In this document: piece by piece, positions 1 to 64,000 of the stretch
Layout: each line of letters begins with the position of its first letter
How positions within the stretch are numbered: position 1 is the first letter of the stretch
Source: an uncultured Alphaproteobacteria bacterium
GTDB taxonomy: Bacteria > Pseudomonadota > Alphaproteobacteria > Methylaequorales > Methylaequoraceae
DNA length: 64,000 nt
NCBI GenBank assembly: GCA_902526175.1
Contig: CABZJY010000001.1
Span: 130,682 to 194,681 of the forward strand
Direction: 5' to 3'
Notes under the pieces: model-generated
Seen by the model: only the letters and a program-made list of their open reading frames with translations
What the model was told of the DNA's origin: nothing
Databases searched by the model: none
Translations under genes and position numbers: made by a program

Positions 1-1212
1 ATTAGAAAATATAAAGCTCCTTTTTTTGAGCCATCATTAAATGATTTAATAAAAAAAAATATAATAAAAAAACAATTTTATATAACCTCTGATATTTCAT
101 TTGCAGTTAAAAATACCCAAATAACATTTATCTGTGTTGGTACACCATCGCTTAAAAATGGTAGTATTGATTTATCACAAATTTTAGAGGTAAGTGAACA
201 AATTGGGAGTTTGTTAAAATACAAAAGGGAGAAACAATTACTAATTGTTAAAAGTACAGTTATACCAGGCACAACCGAAAAATATGTTGAAAAAATAATT
301 CAAAAATATACTAAAAACTTTTCCATTGCTTCAAATCCAGAATTTTTGAGACAAGGTTCAGCTGTTAAAGATTTTATGCAACCCGATAGAATCGTCATAG
401 GCTGCAAAGAAAATGAAACAAAAAAAATTTTCAGGAAACTATATTACAAATTTAAAGAAAAACTATTTTATACAACCATAATAAATTCAGAATTAATAAA
501 ATATACATCTAATTATTTTCTGGCAACCATGATCTCGTTCAGTAATGAGATAGCAAATATTTGTGAAAAAGTGGAAAACACTGATGTGACTGAAATTTTA
601 AATTGTATTCATTTAGATAAAAGAATAAGTCCAAATTTTAAAAATAAAAATCAATTTCCTGAGATTACAAATTATTTAAAAGCTGGTGGGGGGTTTGGTG
701 GTTCTTGTCTGCCAAAGGATACAAAGGCACTTAAGTTTTTTTCAAAAAAAAATAATGTTAAAGTTCCTCTCTTAGATTCAGTTATTGCAATTAATAATGA
801 TAGAACAAAAATCATTGCTAATAAAATTAAGCAAGTTCTTAAAAAAAAAAAAAGAATTATTTTAGTTGGTATTACCTTTAAAAAAGGAACAGACGATTTG
901 AGAGATTCTCCTTCATTAAAACTTCTGAAAGAGTTATTAAAATATAACTTTAAAATTGAAATTTATGATGAAATGTACAAAAAAAAGCCAAAAAATGATT
1001 TATTCAACAATTGTAACTTTATTAATAATTTACAACATTCAGTCAAAAAAACCGATTGTATAGTAGTTGCAACCGAAACAAAAGTAATTAACAATTTAAA
1101 TATAAATAGCTCAAAAAAGATAATCTTATTTGACACAAGAAATTGCATAGACAAAAAAGTTATATCAGAAAATTTCATACTTTATTCTATAGGGAGAATT
1201 AATTCAATATGA
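1..1212 (+). CDS. UDP-glucose/GDP-mannose dehydrogenase family protein (5' end outside window)
   Basis: Frame 1 is open from base 1 (IRKYKAPFFEPSLNDLI...); contains NPEFLRQGSAVKDF and catalytic-Cys motif GGGFGGSCLPKD. Confidence 0.9.
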   Translation: MRKYKAPFFEPSLNDLIKKNIIKKQFYITSDISFAVKNTQITFICVGTPSLKNGSIDLSQILEVSEQIGSLLKYKREKQLLIVKSTVIPGTTEKYVEKIIQKYTKNFSIASNPEFLRQGSAVKDFMQPDRIVIGCKENETKKIFRKLYYKFKEKLFYTTIINSELIKYTSNYFLATMISFSNEIANICEKVENTDVTEILNCIHLDKRISPNFKNKNQFPEITNYLKAGGGFGGSCLPKDTKALKFFSKKNNVKVPLLDSVIAINNDRTKIIANKIKQVLKKKKRIILVGITFKKGTDDLRDSPSLKLLKELLKYNFKIEIYDEMYKKKPKNDLFNNCNFINNLQHSVKKTDCIVVATETKVINNLNINSSKKIILFDTRNCIDKKVISENFILYSIGRINSI

Positions 1213-2336
1213 AGGATCTATTAAGCTTAGTTATTCCAACATTTCAAAGACCAAGTTATCTAAAGAGAAAATTATTTCACTTAAACTTACAGTCCTGCAA
1301 TTTTAAAATTTTAATTTTAGATACAAGTACAGGCTTATTTCTGAATCACAACAAGAAAACTATAAAATTTTATTCTAGCAAACTTGATATTAATTATTAC
1401 GCCATTAGTCCAAATCAGTTTAACTTTCCAAAAAAGATCTATCATGCATTAACTCTTGTAAAAACTAAGTACGCAATACTTACTTTTGATGATGACTATG
1501 TAAATATTTTAACATTACAAAACTGTGTTTCTTTTTTAGAAAACAATACTGAATTTGTTGCTGCAAATGGTATTGTACTTAATCATATTTTAGCAAAAAA
1601 AAAAAATTTTAGGGTACCAATACTTGGAAAATATGATGTACATGCTAATAAAAATAATTATGAGAGATGTATTGAGTACTTCCATTCTAGAAGAAAAAGG
1701 AATCAGCTTTTTCATGTTTGGAGAACTGCAACACTAAAGAAATTATTTAAACCGTTTAATAAAAGTGAATGGAAAAAGTATACGGAAATTTTATTTAATT
1801 TATCTGCAATTAATTCTGGAAGAATTTATTTCGTCAATAAGATATTTGAAATTCGAAATGTTGATTATAACAAAGACAAATACCAAGAAAATAGTATCCC
1901 TATGTTTAGAGAACACTTTTATAAAGATTTTTTTGACAAAAATTTTTATTTAACAGTTAAAAATTTTTATAAAATGATGTTAGAGATTTTTCCAAATTCT
2001 AGTCAATATGAAAAAGAAAAATATTTTAGAGATACATTTTATCTATATCTTAATATGAGATTGATGTATTCTAGTGAAAATAAAATGAAATATTTATTTG
2101 AAAAAAAGCAAAATCCCTTTGAACGTATTAGAAAATATATTAGTCTTATTAAATTAAAATCTTTACGAAATTTTATTAATAATTTGGATTTTTATAGTTT
2201 AAATCATCTCATAACCATGCTGAATTATGACCCTGGATTAGACTACACCCATGCCTGTCTAAGCAATAAAAACTCACCTAACAATAAATTTTATAATACA
2301 GTGGTTACATCATTTAAAAAAATAAAGTGTGATTAA
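1209..2336 (+). CDS. glycosyltransferase, family-2-like
   Basis: N-terminus LSLVIPTFQRPSYLKRKL and downstream FDDDY resemble a GT-A fold; overlaps the upstream gene by 4 nt. Confidence 0.7.
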   Translation: MKDLLSLVIPTFQRPSYLKRKLFHLNLQSCNFKILILDTSTGLFLNHNKKTIKFYSSKLDINYYAISPNQFNFPKKIYHALTLVKTKYAILTFDDDYVNILTLQNCVSFLENNTEFVAANGIVLNHILAKKKNFRVPILGKYDVHANKNNYERCIEYFHSRRKRNQLFHVWRTATLKKLFKPFNKSEWKKYTEILFNLSAINSGRIYFVNKIFEIRNVDYNKDKYQENSIPMFREHFYKDFFDKNFYLTVKNFYKMMLEIFPNSSQYEKEKYFRDTFYLYLNMRLMYSSENKMKYLFEKKQNPFERIRKYISLIKLKSLRNFINNLDFYSLNHLITMLNYDPGLDYTHACLSNKNSPNNKFYNTVVTSFKKIKCD

Positions 2337-3640
2337 TGAAAATTGAAAAATGTAGAATCTGTTGTAACAGGAAATTTAAAAAAATAATTAGTTTAGGGAA
2401 CCAATGCTTAACAAGTGTTTACCCAAAACCTGAATCAAAAGATCCCAGCAAATCTGGGCTTGAATTGGTCTTATGTGATTCAAAAAATAAACCAGAATTA
2501 AAATGTAATTTAGTACAACTTTACCATAACGCAGATATTAAAGAAATGTATGGAACAACATACGGATATTTCTCTTCAATTAGTCCAACAATGGTAACTC
2601 ACTTAGAGGACATAATAAAATTTACTAAAAGACATGTAAACTTAAATTCAGGTGATGCAGTCTTAGATATAGGTTGTAACGATGGGACGCTTTTAAATAA
2701 GTATGGCTTTGAAAAAAAATTAAAAAGATACGGAGTAGATCCATCAAGTGAAAAATTTTTACATATGTTTCAAAACGATATTAAAGTTTTAACAGACTTT
2801 TTTTCTTACAACAAAGTTAATGAATTTTCAGAGGGAAAAAAATTTAAAGTCATAAGTTCAATTGCAATGTTTTACGACATCGATGATCCAGTCGAATTTG
2901 CAAAATCTATAGAACTTTTACTTGATGATGAAGGTTTTTGGATAATTGAAATAGCTTATTTGCCGCTAATGATGAAAAATTTAGCTTATGATCAAATCAT
3001 GCATGAACATTTGACTTATCTTTCGTTGAGACAAATGGAAATTATTTTTGAAAAATCAAAACTAAAATTAGTAGATTTTTCAATAAATTCAGTTAATGGT
3101 GGGAGTATTCTTCTTGCAGCTTGTAAAAAAGACTTTAACTGTGACATTAATGTTGAGAAAATTAAAACTTTAAGAGAAGAGGAAAAAGTCCTTTCTAATT
3201 TCGATGTTTATAAAAGATTTGCTGAAAGAATAAAAAAGCATAAATCTAAATTGCTTAAACTTCTAACTGATTTAAAAGAAAAAAAATCAACTATTATGGG
3301 TTATGGAGCTTCAACAAAAGGTAATGTTATTCTTAACTATTGTGGAATTAATAAAAATTTATTACCAGAGATATGTGATCAAAATCCAGAAAAACCTGGT
3401 TTGGTTACTCCTGGATCTCGAATTCCAATTGTTTCCAAAAAAGAAATGAGGAAAAAAAACCCTGACTATATTTTAGTACTAATTTGGCATTTTAGAAAGG
3501 AAGTTATCAAAGATGAAATTGATTATATTAAAAATGGTGGAAATCTTATTTTTCATTTACCAAAAATTCACATTGTAAATAAAAACAATTACAAAAAATA
3601 TTGTAATTCAGATTTTTCTGATCTTTCTTTTCATCTTTAA
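2336..3640 (+). CDS. class I SAM-dependent methyltransferase, sugar C-methyltransferase-like with N-terminal Cys motif
   Basis: CRICCN N-terminal putative zinc motif, VLDIGCNDGTLL SAM-binding motif, C-terminal GYGASTKGNVILNYCGI typical of C-methyltransferase C-terminal domain. Confidence 0.8.
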   Translation: MKIEKCRICCNRKFKKIISLGNQCLTSVYPKPESKDPSKSGLELVLCDSKNKPELKCNLVQLYHNADIKEMYGTTYGYFSSISPTMVTHLEDIIKFTKRHVNLNSGDAVLDIGCNDGTLLNKYGFEKKLKRYGVDPSSEKFLHMFQNDIKVLTDFFSYNKVNEFSEGKKFKVISSIAMFYDIDDPVEFAKSIELLLDDEGFWIIEIAYLPLMMKNLAYDQIMHEHLTYLSLRQMEIIFEKSKLKLVDFSINSVNGGSILLAACKKDFNCDINVEKIKTLREEEKVLSNFDVYKRFAERIKKHKSKLLKLLTDLKEKKSTIMGYGASTKGNVILNYCGINKNLLPEICDQNPEKPGLVTPGSRIPIVSKKEMRKKNPDYILVLIWHFRKEVIKDEIDYIKNGGNLIFHLPKIHIVNKNNYKKYCNSDFSDLSFHL

Positions 3641-4714
3641 TTATAAATAGGACTTAATTGTTCTCTCTATGCCTTTTTCAAGACTAACAATAGGATTCCA
3701 TGTAATAGTGGACTTAATTCTTGATAAATCTGGTGATCTCCTTTTTGGGCTATCTGTATTATAATGAACATCAAAACTTTTTTTAAAAATTACCTTATTT
3801 GTATTTGATTTAATCACTCTTTTACCCACTTTAAGAACTAGATCTGCTAACTCTTTCATCGTAATCTCAATCTCATCATTTCCAACATTAAATGCTAAAA
3901 ATTCTTCAGGTTGTTTAAGTAAAAGTAACAATATTGCAGATACTGCATCAGAAACATAACAGAAAGATCTAGTCGATTTCCCATCACTAAAAATTTCAAT
4001 ATCTGAGTTATTTAAAACAGACTTTATACAATCTGGTACTAGTCTTTTATCATCTAAATTTTGACCTGGACCAAATACATTAAATGGCCTGATTGTATTA
4101 ACTGCAAGTTTGTACTTTGTTTTATAGACATATGCAAGTGTCTCTGCAATTCTTTTTGATTCGTCATAACATGCTCTTGGACCTTCACAAGAAACATTTC
4201 CATTAAACTGTTCATTGGTAGGTATGTTGTTATTGTCTGGGTCACCATAAACCTCACTGCTACTCATTATAACAACATTAGTAACTTTTTTTAAAACAGC
4301 CAGCTTCAAAACATTTCTCGTTCCAGAAACATTTGCATCTAGCGTTTCGAGGGGATAAATTCTATAGATGGATGGTGAAGCTATACTTGCACCGTGAATT
4401 ATGTAGTCCACATCATTAATATTAACACTTTTACTTACATCAGTATTGTAGAACTTTATTTCATTTTCATTGATTAAATGTTTTAATCTTGTTTTTTTGC
4501 TGGAAGAAAAATTATCCATTGCGTGAACAAAGCATCTGTTGGAAGGTTCTAGGGATTTGTTCCATTGATTAATTACATCAACAAAATAGCTACACAAAAA
4601 ACCATTTGCTCCTGTAATAAGTAGACTTTTATTTTTGAGATAATCTAATGAACTACCAACTCTCTTAATTATGTGAGAACAATCTTCTTCAATTATTTTG
4701 GAGTAATTTGACAT
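3641..4714 (-). CDS. NAD-dependent epimerase/dehydratase (extended SDR)
   Basis: LLITGANGFLCSYFV nucleotide-binding motif, SSSEVYG and YDESKR catalytic motifs, IRPFNVFGPGQ. Confidence 0.85.
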   Translation of the reverse strand: MSNYSKIIEEDCSHIIKRVGSSLDYLKNKSLLITGANGFLCSYFVDVINQWNKSLEPSNRCFVHAMDNFSSSKKTRLKHLINENEIKFYNTDVSKSVNINDVDYIIHGASIASPSIYRIYPLETLDANVSGTRNVLKLAVLKKVTNVVIMSSSEVYGDPDNNNIPTNEQFNGNVSCEGPRACYDESKRIAETLAYVYKTKYKLAVNTIRPFNVFGPGQNLDDKRLVPDCIKSVLNNSDIEIFSDGKSTRSFCYVSDAVSAILLLLLKQPEEFLAFNVGNDEIEITMKELADLVLKVGKRVIKSNTNKVIFKKSFDVHYNTDSPKRRSPDLSRIKSTITWNPIVSLEKGIERTIKSYL

Positions 4715-4717
4715 TTA

Positions 4718-5485
4718 TTACCAAATTTTCCAATCAGCTTTTTTGTCTTTCCATAAAGATTCCAAAAGATGTTTATCTCTCAAAGCATCCATACATTGCC
4801 AAAATCCATGATGTTTGTATGCCGACAGTTTTTTTTCTTTTGCAATTTTTTCAAGCACATCCACTTCTAAGATATCATTATCAGATTTGAGAAAGTCAAA
4901 AATCTCGGGTTCTACTACCATAAACCCACCATTTATCCATCCTTCCTGAATCTGATTTTTTTCTACAAAACTCTTAATTTTGTCTCCTTCAAACTCTATA
5001 CCTCCAAACCTCGCCGGAGGTCTTACAGCAGAAATGGTAACAATAGATTTTTGAGATTTATGAAATGAAATTAACTTATTTAAATCTATGTTACTTAATC
5101 CATCTCCATACGTAAGTAAAAACCTTTGATTACCAATAATATTTTGTAACCTTTTTACCCTTCCTCCTGTCATAGTATTAAGTCCAGTTTCAACTAAATG
5201 AATTTTCCAGTCTTCTGAGAAATCTCTGGGTTTTGAAATATTTTTTTTCTTAAAATCTAAATACATATCACCACTAATCTGAGAATAATTAAGAAAATAT
5301 GTTTTTATCATTTCTGCCTTATAACCTAAGGCAATAACAAATTCATTAAAGGTAAAAGCTGAATAATATTTCATTATATGCCATAGTATTGGCATTTCCC
5401 CTATTTCAACCATCGGTTTAGGCTTGATAATAGTTTCTTCACTCAATCGAGTTCCAAAACCTCCTGCAAGAATTAATACTTTCAT
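4718..5485 (-). CDS. rfbF: glucose-1-phosphate cytidylyltransferase
   Basis: MKVLILAGGFGTRLSEETIIKPKPMVEIGEMPILWHIMKYY is the RfbF signature; ORF extends to 5512 but the MKVLILAGG start at 5485 is more plausible. Confidence 0.88.
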   Translation of the reverse strand: MKVLILAGGFGTRLSEETIIKPKPMVEIGEMPILWHIMKYYSAFTFNEFVIALGYKAEMIKTYFLNYSQISGDMYLDFKKKNISKPRDFSEDWKIHLVETGLNTMTGGRVKRLQNIIGNQRFLLTYGDGLSNIDLNKLISFHKSQKSIVTISAVRPPARFGGIEFEGDKIKSFVEKNQIQEGWINGGFMVVEPEIFDFLKSDNDILEVDVLEKIAKEKKLSAYKHHGFWQCMDALRDKHLLESLWKDKKADWKIW

Positions 5486-5732
5486 ATGTTTAATTTGATT
5501 AAAACTTATCACAGGCTTTTAACTAAAAGAAGAGAAATAAAGAATATTTTTTTGTTACTATGTATTTATCGAATTTTGTATCTTAAGTATTTATTAGAAA
5601 TTTATTTCTTTTTACATATTTCAATAAGAAAGTTTCTCCTCTTATTTTATAGTATTAAATTTTAAAAATAAAATAGTATTACCTTCTCAAAAAATGATAC
5701 AAATTTTCTATATTTTACTGATTTAATAAAAA

Positions 5733-5897
5733 ATGATTGATAAATTTAAAGAAAGTATTCATCAAGAGTTTGAAAGATTCATGAGAGATGAAATGGAAGA
5801 TAGTGAAAAAAAAAGATATATTAAATCTAAGAGATACAAAATTATGATTAAAGAAATATCCAAGATTTTGATAGAAAAAAGTTTAAAGAAAAACTAA
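5733..5897 (+). CDS. small charged hypothetical protein (54 aa)
   Basis: ATG..TAA translated by hand: MIDKFKESIHQEFERFMRDEMEDSEKKRYIKSKRYKIMIKEISKILIEKSLKKN; below the ORF-track cutoff. Confidence 0.4.
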   Translation: MIDKFKESIHQEFERFMRDEMEDSEKKRYIKSKRYKIMIKEISKILIEKSLKKN

Positions 5898-6138
5898 AAA
5901 AGATCAATAAGTTAAACATTCTTTATTTTTTTTTAAACCAAATATTAATTTAAATTAAAATTAGTAAGAAGATAAGCCAGAAAACTTTAATTATCATGAT
6001 CGAACTACGAATTCATTTCTTCTGCAAGAGTAGATTTAAAATATCAATAGTTTTATGATTTAGAAATTAAATTCTTAAAAACTTGCAAAATAATTTCAAA
6101 TCTGGAATAAAAATAACATCAACTAAGATAAAATCTTT

Positions 6139-6226
6139 GCGCTCGTGCTGAAATTGGTAAACAGACTGGACTTAAAATCCAGCGGAACATTGTTCCTTGT
6201 CGGTTCAAGTCCGACCGAGCGCACCA
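6139..6226 (+). tRNA. tRNA-Leu (anticodon TAA), CCA encoded
   Basis: 7-bp acceptor GCGCTCG/CGAGCGC, anticodon stem-loop CTGGA-CTTAAAA-TCCAG, long class II variable arm, GGTTCAAGTCC T-arm, ACCA 3' end. Confidence 0.96.
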
Positions 6227-6248
6227 AATGAAAAGTAAATTCTATTTA

Positions 6249-6276
6249 TAAAAAAAAGGGGATTTTTAATCCCCTT
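6249..6276 (-). terminator. intrinsic terminator of the minus-strand mini-unit
   Basis: Minus strand reads AAGGGGATT-AAA-AATCCCCTT followed by a T tract; the plus direction lacks a T tract. Confidence 0.8.
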
Positions 6277-6306
6277 ATCGTATTAATTTCGGTCAATTTA
6301 ACTTTT

Positions 6307-6384
6307 CTAATTAACTTTATTGTTGAGATTATCTGACAAATAGTTAATTAAGTTAAATTGAGTTTCATTTTTAATACTAGACAT
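6307..6384 (-). CDS. 25-aa micro-ORF MSSIKNETQFNLINYLSDNLNNKVN
   Basis: ATG preceded by TAAAGGAGGTGATC (perfect anti-SD complement, 7-nt spacing after GGAGG), stop TAG, followed by intrinsic terminator. Confidence 0.6.
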   Translation of the reverse strand: MSSIKNETQFNLINYLSDNLNNKVN

Positions 6385-6386
6385 CA

Positions 6387-6400
6387 GATCACCTCCTTTA
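6387..6400 (-). promoter_or_regulatory. extended Shine-Dalgarno identical to the full complement of the usual 16S rRNA 3' tail
   Basis: Plus strand GATCACCTCCTTTA; minus strand TAAAGGAGGTGATC. Confidence 0.75.
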
Positions 6401-6420
6401 AATTAGTTAATAATTTTTAT

Positions 6421-6449
6421 ATAGTACAAATTTTTAAAAAGTAATTCAA
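6421..6449 (-). promoter_or_regulatory. sigma70-like promoter for the mini-unit
   Basis: Minus strand TTGAAT - 17 bp - TACTAT, upstream of the extended SD; each hexamer matches consensus at 4 of 6 positions. Confidence 0.4.
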
Positions 6450-6530
6450 ATGTAAATTTAATTGATTATATGTGTTATCAATCTTTAAACTGTAAAATCT
6501 TTTGTAAAGAAATTTTTATTTATTTTATTT

Positions 6531-6653
6531 ATGAAAAAATTCCTACCTCTTATAATTTTTTGCGCAATTATATTTTATGGATTTTATGAAAGTTATAAAA
6601 ATAAAGTTGAAAAATATCCAAAAATATTTAATACAGAAAATACCTTTGATTAA
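6531..6653 (+). CDS. small membrane-peptide ORF (40 aa)
   Basis: MKKFLPLIIFCAIIFYGFYESYKNKVEKYPKIFNTENTFD; overlaps the ORF-track start of the downstream metallophosphoesterase in another frame. Confidence 0.35.
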   Translation: MKKFLPLIIFCAIIFYGFYESYKNKVEKYPKIFNTENTFD

Positions 6654-7713
6654 TACTATTTTGATTTTTTTAAGAAAGTTCTCTTTTTATTTTTTTATTT
6701 ATCTTTTTTCATATTGTTTTTTTATATTTCCCTATGAAGCATTATATTATCTATACTTTGGAAACATAATAGGAATTAATTCTTTTCTAATCAACTTTTG
6801 TATAACAACAATAGTTATTTCTTATTTTCGATCAGTTATAAGGCTTTCTTTTTTAAGGTATTTAATACATTATGGAATTGGAATAGGTTTTATAGGATTT
6901 TTCATTTTAATCTTCGGGCTTTTAATCAATATAATCTTTACTGGAAACTCTGAGAAAATTGCTCTGATATGTCTAAATATTCATATTTTCTTAATTATTC
7001 TAAGTATAAAAAATGGAAATACAATTTATCTCAAAACATTAGATATTAGAACTGATAAAAAGATAAAAACTGATATAAATCTTATTTTTTTAAGTGATCT
7101 TCATTTAGGATCTAATTCAAAAAATCATTTAAAAAAAATTATTAAAAAAATAAAACAAATTAAATATGATTTGCTTTTAATAGGTGGGGATATGATTGAT
7201 TCAAGCAAATTTAATCTTGGTAATTTAAAATTATTTTTTGAAATCAGCAAACCCATAATATTTGTATCAGGAAATCATGAATACTATTTAAATAATTTTA
7301 AAGAAAAACTTTCTTCGCTAAAAGAATATAATATTAATTTTCTAAACAATATGTCTTTCAAATACAAAGAACTTAATATCATCGGTATTAGTGATGATAT
7401 CAATCTTAATACAAAAGAAAATCTTACTACAAAATTATTAAAAAGGAATTTTTTTAATTTAGTTTTGGTACATAAGCCTTGTTTATGGGATTTTTTACCA
7501 AGCTCAATTGATTTAATGCTATCTGGACACACTCATAATGGCCAAATTTTCCCATTTAATTTAATTGTTAAATTAAAGTATAAATACATCTTCGGTTTAT
7601 ACAAAAAATCAAATTCCAAACTATATGTTTCAAGTGGTTCTGGTTGTTGGGGACCAAGAATGAGGTTAGGATCTAGAAATGAAATAGTTTATATTAAATT
7701 AAGAAAAAAATAG
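6577..7713 (+). CDS. membrane-anchored metallophosphoesterase (start uncertain)
   Basis: DLHLGS, GGDMIDS, GNHEYY and SGHTHNGQ metallophosphoesterase motifs; N-terminal TM segments. Confidence 0.88.
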   Translation: MDFMKVIKIKLKNIQKYLIQKIPLINTILIFLRKFSFYFFIYLFSYCFFIFPYEALYYLYFGNIIGINSFLINFCITTIVISYFRSVIRLSFLRYLIHYGIGIGFIGFFILIFGLLINIIFTGNSEKIALICLNIHIFLIILSIKNGNTIYLKTLDIRTDKKIKTDINLIFLSDLHLGSNSKNHLKKIIKKIKQIKYDLLLIGGDMIDSSKFNLGNLKLFFEISKPIIFVSGNHEYYLNNFKEKLSSLKEYNINFLNNMSFKYKELNIIGISDDINLNTKENLTTKLLKRNFFNLVLVHKPCLWDFLPSSIDLMLSGHTHNGQIFPFNLIVKLKYKYIFGLYKKSNSKLYVSSGSGCWGPRMRLGSRNEIVYIKLRKK

Positions 7714-7715
7714 AT

Positions 7716-7922
7716 TTAACGTTTTTTCCACTTTTTTCCTGTCAAAAGATCATGCACGTAAGTATTTCCCTTCTTATCAAATTTAGTTTGGTACCTTATT
7801 GAATCAAAATTACTGATTACAATATTTGCAAAAACGAAGATACTTGACAATGTCAAAACTTGTTTCTTTTTTCTAAATAAGAACAGGAGTACTTGTCCTG
7901 AGACAAGAAAATAAATAAACAT
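7716..7922 (-). CDS. small hypothetical protein with hydrophobic N-terminus
   Basis: 68-aa ORF; stop lies 2 nt from the stop of the convergent metallophosphoesterase gene. Confidence 0.45.
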   Translation of the reverse strand: MFIYFLVSGQVLLFLFRKKKQVLTLSSIFVFANIVISNFDSIRYQTKFDKKGNTYVHDLLTGKKWKKR

Positions 7923-8016
7923 AAATTTACCATTGAAAAATTTAATTATAACTTAGTAACTCAATATGTTAAATTTATAATAAGAATGTCACATATTCAT
8001 AAAATTTATAAGAGCA

Positions 8017-9045
8017 TTAAAAAGAATATTGCCAACCTATTATCGAATTTACACTATCTGACATTTGAATACCTCTTAAATTTTGGTAGACCGGGAATAT
8101 AAATTCAATACCTAATCTATTATTTTTCATGAACTCTTTATGATTTATAAAATTTAATCCAAAACCAAATTCTAATTTGTTGTAACCTTGATTTCGACTA
8201 TCCATTGCTGGACTCATTCTTTTGTTCATTTCATTATCAGAACCAAACATTTTTTCTTGGTATTTGTAATTAATTTTTAAAGATGTTGATAAATTTTTTA
8301 ACCAACGATAAGAAATCCATGTCTTTAAATCAATTAAATTTCCATAATGATAACCTTTTGAATTATGTTTAGAAAAGTTTGTTTTGAACAAAATCTGTTC
8401 ACCAATCTTAAATTTTCCTAAATTATTCACATTATTTAAAAATATGAAAGGATCAAGAGTTCCTGTTCCATTCTGCATTGCATATCCAAGACGCGCATTC
8501 GATGAAGCAGGTGTAACATCTCTTTTATCAATACTACCAGTTGGAATGCTTAACCCAATACCCAATATCGCATCCTGATGATTATCTTGTAGTATTTTAA
8601 TAAGGCCAGAAATCCTTATATCTCCAATACCGCTTGAATTTACATCAAATCTTGAACTTCCCGACATCGGCATTCTTTCTTGTTTCATTTCTTTCTCAAC
8701 ATAATTTGTCATCAACATTAGTGTTAAATTGTTATTAGGCGCATACATAGCTCCAAACATGTGCATATCCATCCTCATTTCAACAGGTGAGTTCATATAT
8801 GTACCAGAATTATCTGAGGCTGAATTTGGTGAAGCCATAGCCTCCCTAAGGGCTATTTTTTTTTCTCCATTTAATAAACCATGCATTCTCATGTTACTAA
8901 AACGATATGAAAACATTACTTCACCTTCATTGTGCATATGCTCACCCATTATAGAAATTGGCCCATGGCTGTCTGAAATATGAAGTTCGTCAGCGTGGGA
9001 ACTTATAAAAACACTCAAAAAAAGTGTTAAGAATATTAAAAACAT
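8017..9045 (-). CDS. Met/His-rich outer-membrane beta-barrel-like protein (putative transporter/metal-related)
   Basis: Signal peptide, then HISDSHGPISIMGEHMHNEGEVMFSYRF, MRMDMHMFGAMYAP; C-terminal aromatic residue (WQYSF). Confidence 0.7.
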   Translation of the reverse strand: MFLIFLTLFLSVFISSHADELHISDSHGPISIMGEHMHNEGEVMFSYRFSNMRMHGLLNGEKKIALREAMASPNSASDNSGTYMNSPVEMRMDMHMFGAMYAPNNNLTLMLMTNYVEKEMKQERMPMSGSSRFDVNSSGIGDIRISGLIKILQDNHQDAILGIGLSIPTGSIDKRDVTPASSNARLGYAMQNGTGTLDPFIFLNNVNNLGKFKIGEQILFKTNFSKHNSKGYHYGNLIDLKTWISYRWLKNLSTSLKINYKYQEKMFGSDNEMNKRMSPAMDSRNQGYNKLEFGFGLNFINHKEFMKNNRLGIEFIFPVYQNLRGIQMSDSVNSIIGWQYSF

Positions 9046-9087
9046 TATCTCTCCTTAATTAGATTTAAAATTAAATTTTGTAAAATT

Positions 9088-9399
9088 TTAATATGGGGGA
9101 GAGTTTGATTTTGGTTGTATCTTAGGATTGTGCCTTAAATATGTTTTAAATAATAATTTTTTTACATCTAACTTTAGTAAATTTGAACAGTATTTATTGT
9201 TGTTAAGATAATCTAATTCAGATAATACACAAAGATTGCAATGATTATTGTTACTATTTTCTTCATTAGAAGAACAAAAACCATCAGGGTTTATATTTAT
9301 GAAGTTTTTTGCTACAGAGTTTTGTCCGTATAATAGAAATAAAAAAATAAATATTTTAAAAAAGATTTTACTATTTAACATAATAAAGTAAAAACGCAA
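9088..9399 (-). CDS. small secreted Cys-containing protein (DUF2946-like HCxxC)
   Basis: Hydrophobic leader followed by CSSNEENSNNNHCNLCVLSEL; same strand directly upstream of the 8017..9045 gene. Confidence 0.55.
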   Translation of the reverse strand: MRFYFIMLNSKIFFKIFIFLFLLYGQNSVAKNFININPDGFCSSNEENSNNNHCNLCVLSELDYLNNNKYCSNLLKLDVKKLLFKTYLRHNPKIQPKSNSPPY

Positions 9400-9500
9400 A
9401 ACTAATATTACCTTATTATAACATATTATTTTTGAATAATGCTAGTTAACATTAACATGAACTCACATAAGTTATTATCATTAAAGAATTGGACTATGTT

Positions 9501-9680
9501 TTATCCAAATATATTCTTGATATTTGAGATTGGGTTTCTTAATCTCTCATATACTTTTTCAATAAAACCAATGTGTGTTGACAATTTAGAATCTAGTTCA
9601 TTTATACTAGATTGAAGCTTGTTAATTTTAGCTTCTAACTTTTTAATTCTTGCAGCATCAAGGGTATCAATCTTTTTCAT
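9501..9680 (-). CDS. small coiled-coil protein (59 aa)
   Basis: Hand translation: MKKIDTLDAARIKKLEAKINKLQSSINELDSKLSTHIGFIEKVYERLRNPISNIKNIFG; heptad-like pattern; just under the ORF-track cutoff. Confidence 0.6.
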   Translation of the reverse strand: MKKIDTLDAARIKKLEAKINKLQSSINELDSKLSTHIGFIEKVYERLRNPISNIKNIFG

Positions 9681-9769
9681 AGTTAAGATTTAATCATACT
9701 CTGCAAACTATTCAACCAAATTTCTACTAATTTTTATTAAACTTTAGAAATACCTGACGTTATAGTTGT

Positions 9770-9913
9770 ATGTTCCACGTATATTTTAAATTATTTATTT
9801 ACCTTTACTTACTAATAATTTTTAGTATTTTTTTCTTTATTACATTTTATAAACCAAAAAAAGAAGAAAATAAATTTGAAAAATCTTATTCAAAAAAATA
9901 TAATATATTATAA
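9770..9913 (+). CDS. small single-TM peptide (47 aa)
   Basis: MFHVYFKLFIYLYLLIIFSIFFFITFYKPKKEENKFEKSYSKKYNIL. Confidence 0.35.
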   Translation: MFHVYFKLFIYLYLLIIFSIFFFITFYKPKKEENKFEKSYSKKYNIL

Positions 9914-9930
9914 TTTTTGAGTATTTCATT

Positions 9931-10266
9931 GTGTTTTTTTTTCTTAAGGTAATATTTGCTAGCTTAATAATTTCTTTTGCTAGTTGGTTATCATTTAAAA
10001 AACCCGCGACCGCAGGTTTTATTGTTGCTCTGCCATTAGTAAGCATTATAACGATTTTGTTTTCTTACTTGGAATATAAAGATTTCGAAAAAACTATTAT
10101 ATTTTCTAAGAATATTCTAATAGCTATTCCTTTATCTGTAACATTTTTTATTCCATTTTTTTTAGCAAAGATACTGGGACTAAATTTTTGGTTTACATAT
10201 TCGTTGGGTCTCTTAATTTTATTTTTAGCGTATATTCTACATAAATACCTTAGCAATTTTTTATAA
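9931..10266 (+). CDS. DUF3147-like small membrane protein
   Basis: 111 aa, three to four predicted TM helices, SFKKPATAGFIVALPLVSI. Confidence 0.6.
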   Translation: MFFFLKVIFASLIISFASWLSFKKPATAGFIVALPLVSIITILFSYLEYKDFEKTIIFSKNILIAIPLSVTFFIPFFLAKILGLNFWFTYSLGLLILFLAYILHKYLSNFL

Positions 10267-10407
10267 AATAAAATAATGTTTGAATTTATTAGACTGATAA
10301 AACACCTCTCAAAAATTTTTTTATTTTTTTTTTGTTTTTTTTTTTTAATAAAATCTATATTTAAATTTATTTAGCTCTGTTATATTAAATGAAAATTAAC
10401 TTAAATC

Positions 10408-10878
10408 ATGGAAAAAAAATTTATTGATTATGGTCAAAGAATAAACAAAGCTCTTCTTCAAGTTGTAAGAGACATATTAATGGACCTATCGGAATTAAAA
10501 ATTTCATCTAATCATTGCTTTTACATTACTTTTGATACAGGATATAAGAATGTAGAAATTAGCAAATCATTAAAAAAAGATTATCCAAAAGAGATGACAA
10601 TTATTCTCCAAAATCAATTCTGGGATTTGCTCATATCTGAAGAATCTTTTAGCGTTACTCTTTCTTTTAATAGAAAACGAGAAAATCTAACTATACCTTT
10701 TGAATCAATCAAAAGATTTAATGATCCCTTCGTAAAATTTAGTTTAGAACTTGATATAAGGAATAAAGTTAAATCTGACTATAAACACTCTAAAGATAAA
10801 AATGTTGGTAATAGTTCAAACAGTAAAATTGACAAAAATATAGTTTCACTTGAAAATTTTAGAAAAAAGAAAGACTGA
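10408..10878 (+). CDS. sspB: SspB family ClpXP adaptor
   Basis: IDYGQRINKALLQVVRDIL, CFYITFDT, MTIILQNQFWDL, SFNRKRENLTIPFESI. Confidence 0.85.
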   Translation: MEKKFIDYGQRINKALLQVVRDILMDLSELKISSNHCFYITFDTGYKNVEISKSLKKDYPKEMTIILQNQFWDLLISEESFSVTLSFNRKRENLTIPFESIKRFNDPFVKFSLELDIRNKVKSDYKHSKDKNVGNSSNSKIDKNIVSLENFRKKKD

Positions 10879-10879
10879 C

Positions 10880-12265
10880 ATGGAAAAGAAATTTAGAGAA
10901 GAGTATGACTCAATAGGGAAAATAAAAGTTCCCCAAAACAAATACTGGGGTGCTCAAACTCAAAGAAGTCTTAAAAATTTTAAAATAGGAAACGATTTAA
11001 TGCCGATTGAAATTGTTTATTCTTTCGCACTACAAAAAAAAGCCGCGGCAATTAGTAATATTGCTTTAAAAAAATTAGATATAAATCTTGGTGAAAAAAT
11101 CATCGAAACATGTGATGAAATTTTATCTGGAAAACATGACGATCACTTCCCACTATCTGTTTGGCAAACAGGTTCTGGGACACAAACCAATATGAATGTA
11201 AATGAGGTGATTGCAAATAGATCAAACGAATTATTTGGTGAAAAATTAGGTAAATATAGTCCCATTCACCCTAATGATCATTGTAATATGGGCCAATCTT
11301 CCAACGATTCTTTTCCAACTGTTATTCACTTAACTATCATTGATATTACAAAAAAAAAATTAATTCCGTGTTTAAAAAAGTTTATAAAAAAATTAGAAGA
11401 AAAAAAAAGAGAATTTGATGAAATAATAAAGATCGGGAGAACTCATTATCAAGACGCTACACCACTTACTCTTGGAAGTGAATTTGGGGCCTTTGAGTCA
11501 CAGGTAACTAATAGTTTAATGCGGATTGAAAAAGCTCAAGAGGAATTATTATATCTTGCGCAGGGTGGAACTGCTGTTGGAACGGGATTAAATTCATCAA
11601 AAGATTTTTCTAACGGATTTCTAAAGGCATTAGAAAAAATGACTGGTATAAAATTTAAAAAGAGTAAAAATTACTTTGAATCTTTATCCTCTCATGAACC
11701 AATACTAAATTTTTCTAGTGCAATAAATACACTCGTATCAGCATGTTACAAAATTGCCAATGATATAAGACTTTTATCATCTGGACCAAGATGTGGAATT
11801 AATGAGATAACAATTCCTGCTAATGAGCCTGGTTCTTCTATAATGCCAGGTAAAGTAAATCCAACACAGTGTGAGGCCTTAGCACAAGTTTGTATTTTTC
11901 TTCAAGGAATCCACTTTTCTGTGAGCAACGCATCAAGTCAAGGATCACTTCAATTAAATACAAATAAAACACTTCTTGCCTTTGCGATGATAAAATCAAT
12001 AAATTTAATTAATGATGCAATTAATTCATTTGTCGATAATTGTTTATTTGGAATAAAGGCAAACGAAGAACAAATATTAAAAAACCTCAATAATTCTCTA
12101 ATGCTAGTAACAGCATTAAATCCAAGCCTAGGATACTCTAAATCTGCTGAGATAGCTAAGTTGGCATACGAAAAAAAAATTACACTAAAAGAAGCTGCAA
12201 AAAAGCTAAATTATTTGGACTATACGGAATTTGATAAAATAGTAGATCCCAAAAATATGATATAA
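10880..12265 (+). CDS. fumC: fumarate hydratase class II
   Basis: QTGSGTQTNMNVNEV, GSSIMPGKVNPTQCEA; start taken at ATG 10880 after the sspB stop. Confidence 0.95.
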   Translation: MEKKFREEYDSIGKIKVPQNKYWGAQTQRSLKNFKIGNDLMPIEIVYSFALQKKAAAISNIALKKLDINLGEKIIETCDEILSGKHDDHFPLSVWQTGSGTQTNMNVNEVIANRSNELFGEKLGKYSPIHPNDHCNMGQSSNDSFPTVIHLTIIDITKKKLIPCLKKFIKKLEEKKREFDEIIKIGRTHYQDATPLTLGSEFGAFESQVTNSLMRIEKAQEELLYLAQGGTAVGTGLNSSKDFSNGFLKALEKMTGIKFKKSKNYFESLSSHEPILNFSSAINTLVSACYKIANDIRLLSSGPRCGINEITIPANEPGSSIMPGKVNPTQCEALAQVCIFLQGIHFSVSNASSQGSLQLNTNKTLLAFAMIKSINLINDAINSFVDNCLFGIKANEEQILKNLNNSLMLVTALNPSLGYSKSAEIAKLAYEKKITLKEAAKKLNYLDYTEFDKIVDPKNMI

Positions 12266-12269
12266 ATAA

Positions 12270-13949
12270 TTAAAATATATTTTCGAAAATCTCCTTTAAA
12301 TTATCAGTTTTTTCTTTATCTAAATTTTCAAATATTTTTTTTGGATCAATAGTTATCTCGTTTGTATTTTTTAAGATAATATTTAATCCTTTTTCTATAA
12401 TTGAATTTTTCAAATAATTTAAATCATAATTATATTTGAGATTATCTATTGGACCAATTATCTGTAATGGAAATGAAGGAAAATCAGAAAAATTTTTATT
12501 TAAAAGTTTTATATTATTGTCCATTTTTAAAATATTTTTATTTAAATCTAAAAAACCATTACCTCTCATCTCAAAATTAATATCTTTTACCATTAGATTT
12601 TTTATGCTTAATTTATTTGACAATAAGTTCAGATCAGAACTTATAAAAGTTAATTTTGAGCTACCATTTGTATTTTTTATTTCAACTAATTTGAGTATAT
12701 CATCCAAAGAAGATATTTCTTTTATTTTTAAAAATAATGTATTGAGATTGATGCCTTTGAGAGATGGGTTCTCAATAAAAATTTTTGATTTAAAGGATAG
12801 TTTACTCAAAAACTCATCACCAAAAAAAAAATTATTTTTTAAAAAATTGAATTCTATTTTAGATTTACCTCCATATAGACTATATTTTGAATCACCCAGC
12901 AAAAAATCAGGAATTATATAATCTTTTAGAAAACCTGAACCTGTAATTTTTTTATTTTTTACATCGATATTTGCATTCATCATTAGATTGGAGTTATTTA
13001 TTTTCGTTTTTATGTCTCTTATTTTAAAGTAATCTTCATTTCCTTGAATAAAAAACTTGGAGTCTTTTAGTGTAAGACCTTTAGCGGTTATTTTTTTTAT
13101 TAAAAAAAAAATTTCAAATTCTGTAGTATTCGAATTTGAATTTACAAAAAATCTTTTAGAACTAAATTTTTCAAATCTTTGGTATAGTCCAAAATTAAAT
13201 GAATTTAAATTAATAGAATCTGAAACTACATCACCAAATAACCTTATTTTATGTTTTCTCTCAGCATTAAGGTTCCATGTTATCATTTCTTTGCTTGTGT
13301 TAAGTTTTTGATTGAGCAAAATATCAAAATTTATCAAATCATTTGTTTTTAATTTAAAATCAAATTTAGAATCAAATTTCTTGAAATTTAAATTTCCCTC
13401 AATTATTTTATCTTCATTTTTTTTATTGTAAGTAAAATCTAAATCTTCAATTAAATAATTATTGTTTTGAAGTTGGAAAAGAAACTCGCCATCTCTTGTA
13501 ACAATTTTTTCTACATTTTCAAAAAAAAAATTTTGTTTACTTATTGCAATATTGATATTCCTCTTTAATTTTTCAGTCTGAACATTTTCATTTAATCCTT
13601 CTTTGGAAAGAATAATTTTTGGATATACAAAATCCAATCTCGTAATTTTTGGTTTGCCTTTGATTATTGATGACCAATTAGAAATTAAATTAATATTTTC
13701 TACTTTAAGAAATAAATTTAAATTATCTATTTGATTTGAAAAGGTTAGATTATTAATTTCCACATTTGGGTATGGGAAAAGCGAAAATGATGAATTATCA
13801 TCAAAATCTACTTGATAATTATTATTGTTTATTATTTGTTTTTTTATAGAATTAACAATCTCTTGCTTATCAACAAGTGATAGGAGAATTGAAAATAATG
13901 CTACAATAAGAAAAACAAAAGAAAAAAAATAAATTAAAAATTTTTTCAT
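12270..13949 (-). CDS. AsmA-like family protein
   Basis: 559 aa, N-terminal TM, VDFDDNSSFSLFPYPNVEINNLTFSN pattern typical of AsmA. Confidence 0.75.
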   Translation of the reverse strand: MKKFLIYFFSFVFLIVALFSILLSLVDKQEIVNSIKKQIINNNNYQVDFDDNSSFSLFPYPNVEINNLTFSNQIDNLNLFLKVENINLISNWSSIIKGKPKITRLDFVYPKIILSKEGLNENVQTEKLKRNINIAISKQNFFFENVEKIVTRDGEFLFQLQNNNYLIEDLDFTYNKKNEDKIIEGNLNFKKFDSKFDFKLKTNDLINFDILLNQKLNTSKEMITWNLNAERKHKIRLFGDVVSDSINLNSFNFGLYQRFEKFSSKRFFVNSNSNTTEFEIFFLIKKITAKGLTLKDSKFFIQGNEDYFKIRDIKTKINNSNLMMNANIDVKNKKITGSGFLKDYIIPDFLLGDSKYSLYGGKSKIEFNFLKNNFFFGDEFLSKLSFKSKIFIENPSLKGINLNTLFLKIKEISSLDDILKLVEIKNTNGSSKLTFISSDLNLLSNKLSIKNLMVKDINFEMRGNGFLDLNKNILKMDNNIKLLNKNFSDFPSFPLQIIGPIDNLKYNYDLNYLKNSIIEKGLNIILKNTNEITIDPKKIFENLDKEKTDNLKEIFENIF

Positions 13950-13954
13950 CTAAC

Positions 13955-14536
13955 TTATTTGTTTGACTTCAGAATTCTCGGTCTATGTGGCCCTGATAAA
14001 ACTATAAATTTTTCGTTATTATTTGAATCTCTAAAAGAAAGAAAAGATGGGGACTGGTTTATACCTTTCCAAATCTCATATACCTGAAAGGCTTGTTGTT
14101 GGAATCTCTTTCCATTAAACCAATTATCCTCTGCTATAACATATGCAGCAGCTCCGCCCATATGTTTGACTTCTTTAAATGTTTTTACATTAATTGCACT
14201 TTCTATAGCCTTACTCATTTCTAAAACACGTTCTTTAAATTCTTCAAATATCAAATTATAGTTTTTCTTACCTATTGATTCTTCAGGTTTTTTAGAAGTA
14301 AAATCAACACTTAAAACCCATCCCACTAATCCTGTTTGTTTATCTGTTACTTGTATCCAGTCTCCGTTTTTTTTTATAGACAACATTTCATGCCCCATTT
14401 CGAGAGGGTAAATTACAGATGCATCTAAGCTTGGGTTTATATAAAAGTTAGTAAGGCTTTTCCCATTAAAAATTTGTTCTGATTTCAATATATTTAATGA
14501 TATAAATACAAAAAAAATGACAATTAAATATCTCAT
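13955..14536 (-). CDS. exported SH3-domain-like protein
   Basis: Signal peptide and bacterial SH3-like LSIKKNGDWIQVTDKQTGLVGWVLSV. Confidence 0.7.
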   Translation of the reverse strand: MRYLIVIFFVFISLNILKSEQIFNGKSLTNFYINPSLDASVIYPLEMGHEMLSIKKNGDWIQVTDKQTGLVGWVLSVDFTSKKPEESIGKKNYNLIFEEFKERVLEMSKAIESAINVKTFKEVKHMGGAAAYVIAEDNWFNGKRFQQQAFQVYEIWKGINQSPSFLSFRDSNNNEKFIVLSGPHRPRILKSNK

Positions 14537-14551
14537 GACGCTTCCTCAAAA

Positions 14552-15289
14552 ATGACAGTTAAAATTTTAAAACAATATAATTCCCAAAATTTTGATAATA
14601 GGTCAAAAAATACAAAAATCAAATATATAATTCTTCATTACACAGAAACAGATAATCTTATACAGGCTGTAAATATTTTAAGTGATAAAATCAGAAAAGT
14701 AAGTTCTCATTATGTTATTGACCAAGACGGCATGATCTATCAATTAGTTGATGATTCTCTGAGAGCCTGGCATGCTGGATTATCTTATTGGAAAAAAGAT
14801 ATTAATTTAAATGACAATTCGATTGGGATAGAAATCGTAAATAAAGGAGAGCCATCTAAGAATAAATTTTCTGATTTACAAATTGAAAAACTTATTGCTC
14901 TTCTTCAATTTCTTATACATAAATACCAGATCAGTAAATATAATATACTAGGACATAGTGATGTGGCTCCTACTAGAAAAATTGATCCAGGAATATTTTT
15001 TCCTTGGAAACAACTATTTTCTTTTTCCATTGGGCTTCCAATTTATTCGAATTACAGAAAAATTAATCTTAGGCCTCTTGACGAATTAACTTTACAAAAG
15101 TTTTTTAACAATCTCGATTATATAGGTTATAGTCAAATTGAAATTAAAAAGAATTTAAATAAAAAAAATTTGTCAATTGTTAATGCATTCCATAGACACT
15201 TTTACCCAATATTGTTAAATAAGGACCCAAATTATACTAGTTTTGAAATTTCTGAAAAACTTAAACAAGATATCAGAAAAAAGGTTTGA
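14552..15289 (+). CDS. N-acetylmuramoyl-L-alanine amidase (Amidase_2)
   Basis: IILHYTET, SSHYVIDQDGMIYQLVDD, AWHAG, ILGHSDVAPTRKIDPG. Confidence 0.9.
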   Translation: MTVKILKQYNSQNFDNRSKNTKIKYIILHYTETDNLIQAVNILSDKIRKVSSHYVIDQDGMIYQLVDDSLRAWHAGLSYWKKDINLNDNSIGIEIVNKGEPSKNKFSDLQIEKLIALLQFLIHKYQISKYNILGHSDVAPTRKIDPGIFFPWKQLFSFSIGLPIYSNYRKINLRPLDELTLQKFFNNLDYIGYSQIEIKKNLNKKNLSIVNAFHRHFYPILLNKDPNYTSFEISEKLKQDIRKKV

Positions 15290-15321
15290 TTTTTAGTTAT
15301 TTAAAAATTATAAAAAGTTTA

Positions 15322-15662
15322 CTAGATGGTTGTATGGCTGCCTTTTAAGGAGGAAAGTCCGGACTCCACAGAGTAACAGTGCCGGGTAACACCCGGCGAG
15401 GGTGACCTTAGGGAAAGTGCCACAGAAAATATACCGCCTTAGGGTAAGGTTGAAAAGGTAAGGTAAGAGCTTACCGCATTGATGGTAACATTAATGGCAG
15501 GGTAAACCCCATTGGGAGCAAGTCTAAGCAGGCAAAGTCTTTTGACAGCTTTACTCTGAGTTTTGCCAGGTAAGACGCACAGAAGTAATTGGTAACAATT
15601 ATCTCAAGATGAATAGCCATAATACTTTTTAAGTAACAGAATCCGGCTTATAGACCATCTAG
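15322..15662 (+). ncRNA. rnpB: RNase P RNA (bacterial class A)
   Basis: GAGGAAAGTCCGGACTCCACAGAGTAACAGTGCC core, AGAATCCGGCTTATAG 3' conserved element, terminal helix CTAGATGGT/ACCATCTAG, T-rich tail. Confidence 0.95.
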
Positions 15663-15698
15663 TTTTTTTTATTTTTTTGTTGCTATTTTGGTATAAAA

Positions 15699-15723
15699 TA
15701 CCATAATATCCCATAGAATCCCA
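15699..15723 (-). promoter_or_regulatory. putative MraZ box (three TGGNA repeats, 10-bp period)
   Basis: Minus strand TGGGA-N5-TGGGA-N5-TGGTA ending 12 bp before the mraZ ATG. Confidence 0.6.
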
Positions 15724-15735
15724 ATTTGGAATTTT

Positions 15736-16206
15736 ATGGCACTATTTTTATCAACTATTCAAAATAAAATTGATTCTAAATCAAGAGTTTCTGTACCATC
15801 AACATTTAGGAATTCTTTGAATAAATTATCTTTTAAGGGAATAATAGCATTTCCCTCATATTCGCATCAGTCAATAGATGCATGTGGAATTGATAGGATG
15901 GAAGCTCTTGCTAATAGTATTGATGATGAAAGCAATTATTCAAAGGAAGAATTTGAATTAATCTCTTTATATTTTAGTGAAGCAGAAGAAATACCGTTTG
16001 ATAAAGATGGAAGAATCATCTTACCAAAAAAACTTCTTGATCATGCAGATATTTCAAAAAATGCACTATTTGTTGGACTAGGTCCTACATTCCAAATCTG
16101 GAACCCCGATTTATATGAAAAACAAAAAGTTTTAACAATTAAAATAGCTAAGGAAAAAAAACTTAACCCCAGACTAAAACCAATTCCAAAAGGAATTCTA
16201 GAATAA
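15736..16206 (+). CDS. mraZ: transcriptional regulator MraZ
   Basis: NKIDSKSRVSVPSTFR and FDKDGRIILPKKLLDHA AbrB-like double repeat. Confidence 0.92.
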   Translation: MALFLSTIQNKIDSKSRVSVPSTFRNSLNKLSFKGIIAFPSYSHQSIDACGIDRMEALANSIDDESNYSKEEFELISLYFSEAEEIPFDKDGRIILPKKLLDHADISKNALFVGLGPTFQIWNPDLYEKQKVLTIKIAKEKKLNPRLKPIPKGILE

Positions 16207-16215
16207 GGAGCTAAA

Positions 16216-17727
16216 ATGACACTTCATCTAAAAATGCCGGCAAAAGCTAATAATTTATCACCAAAAATTTCAGTAATAGGAATTGGTGGTGCAGGGGGAA
16301 ATATTATTAATAGCATGATTGACTATAATGTTTCTGGTGTTTCTTTCCTGAATGTTAATACGGATAGTCAACAGTTGAAACACTCAAAGGCTGAGGAAAC
16401 TTTACAACTTGGTCCTAATTGTACTCAAGGATTAGGAGCAGGTGCTGATCCAGATGTTGGAAAAGCTTCTGCAGAAGAAGTTGTTAATGAAATTCAAGAG
16501 TATCTTGATGACGCAAATATGGTATTTTTAACTGCAGGAATGGGAGGAGGAACCGGGACAGGTGCTTCGCCAGTTGTTGCTAGGGTTGCAAGAGATATGG
16601 GAATTTTAATTGTTGGTGTTGTCACAAAACCTTTTGAAATGGAAGGTAAAGTAAAAATGCAAAGAGCAGAGGAAGGAATTCGAGAATTACAAAAATATGT
16701 TGATAACTTAATTGTAATACCAAATCAAAATATTTTTCATTCTGCCAAGCCAGAAACCACTTTTACAGAAGCATTACAACTTGCAAATAATGTTTTAATT
16801 GATGGTGTAAGAAGTATTATTGACTTGATGGTTAAACCAGGCATTATGAATCATGATTATTCTGATGTAAGAGCTGTCATGAGTGAAACTGGTAAGGTTC
16901 ATATGGGCACTGGTATTGCTGAAGATAATGAACGTTCATTAAAAGCAACCGAAGAAGCAATTTTGAACCCATTGTTAGAAAACAATTCAATGTCAGGGGC
17001 TAGAGGAGTATTAGTAAATATAACTGGTGGCGAAGATGTAACATTACTTGAGGTAGATCAAGCGTTACATAAAATAAAAGAAGAATCTGACGAAAATGCT
17101 AATATTATTTGGGGAATTACAAAAGACGAAGCATATAGTGGAAAATTCAAGATATCTGTTATATCAACAGGAATAGACTCTGAAACATTTGGTAATAGAA
17201 TTAAAACAGAAAACAAAGTTAAAATTGATAATGTTGATGCATTTATAGACAAAAATAACAACTTTATAGAGAAAGATAACAATAATGAAACCTCAGTCCC
17301 TAAGTTTCTAGTTGAGCTAGAAAATCCAAAATTAAACCAAGACTATAACCAAGATCAAGGGGCACACGAACTAAAGATTAAAGAGTTAGAAAATAAAGCT
17401 AAAGAGTTTAAAGAAGAAGATGAGAAAAAAATTGAATCATCATTTTTTGAAAGAATTTTTGGAAATAAAAAAAATAAAGATGAAGACAAGGTATCCAGTG
17501 TAGTTAAAAAAAATGTAGGAGTATTTGATGATCAAGAAAAAGAAGAATTAGAAAAAATGGAGGGAGAACGCTCATTATTTGATTCAAAAAGAATTACAGA
17601 AAATTCAAATCTCAACTTAGATAAGAATATCGAAGAAAGTGCTATTGAGTCAGATGAAGTTTCTTTAAAGACATCAGATGATGAACTTCTTCAAATACCT
17701 GCATTTCTAAGAAGACAAGCAAACTAA
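16216..17727 (+). CDS. ftsZ: cell division protein FtsZ
   Basis: GIGGAGGNIINSM, AGMGGGTGTGASPVVA, C-terminal conserved peptide QIPAFLRRQ. Confidence 0.97.
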   Translation: MTLHLKMPAKANNLSPKISVIGIGGAGGNIINSMIDYNVSGVSFLNVNTDSQQLKHSKAEETLQLGPNCTQGLGAGADPDVGKASAEEVVNEIQEYLDDANMVFLTAGMGGGTGTGASPVVARVARDMGILIVGVVTKPFEMEGKVKMQRAEEGIRELQKYVDNLIVIPNQNIFHSAKPETTFTEALQLANNVLIDGVRSIIDLMVKPGIMNHDYSDVRAVMSETGKVHMGTGIAEDNERSLKATEEAILNPLLENNSMSGARGVLVNITGGEDVTLLEVDQALHKIKEESDENANIIWGITKDEAYSGKFKISVISTGIDSETFGNRIKTENKVKIDNVDAFIDKNNNFIEKDNNNETSVPKFLVELENPKLNQDYNQDQGAHELKIKELENKAKEFKEEDEKKIESSFFERIFGNKKNKDEDKVSSVVKKNVGVFDDQEKEELEKMEGERSLFDSKRITENSNLNLDKNIEESAIESDEVSLKTSDDELLQIPAFLRRQAN

Positions 17728-17732
17728 GGATA

Positions 17733-18668
17733 GTGGACAAATTTACTCACACTCCAGTGATGGTGGATGAAGTGATGAAAATTTTAGAGCCTAGTTCAAA
17801 AAAACTATATGTTGATGCAACTTTCGGGCAAGGTGGATATACTAAAGAAATATTTAAAAATTGTTATAATTGTAAGATTATAGCTATTGACAGAGATCCA
17901 AATTCAAAAAAATATATTAAACAATACCAGTCAAGTTATAAAACAAAATTCTTTTTCTTTAACAAACGGTTTAGTCAACTAAGAAAAATAATTAATAAAT
18001 TTGGAGAAAAAATTGACGGAATTGTATTTGATTTAGGTCTGTCTAATACTCAGTTAGATGATCCTTCCAGAGGATTTTCTTTTAATTCGAACGGACCATT
18101 AGATATGAGAATGGGTAATCAAAATGATAGTAAAATTACTGCAGAAAAAATAATTAATGAATTTAATGAAAAAGATTTGAGTGATATTTTTTTTAAATTT
18201 GGGGAAGAAAAAAAATCGTTTAAGATTGCTAGAGCAATAATTTCAGAAAGAAAAAAAAATAAAATAACCTCTACACTCCAGTTATCAGAAATTATAAATA
18301 GCTTAGGTCTCAAAAAAAATTATAAAATTAATAGTGCTACAAGATCATTTCAAGCACTAAGAATATTTATTAATGAAGAGCTTAATGAACTGCAAGATAC
18401 ACTAAAATGTATTCCAAGTATTTTGAACAAAGATGGTAAGATTGTAGTTGTTTCTTTTCATTCACTTGAGGACAGGATTGTTAAAAATTTTTTTAAAGAA
18501 AACAGTGGTATTTTTTATAATAATTATAGGAATAATCCTCCCAATATTACTCATAAAACTCAAACGCTGTCAATTATTACAAAAAAACCTTTATTACCTA
18601 AATTTAGTGAAATAAAAAGAAACCCTCGTTCTCGTTCTGCTAAATTAAGAGCTGCAAAAAAAATATGA
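17733..18668 (+). CDS. rsmH: 16S rRNA (cytosine(1402)-N(4))-methyltransferase
   Basis: HTPVMVDEVM, VDATFGQGGYT, FDLGLSNTQLDDPSRGFSF; GTG start. Confidence 0.95.
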   Translation: MDKFTHTPVMVDEVMKILEPSSKKLYVDATFGQGGYTKEIFKNCYNCKIIAIDRDPNSKKYIKQYQSSYKTKFFFFNKRFSQLRKIINKFGEKIDGIVFDLGLSNTQLDDPSRGFSFNSNGPLDMRMGNQNDSKITAEKIINEFNEKDLSDIFFKFGEEKKSFKIARAIISERKKNKITSTLQLSEIINSLGLKKNYKINSATRSFQALRIFINEELNELQDTLKCIPSILNKDGKIVVVSFHSLEDRIVKNFFKENSGIFYNNYRNNPPNITHKTQTLSIITKKPLLPKFSEIKRNPRSRSAKLRAAKKI

Positions 18669-18928
18669 TTAAAATTTTTTCTTACTTGATATCTGTCTTA
18701 ATAATTTTAAATTTTCTTTTGCATTTTGGCTTAGAAAAACAAGAAAAAAAAATTCAAAAACTTAATCAAGAGTACCAAAATATATTAAAAGAGATGCAAC
18801 TAATAAAAATTAATTTTGCTTTTTTGACACGTCCAGAAAACTTAAAAAATATTAACAAAAAATTATTTTATTTAGAACCCTATGATTTATCAAATGTTAC
18901 AATAATGGATAATCCTAAAAATGAATAA
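18665..18928 (+). CDS. ftsL: FtsL-like cell division protein
   Basis: 87 aa, one TM, coiled coil, RPENLKNINKKLFYLEP; positioned between rsmH and ftsI. Confidence 0.7.
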   Translation: MIKIFSYLISVLIILNFLLHFGLEKQEKKIQKLNQEYQNILKEMQLIKINFAFLTRPENLKNINKKLFYLEPYDLSNVTIMDNPKNE

Positions 18929-20639
18929 ATCAAGAAGAATTAAATATGACAATATAATTCCAAAAACATTCTCCTTTGATTCAAAATTCATAGATTTTAC
19001 AGACGACAAAAAGCTTATACAAAATAGTCAGGTTTCGGAAGTTTTAAATCTTGGTAAAAAAAGATTGTCTATTTTTTCCTATTTAATATTTATTCTTATG
19101 GCGTTATTAATTGTAAAATCATTCAAATACTCAACAAAAAATTACTTATTAATTAAATTATCAGAAAATAAAGATAATTTAATGAGAGGAATGATACTCG
19201 ATAGAAACAATAATGTCATATCTGGTTCAATTCCTGTAAAAGATTTGTATTTAGAACCCAATAAAATTCTTGATAATGTAAATTTTATTGATCAGGTAAG
19301 ATTAATTTTTCCTGATATTAAAATCGAGAAGATAAATAATATAATTAAATCTGGAAAATATAGATTATTAAAAAAACATCTTAGTAAAACAGAGGAAGTA
19401 AAAATATTAAAGTTGGGAGAGCCGGCACTAAAATTTCAAGAATCTCAAAAAAGGATATATCCTCAAAATAATTTATTTTCTCAAGTTACTGGATTTGTTT
19501 CAAAGTATGGGGTACCAAAAAGCAAATTAGAAAAGAGTCAAAATCAAAATCTTGAAAAAGGACAAAATATTTATCTTACTTTAGATGCCAAGCTCCAAAA
19601 TATTTTTTACGAGGAGCTAAAAAGTGGGATGGAAAAATTTAACGCTAGAGCTGCAGCTGCAATAATGATGGATGTTAATACTGGAGAGATAATTACAATG
19701 CTCTCTTTACCTGATTATAACCCGAATTTTCCAAATAAAATAAAACCTTTTAGTGAAAATAATTTGATTACTTCAGCTCGTTATGAGATGGGTTCCACTT
19801 TAAAAACTTTTAATGTTGCAATGGCACTACAAGGTAATATTTCTATTAAAAATCAATTTTTTGATGTTTCTAAACCATATAAGCTATCTAAAAATTATTT
19901 AGTTCATGATGTAGTAAAATTATCTAATCAAGCAAATCTCAATGATATTTTCGTTAATTCATCAAATATTGGTAGTATAAAAATATTTGATGAAATTGGA
20001 CATATCAAACAAAAAGAGTTTTTTTCAAAATTAAAACTAGATAAAAATCTTCAAATTGAAGGTCTAAAAATTATTAGAAATAGGTTACCAGAAAAGTGGA
20101 ACCAACTAAGTGGACGTAGTTTAAGTTTTGGATATGGTGCATCATTGACCCCAATAAGTCTAGTAAGTACTTACGCTTTGCTCGTAAATGGAGGATATTA
20201 TGTACAACCTAAAATTCTTAAAAATTTAGAAAATAAGAAAAAAAGGATTTTTTCTGAAACTTTATCAAAAGAAATTAGGGATCTACTTCATGATGTCGTA
20301 ATTAATGGATCTGGGAAAAAGGCATATGTAAACGGTATTGATATTGGAGGTAAAACAGGAACAGCAAGAAAAACAAATAATAAGAATTATGGTGATAAGG
20401 TTATAACATCTTTTGTAGGAGTTTTTCCTATTACTAAACCTAAGTACATAATTTTTATTCTCCTTGATGAACCTCAGAATTTAAATTCAGAAAATCTATA
20501 CGGAGGAAATACAGCTGCACCAATCTTTTCAAGAATTCTTAAGAGAATTGCAATTGATATTAAAATTTATCCAAAAAAACAACTAAAAAAAGAATTGAAA
20601 ATCACCAAAAAAAAGAGTTTGTATAATGAAACTTTCTAG
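18921..20639 (+). CDS. ftsI: peptidoglycan D,D-transpeptidase FtsI (PBP3)
   Basis: MGSTLKTF (SxxK), NSSNIG (SxN), GGKTGTA (KTG) motifs. Confidence 0.93.
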   Translation: MNKSRRIKYDNIIPKTFSFDSKFIDFTDDKKLIQNSQVSEVLNLGKKRLSIFSYLIFILMALLIVKSFKYSTKNYLLIKLSENKDNLMRGMILDRNNNVISGSIPVKDLYLEPNKILDNVNFIDQVRLIFPDIKIEKINNIIKSGKYRLLKKHLSKTEEVKILKLGEPALKFQESQKRIYPQNNLFSQVTGFVSKYGVPKSKLEKSQNQNLEKGQNIYLTLDAKLQNIFYEELKSGMEKFNARAAAAIMMDVNTGEIITMLSLPDYNPNFPNKIKPFSENNLITSARYEMGSTLKTFNVAMALQGNISIKNQFFDVSKPYKLSKNYLVHDVVKLSNQANLNDIFVNSSNIGSIKIFDEIGHIKQKEFFSKLKLDKNLQIEGLKIIRNRLPEKWNQLSGRSLSFGYGASLTPISLVSTYALLVNGGYYVQPKILKNLENKKKRIFSETLSKEIRDLLHDVVINGSGKKAYVNGIDIGGKTGTARKTNNKNYGDKVITSFVGVFPITKPKYIIFILLDEPQNLNSENLYGGNTAAPIFSRILKRIAIDIKIYPKKQLKKELKITKKKSLYNETF

Positions 20640-22098
20640 TGTGATTTCAAGGTGCCGTGTGGAATCTAAGATTTTATTTAAATCTAATTTTAGCATTAAA
20701 GGAATCACTAACAATTCAAAAAAAATGAAAGAAAATTTTATTTTTACTGCAATTCAGGGTAAACAGTTTGACGGGCACAAGTTTATACAAGATTTTTATC
20801 ATTTAAAGAATTTTGCTATTATTTCAAATTGCAAAAATAAAGTTTTAAAGTATTTAAAAAAAATTCCAGAAAACTTCTCATTAATTGAAACTAATTACCC
20901 AATTAAATTATGCAACGAAATAGCTTCTTTAATATACCCAAATAATATATCGGAGAAAATTGCAGTAACGGGTACAAATGGTAAAACAAGCGTCAGTGAA
21001 TTTGTAAGGCAACTATGGCATATTTATGGTTTTGAATCTGCAAGCGTAGGAACACTTGGAATACAATCGTCAAAAAAACATAAAAAATCAAACCTAACAA
21101 CCCTTGACGGAATAGACTTTCATAAAACATTATCTAAACTACAAAAAATAGGATGCAAAAAAATAGTTACCGAAGCTTCAAGCATCGGAATAGATCGTTG
21201 GAGATTGTTCCCAGCAAAGTTTGACAAGTTGGCTTTTACTAATCTAACAAGAGACCATATAGATTATCATAAAACATTTAGGAAATATCGAGAATCTAAA
21301 CTAGATCTCTTTAGGAATTATAAAACATCAAATTCATTGGCAATAATTAATTCGGATGATCCTAACTCAACTTTTTTTCTAAAAGAATGTAAGATCAATC
21401 GGATAAAAGTTTTAGATTATGGTTTCAATGCTAAATTTCTTAAAATAACAAAAATTCAAATAAAATCTAATTTATCAATCATTAAAATAGAATTAAATAA
21501 AAAAGAAATGGAAATTATTCTGAGAACAATATGTGAATTTGATATTCTCAATAAATTTTGTGCTCTTCTCCTAGTAAAAGGAATAAATATAAAAAAAAAT
21601 GATTTTTCAAACTTAAATAAATTAAGCATGCCTCGTGGAAGATTTGATAAAGTTTTTGATAAACAATTTAAGGTTTACATTGATTATGCTCATACGCCAG
21701 ATGCATTAAAAAATGTTTTTAAAGGTTTACAAAAAATAAAAAAAAAATATCTTTTTGCACTCATAGGTTGTGGTGGTAACAGAGATTCGGGGAAACGAAA
21801 CTTAATGACAAAAATTGCTCTAAAATACTGTGATAAAGTAATAATTACAGATGATAACCCACGTTTTGAAAATCCAGAAAAAATAAGGGAAGAAATGCTT
21901 TTAGGTATAAATAAAAAAAACCTTACGCGTATCTATAACATTGGTAACAGAAGAAAGGCTATAGAATTTGGAATTAAAAATCTAAAAAAAGATGATATTT
22001 TTATTATTACAGGTAAAGGTCATGAAGATTATCAGATTATTAAAAATAAAAAAAAGTATTTTAGTGATTATAAAATAGTTGAAAAGATATTGGGTTAA
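20626..22098 (+). CDS. murE: UDP-N-acetylmuramoyl-tripeptide synthetase family, MurE
   Basis: VTGTNGKTSVSEFV, DYAHTPDALKNV, DDNPRFE; order within dcw cluster. Confidence 0.93.
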   Translation: MKLSSVISRCRVESKILFKSNFSIKGITNNSKKMKENFIFTAIQGKQFDGHKFIQDFYHLKNFAIISNCKNKVLKYLKKIPENFSLIETNYPIKLCNEIASLIYPNNISEKIAVTGTNGKTSVSEFVRQLWHIYGFESASVGTLGIQSSKKHKKSNLTTLDGIDFHKTLSKLQKIGCKKIVTEASSIGIDRWRLFPAKFDKLAFTNLTRDHIDYHKTFRKYRESKLDLFRNYKTSNSLAIINSDDPNSTFFLKECKINRIKVLDYGFNAKFLKITKIQIKSNLSIIKIELNKKEMEIILRTICEFDILNKFCALLLVKGINIKKNDFSNLNKLSMPRGRFDKVFDKQFKVYIDYAHTPDALKNVFKGLQKIKKKYLFALIGCGGNRDSGKRNLMTKIALKYCDKVIITDDNPRFENPEKIREEMLLGINKKNLTRIYNIGNRRKAIEFGIKNLKKDDIFIITGKGHEDYQIIKNKKKYFSDYKIVEKILG

Positions 22099-22099
22099 A

Positions 22100-23500
22100 A
22101 TGGAACTTTTCACGTCAGAAGAAATTGAAAGTATATTTAAGAATAAATTTAAAAAAAAGTTATTTTTTAATGAGATAAAAATTAATTCTCGATTAAAATC
22201 TAACAACTCTCTCTTTATACCTATTAAAGGAAAAAAATTTGATGGTCACGATTTTATTCACGAAGCCTTTAAAAATGGAGCTACTGCTTCATTAGTAAAT
22301 TATGATTACTATAAAAAGTATTTAAATAAGACTGAATTCGACGACTTTTTGATACCTGTAGAAGATACTCTTAAATCATTACAATTATTAGCTAAATATT
22401 CAAGAATGAGATCTAAATTGAAAAAAATGATTTGTATTACAGGAAGTAACGGCAAAACAACGCTTAAAGATTGGTTGAATCAAGTTTTAAAAAAATATTT
22501 TATAACTTATGCTACTCAAGGTAATTTTAATAATCAAATAGGATTACCACTTTCATTGTCAAGAATGCCCAAAAATACAGAAGTTTGTATTTTAGAAGTT
22601 GGCACAAATCAGCCAGGTGAAATTGAGTTTTTAACTTCAATTTCTTCTCCAGATATTTCTATTGTCACAAATATTGGAGATGCGCATATCGGAAATTTTA
22701 AAAATCGAAAAAATATAGCTATCGAAAAATCAAAAATATTTTCTAGTTTGGAAAAAGGTTTGGCAATAATACCTTATGACAATTTCTATGAAGTATTGAT
22801 AAATGAAGCTAAGAAAAATAAAAATAGAATTTTAAGCTTTGGAGATTCAAACAAATCTGACGCAAGTATTTTAAATATTTCATCAAACCAATGTGAATCA
22901 AATTATAAAGTAGAATTAAAAATATTAGGTAAAAAAATTAAGTTTGATTGGAACTATTTTGGAGTGCACTGGGCAACGAACATCTTAATTATATTAATAA
23001 TTGCCAAGGAACTAAATCTGTTATTCAATGATGTTTTAAAACAAATTTCAAAACTTAAACCCGAAATTGGAAGAGGATCCTTACATAAAACAAAAATAAA
23101 TGGAAAAGATATTGTCATAATTGATGATTCATATAATGCAAATCCAAATTCTATGAAAAACTCACTATTAAACTTTTTAAATCTTAAGATTAAAAATCAA
23201 AGAAAAATTTGTGTCTTGGGAGACATGTTAGAGCTTGGCAAAAAAATGGAGTTTTATCATAAAGAAATCTCACTGATATTAAATGAATCTGATATAGATT
23301 TTGTTATAACTGTAGGAAAGGAGTCTAAGATAATAAGTGAAAATTTAACTAGCTCTATCAAATCAAAACATTTTCCGGATACCAAAAGATTATATAATTT
23401 TTTAAATAAAAATTTAATTAAAAATGATTTAGTATTATTTAAAGGATCAAATTCTGTTAAACTTTGGGAAATATGTAAAATTCTTACTTGTGGTTCGTAA
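22100..23500 (+). CDS. murF: UDP-N-acetylmuramoyl-tripeptide--D-alanyl-D-alanine ligase
   Basis: ITGSNGKTTLKDWL, DSYNANPNSMKNSL; start taken at ATG 22100 after the murE stop. Confidence 0.92.
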   Translation: MELFTSEEIESIFKNKFKKKLFFNEIKINSRLKSNNSLFIPIKGKKFDGHDFIHEAFKNGATASLVNYDYYKKYLNKTEFDDFLIPVEDTLKSLQLLAKYSRMRSKLKKMICITGSNGKTTLKDWLNQVLKKYFITYATQGNFNNQIGLPLSLSRMPKNTEVCILEVGTNQPGEIEFLTSISSPDISIVTNIGDAHIGNFKNRKNIAIEKSKIFSSLEKGLAIIPYDNFYEVLINEAKKNKNRILSFGDSNKSDASILNISSNQCESNYKVELKILGKKIKFDWNYFGVHWATNILIILIIAKELNLLFNDVLKQISKLKPEIGRGSLHKTKINGKDIVIIDDSYNANPNSMKNSLLNFLNLKIKNQRKICVLGDMLELGKKMEFYHKEISLILNESDIDFVITVGKESKIISENLTSSIKSKHFPDTKRLYNFLNKNLIKNDLVLFKGSNSVKLWEICKILTCGS

Positions 23501-24589
23501 ATGCTTTATTATTTCTTAATTCCTCTTATAGATTCGTTTAGTTTTTTAAATTTATTTAAATATATAACATTTCGAGCAGGTGGAGCATTATTCACATCAT
23601 TAATTATTTGTTTTTTAATTGGTCCATATATTATTAAATATTTAAAAAATATCCAAAAAGATGGACAACCTATCAGAAGAGATGGACCTAAACATCATGT
23701 TTTAAAAAAAGCAGGAACACCAACTATGGGAGGTACTATGATTTTAATATCTATGATTACTTCTATTATTTTGTGGGCTAATCTTTCTAATTATCTCGTA
23801 ATTTTAGTTCTGATGATAAGTACTTCATTTGGAATAATAGGTGGAATTGATGATTTTAAAAAAATAAAGTATAAATCATCTCAAGGTGTTAGTGGAAAAT
23901 CAAGATTATTTGTTGAATTTTTTATTGCCTTTATATTTATTTATTTATTACAACAACAGATTAATCAGGATTTGGTGGGTCTTATAAATATTCCATATTT
24001 TAAAGATTTATCAATTGATATTGGTTTTTTTTACTATATTTTTGGCTCTCTAGTTATTGTTGGATCTGCTAATGCTGTTAATCTGACGGATGGACTTGAT
24101 GGTTTGGCAATTGGTCCATCAATAGTTACTGCTCTATCTTTTGCATTTATAGCTTATTTTTCAGGGAATTATATTTTTTCTAATTACCTTAAAATCCCTT
24201 TTGTAAGTGGGAGTGGTGAGCTAGTTATTGTATGTTCTGCTCTTATAGGTGCTGGCCTTGGTTTTTTGTGGTTCAATGCACCTCCTGCAATGGTTTTTAT
24301 GGGAGATACTGGTTCATTATCTGTAGGCGGAACTATAGGTGCTATTGCAGTAGCTTCAAAACATGAAATCATATTGGTCATTATTGGAGGTTTATTTGTT
24401 TTAGAAACTGTATCTGTGATAATTCAAGTTTTTTCATTTAAATTAACAGGAAAAAGAATTTTTAAAATGGCTCCTTTACACCACCATTTCGAACAAAAAG
24501 GTTGGTCAGAGCCAACAATAGTTATTAGATTCTGGATTATTTCAATAATTCTGGCACTGATTGGTCTCGCAAGTTTAAAATTAAGATGA
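23501..24589 (+). CDS. mraY: phospho-N-acetylmuramoyl-pentapeptide-transferase
   Basis: KAGTPTMGG, NAVNLTDGLDGLAIG, MAPLHHHFEQKGWSE. Confidence 0.96.
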   Translation: MLYYFLIPLIDSFSFLNLFKYITFRAGGALFTSLIICFLIGPYIIKYLKNIQKDGQPIRRDGPKHHVLKKAGTPTMGGTMILISMITSIILWANLSNYLVILVLMISTSFGIIGGIDDFKKIKYKSSQGVSGKSRLFVEFFIAFIFIYLLQQQINQDLVGLINIPYFKDLSIDIGFFYYIFGSLVIVGSANAVNLTDGLDGLAIGPSIVTALSFAFIAYFSGNYIFSNYLKIPFVSGSGELVIVCSALIGAGLGFLWFNAPPAMVFMGDTGSLSVGGTIGAIAVASKHEIILVIIGGLFVLETVSVIIQVFSFKLTGKRIFKMAPLHHHFEQKGWSEPTIVIRFWIISIILALIGLASLKLR

Positions 24590-25956
24590 AATTTAAAAAC
24601 CTAGATAAAAAAAAAATTTTCATTGTTGGATTGGGAATTTCTGGTTTATCTCTAGCTAAAAAATTTAAAAAAGAGAAAATTGATTATTTTTGTTGGGATG
24701 ATAATGAAAGCATCCGTAAAAGTTGTTTAAAGAAAAAATTAAATTTAATTTCACCTGATAAAATAGATTTTAATAAAATAGACTTTTTAGTACTAAGCCC
24801 GGGGATTTCGAATGATCATAAAACTGTATCTCTTGCAAAAAAGTATCAATGTGAAATTATTTCAGATATTGAAATGATTAAGTTTATAAGTAATGACGTA
24901 TTCCTGATAGGAATTACAGGAACAAATGGGAAATCTACAACAACGAAATTAATTGAACATACGATTAAACAAAGTAAAAAAAACTCTTTTTCTGCCGGAA
25001 ATATTGGAGTTCCTATAAGTAATTTAAAACTTAAACATAACCTATTAACATACTTAATAGTAGAAGCTTCTTCATTTCAACTTGAAAGAATAATAGATCT
25101 TAGATTTAATATTTCTGTTCTACTAAATATTACTAATGATCATATTGATAGGCATAAAAATATTAGTAATTACATTGCAGCAAAATCAAATATTTTTAAA
25201 AATCAATCAGTTAATGATTTTTCAATTATTTGTATTGATGACCCTATCACCAAAAAACTTGCTAAAGATTTTTCAAAAAACTCTAATTCAAAACTTATTA
25301 CAATTGGTTCAAAAAATTCTAATAATTGCGATTTTTTCATTGAATTGAAAAAAGATATGCTGGTTATAACTGATAATAAAAAAAATACGATGTTTAGATT
25401 TAATAGAAATTGTTGTATTTTGAGAGGCAAACATAATTTACCAAATATACTTGCTTGTTTTGTAATTAGTGAATTACTTCAAATCGATAAACACATTTTT
25501 TTAGAAACTTTAAAAAAATTTAAAGGCCTGGAGCATCGATTTGAATATTTTAAAAAATACAAAAATATTGAATTTTATAATGATAGCAAATCAACCAATG
25601 TTGAATCATCAAAAATGGCACTTCAAAGCCTAGACAATATATTTTGGATTGTTGGTGGAAGAAAAAAACCTGGTGGCTTGGAAGGAATACACAATTCATT
25701 AGGAAATGTGTTGAAAGCATTTATATTCGGAGAATGTAAAGAAGACTTTAATAAGTATTTATCAAATTATCTAGATACCGAAACCTTCGAAACTCTAGAT
25801 ACAGCATTAGAGCAGGCAATATTGGTTGCCTTAGAAAAAAAAAAATTAATAAATATTTTACTATCACCAGCATCTGCATCTTTTGATCAGTTTAAAAATT
25901 TTGAACAAAGAGGTGTATATTTTAAAAAAATAGTTAAAAAAATGGTGTCAATATGA
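24586..25956 (+). CDS. murD: UDP-N-acetylmuramoylalanine--D-glutamate ligase
   Basis: GITGTNGKSTTTKLI, NDSKSTNVESSKMAL, LLSPASASFDQFKNFEQRG. Confidence 0.95.
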   Translation: MKFKNLDKKKIFIVGLGISGLSLAKKFKKEKIDYFCWDDNESIRKSCLKKKLNLISPDKIDFNKIDFLVLSPGISNDHKTVSLAKKYQCEIISDIEMIKFISNDVFLIGITGTNGKSTTTKLIEHTIKQSKKNSFSAGNIGVPISNLKLKHNLLTYLIVEASSFQLERIIDLRFNISVLLNITNDHIDRHKNISNYIAAKSNIFKNQSVNDFSIICIDDPITKKLAKDFSKNSNSKLITIGSKNSNNCDFFIELKKDMLVITDNKKNTMFRFNRNCCILRGKHNLPNILACFVISELLQIDKHIFLETLKKFKGLEHRFEYFKKYKNIEFYNDSKSTNVESSKMALQSLDNIFWIVGGRKKPGGLEGIHNSLGNVLKAFIFGECKEDFNKYLSNYLDTETFETLDTALEQAILVALEKKKLINILLSPASASFDQFKNFEQRGVYFKKIVKKMVSI

Positions 25957-27053
25957 ACTCATTTTTGTATCAAATCAAATTGTGGTGGTTATCTTTGGAT
26001 AGATGGATTGTTTTTTCAATTATATTACTGATGATAATTGGAATTTTTTTAATATTGAGTAGCTCTTCTATTTATGCGAATAGATTAGATATTAGCGAAA
26101 ACTATCTTATTAAACGGCATCTTATTATACTTCCAATATGTATTTTTATAATGATAATTTTAACTAATCTTTCTGTGGAAAAAATTGTTATATTTTCTTT
26201 TATTATTTTTTCAGTCTCTCTAGTATTATCGATAATACCAAATTTTGTGTCTTATGAGATAAAAGGAGCTAGTCGTTGGATAAGTATTTATGGTTTTTCA
26301 ATACAACCATCAGAATTTTTAAAACCAACATTTGTTATTGTAACTGCAACACTTTTAACAAGATTTCAAAAAAAAAAAGATAATTCATTAAAAATTAACG
26401 TATTTTTATTATCCTTAATTGGTTCAGTACTTTTTTTTCAGCCTGATTTTGGAATGTTTTTGTTAATTTTATTAACTTGGTTTGCACAATTAATACTTTT
26501 TGGAGTATCCAAAAAAATAATATTTTTATTATTATTTTTGAGTCTAATTATTATAATTTTAGCATATGTCACACTTGATCATGTGAAATTTAGAATTGAT
26601 AATTATTTGCAACCAGCCACAGGTGATAATTATCAAATACACAAATCAATAGATTCTTTTACAAATGGGGGTTTCTTTGGACAAGGGCTGGGGGCTGGGG
26701 AAGTTTCTCGCTTCTTGCCAGATGTTTATTCTGATTTCATTTTATCACTCGCTGCTGAAGAACTAGGGCTAATTTGTGTATTAATAGTTATTATTCTTTA
26801 TACATTTATATTTTACAGATCTATTTATCACTCAACTAGAAAAAATGACATTTTTTATTTTTTATCAATTTCTGGTTTAGCAATCATATTTATTTTGCAG
26901 ACTATGATTAATATTTGCTCAACGCTAAATTTGATTCCAACTAAGGGAATGACTCTTCCATTTTTGTCATATGGAGGATCATCATTAATATCTTGCGCAA
27001 TATTAATTGGCTTTATACTTTCACTATCTAAAATAAAATATGAAAAAGTTTAA
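25953..27053 (+). CDS. ftsW: FtsW/SEDS family peptidoglycan polymerase
   Basis: GASRWISIYGFSIQPSEFLKP, LPFLSYGGSSL. Confidence 0.95.
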   Translation: MNSFLYQIKLWWLSLDRWIVFSIILLMIIGIFLILSSSSIYANRLDISENYLIKRHLIILPICIFIMIILTNLSVEKIVIFSFIIFSVSLVLSIIPNFVSYEIKGASRWISIYGFSIQPSEFLKPTFVIVTATLLTRFQKKKDNSLKINVFLLSLIGSVLFFQPDFGMFLLILLTWFAQLILFGVSKKIIFLLLFLSLIIIILAYVTLDHVKFRIDNYLQPATGDNYQIHKSIDSFTNGGFFGQGLGAGEVSRFLPDVYSDFILSLAAEELGLICVLIVIILYTFIFYRSIYHSTRKNDIFYFLSISGLAIIFILQTMINICSTLNLIPTKGMTLPFLSYGGSSLISCAILIGFILSLSKIKYEKV

Positions 27054-28092
27054 AAAACTCTTTTTTTGCACTGGAGGAACGGGAGGTCATGTTTTTCCAG
27101 CCATATCATTATATGAAAATTTTAATGACTCTAATCATCAAATAATTTTTTTAACTGATAAAAGATGCGAATATATTTTAAAGGAAAATGGAATTGATTA
27201 TAAAATAATTAATTTTACTACTTTTAACAAAAAAATATTTTTGTGGCCTATTTCTTTTTTTAAAATCATCAAATCCATATTCGAGTGTGTGCGATTATTT
27301 TTAATGGAAAAACCAGATACTGTTGTTGGTTTTGGCAGTTATGTTTCATTTCCTGGTTTAATATCAGCAAAATTATTAAAAATTCCAACTATCATTCATG
27401 AACAAAATGCTGTGATGGGTAAATCAAATAGAATACTATCAAAAATCGTAGATTATATAGCACTTTCATACAAAAATACTAAATTTTGTAAAATTAATAA
27501 AAAAGTGTTTTATACTGGCATGCCAATTAGAAGTATTTTTTATAAAAAGAAAATAAAGAGAAATAGATATAAAAAACAAATTTTAATAATAGGTGGAAGT
27601 CAAGGAGCGAAAGTATTTTCAACTTTAATTCCAAATATATTTAAAAAACTTGATAGAAGATTAAAAGAAAAAATTTTTATATGTCAGCAAACTCAAATCA
27701 ATCAAAAAAAAAATTTACAAAATATTTATAAAGACCTTAATATTGAATTCAAACTAGAATCTTTTTTTAAAGATATTTATGATGAAATGCATAATGCAGA
27801 TTTAATTATTTCAAGATGTGGTTCATCTTCACTTGCCGAAATTGAAACATTCTCAACCCCGGCATTCCTTTTTCCATTACCACATTCAAAAAATAATCAT
27901 CAGTATGAAAATGCTAAAAGATTTTCTGAAAAAAATGAATGTGTAATATTTGACGAGACAAATTTGAATGAAAGTAAATTTATTAAGGAATTGAAGAAAA
28001 AAATAATTAATAAAGCTTCAAAAAAACTATATAAAAAAAATAGTAAAAATCTGAAATTAAAAGATTTAGTACTAAGGACATTAAGTACGTAA
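27040..28092 (+). CDS. murG: UDP-N-acetylglucosamine--undecaprenyl-PP-MurNAc transferase
   Basis: FCTGGTGGHVFPA, IIHEQNAVMGKSN, GGSQGAKV. Confidence 0.95.
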   Translation: MKKFKKLFFCTGGTGGHVFPAISLYENFNDSNHQIIFLTDKRCEYILKENGIDYKIINFTTFNKKIFLWPISFFKIIKSIFECVRLFLMEKPDTVVGFGSYVSFPGLISAKLLKIPTIIHEQNAVMGKSNRILSKIVDYIALSYKNTKFCKINKKVFYTGMPIRSIFYKKKIKRNRYKKQILIIGGSQGAKVFSTLIPNIFKKLDRRLKEKIFICQQTQINQKKNLQNIYKDLNIEFKLESFFKDIYDEMHNADLIISRCGSSSLAEIETFSTPAFLFPLPHSKNNHQYENAKRFSEKNECVIFDETNLNESKFIKELKKKIINKASKKLYKKNSKNLKLKDLVLRTLST

Positions 28093-28093
28093 A

Positions 28094-29494
28094 ATGATTT
28101 TTGAAAGATATAAAAAAGTTTTTTTTGTTGGAATTGGTGGAATCGGAATGAGTGGGGTTGCTGAAATTATGCATAATTTGAATTTCGACATTTCGGGGAG
28201 TGATAAAAATGAAAATTCGAATACTATTAGACTAAAAAAAATCGGTGTAAAAATTAATATAGGTCACGGAAAGAAAGGAATAAAAGGATCTGATTTAGTA
28301 GTTTTCTCATCTGCAATTAAAAAAAATAATAAAGACATAATCGAAGCTAGAAAGAATAATATTCCAACTATTTCAAGAGCAAAAATGCTTGCAGAGATTT
28401 TAAGATTAAAATACTCAATCACAATTTCTGGTTCACATGGAAAAACTACAACTACGTCAATTATTTCAAGTATATTTGAGTATGCAAATTTGGATCCTAC
28501 AATTATAAATGGTGGAATAATAAATAAATACAACACAAACGCTAAATTGGGTAAGGGTAAATGGATAATTGCAGAGGCGGATGAATCTGATGGATCATTC
28601 ACACATCTGCCTTCAACAATAGGAGTAATAAATAATATTGATCCTGAACACTTAGATTTTTATAAAACTTTTGATAATCTTAAAGACGCTTTTTTAACAT
28701 ATGGACAAAATATTCCTTTCTTTGGTTTTTTATGTATTTGTAAAGATGATAAAAATATAAAATCTATTTGCAAAAATCTTAAAAACGTAAGAACAATATC
28801 TTATGGAATTTCAAAATTTTCTAATATCAGCTGTTCAAATATAAAAATTATCTTTAGAAAAAATACTTATTACTCATGCTTTGATGTAAGAATTAATTGG
28901 TTAAAAAAATATATTATTAAAAGAGTTTATTTTCCTATGATCGGACTTCATAATATTAAAAATGCCTTAGCAGCAATAAGTGTTGCAGTAGGCGTTGGTA
29001 TTGATACAAAAATTATTAAGGAAGGTATTCAAAAATTTTCTGGTGTAAAAAGAAGATTTAATTTAATTTATAAAAATAAAATTAAAATTTTTGATGACTA
29101 CGCCCATCATCCTGTAGAAATTTCAAATGTTATTAATAGCCTAAAATTAATTAGTAAAGAGAGAATAATTGTCGTTCATGAACCCCACAGATATTCTAGA
29201 GTTAATTCGTTATTTGAAGATTTTATAAAAAGCTTAAGGATTGCAGATCATATAATTTTACTACCAGTATTCTCAGCTGGTGAAAAAAAAATCAAAAGGT
29301 TCGAAAGTCAAATGTTAGTAAGTCGTATTGGTGTAAAAAAATCAGATTATGTAACTAATAAATTAAAACTTTTTAAGAAGTTGGAAGATATTATTAAAGT
29401 TGGTGATAATATAGTTTTTCTTGGTGCGGGTCCAATAACAAAACTAGCGTACGAATTTGCTAAAAAAATAGAAAATAATGAATCAAATAAATAA
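28094..29494 (+). CDS. murC: UDP-N-acetylmuramate--L-alanine ligase
   Basis: FVGIGGIGMSGVAEI, SGSHGKTTTTS, DDYAHHPVEI. Confidence 0.96.
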   Translation: MIFERYKKVFFVGIGGIGMSGVAEIMHNLNFDISGSDKNENSNTIRLKKIGVKINIGHGKKGIKGSDLVVFSSAIKKNNKDIIEARKNNIPTISRAKMLAEILRLKYSITISGSHGKTTTTSIISSIFEYANLDPTIINGGIINKYNTNAKLGKGKWIIAEADESDGSFTHLPSTIGVINNIDPEHLDFYKTFDNLKDAFLTYGQNIPFFGFLCICKDDKNIKSICKNLKNVRTISYGISKFSNISCSNIKIIFRKNTYYSCFDVRINWLKKYIIKRVYFPMIGLHNIKNALAAISVAVGVGIDTKIIKEGIQKFSGVKRRFNLIYKNKIKIFDDYAHHPVEISNVINSLKLISKERIIVVHEPHRYSRVNSLFEDFIKSLRIADHIILLPVFSAGEKKIKRFESQMLVSRIGVKKSDYVTNKLKLFKKLEDIIKVGDNIVFLGAGPITKLAYEFAKKIENNESNK

Positions 29495-30392
29495 AAAATT
29501 AATTTACAGGTTTTTAGGAAAAATTAATTTTAATTATAATATTGGTAAACGAACTTGGTTTGGTACTGGAGGAAAATGTCTAGTATTTTTTGAACCATCA
29601 AATATAAAACAATTATTTTTTTTTCTTAAAATAATACCAAAAAATTTTCCTTTTTTTATTTTTGGTCTTGGATCAAACATTCTTTTTCGAGATGGAAGAT
29701 TTAATGGGGCTGTAATAAAACTAGGTGAAGACTTTAAGAAAATTGAGCTAAATAAGAAAAAGAAAATAATTAAAGTTGGTTGTGGAGTTAAAGATATCGA
29801 TCTAGCTAATTTTTGTTTAAATAATTCAATATCTAGTTTTGAATTTTTAGTCGGTATACCAGGAACCCTTGGTGGTGCTATTAGGATGAATTCAAGTTGT
29901 TTTAATGGGTGTATAAGCGATAATTTAAAAAGTATTACAGTGTTGAATAGTAAAAGGGAATTAAAGAAAATCAATAAAGATGAAATAAAATTTAATTATA
30001 GAGAGGTAAAATTACCTAAAGATTTTATCTTTTTAGAGGCTGAATTTTTCGTTAATTTTGAAAATAAAATTAAAATTAAAGAAAAAATGCAGGATATAAA
30101 AAACTTAAGAAAAAAAAATCAACCCCTTGGTGTAAGAACAGGAGGAAGTACGTTTAAAAATCCAGAACAAATTAAAGCCTGGGAACTTATTGATAAAATA
30201 GGATTTAGAGGTAAGAAATATAATAATACGCTAATTTCAGAAAAACATCCAAATTTTTTTATTAATATGGGTAATGCATCTTCATTGGAGCTAGAGATTT
30301 TAGGTGAGGATATTAAGAATATAGTCAAAGATAAAACAGGAATAAAGTTATCTTGGGAAATTGAAAGAGTTGGTAATTTTGAAAAGTTTTAA
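29478..30392 (+). CDS. murB: UDP-N-acetylenolpyruvoylglucosamine reductase
   Basis: RTWFGTGG, GSNILFRDGRF, GIPGTLGGAIRMNSS. Confidence 0.94.
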   Translation: MNQINKKLIYRFLGKINFNYNIGKRTWFGTGGKCLVFFEPSNIKQLFFFLKIIPKNFPFFIFGLGSNILFRDGRFNGAVIKLGEDFKKIELNKKKKIIKVGCGVKDIDLANFCLNNSISSFEFLVGIPGTLGGAIRMNSSCFNGCISDNLKSITVLNSKRELKKINKDEIKFNYREVKLPKDFIFLEAEFFVNFENKIKIKEKMQDIKNLRKKNQPLGVRTGGSTFKNPEQIKAWELIDKIGFRGKKYNNTLISEKHPNFFINMGNASSLELEILGEDIKNIVKDKTGIKLSWEIERVGNFEKF

Positions 30393-31287
30393 ATTAGGCA
30401 TATTAATGGGAGGAAATTCTTCAGAGAGAAAAATATCTCTTAAGACAGGTAACCAAGTGATAAGTTCCTTTCAGAAAAAAAATTATACTGTAAAAAAATT
30501 TATAATTGGAAAGAATTTAAAAAAATTTGTAAGAGATATTATTGAATTTTCTCCAAATATAGTTTTTAACGCTCTGCACGGAAAATTTGGTGAGGATGGA
30601 CAAGTACAATCAATTTTAAATACGCTCAAAATACCCTACACTCACTCAGGGGCGTTCACATCTTCAATTGCAATGAACAAGTATTTTTCAAAAATTATTT
30701 TTAGTAATTTTGGTATTCCCTGCCCTAAAGGTATTATTGTAAAAAAGGATACTAAATTTACATTAAAAATACCCTTTCCTCTTGTATTAAAACCTTTAGA
30801 TGGAGGCTCTAGTATCGATGTTCTTCTAATAAAAAATAATACAGAACTTATGAGTAAATTAAGTGATTTTTTTTCTGGAAATAAAATAGGAATGTTAGAG
30901 GAATTTATCCCAGGTAGGGAAATTACAGTTGGTGTTTTAGATAATAAAATCCTAGGTTCAATTGAAATTATCTCGAATGAAAGCTTTTATAATTATAAGA
31001 GTAAATATATAAGCGTTGCAAAACATGTGTTATCTCCAGAGCTTCCTGAACATATTAAAAAAAAACTAAGTGAATATACCTTAACAGCGCATAAATCTAT
31101 AGGTTGTAATTATTTAAGCCGTGCTGATTTCAGATATAATGAAAAAAAAAACCAGGTATACTTATTAGAAATAAATACTCAACCAGGATTAACAAAGAAT
31201 TCATTATTACCTGAGATGGCAGCTGATATTGGAATAAATTTTGATGAATTATGTAGTAAAATAGTGGAAAACGCTCGGTGCGAATAA
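30361..31287 (+). CDS. ddl: D-alanine--D-alanine ligase
   Basis: GILMGGNSSERKISLKTG, ALHGKFGEDGQVQ, EINTQPGLT; internal starts possible. Confidence 0.94.
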   Translation: MKELVILKSFKLGILMGGNSSERKISLKTGNQVISSFQKKNYTVKKFIIGKNLKKFVRDIIEFSPNIVFNALHGKFGEDGQVQSILNTLKIPYTHSGAFTSSIAMNKYFSKIIFSNFGIPCPKGIIVKKDTKFTLKIPFPLVLKPLDGGSSIDVLLIKNNTELMSKLSDFFSGNKIGMLEEFIPGREITVGVLDNKILGSIEIISNESFYNYKSKYISVAKHVLSPELPEHIKKKLSEYTLTAHKSIGCNYLSRADFRYNEKKNQVYLLEINTQPGLTKNSLLPEMAADIGINFDELCSKIVENARCE

Positions 31288-31979
31288 CTATAATATTTTT
31301 TATTTTATTATGTTTTACTTTTTTCTACCAAAAAGAATTATTTCCTTTATTTTCAAAAATTAATTTTAACTCTATGAATTCTTTCTTAAATGAGAGAATT
31401 AAAATAAAATCCATAAAAATTGAGAATTTACAACTTCTGGACGAAAAACAAATACTTGAAAAGATTAATTTAAAAGATTCTAATTTATTAAATTTAAATT
31501 TAAAAAGTTTAAAAGGGCAATTAATGAGAATTAATGAAATAGAAACCTTATCAATAGAAAAAAAAATCAATGGTGATATAAATATTCTTGTACAAGAAAA
31601 AAAACCTTTTGTTTTTTGGGAAGTAGACGGAAAAAGATTTTTAATAGATACTAAAGGTACAATACTTAATTATAAAAATTATAAAAATAATGATCTAAAA
31701 ATTGTGACTGGAAAATTAGCTAATTTACATGCAAACTCTATTATTAATAAAATTAACTTATTTCCGAAATTAAATTTAAAATTCCAATCTGCAGATTATG
31801 TAGAAAACTATAGATGGGATATTAATTTATCAAATAACGTTAAAGTTAAACTACCATTTGAAGATAATGAAAATATTGCTTTAAATTTTCTAGATAATCT
31901 TATCAAAAATGAAAATTTTGAAATTTTTGAGAAAAAAGTTATTGATTTAAGAGTTATTGGCAGAGCTTTTGTTAAATAA
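31278..31979 (+). CDS. ftsQ: cell division protein FtsQ
   Basis: Bitopic 233-aa protein with POTRA-like region and FVFWEVDGKRFLIDTKG, between ddl and ftsA. Confidence 0.8.
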   Translation: MRITIIFFILLCFTFFYQKELFPLFSKINFNSMNSFLNERIKIKSIKIENLQLLDEKQILEKINLKDSNLLNLNLKSLKGQLMRINEIETLSIEKKINGDINILVQEKKPFVFWEVDGKRFLIDTKGTILNYKNYKNNDLKIVTGKLANLHANSIINKINLFPKLNLKFQSADYVENYRWDINLSNNVKVKLPFEDNENIALNFLDNLIKNENFEIFEKKVIDLRVIGRAFVK

Positions 31980-31982
31980 AAT

Positions 31983-33197
31983 ATGTTAAAACTTAAACCT
32001 ACCAACCATTTTATTTTGATAGACTTAGGGACTAATAAAATTGTTTTTGTCGAATACAAAAAAAAAAAAAATAATAATCTAGAGTTGATTAATTGGAATC
32101 ACATTAAAACGCTTGGTCTTACAGGTGGAAAAATAATTTCCTTAAAACAAACCTCTGAATCTATAAAAAAAATTTTTGCAAATTATAAACTAAAAAAAGA
32201 AAAAAAAATTGTAATAGTTAGTATTTCAGATCCTGAACTAACACTTAAAAAAACATATTTTGACATTGATATTAATGGTCACAAGATAAGTAAAAAAGAT
32301 GTGAGAGAGGTGTTTACTAAAAATTTAAAAAAGTTTTTTTCAACCAGTATGCACCTACTTCATACTATCCCAACAAATTTTTTCTTGGATGATAAAATTA
32401 TAGATAATAATCCTATAGGAATTTCCTGTAAAAAACTGGGTTTAAAATCTATAAATATCCTCATTACCAAAGATACGATTAATCAGTTTAAACATTCATT
32501 TAAAAATTCAAGAATAGTTGAACCAAATAACTTTGTATATTCAGGATTGGCTTCATCGATTTCATCCTTAACGAAAGACGAGAAAGAAAATGGTGCAACA
32601 TCAATTGACTTTGGAGCAGGATCAGTAAAAATTGTGACTTTTTATAAAAATACTATTGAGTTTGTAAAAAATTTATCGCTCGGAGGTAATGATGTAACAA
32701 ATGATATTTCCAAGATACTTGAAATAGATTATGAGCAGGCTGAATATGTAAAGATTATAAAAGGGAATCTTAGCTTTATTAACGAGGAAAAATTTAAAGT
32801 TGAACTTCCATGTGGTGAACATAAGGTAATTACTTCAAATTTTTTGCAAGGAATCATAAAGCCGAGATATGAAGAAATAATTGAAATGTGCAGAAATACC
32901 TTAGAGGAGAATCTTATCTCGAGAATAGGTATGGATACAGTCGTTTTTTCAGGAGGTGGAGCTGAAATAAAAGGTTTTCAGGAATTTTCATCTAAAATTC
33001 TAAATCGAAGAGTTCGAGTTGCAAAACCTTTTGCTTTTCATAAAGATATTGGAAAACCAGAATTTTCAACTTTAAATGGTTTAATTAAAATATGTAATGA
33101 TTTAACTTTTAAGAATTTATTATTAAATAAATCTATACAAAATGATAATGGCATCTTAGATAAACTGAATAATTGGGTATCTGACAGTATTAGTTAG
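31983..33197 (+). CDS. ftsA: cell division protein FtsA
   Basis: ILIDLGTNKIVF, ATSIDFGAGSVKIV, VVFSGGGAEIKG. Confidence 0.9.
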   Translation: MLKLKPTNHFILIDLGTNKIVFVEYKKKKNNNLELINWNHIKTLGLTGGKIISLKQTSESIKKIFANYKLKKEKKIVIVSISDPELTLKKTYFDIDINGHKISKKDVREVFTKNLKKFFSTSMHLLHTIPTNFFLDDKIIDNNPIGISCKKLGLKSINILITKDTINQFKHSFKNSRIVEPNNFVYSGLASSISSLTKDEKENGATSIDFGAGSVKIVTFYKNTIEFVKNLSLGGNDVTNDISKILEIDYEQAEYVKIIKGNLSFINEEKFKVELPCGEHKVITSNFLQGIIKPRYEEIIEMCRNTLEENLISRIGMDTVVFSGGGAEIKGFQEFSSKILNRRVRVAKPFAFHKDIGKPEFSTLNGLIKICNDLTFKNLLLNKSIQNDNGILDKLNNWVSDSIS

Positions 33198-33226
33198 TTT
33201 GTTATTGAAATATTTTGTAATTATTT

Positions 33227-34222
33227 GTGAATTTAAGAGTGAAAAAAATCATATATTATCATTATATGTTATTTAATAAAAAAGCTCCAAGAGTATCAGA
33301 TCGACAAACAGAAAGTATAACCAATCTTCCTAAGCTTAAAATTGCGAATAAGCAGTTTACTTTGTCAAATAAAGTTAAATTTAGTGGGGTTGGTCTTCAT
33401 TCCGGTAAGAAAATCAATATGACGCTGCATCCAAGCGATGAAAATACAGGAATTATTTTTAGATTGAAGAGTAAAGACGGTTTAACTTCAGATATTGAAG
33501 CAACCTATAATAATGTTTCAGATACTTTTCTTTGTACAAAACTTAAAAATGAGGAAGGCCATTTTGTTTCAACAACTGAGCATCTTTTATCTTCTCTTTA
33601 CTCTCTTAATATTGATAACTTAATTATAGAAATTGATAATAATGAAATTCCTATTTTAGATGGTTCTAGTAAAATATTCTTTGATGCCATTTCAAAAGTA
33701 GGATTAAGTGAACAAAATAGCTTTAAGAAGTTTATAAAAATTAAAAATACCTTAGAGGTAAGTAATGACAACTCTTATGCCAAAGTTTCTCCTAATATAG
33801 AGACAATAATAAGTTGTGAAATAAATTTTCAAACAAAGGTTATCGGCAAACAATCAATAAGTTTTCCTTTAACCAAATCAATTTTTAAAAATGAAATATC
33901 CAGTGCAAGAACTTTTGGTTTTCTAAATGATATTAATTGTTTAAGGAAAAAGGGGTTAACACTTGGTGGTTCTCTAGATAATGCTATTGTGATTTCAGAA
34001 GATAAGGTTTTAAACAAAGGTGGTTTGAGATTTAATGATGAATTTGTAAGGCACAAGGCCCTAGATTTTATCGGAGATCTCGCTCTTTCGGGACATAAAA
34101 TGATTGGTTCTTTTTTAAGTGTAAATGGTGGTCATGCCATAAATTATAAACTCGTAAGAAAAATCTTTAGCTGCAGAGACAATTGGGATTTTGTTGATTC
34201 AAATCAAGATCCGATTTTTTAA
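33227..34222 (+). CDS. lpxC: UDP-3-O-acyl-N-acetylglucosamine deacetylase (start may be 33266)
   Basis: KFSGVGLHSGKKINMTLHP, TTEHLLSSLY, ILDGSS. Confidence 0.94.
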   Translation: MNLRVKKIIYYHYMLFNKKAPRVSDRQTESITNLPKLKIANKQFTLSNKVKFSGVGLHSGKKINMTLHPSDENTGIIFRLKSKDGLTSDIEATYNNVSDTFLCTKLKNEEGHFVSTTEHLLSSLYSLNIDNLIIEIDNNEIPILDGSSKIFFDAISKVGLSEQNSFKKFIKIKNTLEVSNDNSYAKVSPNIETIISCEINFQTKVIGKQSISFPLTKSIFKNEISSARTFGFLNDINCLRKKGLTLGGSLDNAIVISEDKVLNKGGLRFNDEFVRHKALDFIGDLALSGHKMIGSFLSVNGGHAINYKLVRKIFSCRDNWDFVDSNQDPIF

Positions 34223-34276
34223 TTTTAACTTTCTTTATTTTTTTGTTAGATTCTAAATTAATAAGATTTAGGCTTT

Positions 34277-35110
34277 ATGAAAAAAATTTTAATAATTATT
34301 TCTTGTACACTTTTTTTGAACTGTTGTAGTTCTAGTAATGAACAACTAGGAATTCAGAGTTATAATAAAACTGATAAGTCAATGTATATTGATGCTCACA
34401 AAAAACTAAAGTCAGGTGAGTACGAAGAAGCAAATAACTTATTTACGGAACTTGATCTTATGCACCCTTATTCTAAATGGGCTATTAAAGGTCAATTAAT
34501 GTCTGGGTTTTCTCTTTATCAAGAAAATAAATATGAGGAAGCTATATTTACACTCAATAAATTTATTAATTTAAACCCCAAAGATAAAAATTTAGATTAC
34601 GCTCATTATTTAAAAGGATTTTGTTTTTACGAGAGAATTAACAATGTTTCAAGAGATCAAAATATGGCTATTAAAGCTAAAGAAACCTTTACTGAACTTA
34701 AAAATAAATTTCCAAATTCAAAATATTCACAAAGAGCTATACAGCATATAAAGTTGTTAAATAATCAGTTAGCCGGTTATGAAATGACTATTGGTAAATT
34801 TTACCAAAAAAGAGGAAAATTTATTGCAGCTACATTAAGATACAAAACCATTATAAAAAAATATAAAAATTCTGCTCAAATTCCAGAATCATTATTCAGA
34901 ATTATGGAATGTTATTTATCATTAGGTATTAAACCACAAGCAATAACACTTTTTAAAATACTTAATTATAATTTTCCTGGATCAGTGTGGTCAGCTGAAT
35001 CTGTTGCCCTTTTGAAAGATACAAAAGTTAAAGTCTCATTGTTAGAGAATTTAAAGGAAAAAAAAAAAATAGAATTAAATACATTAAATATTGATGAATT
35101 AGATTTTTAA
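34277..35110 (+). CDS. bamD: outer membrane assembly lipoprotein BamD
   Basis: Lipoprotein signal FLNCC, TPR-like repeats, YEEANNLFTELDLMHPYSKWA. Confidence 0.88.
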   Translation: MKKILIIISCTLFLNCCSSSNEQLGIQSYNKTDKSMYIDAHKKLKSGEYEEANNLFTELDLMHPYSKWAIKGQLMSGFSLYQENKYEEAIFTLNKFINLNPKDKNLDYAHYLKGFCFYERINNVSRDQNMAIKAKETFTELKNKFPNSKYSQRAIQHIKLLNNQLAGYEMTIGKFYQKRGKFIAATLRYKTIIKKYKNSAQIPESLFRIMECYLSLGIKPQAITLFKILNYNFPGSVWSAESVALLKDTKVKVSLLENLKEKKKIELNTLNIDELDF

Positions 35111-35122
35111 TTTTTTTTACAA

Positions 35123-36784
35123 ATGTTAAGTTTTTTATCCATAAGAAATATTGTTTTAATTGAAAAGATTGATATTAATTTTGAACAGGGTCTATGTGTT
35201 CTAACAGGTGAAACAGGTGCTGGAAAATCGATAATTCTTGATTCATTAGGTCTTGTTTTAGGAAATAGAGCTAATTATTCTCTAAGACCAAAGAATCAGT
35301 TTGAAACTAAGGTAACAGCAGTTTTTTCAAATATTCAAGATTTAGAGATAGAAAAAATTCTGCGTGAAAATGGAATAGATCTTAAAGATGAAATTATACT
35401 GAAGAGATCTTTAACCTCTGATGGTAAAAGTAAATCATTTATTAATGATAATTTAGTAAGCCTTTCTACTTTAAAAAATATTGGTGACAAACTTGTTGAA
35501 GTTGAAAGTCAATTTTCAGAACAAGGACTCTTAAATACGTCGAGTCATATCAAAGTTTTAGATGAATTCGGAAACTACAATAATTTGATTATAGACTTAA
35601 ATAAAAGCTGGGATGTATTGCAAGAAAAAACACTAAAATTAAAAACAATGCAAAATTTAAAAATAAAGATTAATGAGAACAAAGAACTGTATAATTTTTA
35701 TTTAAATGAACTTTCAAACCTTAATCCTAGTGAATCTGAATATCCTAAACTATTAAAAGCAAAAGAATTACTTGTTAATTCAAAAAAAATCATGAGCAGC
35801 TCTTTAATTGTGTTGGATAATTTTTTTTCTGAAAATAATAGAAATATTGAAAATCTAATGATTTCTTCAATAAAGGAGCTGGAGAAAATAAATAAATTTG
35901 TTGGAAAAGATTGTGAGAAAATAATTAATACAATCGATGACTTTCTTGTTAATATGGTTGATTTAAAAAATACTATTAACAGTTTTTGCGAAAACAATGA
36001 TCAAGATGGAAAGAAGTTAGAATCTCTTGAAGATAGAATCTTTGAATATGTGAGATTAGCAAAAAAACATAATTGTCAAGAAAGTGATCTTATACATAAA
36101 AAAAATTCTATAGAGTTAGAATTACAAAGTCTAGAGGATGAATCAAAAGATTTAAAAAAAATTATTTTAGAAAAAGAACAAGCAGAAAAAATATTTAATG
36201 ATATAGCAAATGAAGTATCACTCAAAAGAATTGAAAATGCAAAAAAAATGGATGAACAAATTAATCTTGAACTACCGGATTTAAAATTAGATGGTGCTAC
36301 ATTTAAGACTTGCATTGAACAATCTGAAAAACCAAAAAGAGATGGAATTGATGATATTAAGTTTCTAATAAAAACGAATCCTAAAAGTGAACTAGGACAT
36401 TTTAATAAGATTACATCTGGTGGTGAACTGTGTAGATTTGCACTTGCAATAAAAGTAGTTTCATCAAAAATAAAGAAAAATTCCATTGTTTTTGATGAAG
36501 TTGATAGTGGCATTGGAGGGTCTGTAGCATCAGCTGTTGGAGAAAAACTTAATCGCTTAGGTAAAACCAAACAAATAATTGTAGTCACTCATTCTCCCCA
36601 AGTTGCAGCATTGGGTAATCAGCATTATAAAGTTTCTAAAATTATGGAAAGCGGTGTTAACATAACAAAAATAGAAAAATTAGACAATAATAAGAAAATT
36701 TTAGAAATTGCTAGAATGTTATCTGGTAAAGAAATTACATCTGAGGCTGAGGAGGCAGCAAAAATATTAATTAATACTACATAG
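35123..36784 (+). CDS. recN: DNA repair protein RecN
   Basis: LTGETGAGKSIILDSLGL, SGGELCRFALAIK, FDEVDSGIGG. Confidence 0.94.
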   Translation: MLSFLSIRNIVLIEKIDINFEQGLCVLTGETGAGKSIILDSLGLVLGNRANYSLRPKNQFETKVTAVFSNIQDLEIEKILRENGIDLKDEIILKRSLTSDGKSKSFINDNLVSLSTLKNIGDKLVEVESQFSEQGLLNTSSHIKVLDEFGNYNNLIIDLNKSWDVLQEKTLKLKTMQNLKIKINENKELYNFYLNELSNLNPSESEYPKLLKAKELLVNSKKIMSSSLIVLDNFFSENNRNIENLMISSIKELEKINKFVGKDCEKIINTIDDFLVNMVDLKNTINSFCENNDQDGKKLESLEDRIFEYVRLAKKHNCQESDLIHKKNSIELELQSLEDESKDLKKIILEKEQAEKIFNDIANEVSLKRIENAKKMDEQINLELPDLKLDGATFKTCIEQSEKPKRDGIDDIKFLIKTNPKSELGHFNKITSGGELCRFALAIKVVSSKIKKNSIVFDEVDSGIGGSVASAVGEKLNRLGKTKQIIVVTHSPQVAALGNQHYKVSKIMESGVNITKIEKLDNNKKILEIARMLSGKEITSEAEEAAKILINTT

Positions 36785-38543
36785 TTCTTGTTTTATCCTT
36801 CAGCCAACTTCTTAATTCTATGCTTATGAGTTTTGAAATGATTTGAAATACTTGTTTATGATATGAATTTATCCAATTTATTTGAATACTATCTAGTTCA
36901 TTCTTATTAATTAATTTTTTTTCGAATGGAACCAGACTCAAATTATCAAATTCTAGAAAATTTTTGTATGATGATTTTTTGACCAATAATAAATTTTCCA
37001 AACGAATACCAAATTTAGATTTTTTATAATAACCAGGTTCGTTTGATAAAATCATTCCCTCTTTAATACTTTCATTAATACTGCTTTTTGACAAACTTTG
37101 AGGACCTTCATGAACTCCAAGAAAATTCCCAACACCATGACCAGTACCATGGTTATAATCTAAACCTAAGTTCCAAAGATTATGTCTTGCAATAACATCA
37201 ATTTGTATACCCAGCGTTTTTTTTGGAAATTTCATTTTAGCTAAATCAATATGTGCTTTTAAAACATTTGTATATATTTTTATATATTCTTTTTTTGGAG
37301 GTCTTGACCCAATTAAAAAGGTTCTTGTTATATCAGTTGTTCCACCAAAATATTGTCCACCAGAATCACATAAATACAAATCACCTTTTTTTAATTTTTT
37401 TGGTTTCATATTTTTGGGATTATAGTGGATGATAGCTCCATTTTTACCAGTTGCTGAAATTGTATCAAAACTTGGTGAAAAGTATGAATTGTTCTCCTTT
37501 CTAAAATTTTCTAACTTTTGTGCTACTTCTAATTCATTACAATTATATATTTGCCTACTTTTTTCTAACCAGAACATAAATTTTATTATAGCAACAGCAT
37601 CATAAATATGAATTTTTTTTATACTACTTATCTCCACAGAATTTTTTATTGATTTTTCTTTTTTACAAATATCCTCAATCATCTCATATTTGAAATTCAT
37701 TTTATTAATTTCATGGTAAAAATAATAAGGAGAATCTTTATCTATTAGAATTTTCTTATTTTTTTCTATTTTTTTTAAATCTTTATGTATTTGCTCTTCA
37801 GAGCTAATACTTATACCTAAATTATTGAAAAATATATTTAGTTTCTTTGTTAACTTATTTTTATCGATATATAAAATAATTTTTTTTGGATTAAAAAAAA
37901 TCATTCTTGACATAACAACCGGAGTAAAATCTAAATCATAACCTCTCAAATTTAAAAGCCACGATACAGACTCAGGTGAAGTAATTATATAGCAATATAA
38001 ATTTTTAATTTTATTTCTAATTAAATTAATTTTTTTTTTTGCTGAACAACCAGTATATTTATTGCTGAGCAAAAAAGCATGCTTAGATGGTTGAATGCTG
38101 TTAAATCTATAAATGTGATCAATAAGTATTCCAGCATTAAAATGTATTTTAATTTCTTTTTTTTGTGTAACTTCTATAAGTTTTTTTATAAATGAAATAG
38201 AGTGTATTTTTGAATCAACACAAAGTTTGGTCTTCTTAGACTGGTTATCATTAAAAAAATCAAAGATTGTATATTTAGATGTATCATAAATTTTTATACT
38301 TGAAGGTAATTCAGATATTGCCTGCAATGTGTAGCGACCATCAGTAAAGAAAATAAAAGAGTCATTAAAAAGTAGTAGCAAGCCATTTGAACCAGAAAAT
38401 CCAGTTAACCACTTAAGTCTTTGTTTATTTACAGGAGCATATTCATTAAGATATTCGTCCATTGTTGACAGTAAATAACTATCAAATTTTTTTTCTTTAC
38501 ATAACTTCTTTAGAGAACTTAATCTTTTTAAATATTCTACCAT
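36777..38543 (-). CDS. Xaa-Pro aminopeptidase (M24B)
   Basis: LCDSGGQYFGGTTDITRT, NHGTGHGVGNFLGVHEGP, SNEPGYYK. Confidence 0.9.
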   Translation of the reverse strand: MVEYLKRLSSLKKLCKEKKFDSYLLSTMDEYLNEYAPVNKQRLKWLTGFSGSNGLLLLFNDSFIFFTDGRYTLQAISELPSSIKIYDTSKYTIFDFFNDNQSKKTKLCVDSKIHSISFIKKLIEVTQKKEIKIHFNAGILIDHIYRFNSIQPSKHAFLLSNKYTGCSAKKKINLIRNKIKNLYCYIITSPESVSWLLNLRGYDLDFTPVVMSRMIFFNPKKIILYIDKNKLTKKLNIFFNNLGISISSEEQIHKDLKKIEKNKKILIDKDSPYYFYHEINKMNFKYEMIEDICKKEKSIKNSVEISSIKKIHIYDAVAIIKFMFWLEKSRQIYNCNELEVAQKLENFRKENNSYFSPSFDTISATGKNGAIIHYNPKNMKPKKLKKGDLYLCDSGGQYFGGTTDITRTFLIGSRPPKKEYIKIYTNVLKAHIDLAKMKFPKKTLGIQIDVIARHNLWNLGLDYNHGTGHGVGNFLGVHEGPQSLSKSSINESIKEGMILSNEPGYYKKSKFGIRLENLLLVKKSSYKNFLEFDNLSLVPFEKKLINKNELDSIQINWINSYHKQVFQIISKLISIELRSWLKDKTRTM

Positions 38544-38548
38544 ATTAG

Positions 38549-40693
38549 TTAATTTAACTTTTTGAGATAATCGGCTAATACTTTAACTACTTCTTTTGTT
38601 TTTTGAAAAGTTATTTGAACCTTATCATTACTAATACCAAGTACTATTCCTTCACCAAGATTTTCATGAAATACCTTATCCCCAACTCTAAATTTTTCAC
38701 TTTTTATTGATTCTATAATTCTTGGATATTCCTTCTCCATTTTGTCTTCAACTTTGAGATCACAACTTTTTTTTGGAAGTTCAGATAAAAATCTTGATGG
38801 AATTGTTCTATACAAAGATTGGTTGTATTGTTTTCTATAATTCGCAAAGAAAATACTTAATGAATTTCTTGCACGAGTAATTCCTACATATGCTAATCTT
38901 CTTTCCTCTTCTAAACCTTTATTACCATGTTCATCAATATTCCTTTGGTTTGGAAAGATCCCCTCTTCCCAACCTGGAAGTAATACTGTATCAAATTCTA
39001 ATCCTTTTGCACTGTGTATCGTCATTAACGAAATTTTTTTTTTTTCATTTACATCTGAAGAATTATCTATTACTAAACTAACCTCTTCTAAAAAGTCTCC
39101 CAAAGAATTTCTATTATTTATATCACTAACAAGTTTCTTTAAATTTTCCAATCTTCCTTCTGATTCATATGTTTTATCATCCTTAAGCATATCACAATAA
39201 CCAACCTCCTCTAATAATTCACCTGCAATATCCGAATGTATTTTTTTTGAAAGTTTTTTTTGATTTGATTCTAATATATTTACAAAATAGTTCATTGAAT
39301 CTAAGAGTTTTTTTGGAAAAATTTTTAAAGCTAGATGTTCTTTAAGAGACTGAAAAAGCGAAATATTTTTTGTTCTTGAGTTTTTATATAGATCTGAAAG
39401 GTATTTTGTCCCTAAACCTCTTTTGGGAATATTTATAATCCTTTCTAAAGCAAGATCGTCATCCCAATTAACTATTATTCTAAAATAAGCAATTGCGTCC
39501 TTAATTTCTTTTCTGTCATAAAACTTTGGTCCTCCAACTACTCTATATTTTATTCCTTCTTTTACAAATCTATCTTCAATTTCTTTGAACTGAAAACTTG
39601 CTCTTGTTAAAACAGCAATTTCATTGGGATTTTTATTTTTTTCTATCAATTGTTTTATTATTTCACACATTCTTATTGCTTCTGCAGTATCATCATCAAC
39701 ATTGATAACTTTAACCTTTCTTCCATCAGAATCATTAGTCCATAGAGTTTTTCCAATCCTTTCAGTATTCTCAGAAATAATACTTGAAGCGGCAGATAAT
39801 ATATTTCCAGTAGAGCGATAATTTTGTTCTAATCTAATTATCTTTGATTTCTTAAAATGTTTTTCAAAATTTAAAATATTACTTAATTGTGCTCCCCTCC
39901 AACCATAAATTGATTGATCTTCGTCTCCTACACAACAAATATTTTGATGTTTAGCAGCTAAAAGTCTCAATAATAAATATTGTGCTGTATTTGTGTCTTG
40001 ATATTCGTCAACTAATATATACCTGAGTGTATTTTGATAATATTCTAAAACGTTTTCATTTTTTTTAAGTAGATTCAAAGTTTTTAAAATCAGATCTCCA
40101 AAATCTACTGCATTAAAGCCTTCTAATCTTTTTTGGTAACTTTCATATACTTTACTTAAAATTCCGTTGGTATGTATCTCAAATTCATGGTTTGAAATTT
40201 GATCAAAATTAAGCGCGTAATTTTTTAAACTATCTATAAAATATAAATAATTTTTGGGATTATGTTTTTTATTATCCAAATTTAAATACGACAAGATTTG
40301 TTTTAACAATCTCAATTGATCATCTGTATCCAAAATGGTAAAGTCATTCTTTAAATTGACATAACTAGCATTTTTTCTCAATATTCTTAGACCAATAGAA
40401 TGAAACGTTCCTATATACATCCCCTCTATAGGTTTCTTTATTAAACTTTCTACTCTTCTTTTCATTTCGTTTGCTGCTTTATTTGTAAAAGTCACTGCAA
40501 GAATTTGAAAATTTTTTGCTTTGTTTGAAAATATTAAATTTGCGAGTCTTGTAGTTAAAACCTTTGTCTTGCCAGTTCCAGCACCAGAAAGAACTAAAAG
40601 AGGGCCCTCAGTAGATGTAACGGCTTGCCGTTGCTGATCATTTAATCCTTGCAAAAAGTCAGGCTCAGGAATTATCAATAACTTTTCATTCAT
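38549..40693 (-). CDS. UvrD/PcrA-type superfamily 1 DNA helicase
   Basis: LSGAGTGKTKVLTTR, DEYQDTN, GDEDQSIYGWRGA, TIHSAKGLEF. Confidence 0.93.
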   Translation of the reverse strand: MNEKLLIIPEPDFLQGLNDQQRQAVTSTEGPLLVLSGAGTGKTKVLTTRLANLIFSNKAKNFQILAVTFTNKAANEMKRRVESLIKKPIEGMYIGTFHSIGLRILRKNASYVNLKNDFTILDTDDQLRLLKQILSYLNLDNKKHNPKNYLYFIDSLKNYALNFDQISNHEFEIHTNGILSKVYESYQKRLEGFNAVDFGDLILKTLNLLKKNENVLEYYQNTLRYILVDEYQDTNTAQYLLLRLLAAKHQNICCVGDEDQSIYGWRGAQLSNILNFEKHFKKSKIIRLEQNYRSTGNILSAASSIISENTERIGKTLWTNDSDGRKVKVINVDDDTAEAIRMCEIIKQLIEKNKNPNEIAVLTRASFQFKEIEDRFVKEGIKYRVVGGPKFYDRKEIKDAIAYFRIIVNWDDDLALERIINIPKRGLGTKYLSDLYKNSRTKNISLFQSLKEHLALKIFPKKLLDSMNYFVNILESNQKKLSKKIHSDIAGELLEEVGYCDMLKDDKTYESEGRLENLKKLVSDINNRNSLGDFLEEVSLVIDNSSDVNEKKKISLMTIHSAKGLEFDTVLLPGWEEGIFPNQRNIDEHGNKGLEEERRLAYVGITRARNSLSIFFANYRKQYNQSLYRTIPSRFLSELPKKSCDLKVEDKMEKEYPRIIESIKSEKFRVGDKVFHENLGEGIVLGISNDKVQITFQKTKEVVKVLADYLKKLN

Positions 40694-40695
40694 AA

Positions 40696-43335
40696 TTATT
40701 GCTTATTTAAATAACTTAGATTTGGAGCTAACCATTTTTCTGCATCTTTGATACTTATTTTTTTTCTTTTTGCATAACTTATTATTTGATCTTTATTTAT
40801 CTTTCCAATTCCAAAGTATTCTGATTTTTTATTAGAAAAATAAAAGCCTGAAACTGAACTTGTTGGAAGCATTGCAAAAGAGTCAGTAAGGGTAACTCCA
40901 ATTAATTTTTCAACATTTAATAACCTAAATAACGTTTTTTTCTCTGTATGATCTGGACATGCGGGATATCCTGGAGCTGGTCGGATACCAAAATACTTTT
41001 CGTTAATTAATTCCTGATTGTCAAATTTCTCTTTTTTTGAATATCCCCAAAATGTTTTGCGAACTTCTTCATGCATTTTCTCTGCAAATGCTTCTGCAAT
41101 TCTGTCACCCAATGATTTAATAAGAATTGAATTGTAGTCATCCTTTTTGTCTTCATACTTCTTTGAAATTTCTTCAATACCTTTACCAGCCGTAACAACA
41201 AATCCACCCAAATAATCTTTTACATTACTTTCAACAGGTGCGATAAAATCGGCAAGACAATAATTAGCTCTTCTACCTGATTTTCTATGCATTTGTTGCC
41301 TAAGAAAAAAAAGTTTCTCTTGAATATTATTTCTTTTTTCATTTGTATATAGTTCTAAATCGTCATTTGTTGAATTGACCGGCCAAAAACCAATAATCGC
41401 TTTGGGTACAGTCAGTTTATCTTTTTGAATTCTTAATAACATTTTTTGTGCATCATTCCATAAATCTCTTGCAGAACTTCCAATTATTTTATCATCAAGT
41501 ATCTCTGGAAATTTTCCATAAAGCTCCCACGCTGAAAAAAAAGGATCCCAGTCAATATAAGGAATTATTTCTTTAATTGAAAAATTATTAAATAATTTCA
41601 ACCCAAGAAAAGAAGGTTTAACTGGCTTTTCTTCATTCCATTTTATATTAAATTTATTTTTTCTTGCCAACTCAATAGGGTAATCAGATCCTTTTTCTTG
41701 CGATTTGATAAACTTCTGTTTTATTTCTGTATACTCTTTACTAATCATTTGAGTGAATGCCATATTATTTTTATATGAAGAAAGTTTTGAAGCAACACTA
41801 ACTGCCTTTGAAGCATCTTGAACGTGCACTACTCCAAAATTATAATTAGGAAAAATCTTAACTGCTGTATGAATTTTACTTGTGGTTGCTCCACCAATCA
41901 TCAATGGAATTTTAATATTTTGTTTACTTAATTCACTGGCAACAAAACACATCTCGTCCAAGCTTGGTGTAATTAAACCTGAAAGACCAATAACATTAAC
42001 ATTTTCTTCAACTGCTTTATCAATTATATTTTGTGCTGGGACCATTACACCCAAATCTATAACCTCAAAATTATTACATTGCAAAACAACACCTACAATG
42101 TTTTTACCAATATCATGAACATCTCCTTTGACTGTGGCTAATAAAATTTTTCCTTTTCTTTTCTTTTCTCCAATTTCTTGGTTTTCCATGTAAGGTAATA
42201 ATATAGAAACAGACTGCTTCATTACTCTTGCTGATTTTACAACTTGGGGTAAAAACATTTGGCCTGATCCGAAAAGATCACCAACAACATTCATCCCATC
42301 CATTAACGGACCCTCGATTACATCAAGAGGATTCTTAGCATTCTTTCTTAGTTCTTCAGTATCAACATCTACATAATCATTTATTCCATTTATAAGTGCA
42401 TACTCCATCCTTTTTTTAGGATTAAGTTTTCTCCATGATATATCTTTTTTTATTACTTTTTTTTTCCCAGAAAAAGTTTGAGCAAGATTAATTAAATTTT
42501 CTGTTGCATTTTCATTTTTATTAAATAGAACATCTTCAATTGCATTTTTGAGTTTATTTGGAATTTGATCATAGATTGTAATTTGACCTGAATTTACTAT
42601 TGCCATATCTAAACCAGCGTTTATTGCATGGTATAAAAAACACGAATGCATCGCTTCTCTGACAATATTATTTCCTCTAAAACTAAATGATACATTAGAG
42701 ACCCCTCCAGAAACTTTAGCATGAGGAAGCTTTTTTTTTATTTCTTTCGTTGCATCAAAAAAATTTAAGGCGTATTCATTATGTTCTTTAATTCCAGTTG
42801 CAACAGCAAAAATATTTGGATCAAAAATTATATCATGAGGGTTAAAATTCAATTTCTTTGTTAATAAATCATAAGCTCTTTTGCAAATATTATATTTTCT
42901 TTCGCAGGTTTCTGCCTGCCCTTTTTCATCAAAAGCCATAACAATTACTGCAGCACCATATGCTTGCACTAGTTTAGCTTGTTCTAAAAAGACTTTTTCA
43001 CCTTCTTTAAGGCTTATTGAATTTACAATTGATTTTCCCTGTACGCATTTTAATCCAGCTTCAATTACACTCCATTTTGATGAATCTATCATAAAAGGTA
43101 CTTTGGCTATTTCAGGCTCAACCGCTAAGAAATTTAAGAAAGTCTGCATTGCCTTTTCGGAGTCAAGTAAACCCTCATCCATATTTATATCAATGATTTG
43201 TGCTCCATTTTCAACTTGCTGTTTAGCAACACTAACAGCTTCCTCATATTTTTCATTTAGAATTAACTTATTGAAAACGGCTGAACCGGTGACATTAGTT
43301 CTTTCACCAATATTTATAAATTTTTGTGCATTCAT
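40696..43335 (-). CDS. metH: methionine synthase, folate/cobalamin/activation-domain part
   Basis: [29 protein letters not shown] (B12-binding DxHxxG), [12 protein letters not shown] activation domain. Confidence 0.94.
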
Positions 43336-43337
43336 AA

Positions 43338-44396
43338 TTAATCCAGATTAAACGGTTCTAAACCAGATAACCTGAAAGAAGCTTTTATTTTTCTGGGGTT
43401 ACGAGGTTTAAATTTTTCTACAGCCTGTTTTATTTTTGCTATATGTTCAGGTGTAGTTCCACAACATCCACCTATTATATTTACATAACCATCTTTTGAC
43501 CAATTACTAGCATACTCAGCCATTTTTTCTGGAGTTTCGTCATATCCACCAAAAGCGTTAGGTAATCCTGCATTAGGATGAATACTTACAAAAAACTCAT
43601 TAAATCTTGACAATTCTTTTAAGTAACTATCCAGTTCTTTGGGGCCTAAAGCACAATTAATCCCTATACTTATTGGATTAATGTGTCTTACTGAATTATA
43701 AAAAGCTTCTAATGTTTGTCCTGATAACGTTCGTCCGGATAAATCCGTGATTGTAGCTGACAGCATTAAAGGTATTTTCAAATCTAATTCTTTTTCTATT
43801 TCATAAATTGCCATCATTGCTGCTTTAGCATTAAGAGTATCAAAAATTGTTTCTATTAATATTAAATCTGCTCCACCATCAAGCAATGCTTTAGTTGATT
43901 GAAAATAATCTTTCTTTAAATCATCAAAATTTATATTTCTATAATCTGGTCTGTTAACGTCTGGAGACATTGAACAAGTTCTATTGGTAGGACCTAAAAC
44001 GCCTGCTACAAAAATCTGTCTTTTGTTTATTTTTTTAAATTTTAAAGCTACTTTTTTAGCAATTTTTGCACCTTCAAAATTAAGTCTATTTGTTATATGC
44101 TCACATTTATAATCGCTTTGAGAAGTTTGGTTAGAATTAAAAGTATTTGTCTCAATTATATCAGCACCAGCTGAGAGATATTTAAAATGGATTTCAGAAA
44201 TTATATCAGGTCTAGTTAAATTCAAAATATCGTTATTTCCTTTTAAAGGAATATCATGTTTTTCAAATTCTTTTCCACGAAAATCTTTTTCAGTTAATTT
44301 TTCATTCTGAATCATGGTTCCCATTGGACCATCTAAAATTAGAATTCTTTTTTTTGCAATCTCAGTTATTTTAAATCCAAGCATTATATCATCCAT
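43338..44396 (-). CDS. metH: methionine synthase, homocysteine S-methyltransferase domain part
   Basis: [40 protein letters not shown] zinc motif. Confidence 0.93.
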
Positions 44397-45204
44397 TAAT
44401 CTTTACACCTAAAAGATGGCATATTGCAAAAGAAAGATCCGCTCTGTTTAGTGTATAGAAGTGAAATTCTTTTATGCCTTCATTAAGAATTTGTTTACAT
44501 TGTTCTGTAGCGATTGATGCAGCCACTAATTTTCTAGTCTCTGGATCTTCATCTAATCCGTAAAACATTTTTTTTAACCATAAAGGAATTGAACAGTTCA
44601 TTGATTTGGCAAATTGAATAGTTTTGTTAAAATTAGAAATTGGTAAAATTCCTGGAATAATGGGTATTTGAATATTTTTTTTCTGAGCCATTTCAATAAA
44701 TTTAAGATATTTAGATGTGTCAAAAAAAAACTGTGTAATTGCTCTATTGGCCCCAAGATCAATTTTTTTTTTAAGAATATCAAATTCTTGTTCTATTGAT
44801 TTTGAATCAGGATGGCATTCAGGATATGCAGAAACTGTTATTTCAAAATCTCTTTTTTTCTTTAACACTTTGATTAAATCAGTTGCAAACCTCAAGTTTT
44901 GGTCTTGAAAAGATTTTTTTTTGGGGATATCTCCTCTCAATGCAACTATATGCTTAATTCCATCATCCCAGTATTTCTGAGCTATACTTTCTATTTCATT
45001 AACCGATGAACCCATGCATGTAAGGTGTGCTGCTGGTTCAATGTTAGTTTTATGTTTAATTTGCTTAACAAGTTTATGTGTTCTATCTCGAGTTGATCCA
45101 CCTGCTCCGTATGTTACGGATACAAACTGGGGGTTCAATGGTTCAAGTCTTCTTAAATTTTTCCACAAGGACTTCTCCGTAGTAGAGTCCTTTGGAGGGA
45201 AAAA
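44389..45204 (-). CDS. metF: methylenetetrahydrofolate reductase (start codon unclear; coding evidence reaches at least the NVSFEFFPPK motif, candidate ATT start near here)
   Basis: SFEFFPPKDSTTEKSLW upstream of the ORF-track TTG start (45168) continues in frame with FVSVTYGAGGSTRDRTHKLV, HLTCMG, PGILPI. Confidence 0.85.
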   Translation of the reverse strand, partial: FFPPKDSTTEKSLWKNLRRLEPLNPQFVSVTYGAGGSTRDRTHKLVKQIKHKTNIEPAAHLTCMGSSVNEIESIAQKYWDDGIKHIVALRGDIPKKKSFQDQNLRFATDLIKVLKKKRDFEITVSAYPECHPDSKSIEQEFDILKKKIDLGANRAITQFFFDTSKYLKFIEMAQKKNIQIPIIPGILPISNFNKTIQFAKSMNCSIPLWLKKMFYGLDEDPETRKLVAASIATEQCKQILNEGIKEFHFYTLNRADLSFAICHLLGVKING

Positions 45205-45364
45205 CTCAAAAGATACATTAACAATATTATCTACTTTACTATTTTTTAAAATTTTTAGACCTATTTAAATAATTTTTTTATATCAATTTATACAATCTTA
45301 GTTTATTTTTCTATATGAATGATTATTTTAGATATTAATAATTTATTTTAAAATTTTAAATTTT

Positions 45365-45379
45365 ATGCTAAATTAGCAT
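45365..45379. promoter_or_regulatory. perfect palindrome ATGCTAA-A-TTAGCAT upstream of mlaA
   Basis: Direct inspection; lies in the divergent metF/mlaA intergenic region, 20 bp before the mlaA ATG. Confidence 0.35.
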
Positions 45380-45398
45380 TTGTGTTAGATACTATATT

Positions 45399-46304
45399 AT
45401 GAAATATCTTTTTAATAAATACTATATATTGTTTTTTGGGTTAATTTTAACCATATCCGGCTGTACCACAAATAATCTAGCTGAAAATAGCAATAGCAAT
45501 GATCCTTTTGAGCAAACTAATAGAGATATATTTAAGTTTAATAACGGTGTAGATGATTATTTTTTTAAACCAGTGGCACGCGGCTGGAGAAAGTTACCTT
45601 CATTTCCTAGAGATAATTTGGCAAATTTAGCTGAAACAGCATACGCACCGTTAAGCCTCGCAAATGCAATGTTACAGTTTGATACGGAGGGAGCAAGCGT
45701 TATAATTAGAAGACTGCTAATTAACCTTACTTTTGGTATTGGAGGTATGTATGATGTCGCAAGTACTGAAGAATTTGGAAATATAGAAAAAAGAGAAGAG
45801 GATTTTGGTCAAACATTAGCTGTTTATGGTTTTTCTGATGGACCATATATAATGCTTCCTATATTTGGGCCATCAAACCTTAGAGATTCTTTTGGCAGAG
45901 TTGTTGATGCTGTATTTAATCCAATGACATTTGCATTTAGAATGCAAAATATTGGATTGGAAGGCAGATTAAGTCAACCAGTTGTTGCAGGGGTTGAGAA
46001 AAGAGAAACCTATTTAGATTATATGGAAGAAATAGAAGAAAGTTCTCTTGATTACTATGCAACAATAAAGAGTCTTTATATGCAGAAAAGAAAAAAAGAT
46101 ATTAAAAATGGAAAAGGTAGTATTGAGTCTAAAATTAATTATGAATTAGATGAAAACTGGGATGTGGGCTCTGATTCATTAATACAAAATCCTACTAAAG
46201 CATTTTTAGAACCAGAAATGGAGAAAAAAGTTGACTACATTGACGATCTTCCTTCATCTAATCACCCAAAATTTAACGAGGAAACCATTTATCTTACTAA
46301 CTAA
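45399..46304 (+). CDS. mlaA: MlaA (VacJ) family lipoprotein
   Basis: Lipobox SGCTT, NDPFEQTNRDIFKFNNGVDDYFFKPVARGW, GPYIMLPIFGPSNLRDSFG. Confidence 0.93.
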   Translation: MKYLFNKYYILFFGLILTISGCTTNNLAENSNSNDPFEQTNRDIFKFNNGVDDYFFKPVARGWRKLPSFPRDNLANLAETAYAPLSLANAMLQFDTEGASVIIRRLLINLTFGIGGMYDVASTEEFGNIEKREEDFGQTLAVYGFSDGPYIMLPIFGPSNLRDSFGRVVDAVFNPMTFAFRMQNIGLEGRLSQPVVAGVEKRETYLDYMEEIEESSLDYYATIKSLYMQKRKKDIKNGKGSIESKINYELDENWDVGSDSLIQNPTKAFLEPEMEKKVDYIDDLPSSNHPKFNEETIYLTN

Positions 46305-46306
46305 AA

Positions 46307-46900
46307 ATGTTAAAAAAATCTTCTTTTTTTCTTATTTTTTTATTTCCCTTTTTTGTTTCATCCAAAGATCCATTAACCAGTAGTAGAATATTTATTGAAA
46401 ATTTGGGAAGTAAAGTTATTAAAACTGTTGCTGACAAAACCCTTGATGACAAAGTTAGGGAAAAAAACTTCAGAAAACTATACAATGAAGCTTTTGATAA
46501 CAAATATATATCAAAATTTGTTTTAGGGAGACACTGGAAAAAAATTGATGAAAAAACAAAAAAGATTTTTTTTACTTCGTTCAATGATTATCTAGTTATG
46601 GTTTATGCTCCAAAATTCAAAGGATGGAGTGGAACATTTAAAACCACAAAATCTTCCCAAATAAAAAAAAATTTATATCTTGTTGAAATGAAACTAATTA
46701 ATTCAAAAGATTCACCTTCTTTGAAACTTGATTGGAGAATGTACCTTAATTCTAAAAATGAATTTAAAATTTTAGATGTAAATATTGATGGTGTAAGTAT
46801 GCTTGTTACACAAAGGGCAGAATTTATTTCGGTAATTAAAAATAGTCCAGAAGGTGTGATGGGACTTATAAAAAAAATGAAAACAAAAACAAATTCTTAA
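46307..46900 (+). CDS. mlaC: MlaC/Ttg2D-like phospholipid-binding protein
   Basis: Signal peptide, SKFVLGRHWKKIDEKTKKIFFTSFNDYLV, directly downstream of mlaA. Confidence 0.85.
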   Translation: MLKKSSFFLIFLFPFFVSSKDPLTSSRIFIENLGSKVIKTVADKTLDDKVREKNFRKLYNEAFDNKYISKFVLGRHWKKIDEKTKKIFFTSFNDYLVMVYAPKFKGWSGTFKTTKSSQIKKNLYLVEMKLINSKDSPSLKLDWRMYLNSKNEFKILDVNIDGVSMLVTQRAEFISVIKNSPEGVMGLIKKMKTKTNS

Positions 46901-46927
46901 TTTGTAAATTAGTTTGTAGACGATATT

Positions 46928-47004
46928 TGGTAGGCCCGGAGGGACTTGAACCCCCGACAACACCGTTATGAGCGGTGCGTTCTAACCAACTGAACTACGG
47001 GCCT
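46928..47004 (-). tRNA. tRNA with CAT anticodon (Ile2 or elongator Met), CCA encoded
   Basis: AGGCCCG/CGGGCCT acceptor, CACCG-CTCATAA-CGGTG anticodon arm, GGGGGTTCAAGTCCCTC T-arm, ACCA. Confidence 0.95.
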
Positions 47005-47089
47005 AGAGTTTTAAATCGAATACATGTAGATTTTACTGTTTACAAGAAAGTTTACAACAATAAATATTTTACCCCCTATTAATTTTAAC

Positions 47090-47518
47090 CTAGAGAACTT
47101 GACTATTAACTAAATGGTAAGTAAATCTTGAAAAAAAATAGGAACAATTTAGCCCCACAATAAACATTATAAAAACCCTAAGTGATTCTTCCAAGCTCTC
47201 TCCTATCCAATTTATAAATCTTTCAGATTTGGATACTTTAAGACAAACCTCAAGTAGCAATATAAATGAAAAAATAAAATTTATAACTTGAATACCCTGA
47301 GATCCTTTTAAAAAAAACATTAACATGCTAAATAAAATAAAAACGAAAGAGTATATAAAAAAGGGAAACAGGTAATGTCCTTTTTTAAACTTTGGTAAAA
47401 GCCTTATAATAAAGCTATCAATTTTAAATGCCTCAGCCACTAAGGATAGTACAGTAAGCAAGAGAAGGTGAAAGAATAAGCAAATAAAAATAGTTGTGAT
47501 GATTATATTAATTGTCAA
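47090..47518 (-). CDS. hypothetical multi-TM membrane protein downstream of rpoD
   Basis: 142 aa, about four hydrophobic segments; its start overlaps the rpoD stop. Confidence 0.6.
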
Positions 47519-49427
47519 GAAAGCTTCTTAGTTTTCTGGATCGACTTGGATGCTTAAGTTTTCTTAGGCCCTTAGCTTCAATTTGGCGTATCCTTTCTCT
47601 TGTTACAGAAAATTGTTGTCCTACTTCTTCTAAAGTATGATCAGTATTCATACCAATTCCAAAACGCATTCTTAAAACTCTTTCTTCTCTTGGCGTTAAA
47701 GTGGATAAAACGTTAGTAGTAGCTTCTCTAAGATTATTCTGAATAGCTGCATCAAGAGGTAGTTTGGTTTGTTTGTCTTCAATAAAATCACCAAGATGAC
47801 TGTCATCTTCATCACCTACAGGCGTTTCCAAACTAATAGGCTCTTTAGCAATTTTAAGGACTTTTCGCACCTTGTCCAATGGCATTCCTAATCTTTTTGC
47901 TAGTTCTTCTGGCTGAGGCTCAATACCATTTTCATTTAGTAATTGTCTAGATACCCTTACTAATTTACTGATCGTTTCAATCATATGAACTGGTATTCTT
48001 ATCGTCCTTGCTTGATCAGCAATTGACCTGGTAATAGCCTGTCTGATCCACCAAGTTGCATATGTAGAAAATTTGTACCCTCTCCTGTACTCAAATTTAT
48101 CTACAGCTTTCATTAAACCAATATTACCTTCTTGGATTAAATCAAGAAATTGGAGACCTCTATTAGTATATTTCTTCGCAATTGATATAACGAGTCTAAG
48201 GTTTGCCTCAATCATTTCCTTTTTTGCTTTATTAGACTGATTAACTCCATTCTTCACTTTTTGAGATGATTGAGTTATTTCTTCAAGTGTCATTGAAGTT
48301 TTTTCAGTAATCTCATGAAGTGCATCGAAAATTTCTAGAACTTCTTTAGATTTAGAAAATTTAACCCAACTAGTTTTTTTTCTTCTTGATAAATTTTTTA
48401 ACCATGACTTATTTAAAACATTAGAATTATACTCTTCATAAAACTCTGATTCGGAAATTTTCTTTTTTTTCGCAATATTAAAAATTTTACTCTCTAAAAT
48501 CTTTATATTTCTGCCACAATCGTATAATTCTTCAACTATATCATCTATTCTACTTTGATTGATAAATAAAGATTTTACAATTTCTGAGATTTCGAATTTT
48601 AACTTTTCAAATTTCTTAGTTTTTTTTTCTTCGATATTCTTGTTAATATATTTGTGATGCAAATTTTCAATTTGTATTTTTTTAAGTTCTTTATATTTTC
48701 TCGAGAACTTTTTTAATTTGTCTAATAGAATTGGTTTTAAGTTCTCTTCCTTTTCTAATATAGAAAGTTCATTAATATCATCAGATTCAAAATCTGTATT
48801 CTCTTCATTTTCGTCTTCGGATTCGTTATCTTCTTGATAAATATCCTCCTGGTTTTGTTCATCTTGCTCAAATAATTCATCCTTCTCTCCAGAGATAGAT
48901 CTATAGGTTGCATCCAAATCGATTAAATCACGAAGAGGTTTTTCACCTTTTGAATAAATATTAAAAAATTCATCAATATATTTCATTGATAGAAAACAGC
49001 TTGAAAAGGAATTAATGGTTTGTTTCTTTCCTTCTTCAATCCTTTTTGCAATATCAATTTCACCTTGTCTTGAAAGAAGGTCGACATTACCCATTTCTTT
49101 TAGGTACATTCGTACTGGATCATCTGTTTTTCCAGTGTCTTCGTCTTTACTATCAATAATATCTTGCCTATCTTCATCCTCTCTACTTTCTTCATTTTCA
49201 TAAATTTGAATACCCATAGAGGTTATTTTAGATTGGAATTCCTCAATACTGTCTGAAGATTCATGGGCCAACTCACTCTCGATTTCTGATAGATTTATGT
49301 AACCTAACTTTTTAGCTTTTAAAATAAGTTTTTGCTTCAAGTCATTTGTTTGGTCTATTATTGGGGCCTCTTGTTTGATGGAGGGAGATTCTGAATTCTT
49401 CTCGTCTGTTTTAGTGTTCTTTGTCAT
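47508..49427 (-). CDS. rpoD: RNA polymerase sigma factor RpoD
   Basis: [80 protein letters not shown]. Confidence 0.97.
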
Positions 49428-49516
49428 ATTTAATAAATAGGTTAGATTGCTTGAAAAACAATGATTCTGAAATATAATTCTGTTACATGAACTTATGATG
49501 AATATTAAAAAAAAGT

Positions 49517-51262
49517 CTATTTGCTTTTTATTTTATTAATTTCTTTAGATAGATTTTCATATTTTTTAATATATTCTTCAGAATTTTCACTTTCTTTGCT
49601 TTGTAGTATTTCTTTCTTTAGTTTTTCTCGTTCATTTAAAAGCATTGGCAGTCTTAGATTTAGTATAATATCTCTTAAAAATAATTTTTTGTTCTCATAA
49701 TCTAAGTGTTTAAAATGCGTATTTTTTACATAGTTAAATTTTTTCCACTCTGATTCATTTAACTTTTCTTTAATTTGATCAATATCCTTTGAATTAGAAA
49801 AGTAAAAACTTAAAATATCAGATTTATTTTTATTAAGAGTGGGGTCATTGAACATAATTGCATCGATTTGTTCAATAAAATCTGTTGACAATTCTTTTTC
49901 AAAAATTAAAAAACTTAAAACAATATATTCATTTATATTTTTAAATTTCTCAAAACTTTCTTTGTTATCAGATTTTTTTAAAGATTTTTTGCTGATTATC
50001 TTTCTTTTATTCCAAAAATAATCATTCCTTTTGGAGATTAAATATTTATAGTATTCCTGAGATAGATTTGAATCATTAATTGAGGAGGTAATTTTTTTAA
50101 TTCTGCTCTCAATTAATGCACTATATTCAGGTGTTATATTATCAGTTTCATCTAAAATATTGCTCCAAATTAAATCAGATAAATTTAAAGATTGGTTAGA
50201 GTAATTGTAAAATTCCTCCTTACTATTTTTCTGAATAAAACTATCAGGGTCGTCTCCATCAGGTAGAGTCATAAACTTCATAGTTTTTCCAGGTTTCAAA
50301 AATTTTAAAATCTTTAATGATAATTGATTCATAGCCCTAAGCCCTGCATTATCTCCGTCATAACACATAATTGGATTATTAGTGTAACTCCAAATTTTTT
50401 CAATCTGAGTTTGTGATAAACTTGTACCGAGTGTTGCAACTGAATTATCTACTTTTTTTGAATATAGAGAAATAACATCAAGATACCCCTCAACTAAAAA
50501 GAGGTTATTTCTATTTTTTATTGATTCTTTATTTTGCCATAACCCATAGATGTTGTCACTTTTCTTAAAAAGAATACTTTCAGGTGAATTGATGTATTTT
50601 ATCTTAGAATTAACTATTGTCCTCCCCCCAAATCCCACAACTTTACCTAGCATATTATAAATAGGAAAAGTTATTCTATTTTGAAACCTCAAGAAAAGTC
50701 GTTTATCTTCATTTGACTCAATGATAAGTCCAGCCTCTTTGATATCATTTTCAGAGAAACCTTTTAGATTCAAAATTTTATTAAAATTTCCCAGATCTTG
50801 GTTACATAATCCAATATTAAATTTTTTTATAGAAGAATGATCAATTCCTCTTTTTTTCAAATAATTTCTGGCAAAACTATTATTTTCTAAGTTAGCTTTG
50901 AAAACTTGATTGATATTGGCTAGTAAATTGTAAAGGTTTGTAATCTTACCAATTTCTTTGCTAGAGACTGTTTTTAATTCTATTCCTAAATAATCTGCAA
51001 TTATCTTAAGCGCTTCTTGAAAAGAAATATTTTTATATTTTTTTAAAAATGTAAATACATTACCTCCAACACCACAACCAAAACAGTAAAACAAACCCTT
51101 TTCGTTGCTTACAGAAAATGAAGGTGTTTTTTCATTATGAAATGGACATTTACCTACAAAAGAATTGCCTCTTTTCTCTAGTGAAATGAAATTTGAAAGA
51201 TAATCTGAAAGATTAATTTTATTTTTGAATTGTTGTAATATATCCTCAGCTGAATTTTTCAT
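49517..51262 (-). CDS. dnaG: DNA primase
   Basis: [30 protein letters not shown] zinc ribbon, [24 protein letters not shown]. Confidence 0.95.
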
Positions 51263-51723
51263 CAGCTAAGTATTTTTTTTCCAAAATCTGCAGCTTTTTT
51301 CATATCAAATTGTCCAGGGTATCTTTCCTTAACAAGTTGCATGAGTTTACCCAAGTCTTTAATTGATTCAGCTTGTACTTCCTCTACTAATTCTTGAATA
51401 ATTTTTTTTATGTCTTCATCATTCATTTGTGTAGGTAAAAATTGACTAATAATCTTAATTTCACTTTCTTCTCTTTGACTTAACTCAACCCTCCCAGCAT
51501 CATCGTAAATTTTTTTACTGTCTTTTCTTTGTTTAATCATACTTTGAAATAAATTGAAAATCTCAGAATCAGGCGTATCGCCCTCCTTTTTTTTGGTTCT
51601 ATTTTCTATATCTCTATCTTTTAATGCAGCTATAATCAGTCTAATAGTAGCAACCGCAATCTCATCTTTATTTTTAATACCATTTTCTAAAGCACTTTTG
51701 AGCTTTTGTCTTAAATCAACCAT
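51262..51723 (-). CDS. yqeY: GatB/YqeY domain protein
   Basis: ATIRLIIAALKDRDIENR, GKLMQLVKERYPGQFD. Confidence 0.9.
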   Translation of the reverse strand: MVDLRQKLKSALENGIKNKDEIAVATIRLIIAALKDRDIENRTKKKEGDTPDSEIFNLFQSMIKQRKDSKKIYDDAGRVELSQREESEIKIISQFLPTQMNDEDIKKIIQELVEEVQAESIKDLGKLMQLVKERYPGQFDMKKAADFGKKILS

Positions 51724-51838
51724 ATTTTTTCAATGTTAAAAATAGATAACTGACATAAAACTATTTATAAATCAAGTTTAAATAAATAGAATTACTTTCT
51801 TGAATTTTCTATAATCCAGAGTGTATATTAAAAATTAA

Positions 51839-53008
51839 ATGAATAAACCTAAACTTTTGTCATCTCCCAAAAAAAGTATTTTACTTCTAGAAAATGGAGA
51901 ATTTTATTATGGTTCTGGAGTTGGAGCATATGGAACAACAATAGGAGAAATTTGTTTCAATACATCTATAACAGGTTATCAAGAAATAATGACCGATCCC
52001 TCCTACAAAGGGCAAATAATTACTTTCACCTTTCCTCATATTGGAATAACAGGTGTTAATAGAAATGATTATGAAAGTGATAAAATTTTTGCTTCTGGTT
52101 GTATAGTTAATAATCCCTTTTCAATAACATCAAATTTTAGATCTGAGAATAGTTTTGACAATTGGTTAAAAACCCATAACAAAATATGTATTACAGGTAT
52201 TGATACAAGAGAACTTACACAAAAAATTAGAGATAATGGATATTTTAAAGTTTTAATTTCTACAAATATCGAGGGTAAATATTGTGTAAAAAAACTCATG
52301 TCAGAACTAGAGGATCATCCAAGTTTAGAATCAAATGATATGGCAACAGATATATCAACAAAAACTATTTTTGAATGGTCAAATGGGAAAAAAAAAAAAA
52401 TTGATGGTAATTTTTCAAATTTAAAAAAATCCAAATTTATTGCAGTTTTAGATTTTGGTATAAAAGCAAATATCTTAAATTTACTTGAACTTACTGGTTA
52501 TCAAGTAATTGTTTTCCCAGTTTCTTACAAATCTGAAAATATAGTGAAACTTAAACCCTGTGGTATTTTTTTATCAAATGGCCCTGGTGATCCAAAGTCT
52601 ACGTATTACAGGAATAAAAGTAATCTTGATTTTTTATTTGGAAAAAAAATCCCTATTTTTGGTATTTGTCTGGGTCATCAGATTTTGGCTCTCGCGCATA
52701 ATGCAATCACAGAAAAAATGCATCACGGACACAGAGGAGCAAATCATCCAATTAAAAATCTTTTAAATCAAAATGTAGAAATAACTGTTCAAAATCATGG
52801 TTTTGTTGTTTCTAGAACAGGAATTCCAGATAATATTGAAATTACCCATAAATCACTTTTTGACAACACTATTGCAGGACTAAGAATAAAAAATAAGCCG
52901 TTTTTTTCTGTACAGTATCACCCTGAAGCATCGCCAGGTCCAAGAGATAGTAGATATTTATTCAAACAATTCAGAAAAGAAATAGATAAATATGCCAAGA
53001 AGAACTAA
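51839..53008 (+). CDS. carA: carbamoyl-phosphate synthase small subunit
   Basis: [47 protein letters not shown]. Confidence 0.96.
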
Positions 53009-56000
53009 TTTGAAATCAATAATGATTATTGGAGCTGGTCCTATAGTAATTGGCCAAGCTTGTGAATTTGATTATTCTGGTACACAAGCTTGTAAAGCAT
53101 TAAAGGAAGAGGGTTTTAGAGTAATTTTAGTAAATTCTAATCCTGCTACAATTATGACCGATCCAGATATGGCAGATTCAACGTATATTGAACCACTTAC
53201 TGTAGAACATCTAGAGCCCATAATAAAAAGAGAGAAACCAGATGCCCTTTTATCAACAATGGGGGGACAAACAGCACTAAATATTTCAATTGAATTAGAA
53301 AAAAAAAAAATTTTAAAAAAATATGGTGTTGAATTAATTGGAGCATCTAGGAAGGTGATTGAAAAGGCTGAAGATAGAAATATTTTCAAAAAAGCAATGA
53401 AAAAAATTGGTTTGTCAACAGCCATTGGTTTTACTGTAAATTCGATCTCTGAGGGTAGGAAAGCAATAAAAAGTGTTGGCTACCCTGCAATTCTTCGTCC
53501 CTCTTTTACACTTGGTGGAACAGGAGGAGGTGTAGTCAATAATGAAAAAGAATTTATATCTACATTAAAGAAAGGATTATCAAATTCTCCTATCAATGAG
53601 GTTTTAATTGAAGAATCAGTTTTGGGTTGGAAAGAGTACGAAATGGAAGTTGTTAGAGATAAAAATGATAACTGCATAATAATTTGTTCTATAGAAAATA
53701 TTGATCCAATGGGGGTTCACACTGGTGATTCAATGACAGTTGCTCCAGCATTAACACTAACAGATAAAGAATTACAAGAAATGAGAACTGAATCAATAAT
53801 GATTCTTAGAGAAATTGGAGTTGAAACTGGTGGTTCCAATGTACAATTTGCTGTGAATCCTAAAAACGGAAAAAGAATTGTAATTGAAATGAATCCCAGG
53901 GTTTCTAGATCCTCTGCCTTAGCATCCAAAGCCACTGGATTTCCTATTGCAAGAATAGCAACAAAGCTTGCGATTGGTTACTCATTAGATGAACTTAGGA
54001 ATGAGATAACCAAAATAACTCCAGCTTCTTTTGAACCCACTATTGATTATATTGTAACTAAAATACCAAGATTCACATTTGAAAAATTTAGTCGTACTGA
54101 AGCAATTCTTGGAACTGCTATGAAATCAATTGGAGAGTGCATGTCAATCGGAAGGAGTTTTAAAGAATCTTTTCAAAAAGCTTTGAGGAGCCTAGAGATT
54201 GGTATCACAGGATTAGAAGTTCCTAACGAAATTCAGGTTAAAAAAAAATCAGAATTATTAAAGCTTCTTGAAAAAAGACTTCCATACAAATTTTTATTGA
54301 TAGCTGAGTGCCTAAGAAGGGGCATATCAATAAAAAAAATATGTCAAATCACAAAGTATGATTTGTGGTTTGTTAATCAAATATTTGAACTAATTTCCAT
54401 CGAGGAAAAAATTAGAGGTAAAAAAATTAATAAATTAGAGTACAGAAATTTAAAAAGCGATGGTTTCTCTGATAAAAGAATTTTACAACTTTCATCATTA
54501 TCACAAAAACAACTGACAAATCTTAGAATACAATCTAAAGTAAGGCCCTCTTTTAGAAGTGTTGACACATGTGCTGGAGAATTTCCTGCAAAAACACCGT
54601 ACATGTACTCTTCATATGTAAATTCACATAATTGTAACAGATTTGAAAAAGAAATTGATATTTCAACCAAAAAAAAAGTTGTCATAATTGGTGGTGGTCC
54701 AAATAGAATAGGTCAGGGAATTGAGTTTGATTATTGTTGCGTTCATGCTTCCTTTGCTTTGAAAGAGTTAGGAATTGAATCAATTATGATAAACTGTAAC
54801 CCTGAAACAGTCTCAACTGATTTTGATATATCTGATAGATTGTATTTTGAACCACTTGATGAAGAGTCAGTTCTTGAAATTTGTATTGCAGAGAGAGAAA
54901 AAGGCACACTTCTTGGAGTCATTGTTCAATTAGGTGGTCAAACGCCCTTAAAATTAGCTAAATTTCTAAATCAAAAAGGTATCAAAATTTTAGGAACCTC
55001 ATTTGATTCAATTGATCTAGCGGAGGATCGAGATCGTTTTAAAAAATTAATCAGTAACTTAAAATTAAATCAACCACATAATGCAATTGCAAATAACTTT
55101 TTAGAAGCCAAAAAACATATTAAAATAATTGGTTTTCCTGTTGTAGTTCGACCTTCTTATGTACTTGGAGGCAGAGCGATGCAGATAATATATGATTCTA
55201 ATGAACTTGAGAAATACTTTCAAAAAGAAAAGAACCATGTTAAGTCGATACTTATTGATAAGTTTCTAAACGATGCAAAAGAAATTGATGTTGATGCAAT
55301 TAGTGATGGAAAAGAAACCTTTATTGCTGGAATCTTGGAGCATATTGAAGAGGCTGGAATTCACTCTGGTGATTCAGCATGTTCATTACCTCCACAAACC
55401 CTAAGTAAAAAAAATATCTCATTCATAGAAGAAATTACTTGCAAAATAGCAAAAAAACTTAAAATCATTGGGTATATTAATATACAGTTTGCAATCAAAG
55501 ATAATCAAATCTACTTAATTGAGGTAAATCCCAGAGCAAGTAGAACAATACCATTTATTGCAAAATCAATAGGAGTTCCAATTGCAAAAATTGCAACAAA
55601 AATAATTCTTGGGCATGAAATAAGAGAGCTTAATTTAAAAACCAAGACCGCTAATTACGTCAGTGTAAAAGAATCAGTATTTCCATTTGATAAATTTCCT
55701 GGTGAGGATATCGTTTTAGGCCCTGAAATGAAATCTACAGGAGAAGTGATGGGAATAGATCAAAATTTTCCTCTGGCTTTTGTTAAATCTCAAATTTCTT
55801 CAGGTAATAATCTTCCAGAAAAAGGTACAGTTTTTCTTTCAGTTAAAGATGAAGATAAGGAAAATATTATTTTAATGTCACAAATACTACAAAAACTCAA
55901 CTTTAAATTAATCGGCACAAACGGAACGGCAGAGTTTCTTAATAAATTTTCAGTTAATATTGATAGAGTTAATAAGGTTGCTGAAGGGCCACCCCACATT

Positions 56001-56219
56001 GTCGACAAAATAGAAGGTAATGAAATACAACTTATTATTAATACAACGCAGGATTCTCAATCACTTAAAGATAGCCATTCAATCCGAAGCGCAGCAGTAA
56101 GGTTTAAAATACCTTATTTTACTACAATTTCAGCAGCAAAATTAGCAATAACTGGAATTGGAGTAATAAAAGGTAAAAAAACTGCTGTGAAATCTTTACA
56201 AGAATATTATAAGAATTAA
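52992..56219 (+). CDS. carB: carbamoyl-phosphate synthase large subunit
   Basis: [37 protein letters not shown], second ATP-grasp half [20 protein letters not shown]. Confidence 0.97.
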
Positions 56220-56290
56220 TTCTAACTGATCTATTTTTAGGCGTAGAAAAAAAAAAAAAAAATTATATAATATCCCTCTAGGATAGTTAT

Positions 56291-56767
56291 ATGAGTGAAA
56301 AGTTTCCAATGACATTAGAGGGCCTTGAAAAGCTTAAGTCAGAGTTAGAGGATCTAAAAAATAACCAAAGACCAGAGGTTATCAAAGCGATAGCAGAAGC
56401 AAGAGAGCACGGAGATTTATCTGAAAATGCTGAGTATCATGCGGCGAGAGAAAAACAAGGGTTTATTGAAGGCAAAATAAATGAATTAGAAAATAAGGTT
56501 AGTAGGGCAGAGGTGATCGATCCCAAGAAAGTTAAAAGTGAAACAGTAACTTTTGGTGCTACAGTTGTAATAGTTGATTTAGAAACAGAGATCAAATCAG
56601 AATATAAAATTGTTGGAGTTGATGAATCAGACATTGAAAAAAAATTAATTTCAATTAACGCACCATTATGTAAAGCGATGATAAACAAAAAAATTAATGA
56701 TACATTTGAGGTACAAACTCCAAATGGTTTGAAAGAATATCTAATAAAAACTATATCATTTAAATGA
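56291..56767 (+). CDS. greA: transcription elongation factor GreA
   Basis: [27 protein letters not shown]. Confidence 0.96.
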
Positions 56768-57714
56768 ATTCAAATAAAACAGAGAAGGTTATAATTATTG
56801 GATCTGGCCCTGCTGGGTACACTGCCGCAATTTATGCAGCCAGATCTGGTTTGAACCCACTAATAATATCTGGACTAGAACCGGGCGGACAATTAATGAT
56901 AACTACTGATGTTGAAAATTTTCCTGGTTTTGAAAGTGCAATTCAAGGGCCTTGGTTAATGGATCAAATGCAAAAACAAGCTTTAGCCGTTGGGGCCAAA
57001 ATCAAATATGATACAGTTAAAACAGTCGATTTTCAAAATTTTCCGTTTGAAGTAGTGACTGAAAAAAATGACTTCATAAAAACTTATTCAGTAATTATTT
57101 CCACTGGTGCAAGTGCGAGATGGCTAAATGTAGATGGAGAAGATAATTTTAAAGGTTTTGGAATATCTGCATGCGCAACTTGTGATGGCTTTTTCTATAA
57201 GAACAAAAATGTAGCTGTAGTTGGAGGAGGCAATACCGCAGTTGAGGAGGCACTCTATCTTTCAAATATGTGTAGAAAGGTCACACTGATTCATAGAAGA
57301 GAAAAATTAAGGGCAGAAAAAATACTTCAAGATAGATTAATGAGAAAAAAAAATATTGATTTTATGTGGAATAAAAAGGTTACTAAATTTATTGGTACCA
57401 AAAATCCTAAGGTTTTAACCCAGATAAATATTTATGATGTTTTAGAAAAAAAAGAAAGTTCAATGGAAGTTGATGGAGTATTTGTTGCCATAGGGCACAG
57501 TCCAGCAACAAAAATATTTAAGAATCAAATCCCAATGGATGATAGTGGATACATACATACAACTGATAACTTAACAAAAACGAAAATTGAGGGAGTATTT
57601 GCAGCTGGTGATGTCACAGATAAAGTATATAGACAAGCTGTCACTGCAGCTGGTTACGGTTGTATGAGTGCTATAGAAGTAGAAAACTTTTTAAGTAAAA
57701 AAAATATTATTTAG
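56764..57714 (+). CDS. trxB: thioredoxin-disulfide reductase
   Basis: [29 protein letters not shown] redox motif, [14 protein letters not shown]. Confidence 0.96.
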
Positions 57715-58618
57715 ACTTTATCCCCTCTATGATTTTATTGTGTGCGTCGCACGATATTGAAAAATCTTTACCCATTGAAACAACGCTACCCGAAAGCCAA
57801 TCTAATTCTAGTTTTTTTTTCTTTTTAAAATCCATGAACATTGATGAAGTCAAATTTCTTGGCATTTTAGATATTCTTTCTATCCATACTTCAATAGGGT
57901 TATAATCAAATCTTATACTCTTTTTCTTAGATAATAAAAAAGTCTCTTCCATAGCTTTTATAAAAAGGTCTCTGTATTTTTTGTCATCAAAAATTTCCCC
58001 TATTGTCATCTCAGTAAGTGTAGTAATTCCACTATATGCAGACAAAAAAATAAATTTATCCCAAATTTTTTGAGATATTTTATTTGAATATCTAAAGTCA
58101 ATACCAAGGTCATTTACTTTTTCTGAAAATTGAATAATTTTATTTTCATAATTATTTCTAGCAATTATTTTTCCTACAAAAAAGGAAGCTAACTTACCGT
58201 TATGAATAATTTGTTTTTTGTCATCTAAAAAAGATGAAATTTGTGCAACAGCTCCAAAAACTTTTTCTTTTCCAAATTTTTTTTTTATCATACTTTCGGC
58301 AATTACTCCGTTTTGAAACGGCAATATAGTAAAATCACCCTTTGCGTATTTTTTTAGTTCATTTAATGAATCTTCTAAGTCATAAAGTTTTACTGCCAAA
58401 ATCACAATATCCAGTTCAGGACATTTTTTAATATTATTTAGAAGATTAATTTCTTTACATTCAATATTTTCAATTTCACTTTTTAAAATTAGTCCATTTT
58501 GGTTAAATTTCTGGAAGGTTTTTCCCCTGGCTAAAAAAAAAATTTGGAAATTTGATTTTAATAAGAAAGCTCCTAAAAATCCGCCAATTCCACCAGATCC
58601 ATATATTAAAATATTCAT
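57707..58618 (-). CDS. ketopantoate reductase family protein (PanE/ApbA)
   Basis: ILIYGSGGIGGFLGAFL, VKLYDL, PFQNGVIAE. Confidence 0.85.
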   Translation of the reverse strand: MNILIYGSGGIGGFLGAFLLKSNFQIFFLARGKTFQKFNQNGLILKSEIENIECKEINLLNNIKKCPELDIVILAVKLYDLEDSLNELKKYAKGDFTILPFQNGVIAESMIKKKFGKEKVFGAVAQISSFLDDKKQIIHNGKLASFFVGKIIARNNYENKIIQFSEKVNDLGIDFRYSNKISQKIWDKFIFLSAYSGITTLTEMTIGEIFDDKKYRDLFIKAMEETFLLSKKKSIRFDYNPIEVWIERISKMPRNLTSSMFMDFKKKKKLELDWLSGSVVSMGKDFSISCDAHNKIIEGIKSK

Positions 58619-58619
58619 A

Positions 58620-59822
58620 TTATTTTAAAAGAGAAATTGCTGAGTCAATGTTATCGCAAGCTTTTTCCAGTAGCTCCATAGATGAGGCATATGATATTCT
58701 AAAGTAAGGAGAAGCACCAAATGCTTTCCCAGGAACTACAGCTACTCCTGCAAATTCGAGAATAAAATTTGAAAAATCAACGTCGTCTGAAATGACTCTA
58801 CCATCTGGAGATTTTTTACCTAATATACCTTTACATGATGTAAACATATAAAATGCTCCATCAGGCTTGATACACTCTAATCCCTGAATTTTATTGAATT
58901 TTTCATGTATAAAGTCCCTTCTCTTCAAAAACTCAAAAATCCATTTTGGCAAAAATTTTTTTTCAGAATTTAATGCACTTATAGCAGCCATTTGACTAAT
59001 TGATGTTGGGTTTGTAGTTGATTGTGACTGAATCTTAGCAATGGACTTAATAATTTCATTTGAACCCGCTCCATAACCAATTCGCCATCCAGTCATTGAA
59101 AATCCTTTTGAGACTCCATTTACAATAAAAGCTCTTCTATATAATTTTGGTTCAAGATTAATGATATTGTGAAAATTTTTTTCACCATAAATTATATATT
59201 CATAAATATCATCTGATAGAATATTGACATGATCATATTTCATTAAAACTTCAGAAATTTCTTTTAATTCAGTATCTGTGTATACAATTCCGGTTGGATT
59301 TGAAGGTGAGTTCATAATAAACCATTTAGTTTTCTTTGATATTTTTTCTTCTAATTGCTTAGCAGTAATCTTAAACTTTGACTCTAAGCTTGTTTGCAAT
59401 ATTATTGGTTTTCCCTTACATAGTAAAATTATATCTGGATAAGAAACCCAATAAGGTGAAGGAATGATTACTTCATCTCCATCATCAATTGTTGACATAA
59501 AAAGGTTATAAATTACATGCTTACCTCCGACGCCTACTGTAATCTGATCGGTATTGTAATTAAGTTTATTTTCATTCCATAATTTTTTTTTTATAGCTTT
59601 TTTTAAATCTAATATTCCATCAACAGGAGTATATTTTGTGAAATTATTTCTTATGGCTTTAATAGCTTCAGTTTTAATCTCATCAGGTGTATCAAAATCT
59701 GGCTCCCCAGAACTTAAACTTATAATATCTTTTCCTTTAGATCTTAAATCTCTTGCTTTTTGTGATATTTCTACTGTAACAGAGGGTTGAAATCTGCTTA
59801 TTCTTTTAGATAAAAGACTCAT
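58620..59822 (-). CDS. class I PLP-dependent aminotransferase (aspartate aminotransferase type)
   Basis: LSSGEPDFDTPDEIK, NSPSNPTGIVY, NGVSKGFSMTGWRIGY (PLP Lys). Confidence 0.93.
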   Translation of the reverse strand: MSLLSKRISRFQPSVTVEISQKARDLRSKGKDIISLSSGEPDFDTPDEIKTEAIKAIRNNFTKYTPVDGILDLKKAIKKKLWNENKLNYNTDQITVGVGGKHVIYNLFMSTIDDGDEVIIPSPYWVSYPDIILLCKGKPIILQTSLESKFKITAKQLEEKISKKTKWFIMNSPSNPTGIVYTDTELKEISEVLMKYDHVNILSDDIYEYIIYGEKNFHNIINLEPKLYRRAFIVNGVSKGFSMTGWRIGYGAGSNEIIKSIAKIQSQSTTNPTSISQMAAISALNSEKKFLPKWIFEFLKRRDFIHEKFNKIQGLECIKPDGAFYMFTSCKGILGKKSPDGRVISDDVDFSNFILEFAGVAVVPGKAFGASPYFRISYASSMELLEKACDNIDSAISLLK

Positions 59823-59899
59823 TAATTTAAGAGGATATTAAAATTTAAATCTATAATTTGTTAATTATATATTATACTAATAATATTGAAATAAAAAAA

Positions 59900-61912
59900 A
59901 TGACTATTTCTTTAAAAAAATTTAAGCCAACATTTGATATTACTAATTCAAGAAGATTTGAACTTGCTTCAGATTTTTCTCCAGATGGGGATCAGCCCAG
60001 AGCAATAGAAAATTTATGTAGAGGACTTATAAAAAAACAAAATGATCAAGTTCTTTTAGGTGTAACAGGTTCGGGAAAAACATTTACTATGGCAAATGTG
60101 ATTTCAGAATTACAAAGACCTGCTTTGGTATTTGCTCCTAATAAAATTTTAGCAGCACAGCTTTTTAGTGAAATGAAAAATTTTTTTCCTAATAATGCTG
60201 TAGAGTATTTTGTATCATATTATGATTATTATACCCCAGAAGCATATGTTCCACGTACAGATACTTATATTGAAAAAGAATCATCAATAAATGAACAAAT
60301 TGATAGGATGCGACACTCTGCTACAAGATCTCTGCTGGAAAGAAAAGATACTATAATTGTTGCAAGTGTTTCTTGTATTTACGGAATTGGATCCGTTCAA
60401 TCATATTCCTCAATGACATTTAAAATTAATAAAGAAACAAAACACAATCTCGATGAAATAAAAAAAAAACTAGTTGAATTACAATACAAACGAAACGACC
60501 AAAATTTTGTGCGTGGAACATTTAGAAATCGAGGTGATATTTTAGAGATATATCCAGCTCATCAAGAAGACAGGGCTTGGAGAATATCTTTTTTTGGAGA
60601 AAGTATTGAAGATATTGACGAATTTGATCCTTTAACTGGCAAAATTTACGGAAATTTGAATAATGTTATTGTATATGCAAACAGTCATTATGTTACTCCA
60701 AAACCATCCTTAAATAATGCTATTAGGGAGATAAAAAAAGAGCTTGTGGATAGAATTGACTTTTTCACTCAAGAAAAAAAACTTATAGAAGCTCAGAGAA
60801 TTGAAGAAAGAACAAATTTTGATTTAGAAATGATGGTTGCTACAGGGAGTTGTTCTGGAATTGAAAATTATTCTAGACATCTTACTGGTAGAAAAGAAGG
60901 TGAACCTCCCCCTACTTTATTTGAATATTTACCTGATGATATAATTCTCTTCGTTGATGAATCTCATGTAACAATACCTCAAATAGGCGGAATGTATAAA
61001 GGGGACAGATCACGAAAGGAAACCTTGGCTAATTTTGGTTTCAGACTTCCCTCATGTAAAGATAATAGACCTTTAAAGTTTGAGGAATGGATAAAATTTA
61101 AAGGACAGACTGTTTATGTTTCGGCAACACCCGGCACATGGGAACTTAGTCAAACATCAGGTGTAATAGTCGAGCAAGTTGTAAGGCCAACTGGTCTAGT
61201 TGACCCTAAGTGCTTTGTAAAACCAGCCAAAAACCAGATTGAAGATCTTATGTATGAATGTAAAAAAGTTGTTGATAAGGGATTTAGAGTATTAGTAACT
61301 ACGTTAACAAAAAAAGATGCTGAAAAAATTACTGACTATTTTAATGAAAATCTTCATAAAACAAAATACATGCATTCTGATATTGACACATTAGAAAGGA
61401 TGGAAATTATTAAAGATTTGAGGACTGGTAAATTTGATATTTTAGTGGGTATAAATTTGCTTCGTGAAGGTCTCGATATCCCTGAATGCGGGTTAGTTGC
61501 AATTCTTGATGCTGATAAAGAAGGTTTTTTAAGATCTCATGTTTCATTAATTCAAACTATAGGAAGAGCTGCAAGAAATGTTGATAGTAAGGTAATTTTA
61601 TATGCTGATGAAAAGACAAAATCAATTTGTAAAGCAATTGAAGAAACAGAAAGAAGGAGAAAAAAACAACAGTTACATAATGAAAAATATGGAATTTCTC
61701 CAAAATCAACTACAAGAAAAATTTTAGATCTAGATGAAAATAAAACCGTATTAAAAAAAGAGACAGAAGTCATTGGCAATAACTTAAATCAACACATTGA
61801 TATCTTAAAGAAACAAATGTTAGAAGAAGCTGAAAACTTAAATTTTGAAAAAGCTGCAACTCTTAGAGATGAGATAAACAAACTTCAAAAAAAGGATTTA
61901 GGGATAAAGTGA
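59900..61912 (+). CDS. uvrB: excinuclease ABC subunit B (ORF open from 59858; start likely 59900)
   Basis: SPDGDQPRAIENL, LLGVTGSGKTFTMANVI, YYDYYTPEAYVP, GINLLREGLDIPE. Confidence 0.96.
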   Translation: MTISLKKFKPTFDITNSRRFELASDFSPDGDQPRAIENLCRGLIKKQNDQVLLGVTGSGKTFTMANVISELQRPALVFAPNKILAAQLFSEMKNFFPNNAVEYFVSYYDYYTPEAYVPRTDTYIEKESSINEQIDRMRHSATRSLLERKDTIIVASVSCIYGIGSVQSYSSMTFKINKETKHNLDEIKKKLVELQYKRNDQNFVRGTFRNRGDILEIYPAHQEDRAWRISFFGESIEDIDEFDPLTGKIYGNLNNVIVYANSHYVTPKPSLNNAIREIKKELVDRIDFFTQEKKLIEAQRIEERTNFDLEMMVATGSCSGIENYSRHLTGRKEGEPPPTLFEYLPDDIILFVDESHVTIPQIGGMYKGDRSRKETLANFGFRLPSCKDNRPLKFEEWIKFKGQTVYVSATPGTWELSQTSGVIVEQVVRPTGLVDPKCFVKPAKNQIEDLMYECKKVVDKGFRVLVTTLTKKDAEKITDYFNENLHKTKYMHSDIDTLERMEIIKDLRTGKFDILVGINLLREGLDIPECGLVAILDADKEGFLRSHVSLIQTIGRAARNVDSKVILYADEKTKSICKAIEETERRRKKQQLHNEKYGISPKSTTRKILDLDENKTVLKKETEVIGNNLNQHIDILKKQMLEEAENLNFEKAATLRDEINKLQKKDLGIK

Positions 61913-62664
61913 CTAAAACTGCACTTATAACGGGGGGGGCAAAAAGAGTTGGGCTATCTATAGCAAAACATTTAGCCTCAAAAGGATTTAACATTGCAAT
62001 TCACTATAATTCTTCAGAAATTGATTCAAAAAAAATAGTTGATGAGTTAAAAAAAAAAAAAACTATTGTTGAGAGATTTAAACTTGATTTAGCTAAGACC
62101 AACTCAATAGAAAAGTTTTTTACTAAAATAAAAAATCATTTTGGAAAAATTGACTTATTAGTAAATAACGCATCTGTGTTTGAATACGATTCCTTAAAAT
62201 CTAGTTCAATGGATAGTTATAACAAACATATGGATATCAATTTGAAAGCTCCATTTTTTTTAAGTAAATATTTTCATGAATATTTAAGAAATAAAGAGGG
62301 TAATATTATTAATATATTAGATCAAAGGGTTGTAAATATTACCCCTTACTTTATATCATACACTCTAAGCAAATCAGCATTATGGACACTCACCCAAAGT
62401 TTAGCACTTTCACTTGCGCCGAAAATCAGAGTTAATGCTATAGGATTGGGTCCAACTTTAAAAAGTTATAGACAAACCAAAAAACAATTTGATCAACAAA
62501 TAATGAGAACCCCTTTAAAAAAACAAGTAAAATTATCAGAAATTAATAATACAATTGATTTAATTCTAAATTCTGAGTCAATTACCGGGCAGCTTTTTCT
62601 TTTAGATAGTGGCCAAAACCTTGGCTGGGCAAACACAAGATCAAAAAAATTTATAGAAGATTAA
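61909..62664 (+). CDS. SDR oxidoreductase, pteridine reductase/FolM-like
   Basis: TGGAKRVG fits the TGX3RXG pteridine reductase motif; LVNNAS, YTLSKSALWTLTQSLA; GTG start overlapping the uvrB stop. Confidence 0.7.
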   Translation: MTKTALITGGAKRVGLSIAKHLASKGFNIAIHYNSSEIDSKKIVDELKKKKTIVERFKLDLAKTNSIEKFFTKIKNHFGKIDLLVNNASVFEYDSLKSSSMDSYNKHMDINLKAPFFLSKYFHEYLRNKEGNIINILDQRVVNITPYFISYTLSKSALWTLTQSLALSLAPKIRVNAIGLGPTLKSYRQTKKQFDQQIMRTPLKKQVKLSEINNTIDLILNSESITGQLFLLDSGQNLGWANTRSKKFIED

Positions 62665-62756
62665 AAAAAAACTTGACAAGGCATAAGTTGTTCACACCAG
62701 TTTTTCATTTAATTTTTGTTATTTATATACTATGCAAAAAAAAAATACTCAGTTAA

Positions 62757-62846
62757 ATGAGATGGATTATTAATAAATATGTAGTGAATTCAATGGTTTA
62801 TAAAATTGCTTATTTTTTAGGCATATTTTATAAATCCTTGAAGTAA
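62757..62846 (+). CDS. 29-aa micro-ORF MRWIINKYVVNSMVYKIAYFLGIFYKSLK
   Basis: Hand translation ATG..TAA in the uvrB/SDR-uvrC gap, followed by an intrinsic terminator; no strong SD. Confidence 0.35.
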   Translation: MRWIINKYVVNSMVYKIAYFLGIFYKSLK

Positions 62847-62885
62847 TTACTGTTTAATAAAATTTACAACAAATATAAACAAAGT

Positions 62886-62917
62886 TATCCACAATTTTGG
62901 TGGATAGTTTTTTTTTT
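62886..62917 (+). terminator. intrinsic terminator before uvrC
   Basis: TATCCAC-aattttg-GTGGATA stem followed by a long T run. Confidence 0.7.
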
Positions 62918-62948
62918 ATTTTTTATATAATATTATTAATAAAAAAGA

Positions 62949-64000
62949 ATGATAAAGAGTTTGGAAAATAACATTGAAAATGGACTTGATATGATCAAGG
63001 ATTCGCTGCTTTCATGCCCTAAAACACCTGGTGTATATATTTTTAGTAATAAAAATGAAGTATTATACATTGGGAAAGCAAAAAATTTATTTAAAAGGGT
63101 TAAGTCCTATTTAGGGTTTACTTCTCAAACAAGAAGAATAAAAAAAATGATTTCCTATGCTACAAATCTTAAATTCATAAATACTCATACAGAGTCAGAT
63201 GCTTTATTACTGGAAGCTAATCTTATAAAGAAACACAAGCCGATATTCAATATTAGGCTTATAGATGATAAAAGTTTTCCATATATACTAATAAGTAAGA
63301 GTAATAACTGGTCACGCCTGCAAGTAATTAGAGGACAAAAAAAAAATAAAGGATTTTATTTTGGCCCTTTTTCCAGTCCATCAGCTGTAAGAAATGTAAT
63401 TTCAACTATTGAGAAAGGTTTTTTAATAAGAAATTGTAATGATAATTTTTTTAAAAATAGAAAAAGACCATGTATGCAATATCAGATTAAAAGATGCTCG
63501 GCGCCGTGTGTTGATCTTATAGAAAACAGAGATTATGAAAAACAAACTGAACAAGCCATTTCGTTTTTAAAAGGTGATGATAAGAAAGTTAAAGAAACCT
63601 TGATTCGTATGATGTTCAATTATAGTAAAAATCAAAATTTTGAAGAAGCAGCAAAAATTCGAGATAGGATAAAATCATTATCAAAAATTAATTTAAAAAA
63701 CTTTTCAGTAATTAATGAGAAATCGAATTTTGATATTATGTGTTTTGCAGAATCTAATAATTCAATTTTTGTACAGGTATTCTTTTTTAGGAATGGAAAA
63801 AATTTAGGGAATAAAGAATATAGGTTCCTTAATAGTAAAGAAAAGGAATTTGATGATTGCATCAGAGACTTTATTGCAACATTTTACTTTCGCCATGAAT
63901 CTCCATCAGAAATCATAATAAATAAAAATATTTCAAAACTGGGTGTGATAGAAGAAGCAATAAAGAAGTTAAAACAAAAAAAAACTACAATTCAGTTTGC
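62949..64000 (+). CDS. uvrC: excinuclease ABC subunit C (3' truncated by window)
   Basis: Hand translation from ATG 62949: CPKTPGVYIFSNKNEVLYIGKAKNLFKRVKSYL, ESDALLLEANLIKKHKPIFNI, FYFGPFSS, RCSAPC; missing from ORF track because no stop in window. Confidence 0.95.
   Translation, partial: MIKSLENNIENGLDMIKDSLLSCPKTPGVYIFSNKNEVLYIGKAKNLFKRVKSYLGFTSQTRRIKKMISYATNLKFINTHTESDALLLEANLIKKHKPIFNIRLIDDKSFPYILISKSNNWSRLQVIRGQKKNKGFYFGPFSSPSAVRNVISTIEKGFLIRNCNDNFFKNRKRPCMQYQIKRCSAPCVDLIENRDYEKQTEQAISFLKGDDKKVKETLIRMMFNYSKNQNFEEAAKIRDRIKSLSKINLKNFSVINEKSNFDIMCFAESNNSIFVQVFFFRNGKNLGNKEYRFLNSKEKEFDDCIRDFIATFYFRHESPSEIIINKNISKLGVIEEAIKKLKQKKTTIQF

Follow-up and report, generated by a model that had tools for sequence, protein, structure and literature searches.

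CC2171 is the Rfam family RF01867, a “caulobacter sRNA” whose function is given there as unknown. The family appears in an Rfam update table, and RNA-seq of Mesorhizobium huakuii (PMC5596092) includes one CC2171 transcript, MH_s33. In the literature covered, no functional account was found by name or accession, nor any description of an ORF, a perfect Shine-Dalgarno (SD) sequence or a switch; an earlier account may exist, and as far as these papers show the family was previously known by name only. Two other described systems resemble the locus reported here in part. The AapA/IsoA system of Helicobacter pylori has metastable SD-sequestering hairpins that form during transcription, one of them inside the ORF, although its full-length mRNA stays locked until 3′ trimming opens it, and the toxin that it encodes is accompanied by an antisense antitoxin (PMC6733600). 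The dual-function attenuator RNA rnTrpL/peTrpL of Sinorhizobium (PMC10117765) is also small and alphaproteobacterial, and a very short ORF is translated from it; in contrast to the present locus, which lacks a conserved downstream gene, it is leaderless and derived from the trp attenuator.

The window, the whole 64,000-nt stretch of an uncultured alphaproteobacterium that was analysed, contains between positions 6249 and 6449 a locus for which the original prediction had proposed a self-contained minus-strand transcription unit. Every element named there was found in its place, and the unit is conserved in relatives. The features are listed below; the outer closing helix (6377-6371/6286-6280) and the alternative SD/anti-SD pairing (6395-6384/6336-6325) were absent from that prediction, as was the link to Rfam.

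6421-6449, minus strand: putative promoter, TTGAAT (6449-6444), 17 bp, TACTAT (6426-6421), read from the sequence
6250-6414, minus strand: predicted transcript of ~165 nt, with its 5′ end placed from the -10 position and its 3′ end from the terminator
6387-6398, minus strand: AAGGAGGTGATC, complementary without mismatch to the 16S rRNA 3′ tail, from the sequence and the genome's own 16S 3′ end
6307-6384, minus strand: 25-codon ORF MSSIKNETQFNLINYLSDNLNNKVN and TAG, from the sequence, with length kept across 85 loci
6371-6377, minus strand: 5′ strand of the P1 closing helix, GTATTAA (codons 3-5), from folding and class-wide covariation; present in the Rfam CC2171 model
6280-6286, minus strand: 3′ strand of the P1 closing helix, TTAATAC, adjoining the terminator, from folding and covariation
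6342-6360, minus strand: 5′ arm of the inner long stem (CAATTTAACT, TAATTAACT), from sequence and folding; the inner helix covaries
6294-6316, minus strand: 3′ arm of the inner long stem (AGTTAATTA, AGTTAAATTG), from sequence, folding and covariation
6325-6336, minus strand: predicted anti-SD TCAGATAATCTC inside the ORF, whose partner GAGGTGATCTGA (6395-6384) lies over the SD and start codon, from pairing energy
6249-6276, minus strand: intrinsic terminator AAGGGGATT-AAA-AATCCCCTT and T tract, from a terminator scan; kept in all siblings

The terminator forms a 9-pair hairpin (6276-6256) where shuffled sequence is expected to yield 0.1 terminators, and its reading as an intrinsic terminator followed by a T tract is thereby upheld. 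Taken by itself the promoter does not exceed chance expectation: a promoter scan returned 4 sites in the region against 4.4 expected. Its support is comparative, because most sibling loci in the window's family carry similar boxes upstream of the SD, namely a TTG-type -35 and a TAnnnT -10 that are 16-17 bp apart and lie ~20-37 bp from the SD. The TTGAAT-17bp-TACTAT element is thus present as described, and it is sibling layouts, not the chance scan, that agree with it. On the plus strand, a small ORF (MIDKFKESIHQEFERFMRDEMEDSEKKRYIKSKRYKIMIKEISKILIEKSLKKN, window positions 5733-5897) lies upstream of tRNA-Leu.

The SD core (6398-6387) is contained in TAAAGGAGGTGATC, with the ATG at 6384 on the minus strand, and the claimed complementarity to the 16S tail was confirmed over 12 nt against the genome's own 16S 3′ end. 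Within the 1.33-Mb assembly the core occurs exactly twice, at this locus and antisense to the 16S 3′ end. The 22 family sequences read AAGGAGGTG[A/G]TCTGATGTCTAGTATT, with one position A or G and all others invariant. A 16S fragment or an assembly artefact was ruled out: nothing beyond the 12-14-nt tail complement is shared with 16S, and other loci preserve the unit in full. Most Caulobacter genes have no SD (PMC4117421), and a perfect SD on a tiny RNA is conspicuous given that majority. The window's exact SD-start string, AAGGAGGTGATCTGATGTC, also turns up outside the class, in four genomes that belong to other families in the phylum (L124-L127), where the gene that follows looks like 2-oxoacid:ferredoxin oxidoreductase beta, an ordinary gene with a near-perfect SD. 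These were rejected as further copies of the RNA, being ordinary start sites of that apparent gene.

With the matches from a DNA search of relatives, at least 22 window-family genomes carry the element (the window's own and 21 further). All 21 sibling loci have a near-invariant SD, a 24-25-codon ORF and a terminator that ends ~147 nt past the SD, so that the ORF, stem and SD, whose loss in near relatives had been named as grounds for abandoning the original prediction, are all conserved. Flanking genes differ in identity and strand, even inside the family, which argues for an independent unit and not a leader; no conserved co-directional downstream gene, the hallmark of an attenuator or leader, was found among the neighbours, which lie in either orientation. 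These varying neighbours exclude an attenuator or leader of a downstream gene, and comparison across the family indicates that the locus is a conserved, independent gene. The tail-to-tail arrangement with tRNA-Leu(TAA), to which attention had been drawn, is incidental, since none of the 21 siblings has a tRNA-Leu within the flanks examined, and a functional tie to it was dropped. One of the few local syntenies outside the window's family is in family f109, where three loci (L047, L051, L063) have a homologous gene, glutathione-peroxidase-like by eye, upstream of the element and close to it. The window's genome also carries an alpha-type tmRNA (207.6 bits), which marks it as alphaproteobacterial.

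Direct comparison of the window with RF01867 gave no match at the gathering level (75 bits), and the Rfam model found no match in G000, G007, G008 and G014, or to the sibling L021 down to E 10. Across the class, 68 of 289 genomes and the Caulobacter control matched RF01867, and none in the window's family did. The Rfam comparison suggested with the original prediction succeeded through intermediates, using two further covariance models. R1, built from the 22 window-family sequences, matched relatives in other alphaproteobacterial families, several of which match RF01867 below its cut-off. Ten weak R1 matches (L049, L050, L054, L056-L062) look terminator-only and due to chance, and were left out of analyses. 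R2, built from intermediate relatives only, with the window's family and MSH-type members excluded, recovered the window copy (40.5 bits, E 9.1e-11), all siblings (E 1.8e-13 to 3.3e-18) and Rfam-type members (down to 1.9e-14), as well as two loci from another class. Members scored 31.7-64.9 bits under R2, compared with 15-21 for four ordinary genes having the same SD and start, the exception being L091 (24.7); SD-only controls reached an E no better than 9.6e-5. The exact SD-start pattern is skewed towards Alphaproteobacteria, as R2 matches are.

The likeness extends to layout. Thirty RF01867 loci share AAAGGAGGTGRTC, with a start codon two bases on and a tiny ORF, and the P1 helix and terminator architecture of RF01867 was found in the window copy by reference to the Rfam consensus structure, folds and covariation. 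CC2171 and the window's RNA have in common the perfect SD, the start of a tiny ORF, a P1 that links codons 3-5 with the base of the terminator, and the terminator itself, whereas the window's family is AT-rich, has GTATT/AATAC in place of CATTGTC/GACAATG and is missed by the Rfam model. This chain of intermediates indicates that the locus is a remote, divergent member of CC2171 and no new class, and its AT-rich family is a CC2171 variant that Rfam misses. One RF01867 locus (L080) has GTG and then AAA, instead of TCT. A different Rfam family, ar9 (RF02343), was considered as a possible parent; it matched a single relative weakly (26 bits, E 1.4, below the gathering score) and gave nothing across 115 class genomes, the control genomes also being without a match. 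Plasmid blastn with a relative's ORF returned short, weak matches only, and a pattern scan of genome contigs, too specific for the purpose, gave five stretches.

P1 connects the beginning of the ORF with the terminator's foot and starts a few nt past the AUG, and the SD and start codon lie in a weakly structured 5′ tail. Its strands are GTATTA/TAATAC in the window's family and GTGAT/ATCAC or CATTGTC/GACAATG elsewhere; class-wide, cognate strands pair at -7.5 kcal/mol as opposed to -4.0 for permuted ones (permutation p 1e-4). The two-part stem over the ORF (6294-6303 with 6351-6360; 6308-6316 with 6342-6350) was likewise at its predicted place and is conserved. Its cognate arms pair at -11.6 vs. 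-8.6 kcal/mol for permuted arms in the window's family, and at -28.0 vs. -20.8 kcal/mol outside it. Both helices, among them the stem for which a covariation check had been proposed, covary with a permutation p of ~1e-4 that is optimistic because the sequences tested are related. These tests used cognate/non-cognate pairing, since the 3′ arm is misaligned by MAFFT and RNAalifold, run on that alignment, recovered the SD/anti-SD helix but missed the long hairpin. Many relatives (for example L053, L084 and L103) contain in their apical part a GGAG-CARC-CTYC hairpin inside the ORF, holding SD-like and anti-SD-like halves.

The 25-aa ORF ending in TAG was borne out by its relatives. ORF length is 24-25 codons in the window's family and 18-30 elsewhere (85 sequences), and 88% of non-family loci fall at 22-27 codons as compared with ~10% after shuffling. 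Its standard deviation is 0.3 codons inside the family and 2.2 outside it, vs. 10.8 and 56.8 in shuffles. TAA, TAG and TGA are all used as stops across loci, and no length constraint was found in the other two frames. Because length is constrained, stops are interchangeable and the other frames are free, there is good comparative evidence that the ORF is read by ribosomes.

This raises the main remaining rival, a highly translated micropeptide gene, in which the perfect SD would drive a 24-26-aa peptide acting as a protein and the structure would stabilise or time the mRNA. Conserved length and interchangeable stops suit it, as do an LSEQP motif common to 21 siblings and third codon positions that are the most variable within the family, a pattern compatible with some selection on the peptide there. 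However, peptides differ between families past the first residues, and no Pfam or NCBIfam match was found for representative peptides. The shared beginnings carry little weight, since the 5′ strand of P1 is codons 3-5 and the recurrent MSS or MSH starts are largely imposed by RNA structure. SEQPL coincides with the anti-SD, and the window copy has dropped it yet pairs with the SD at 11 of 12 positions. Of the micropeptide offered in the original prediction, the small ORF of conserved length stands and a peptide conserved between families does not; we regard this explanation as unlikely, though a serious contender.

The SD/anti-SD pairing would provide an alternative fold. For the window copy its energy is -14.6 (z -3.6, p 0.01), and the alternative fold lies at -30.8 kcal/mol vs. 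-34.9 for the MFE. Over 85 loci the mean z is -1.68 (-2.4 in the family, -1.5 in others), with 42 of the 85 below p 0.05. Under synonymous shuffles the pairing is kept in 17 of 65 loci outside the family and is individually significant in 1 of 20 within it. When RNAs were folded after 3′ truncation, the unpaired probability of the SD fell from ~0.40 at 60 nt to 0.24 at the stop codon and rose to 0.45 at full length, the SD region being only some 45-50% unpaired in full-length folds. Re-opening between the stop codon and full length occurred in 71% of loci vs. 21% of interior shuffles (p 2e-16, again optimistic for related sequences). The pattern holds in and outside the window's family. Thermodynamic folding of truncated RNAs serves here only as a proxy for co-transcriptional folding, and it predicts that SD exposure is open, closed and open again during synthesis.

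The reading that we favour, at a probability of about one half, is that the locus specifies a divergent, AT-rich CC2171 RNA, an independent mRNA-like regulatory RNA that would serve as a ribosome-gated switch or sensor, with loading and translation selected over the peptide. On the nascent RNA the SD would be open over the first ~75 nt, and it would pair with the anti-SD as RNA polymerase passes the middle. Emergence of the P1 3′ strand and the terminator would then free the SD, and a ribosome could load on the finished RNA. We infer the translation and the function of the RNA, and also that what is selected would be the well-timed engagement of a ribosome, which loads at an excellent SD and translates ~24 codons, rather than the peptide. 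Because no downstream gene is attached, the RNA would presumably act in trans or through occupying 30S subunits. The other suggestion made originally, a structured RNA that pairs with 16S rRNA, fits better than a plain micropeptide in that the structure is conserved, while the binding itself is suggested by the perfect SD.

Action in trans could also take the form of a base-pairing sRNA, in which the weakly structured 5′ segment (AAAGGAGGUGAUC) or loops would pair with targets and the ORF would be secondary. CC2171 is entered in Rfam as an sRNA, and a compact, structured RNA with its own promoter and terminator is in keeping with this, but the conserved 5′ segment is an SD, whose match is to the 16S tail and not to the start regions of mRNAs, and the constraint on ORF length is left unexplained, which makes this account improbable. 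Still less probable is a ribosome decoy, whose perfect SD would sequester 30S subunits without productive translation: a perfect, nearly invariant complement of the 16S tail is what it calls for, and a helix beginning a few nt past the AUG would hinder accommodation, but translation is implied by the in-frame stops and the constraint on ORF length, and high RNA abundance would be required. Least credible is an AapA/Hok-like type I toxin mRNA with metastable SD-sequestering hairpins, because although an ORF-embedded SD/anti-SD hairpin is predicted on the nascent RNA, as in aapA3 (PMC6733600), the peptides are neither conserved nor uniformly hydrophobic (mostly non-hydrophobic, by inspection) and the full-length RNA tends to open the SD, not lock it. 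The SD-hiding hairpins of aapA3 (PMC6733600) are the nearest described behaviour to the favoured ribosome-gated switch, with the opposite end state: for the full-length RNA of the present locus re-opening is predicted, and nothing toxin-like was seen in it.

For CC2171 as a whole, these data give an orphan Rfam sRNA a near-universal perfect SD, a length-conserved but sequence-free ORF and a conserved SD-hiding alternative fold; they extend the family to small AT-rich genomes missed by Rfam, and they open its function to direct tests in Caulobacter or rhizobia. A bolder and more tentative proposal, which we put forward as possible, is that CC2171 represents an ancient, alphaproteobacteria-wide class in which selection would bear on whether and when an ORF of fixed length and free sequence is translated, the RNA being a ribosome-gated switch or sensor that has no gene attached and acts through ribosome engagement itself. 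Under strict filters 53 of the 210 class genomes searched have an R2 match (about a quarter), a lower bound that includes a few matches near the SD-only level. In another class of the phylum it gave three good matches among 143 genomes, one of them weakly matching CC2171 too. As judged by these searches, CC2171 is widespread in Alphaproteobacteria and sporadic in another class, where horizontal transfer or deeper ancestry may account for the copies. The CC2171-like RNAs of that other class (L128 and L129 in G423 and G652; L151 in G856) have 18- or 26-codon ORFs. Within the class, G042, G299 and G306 have two or three CC2171 matches per genome, and some alphaproteobacterial genomes may thus carry CC2171 paralogs.
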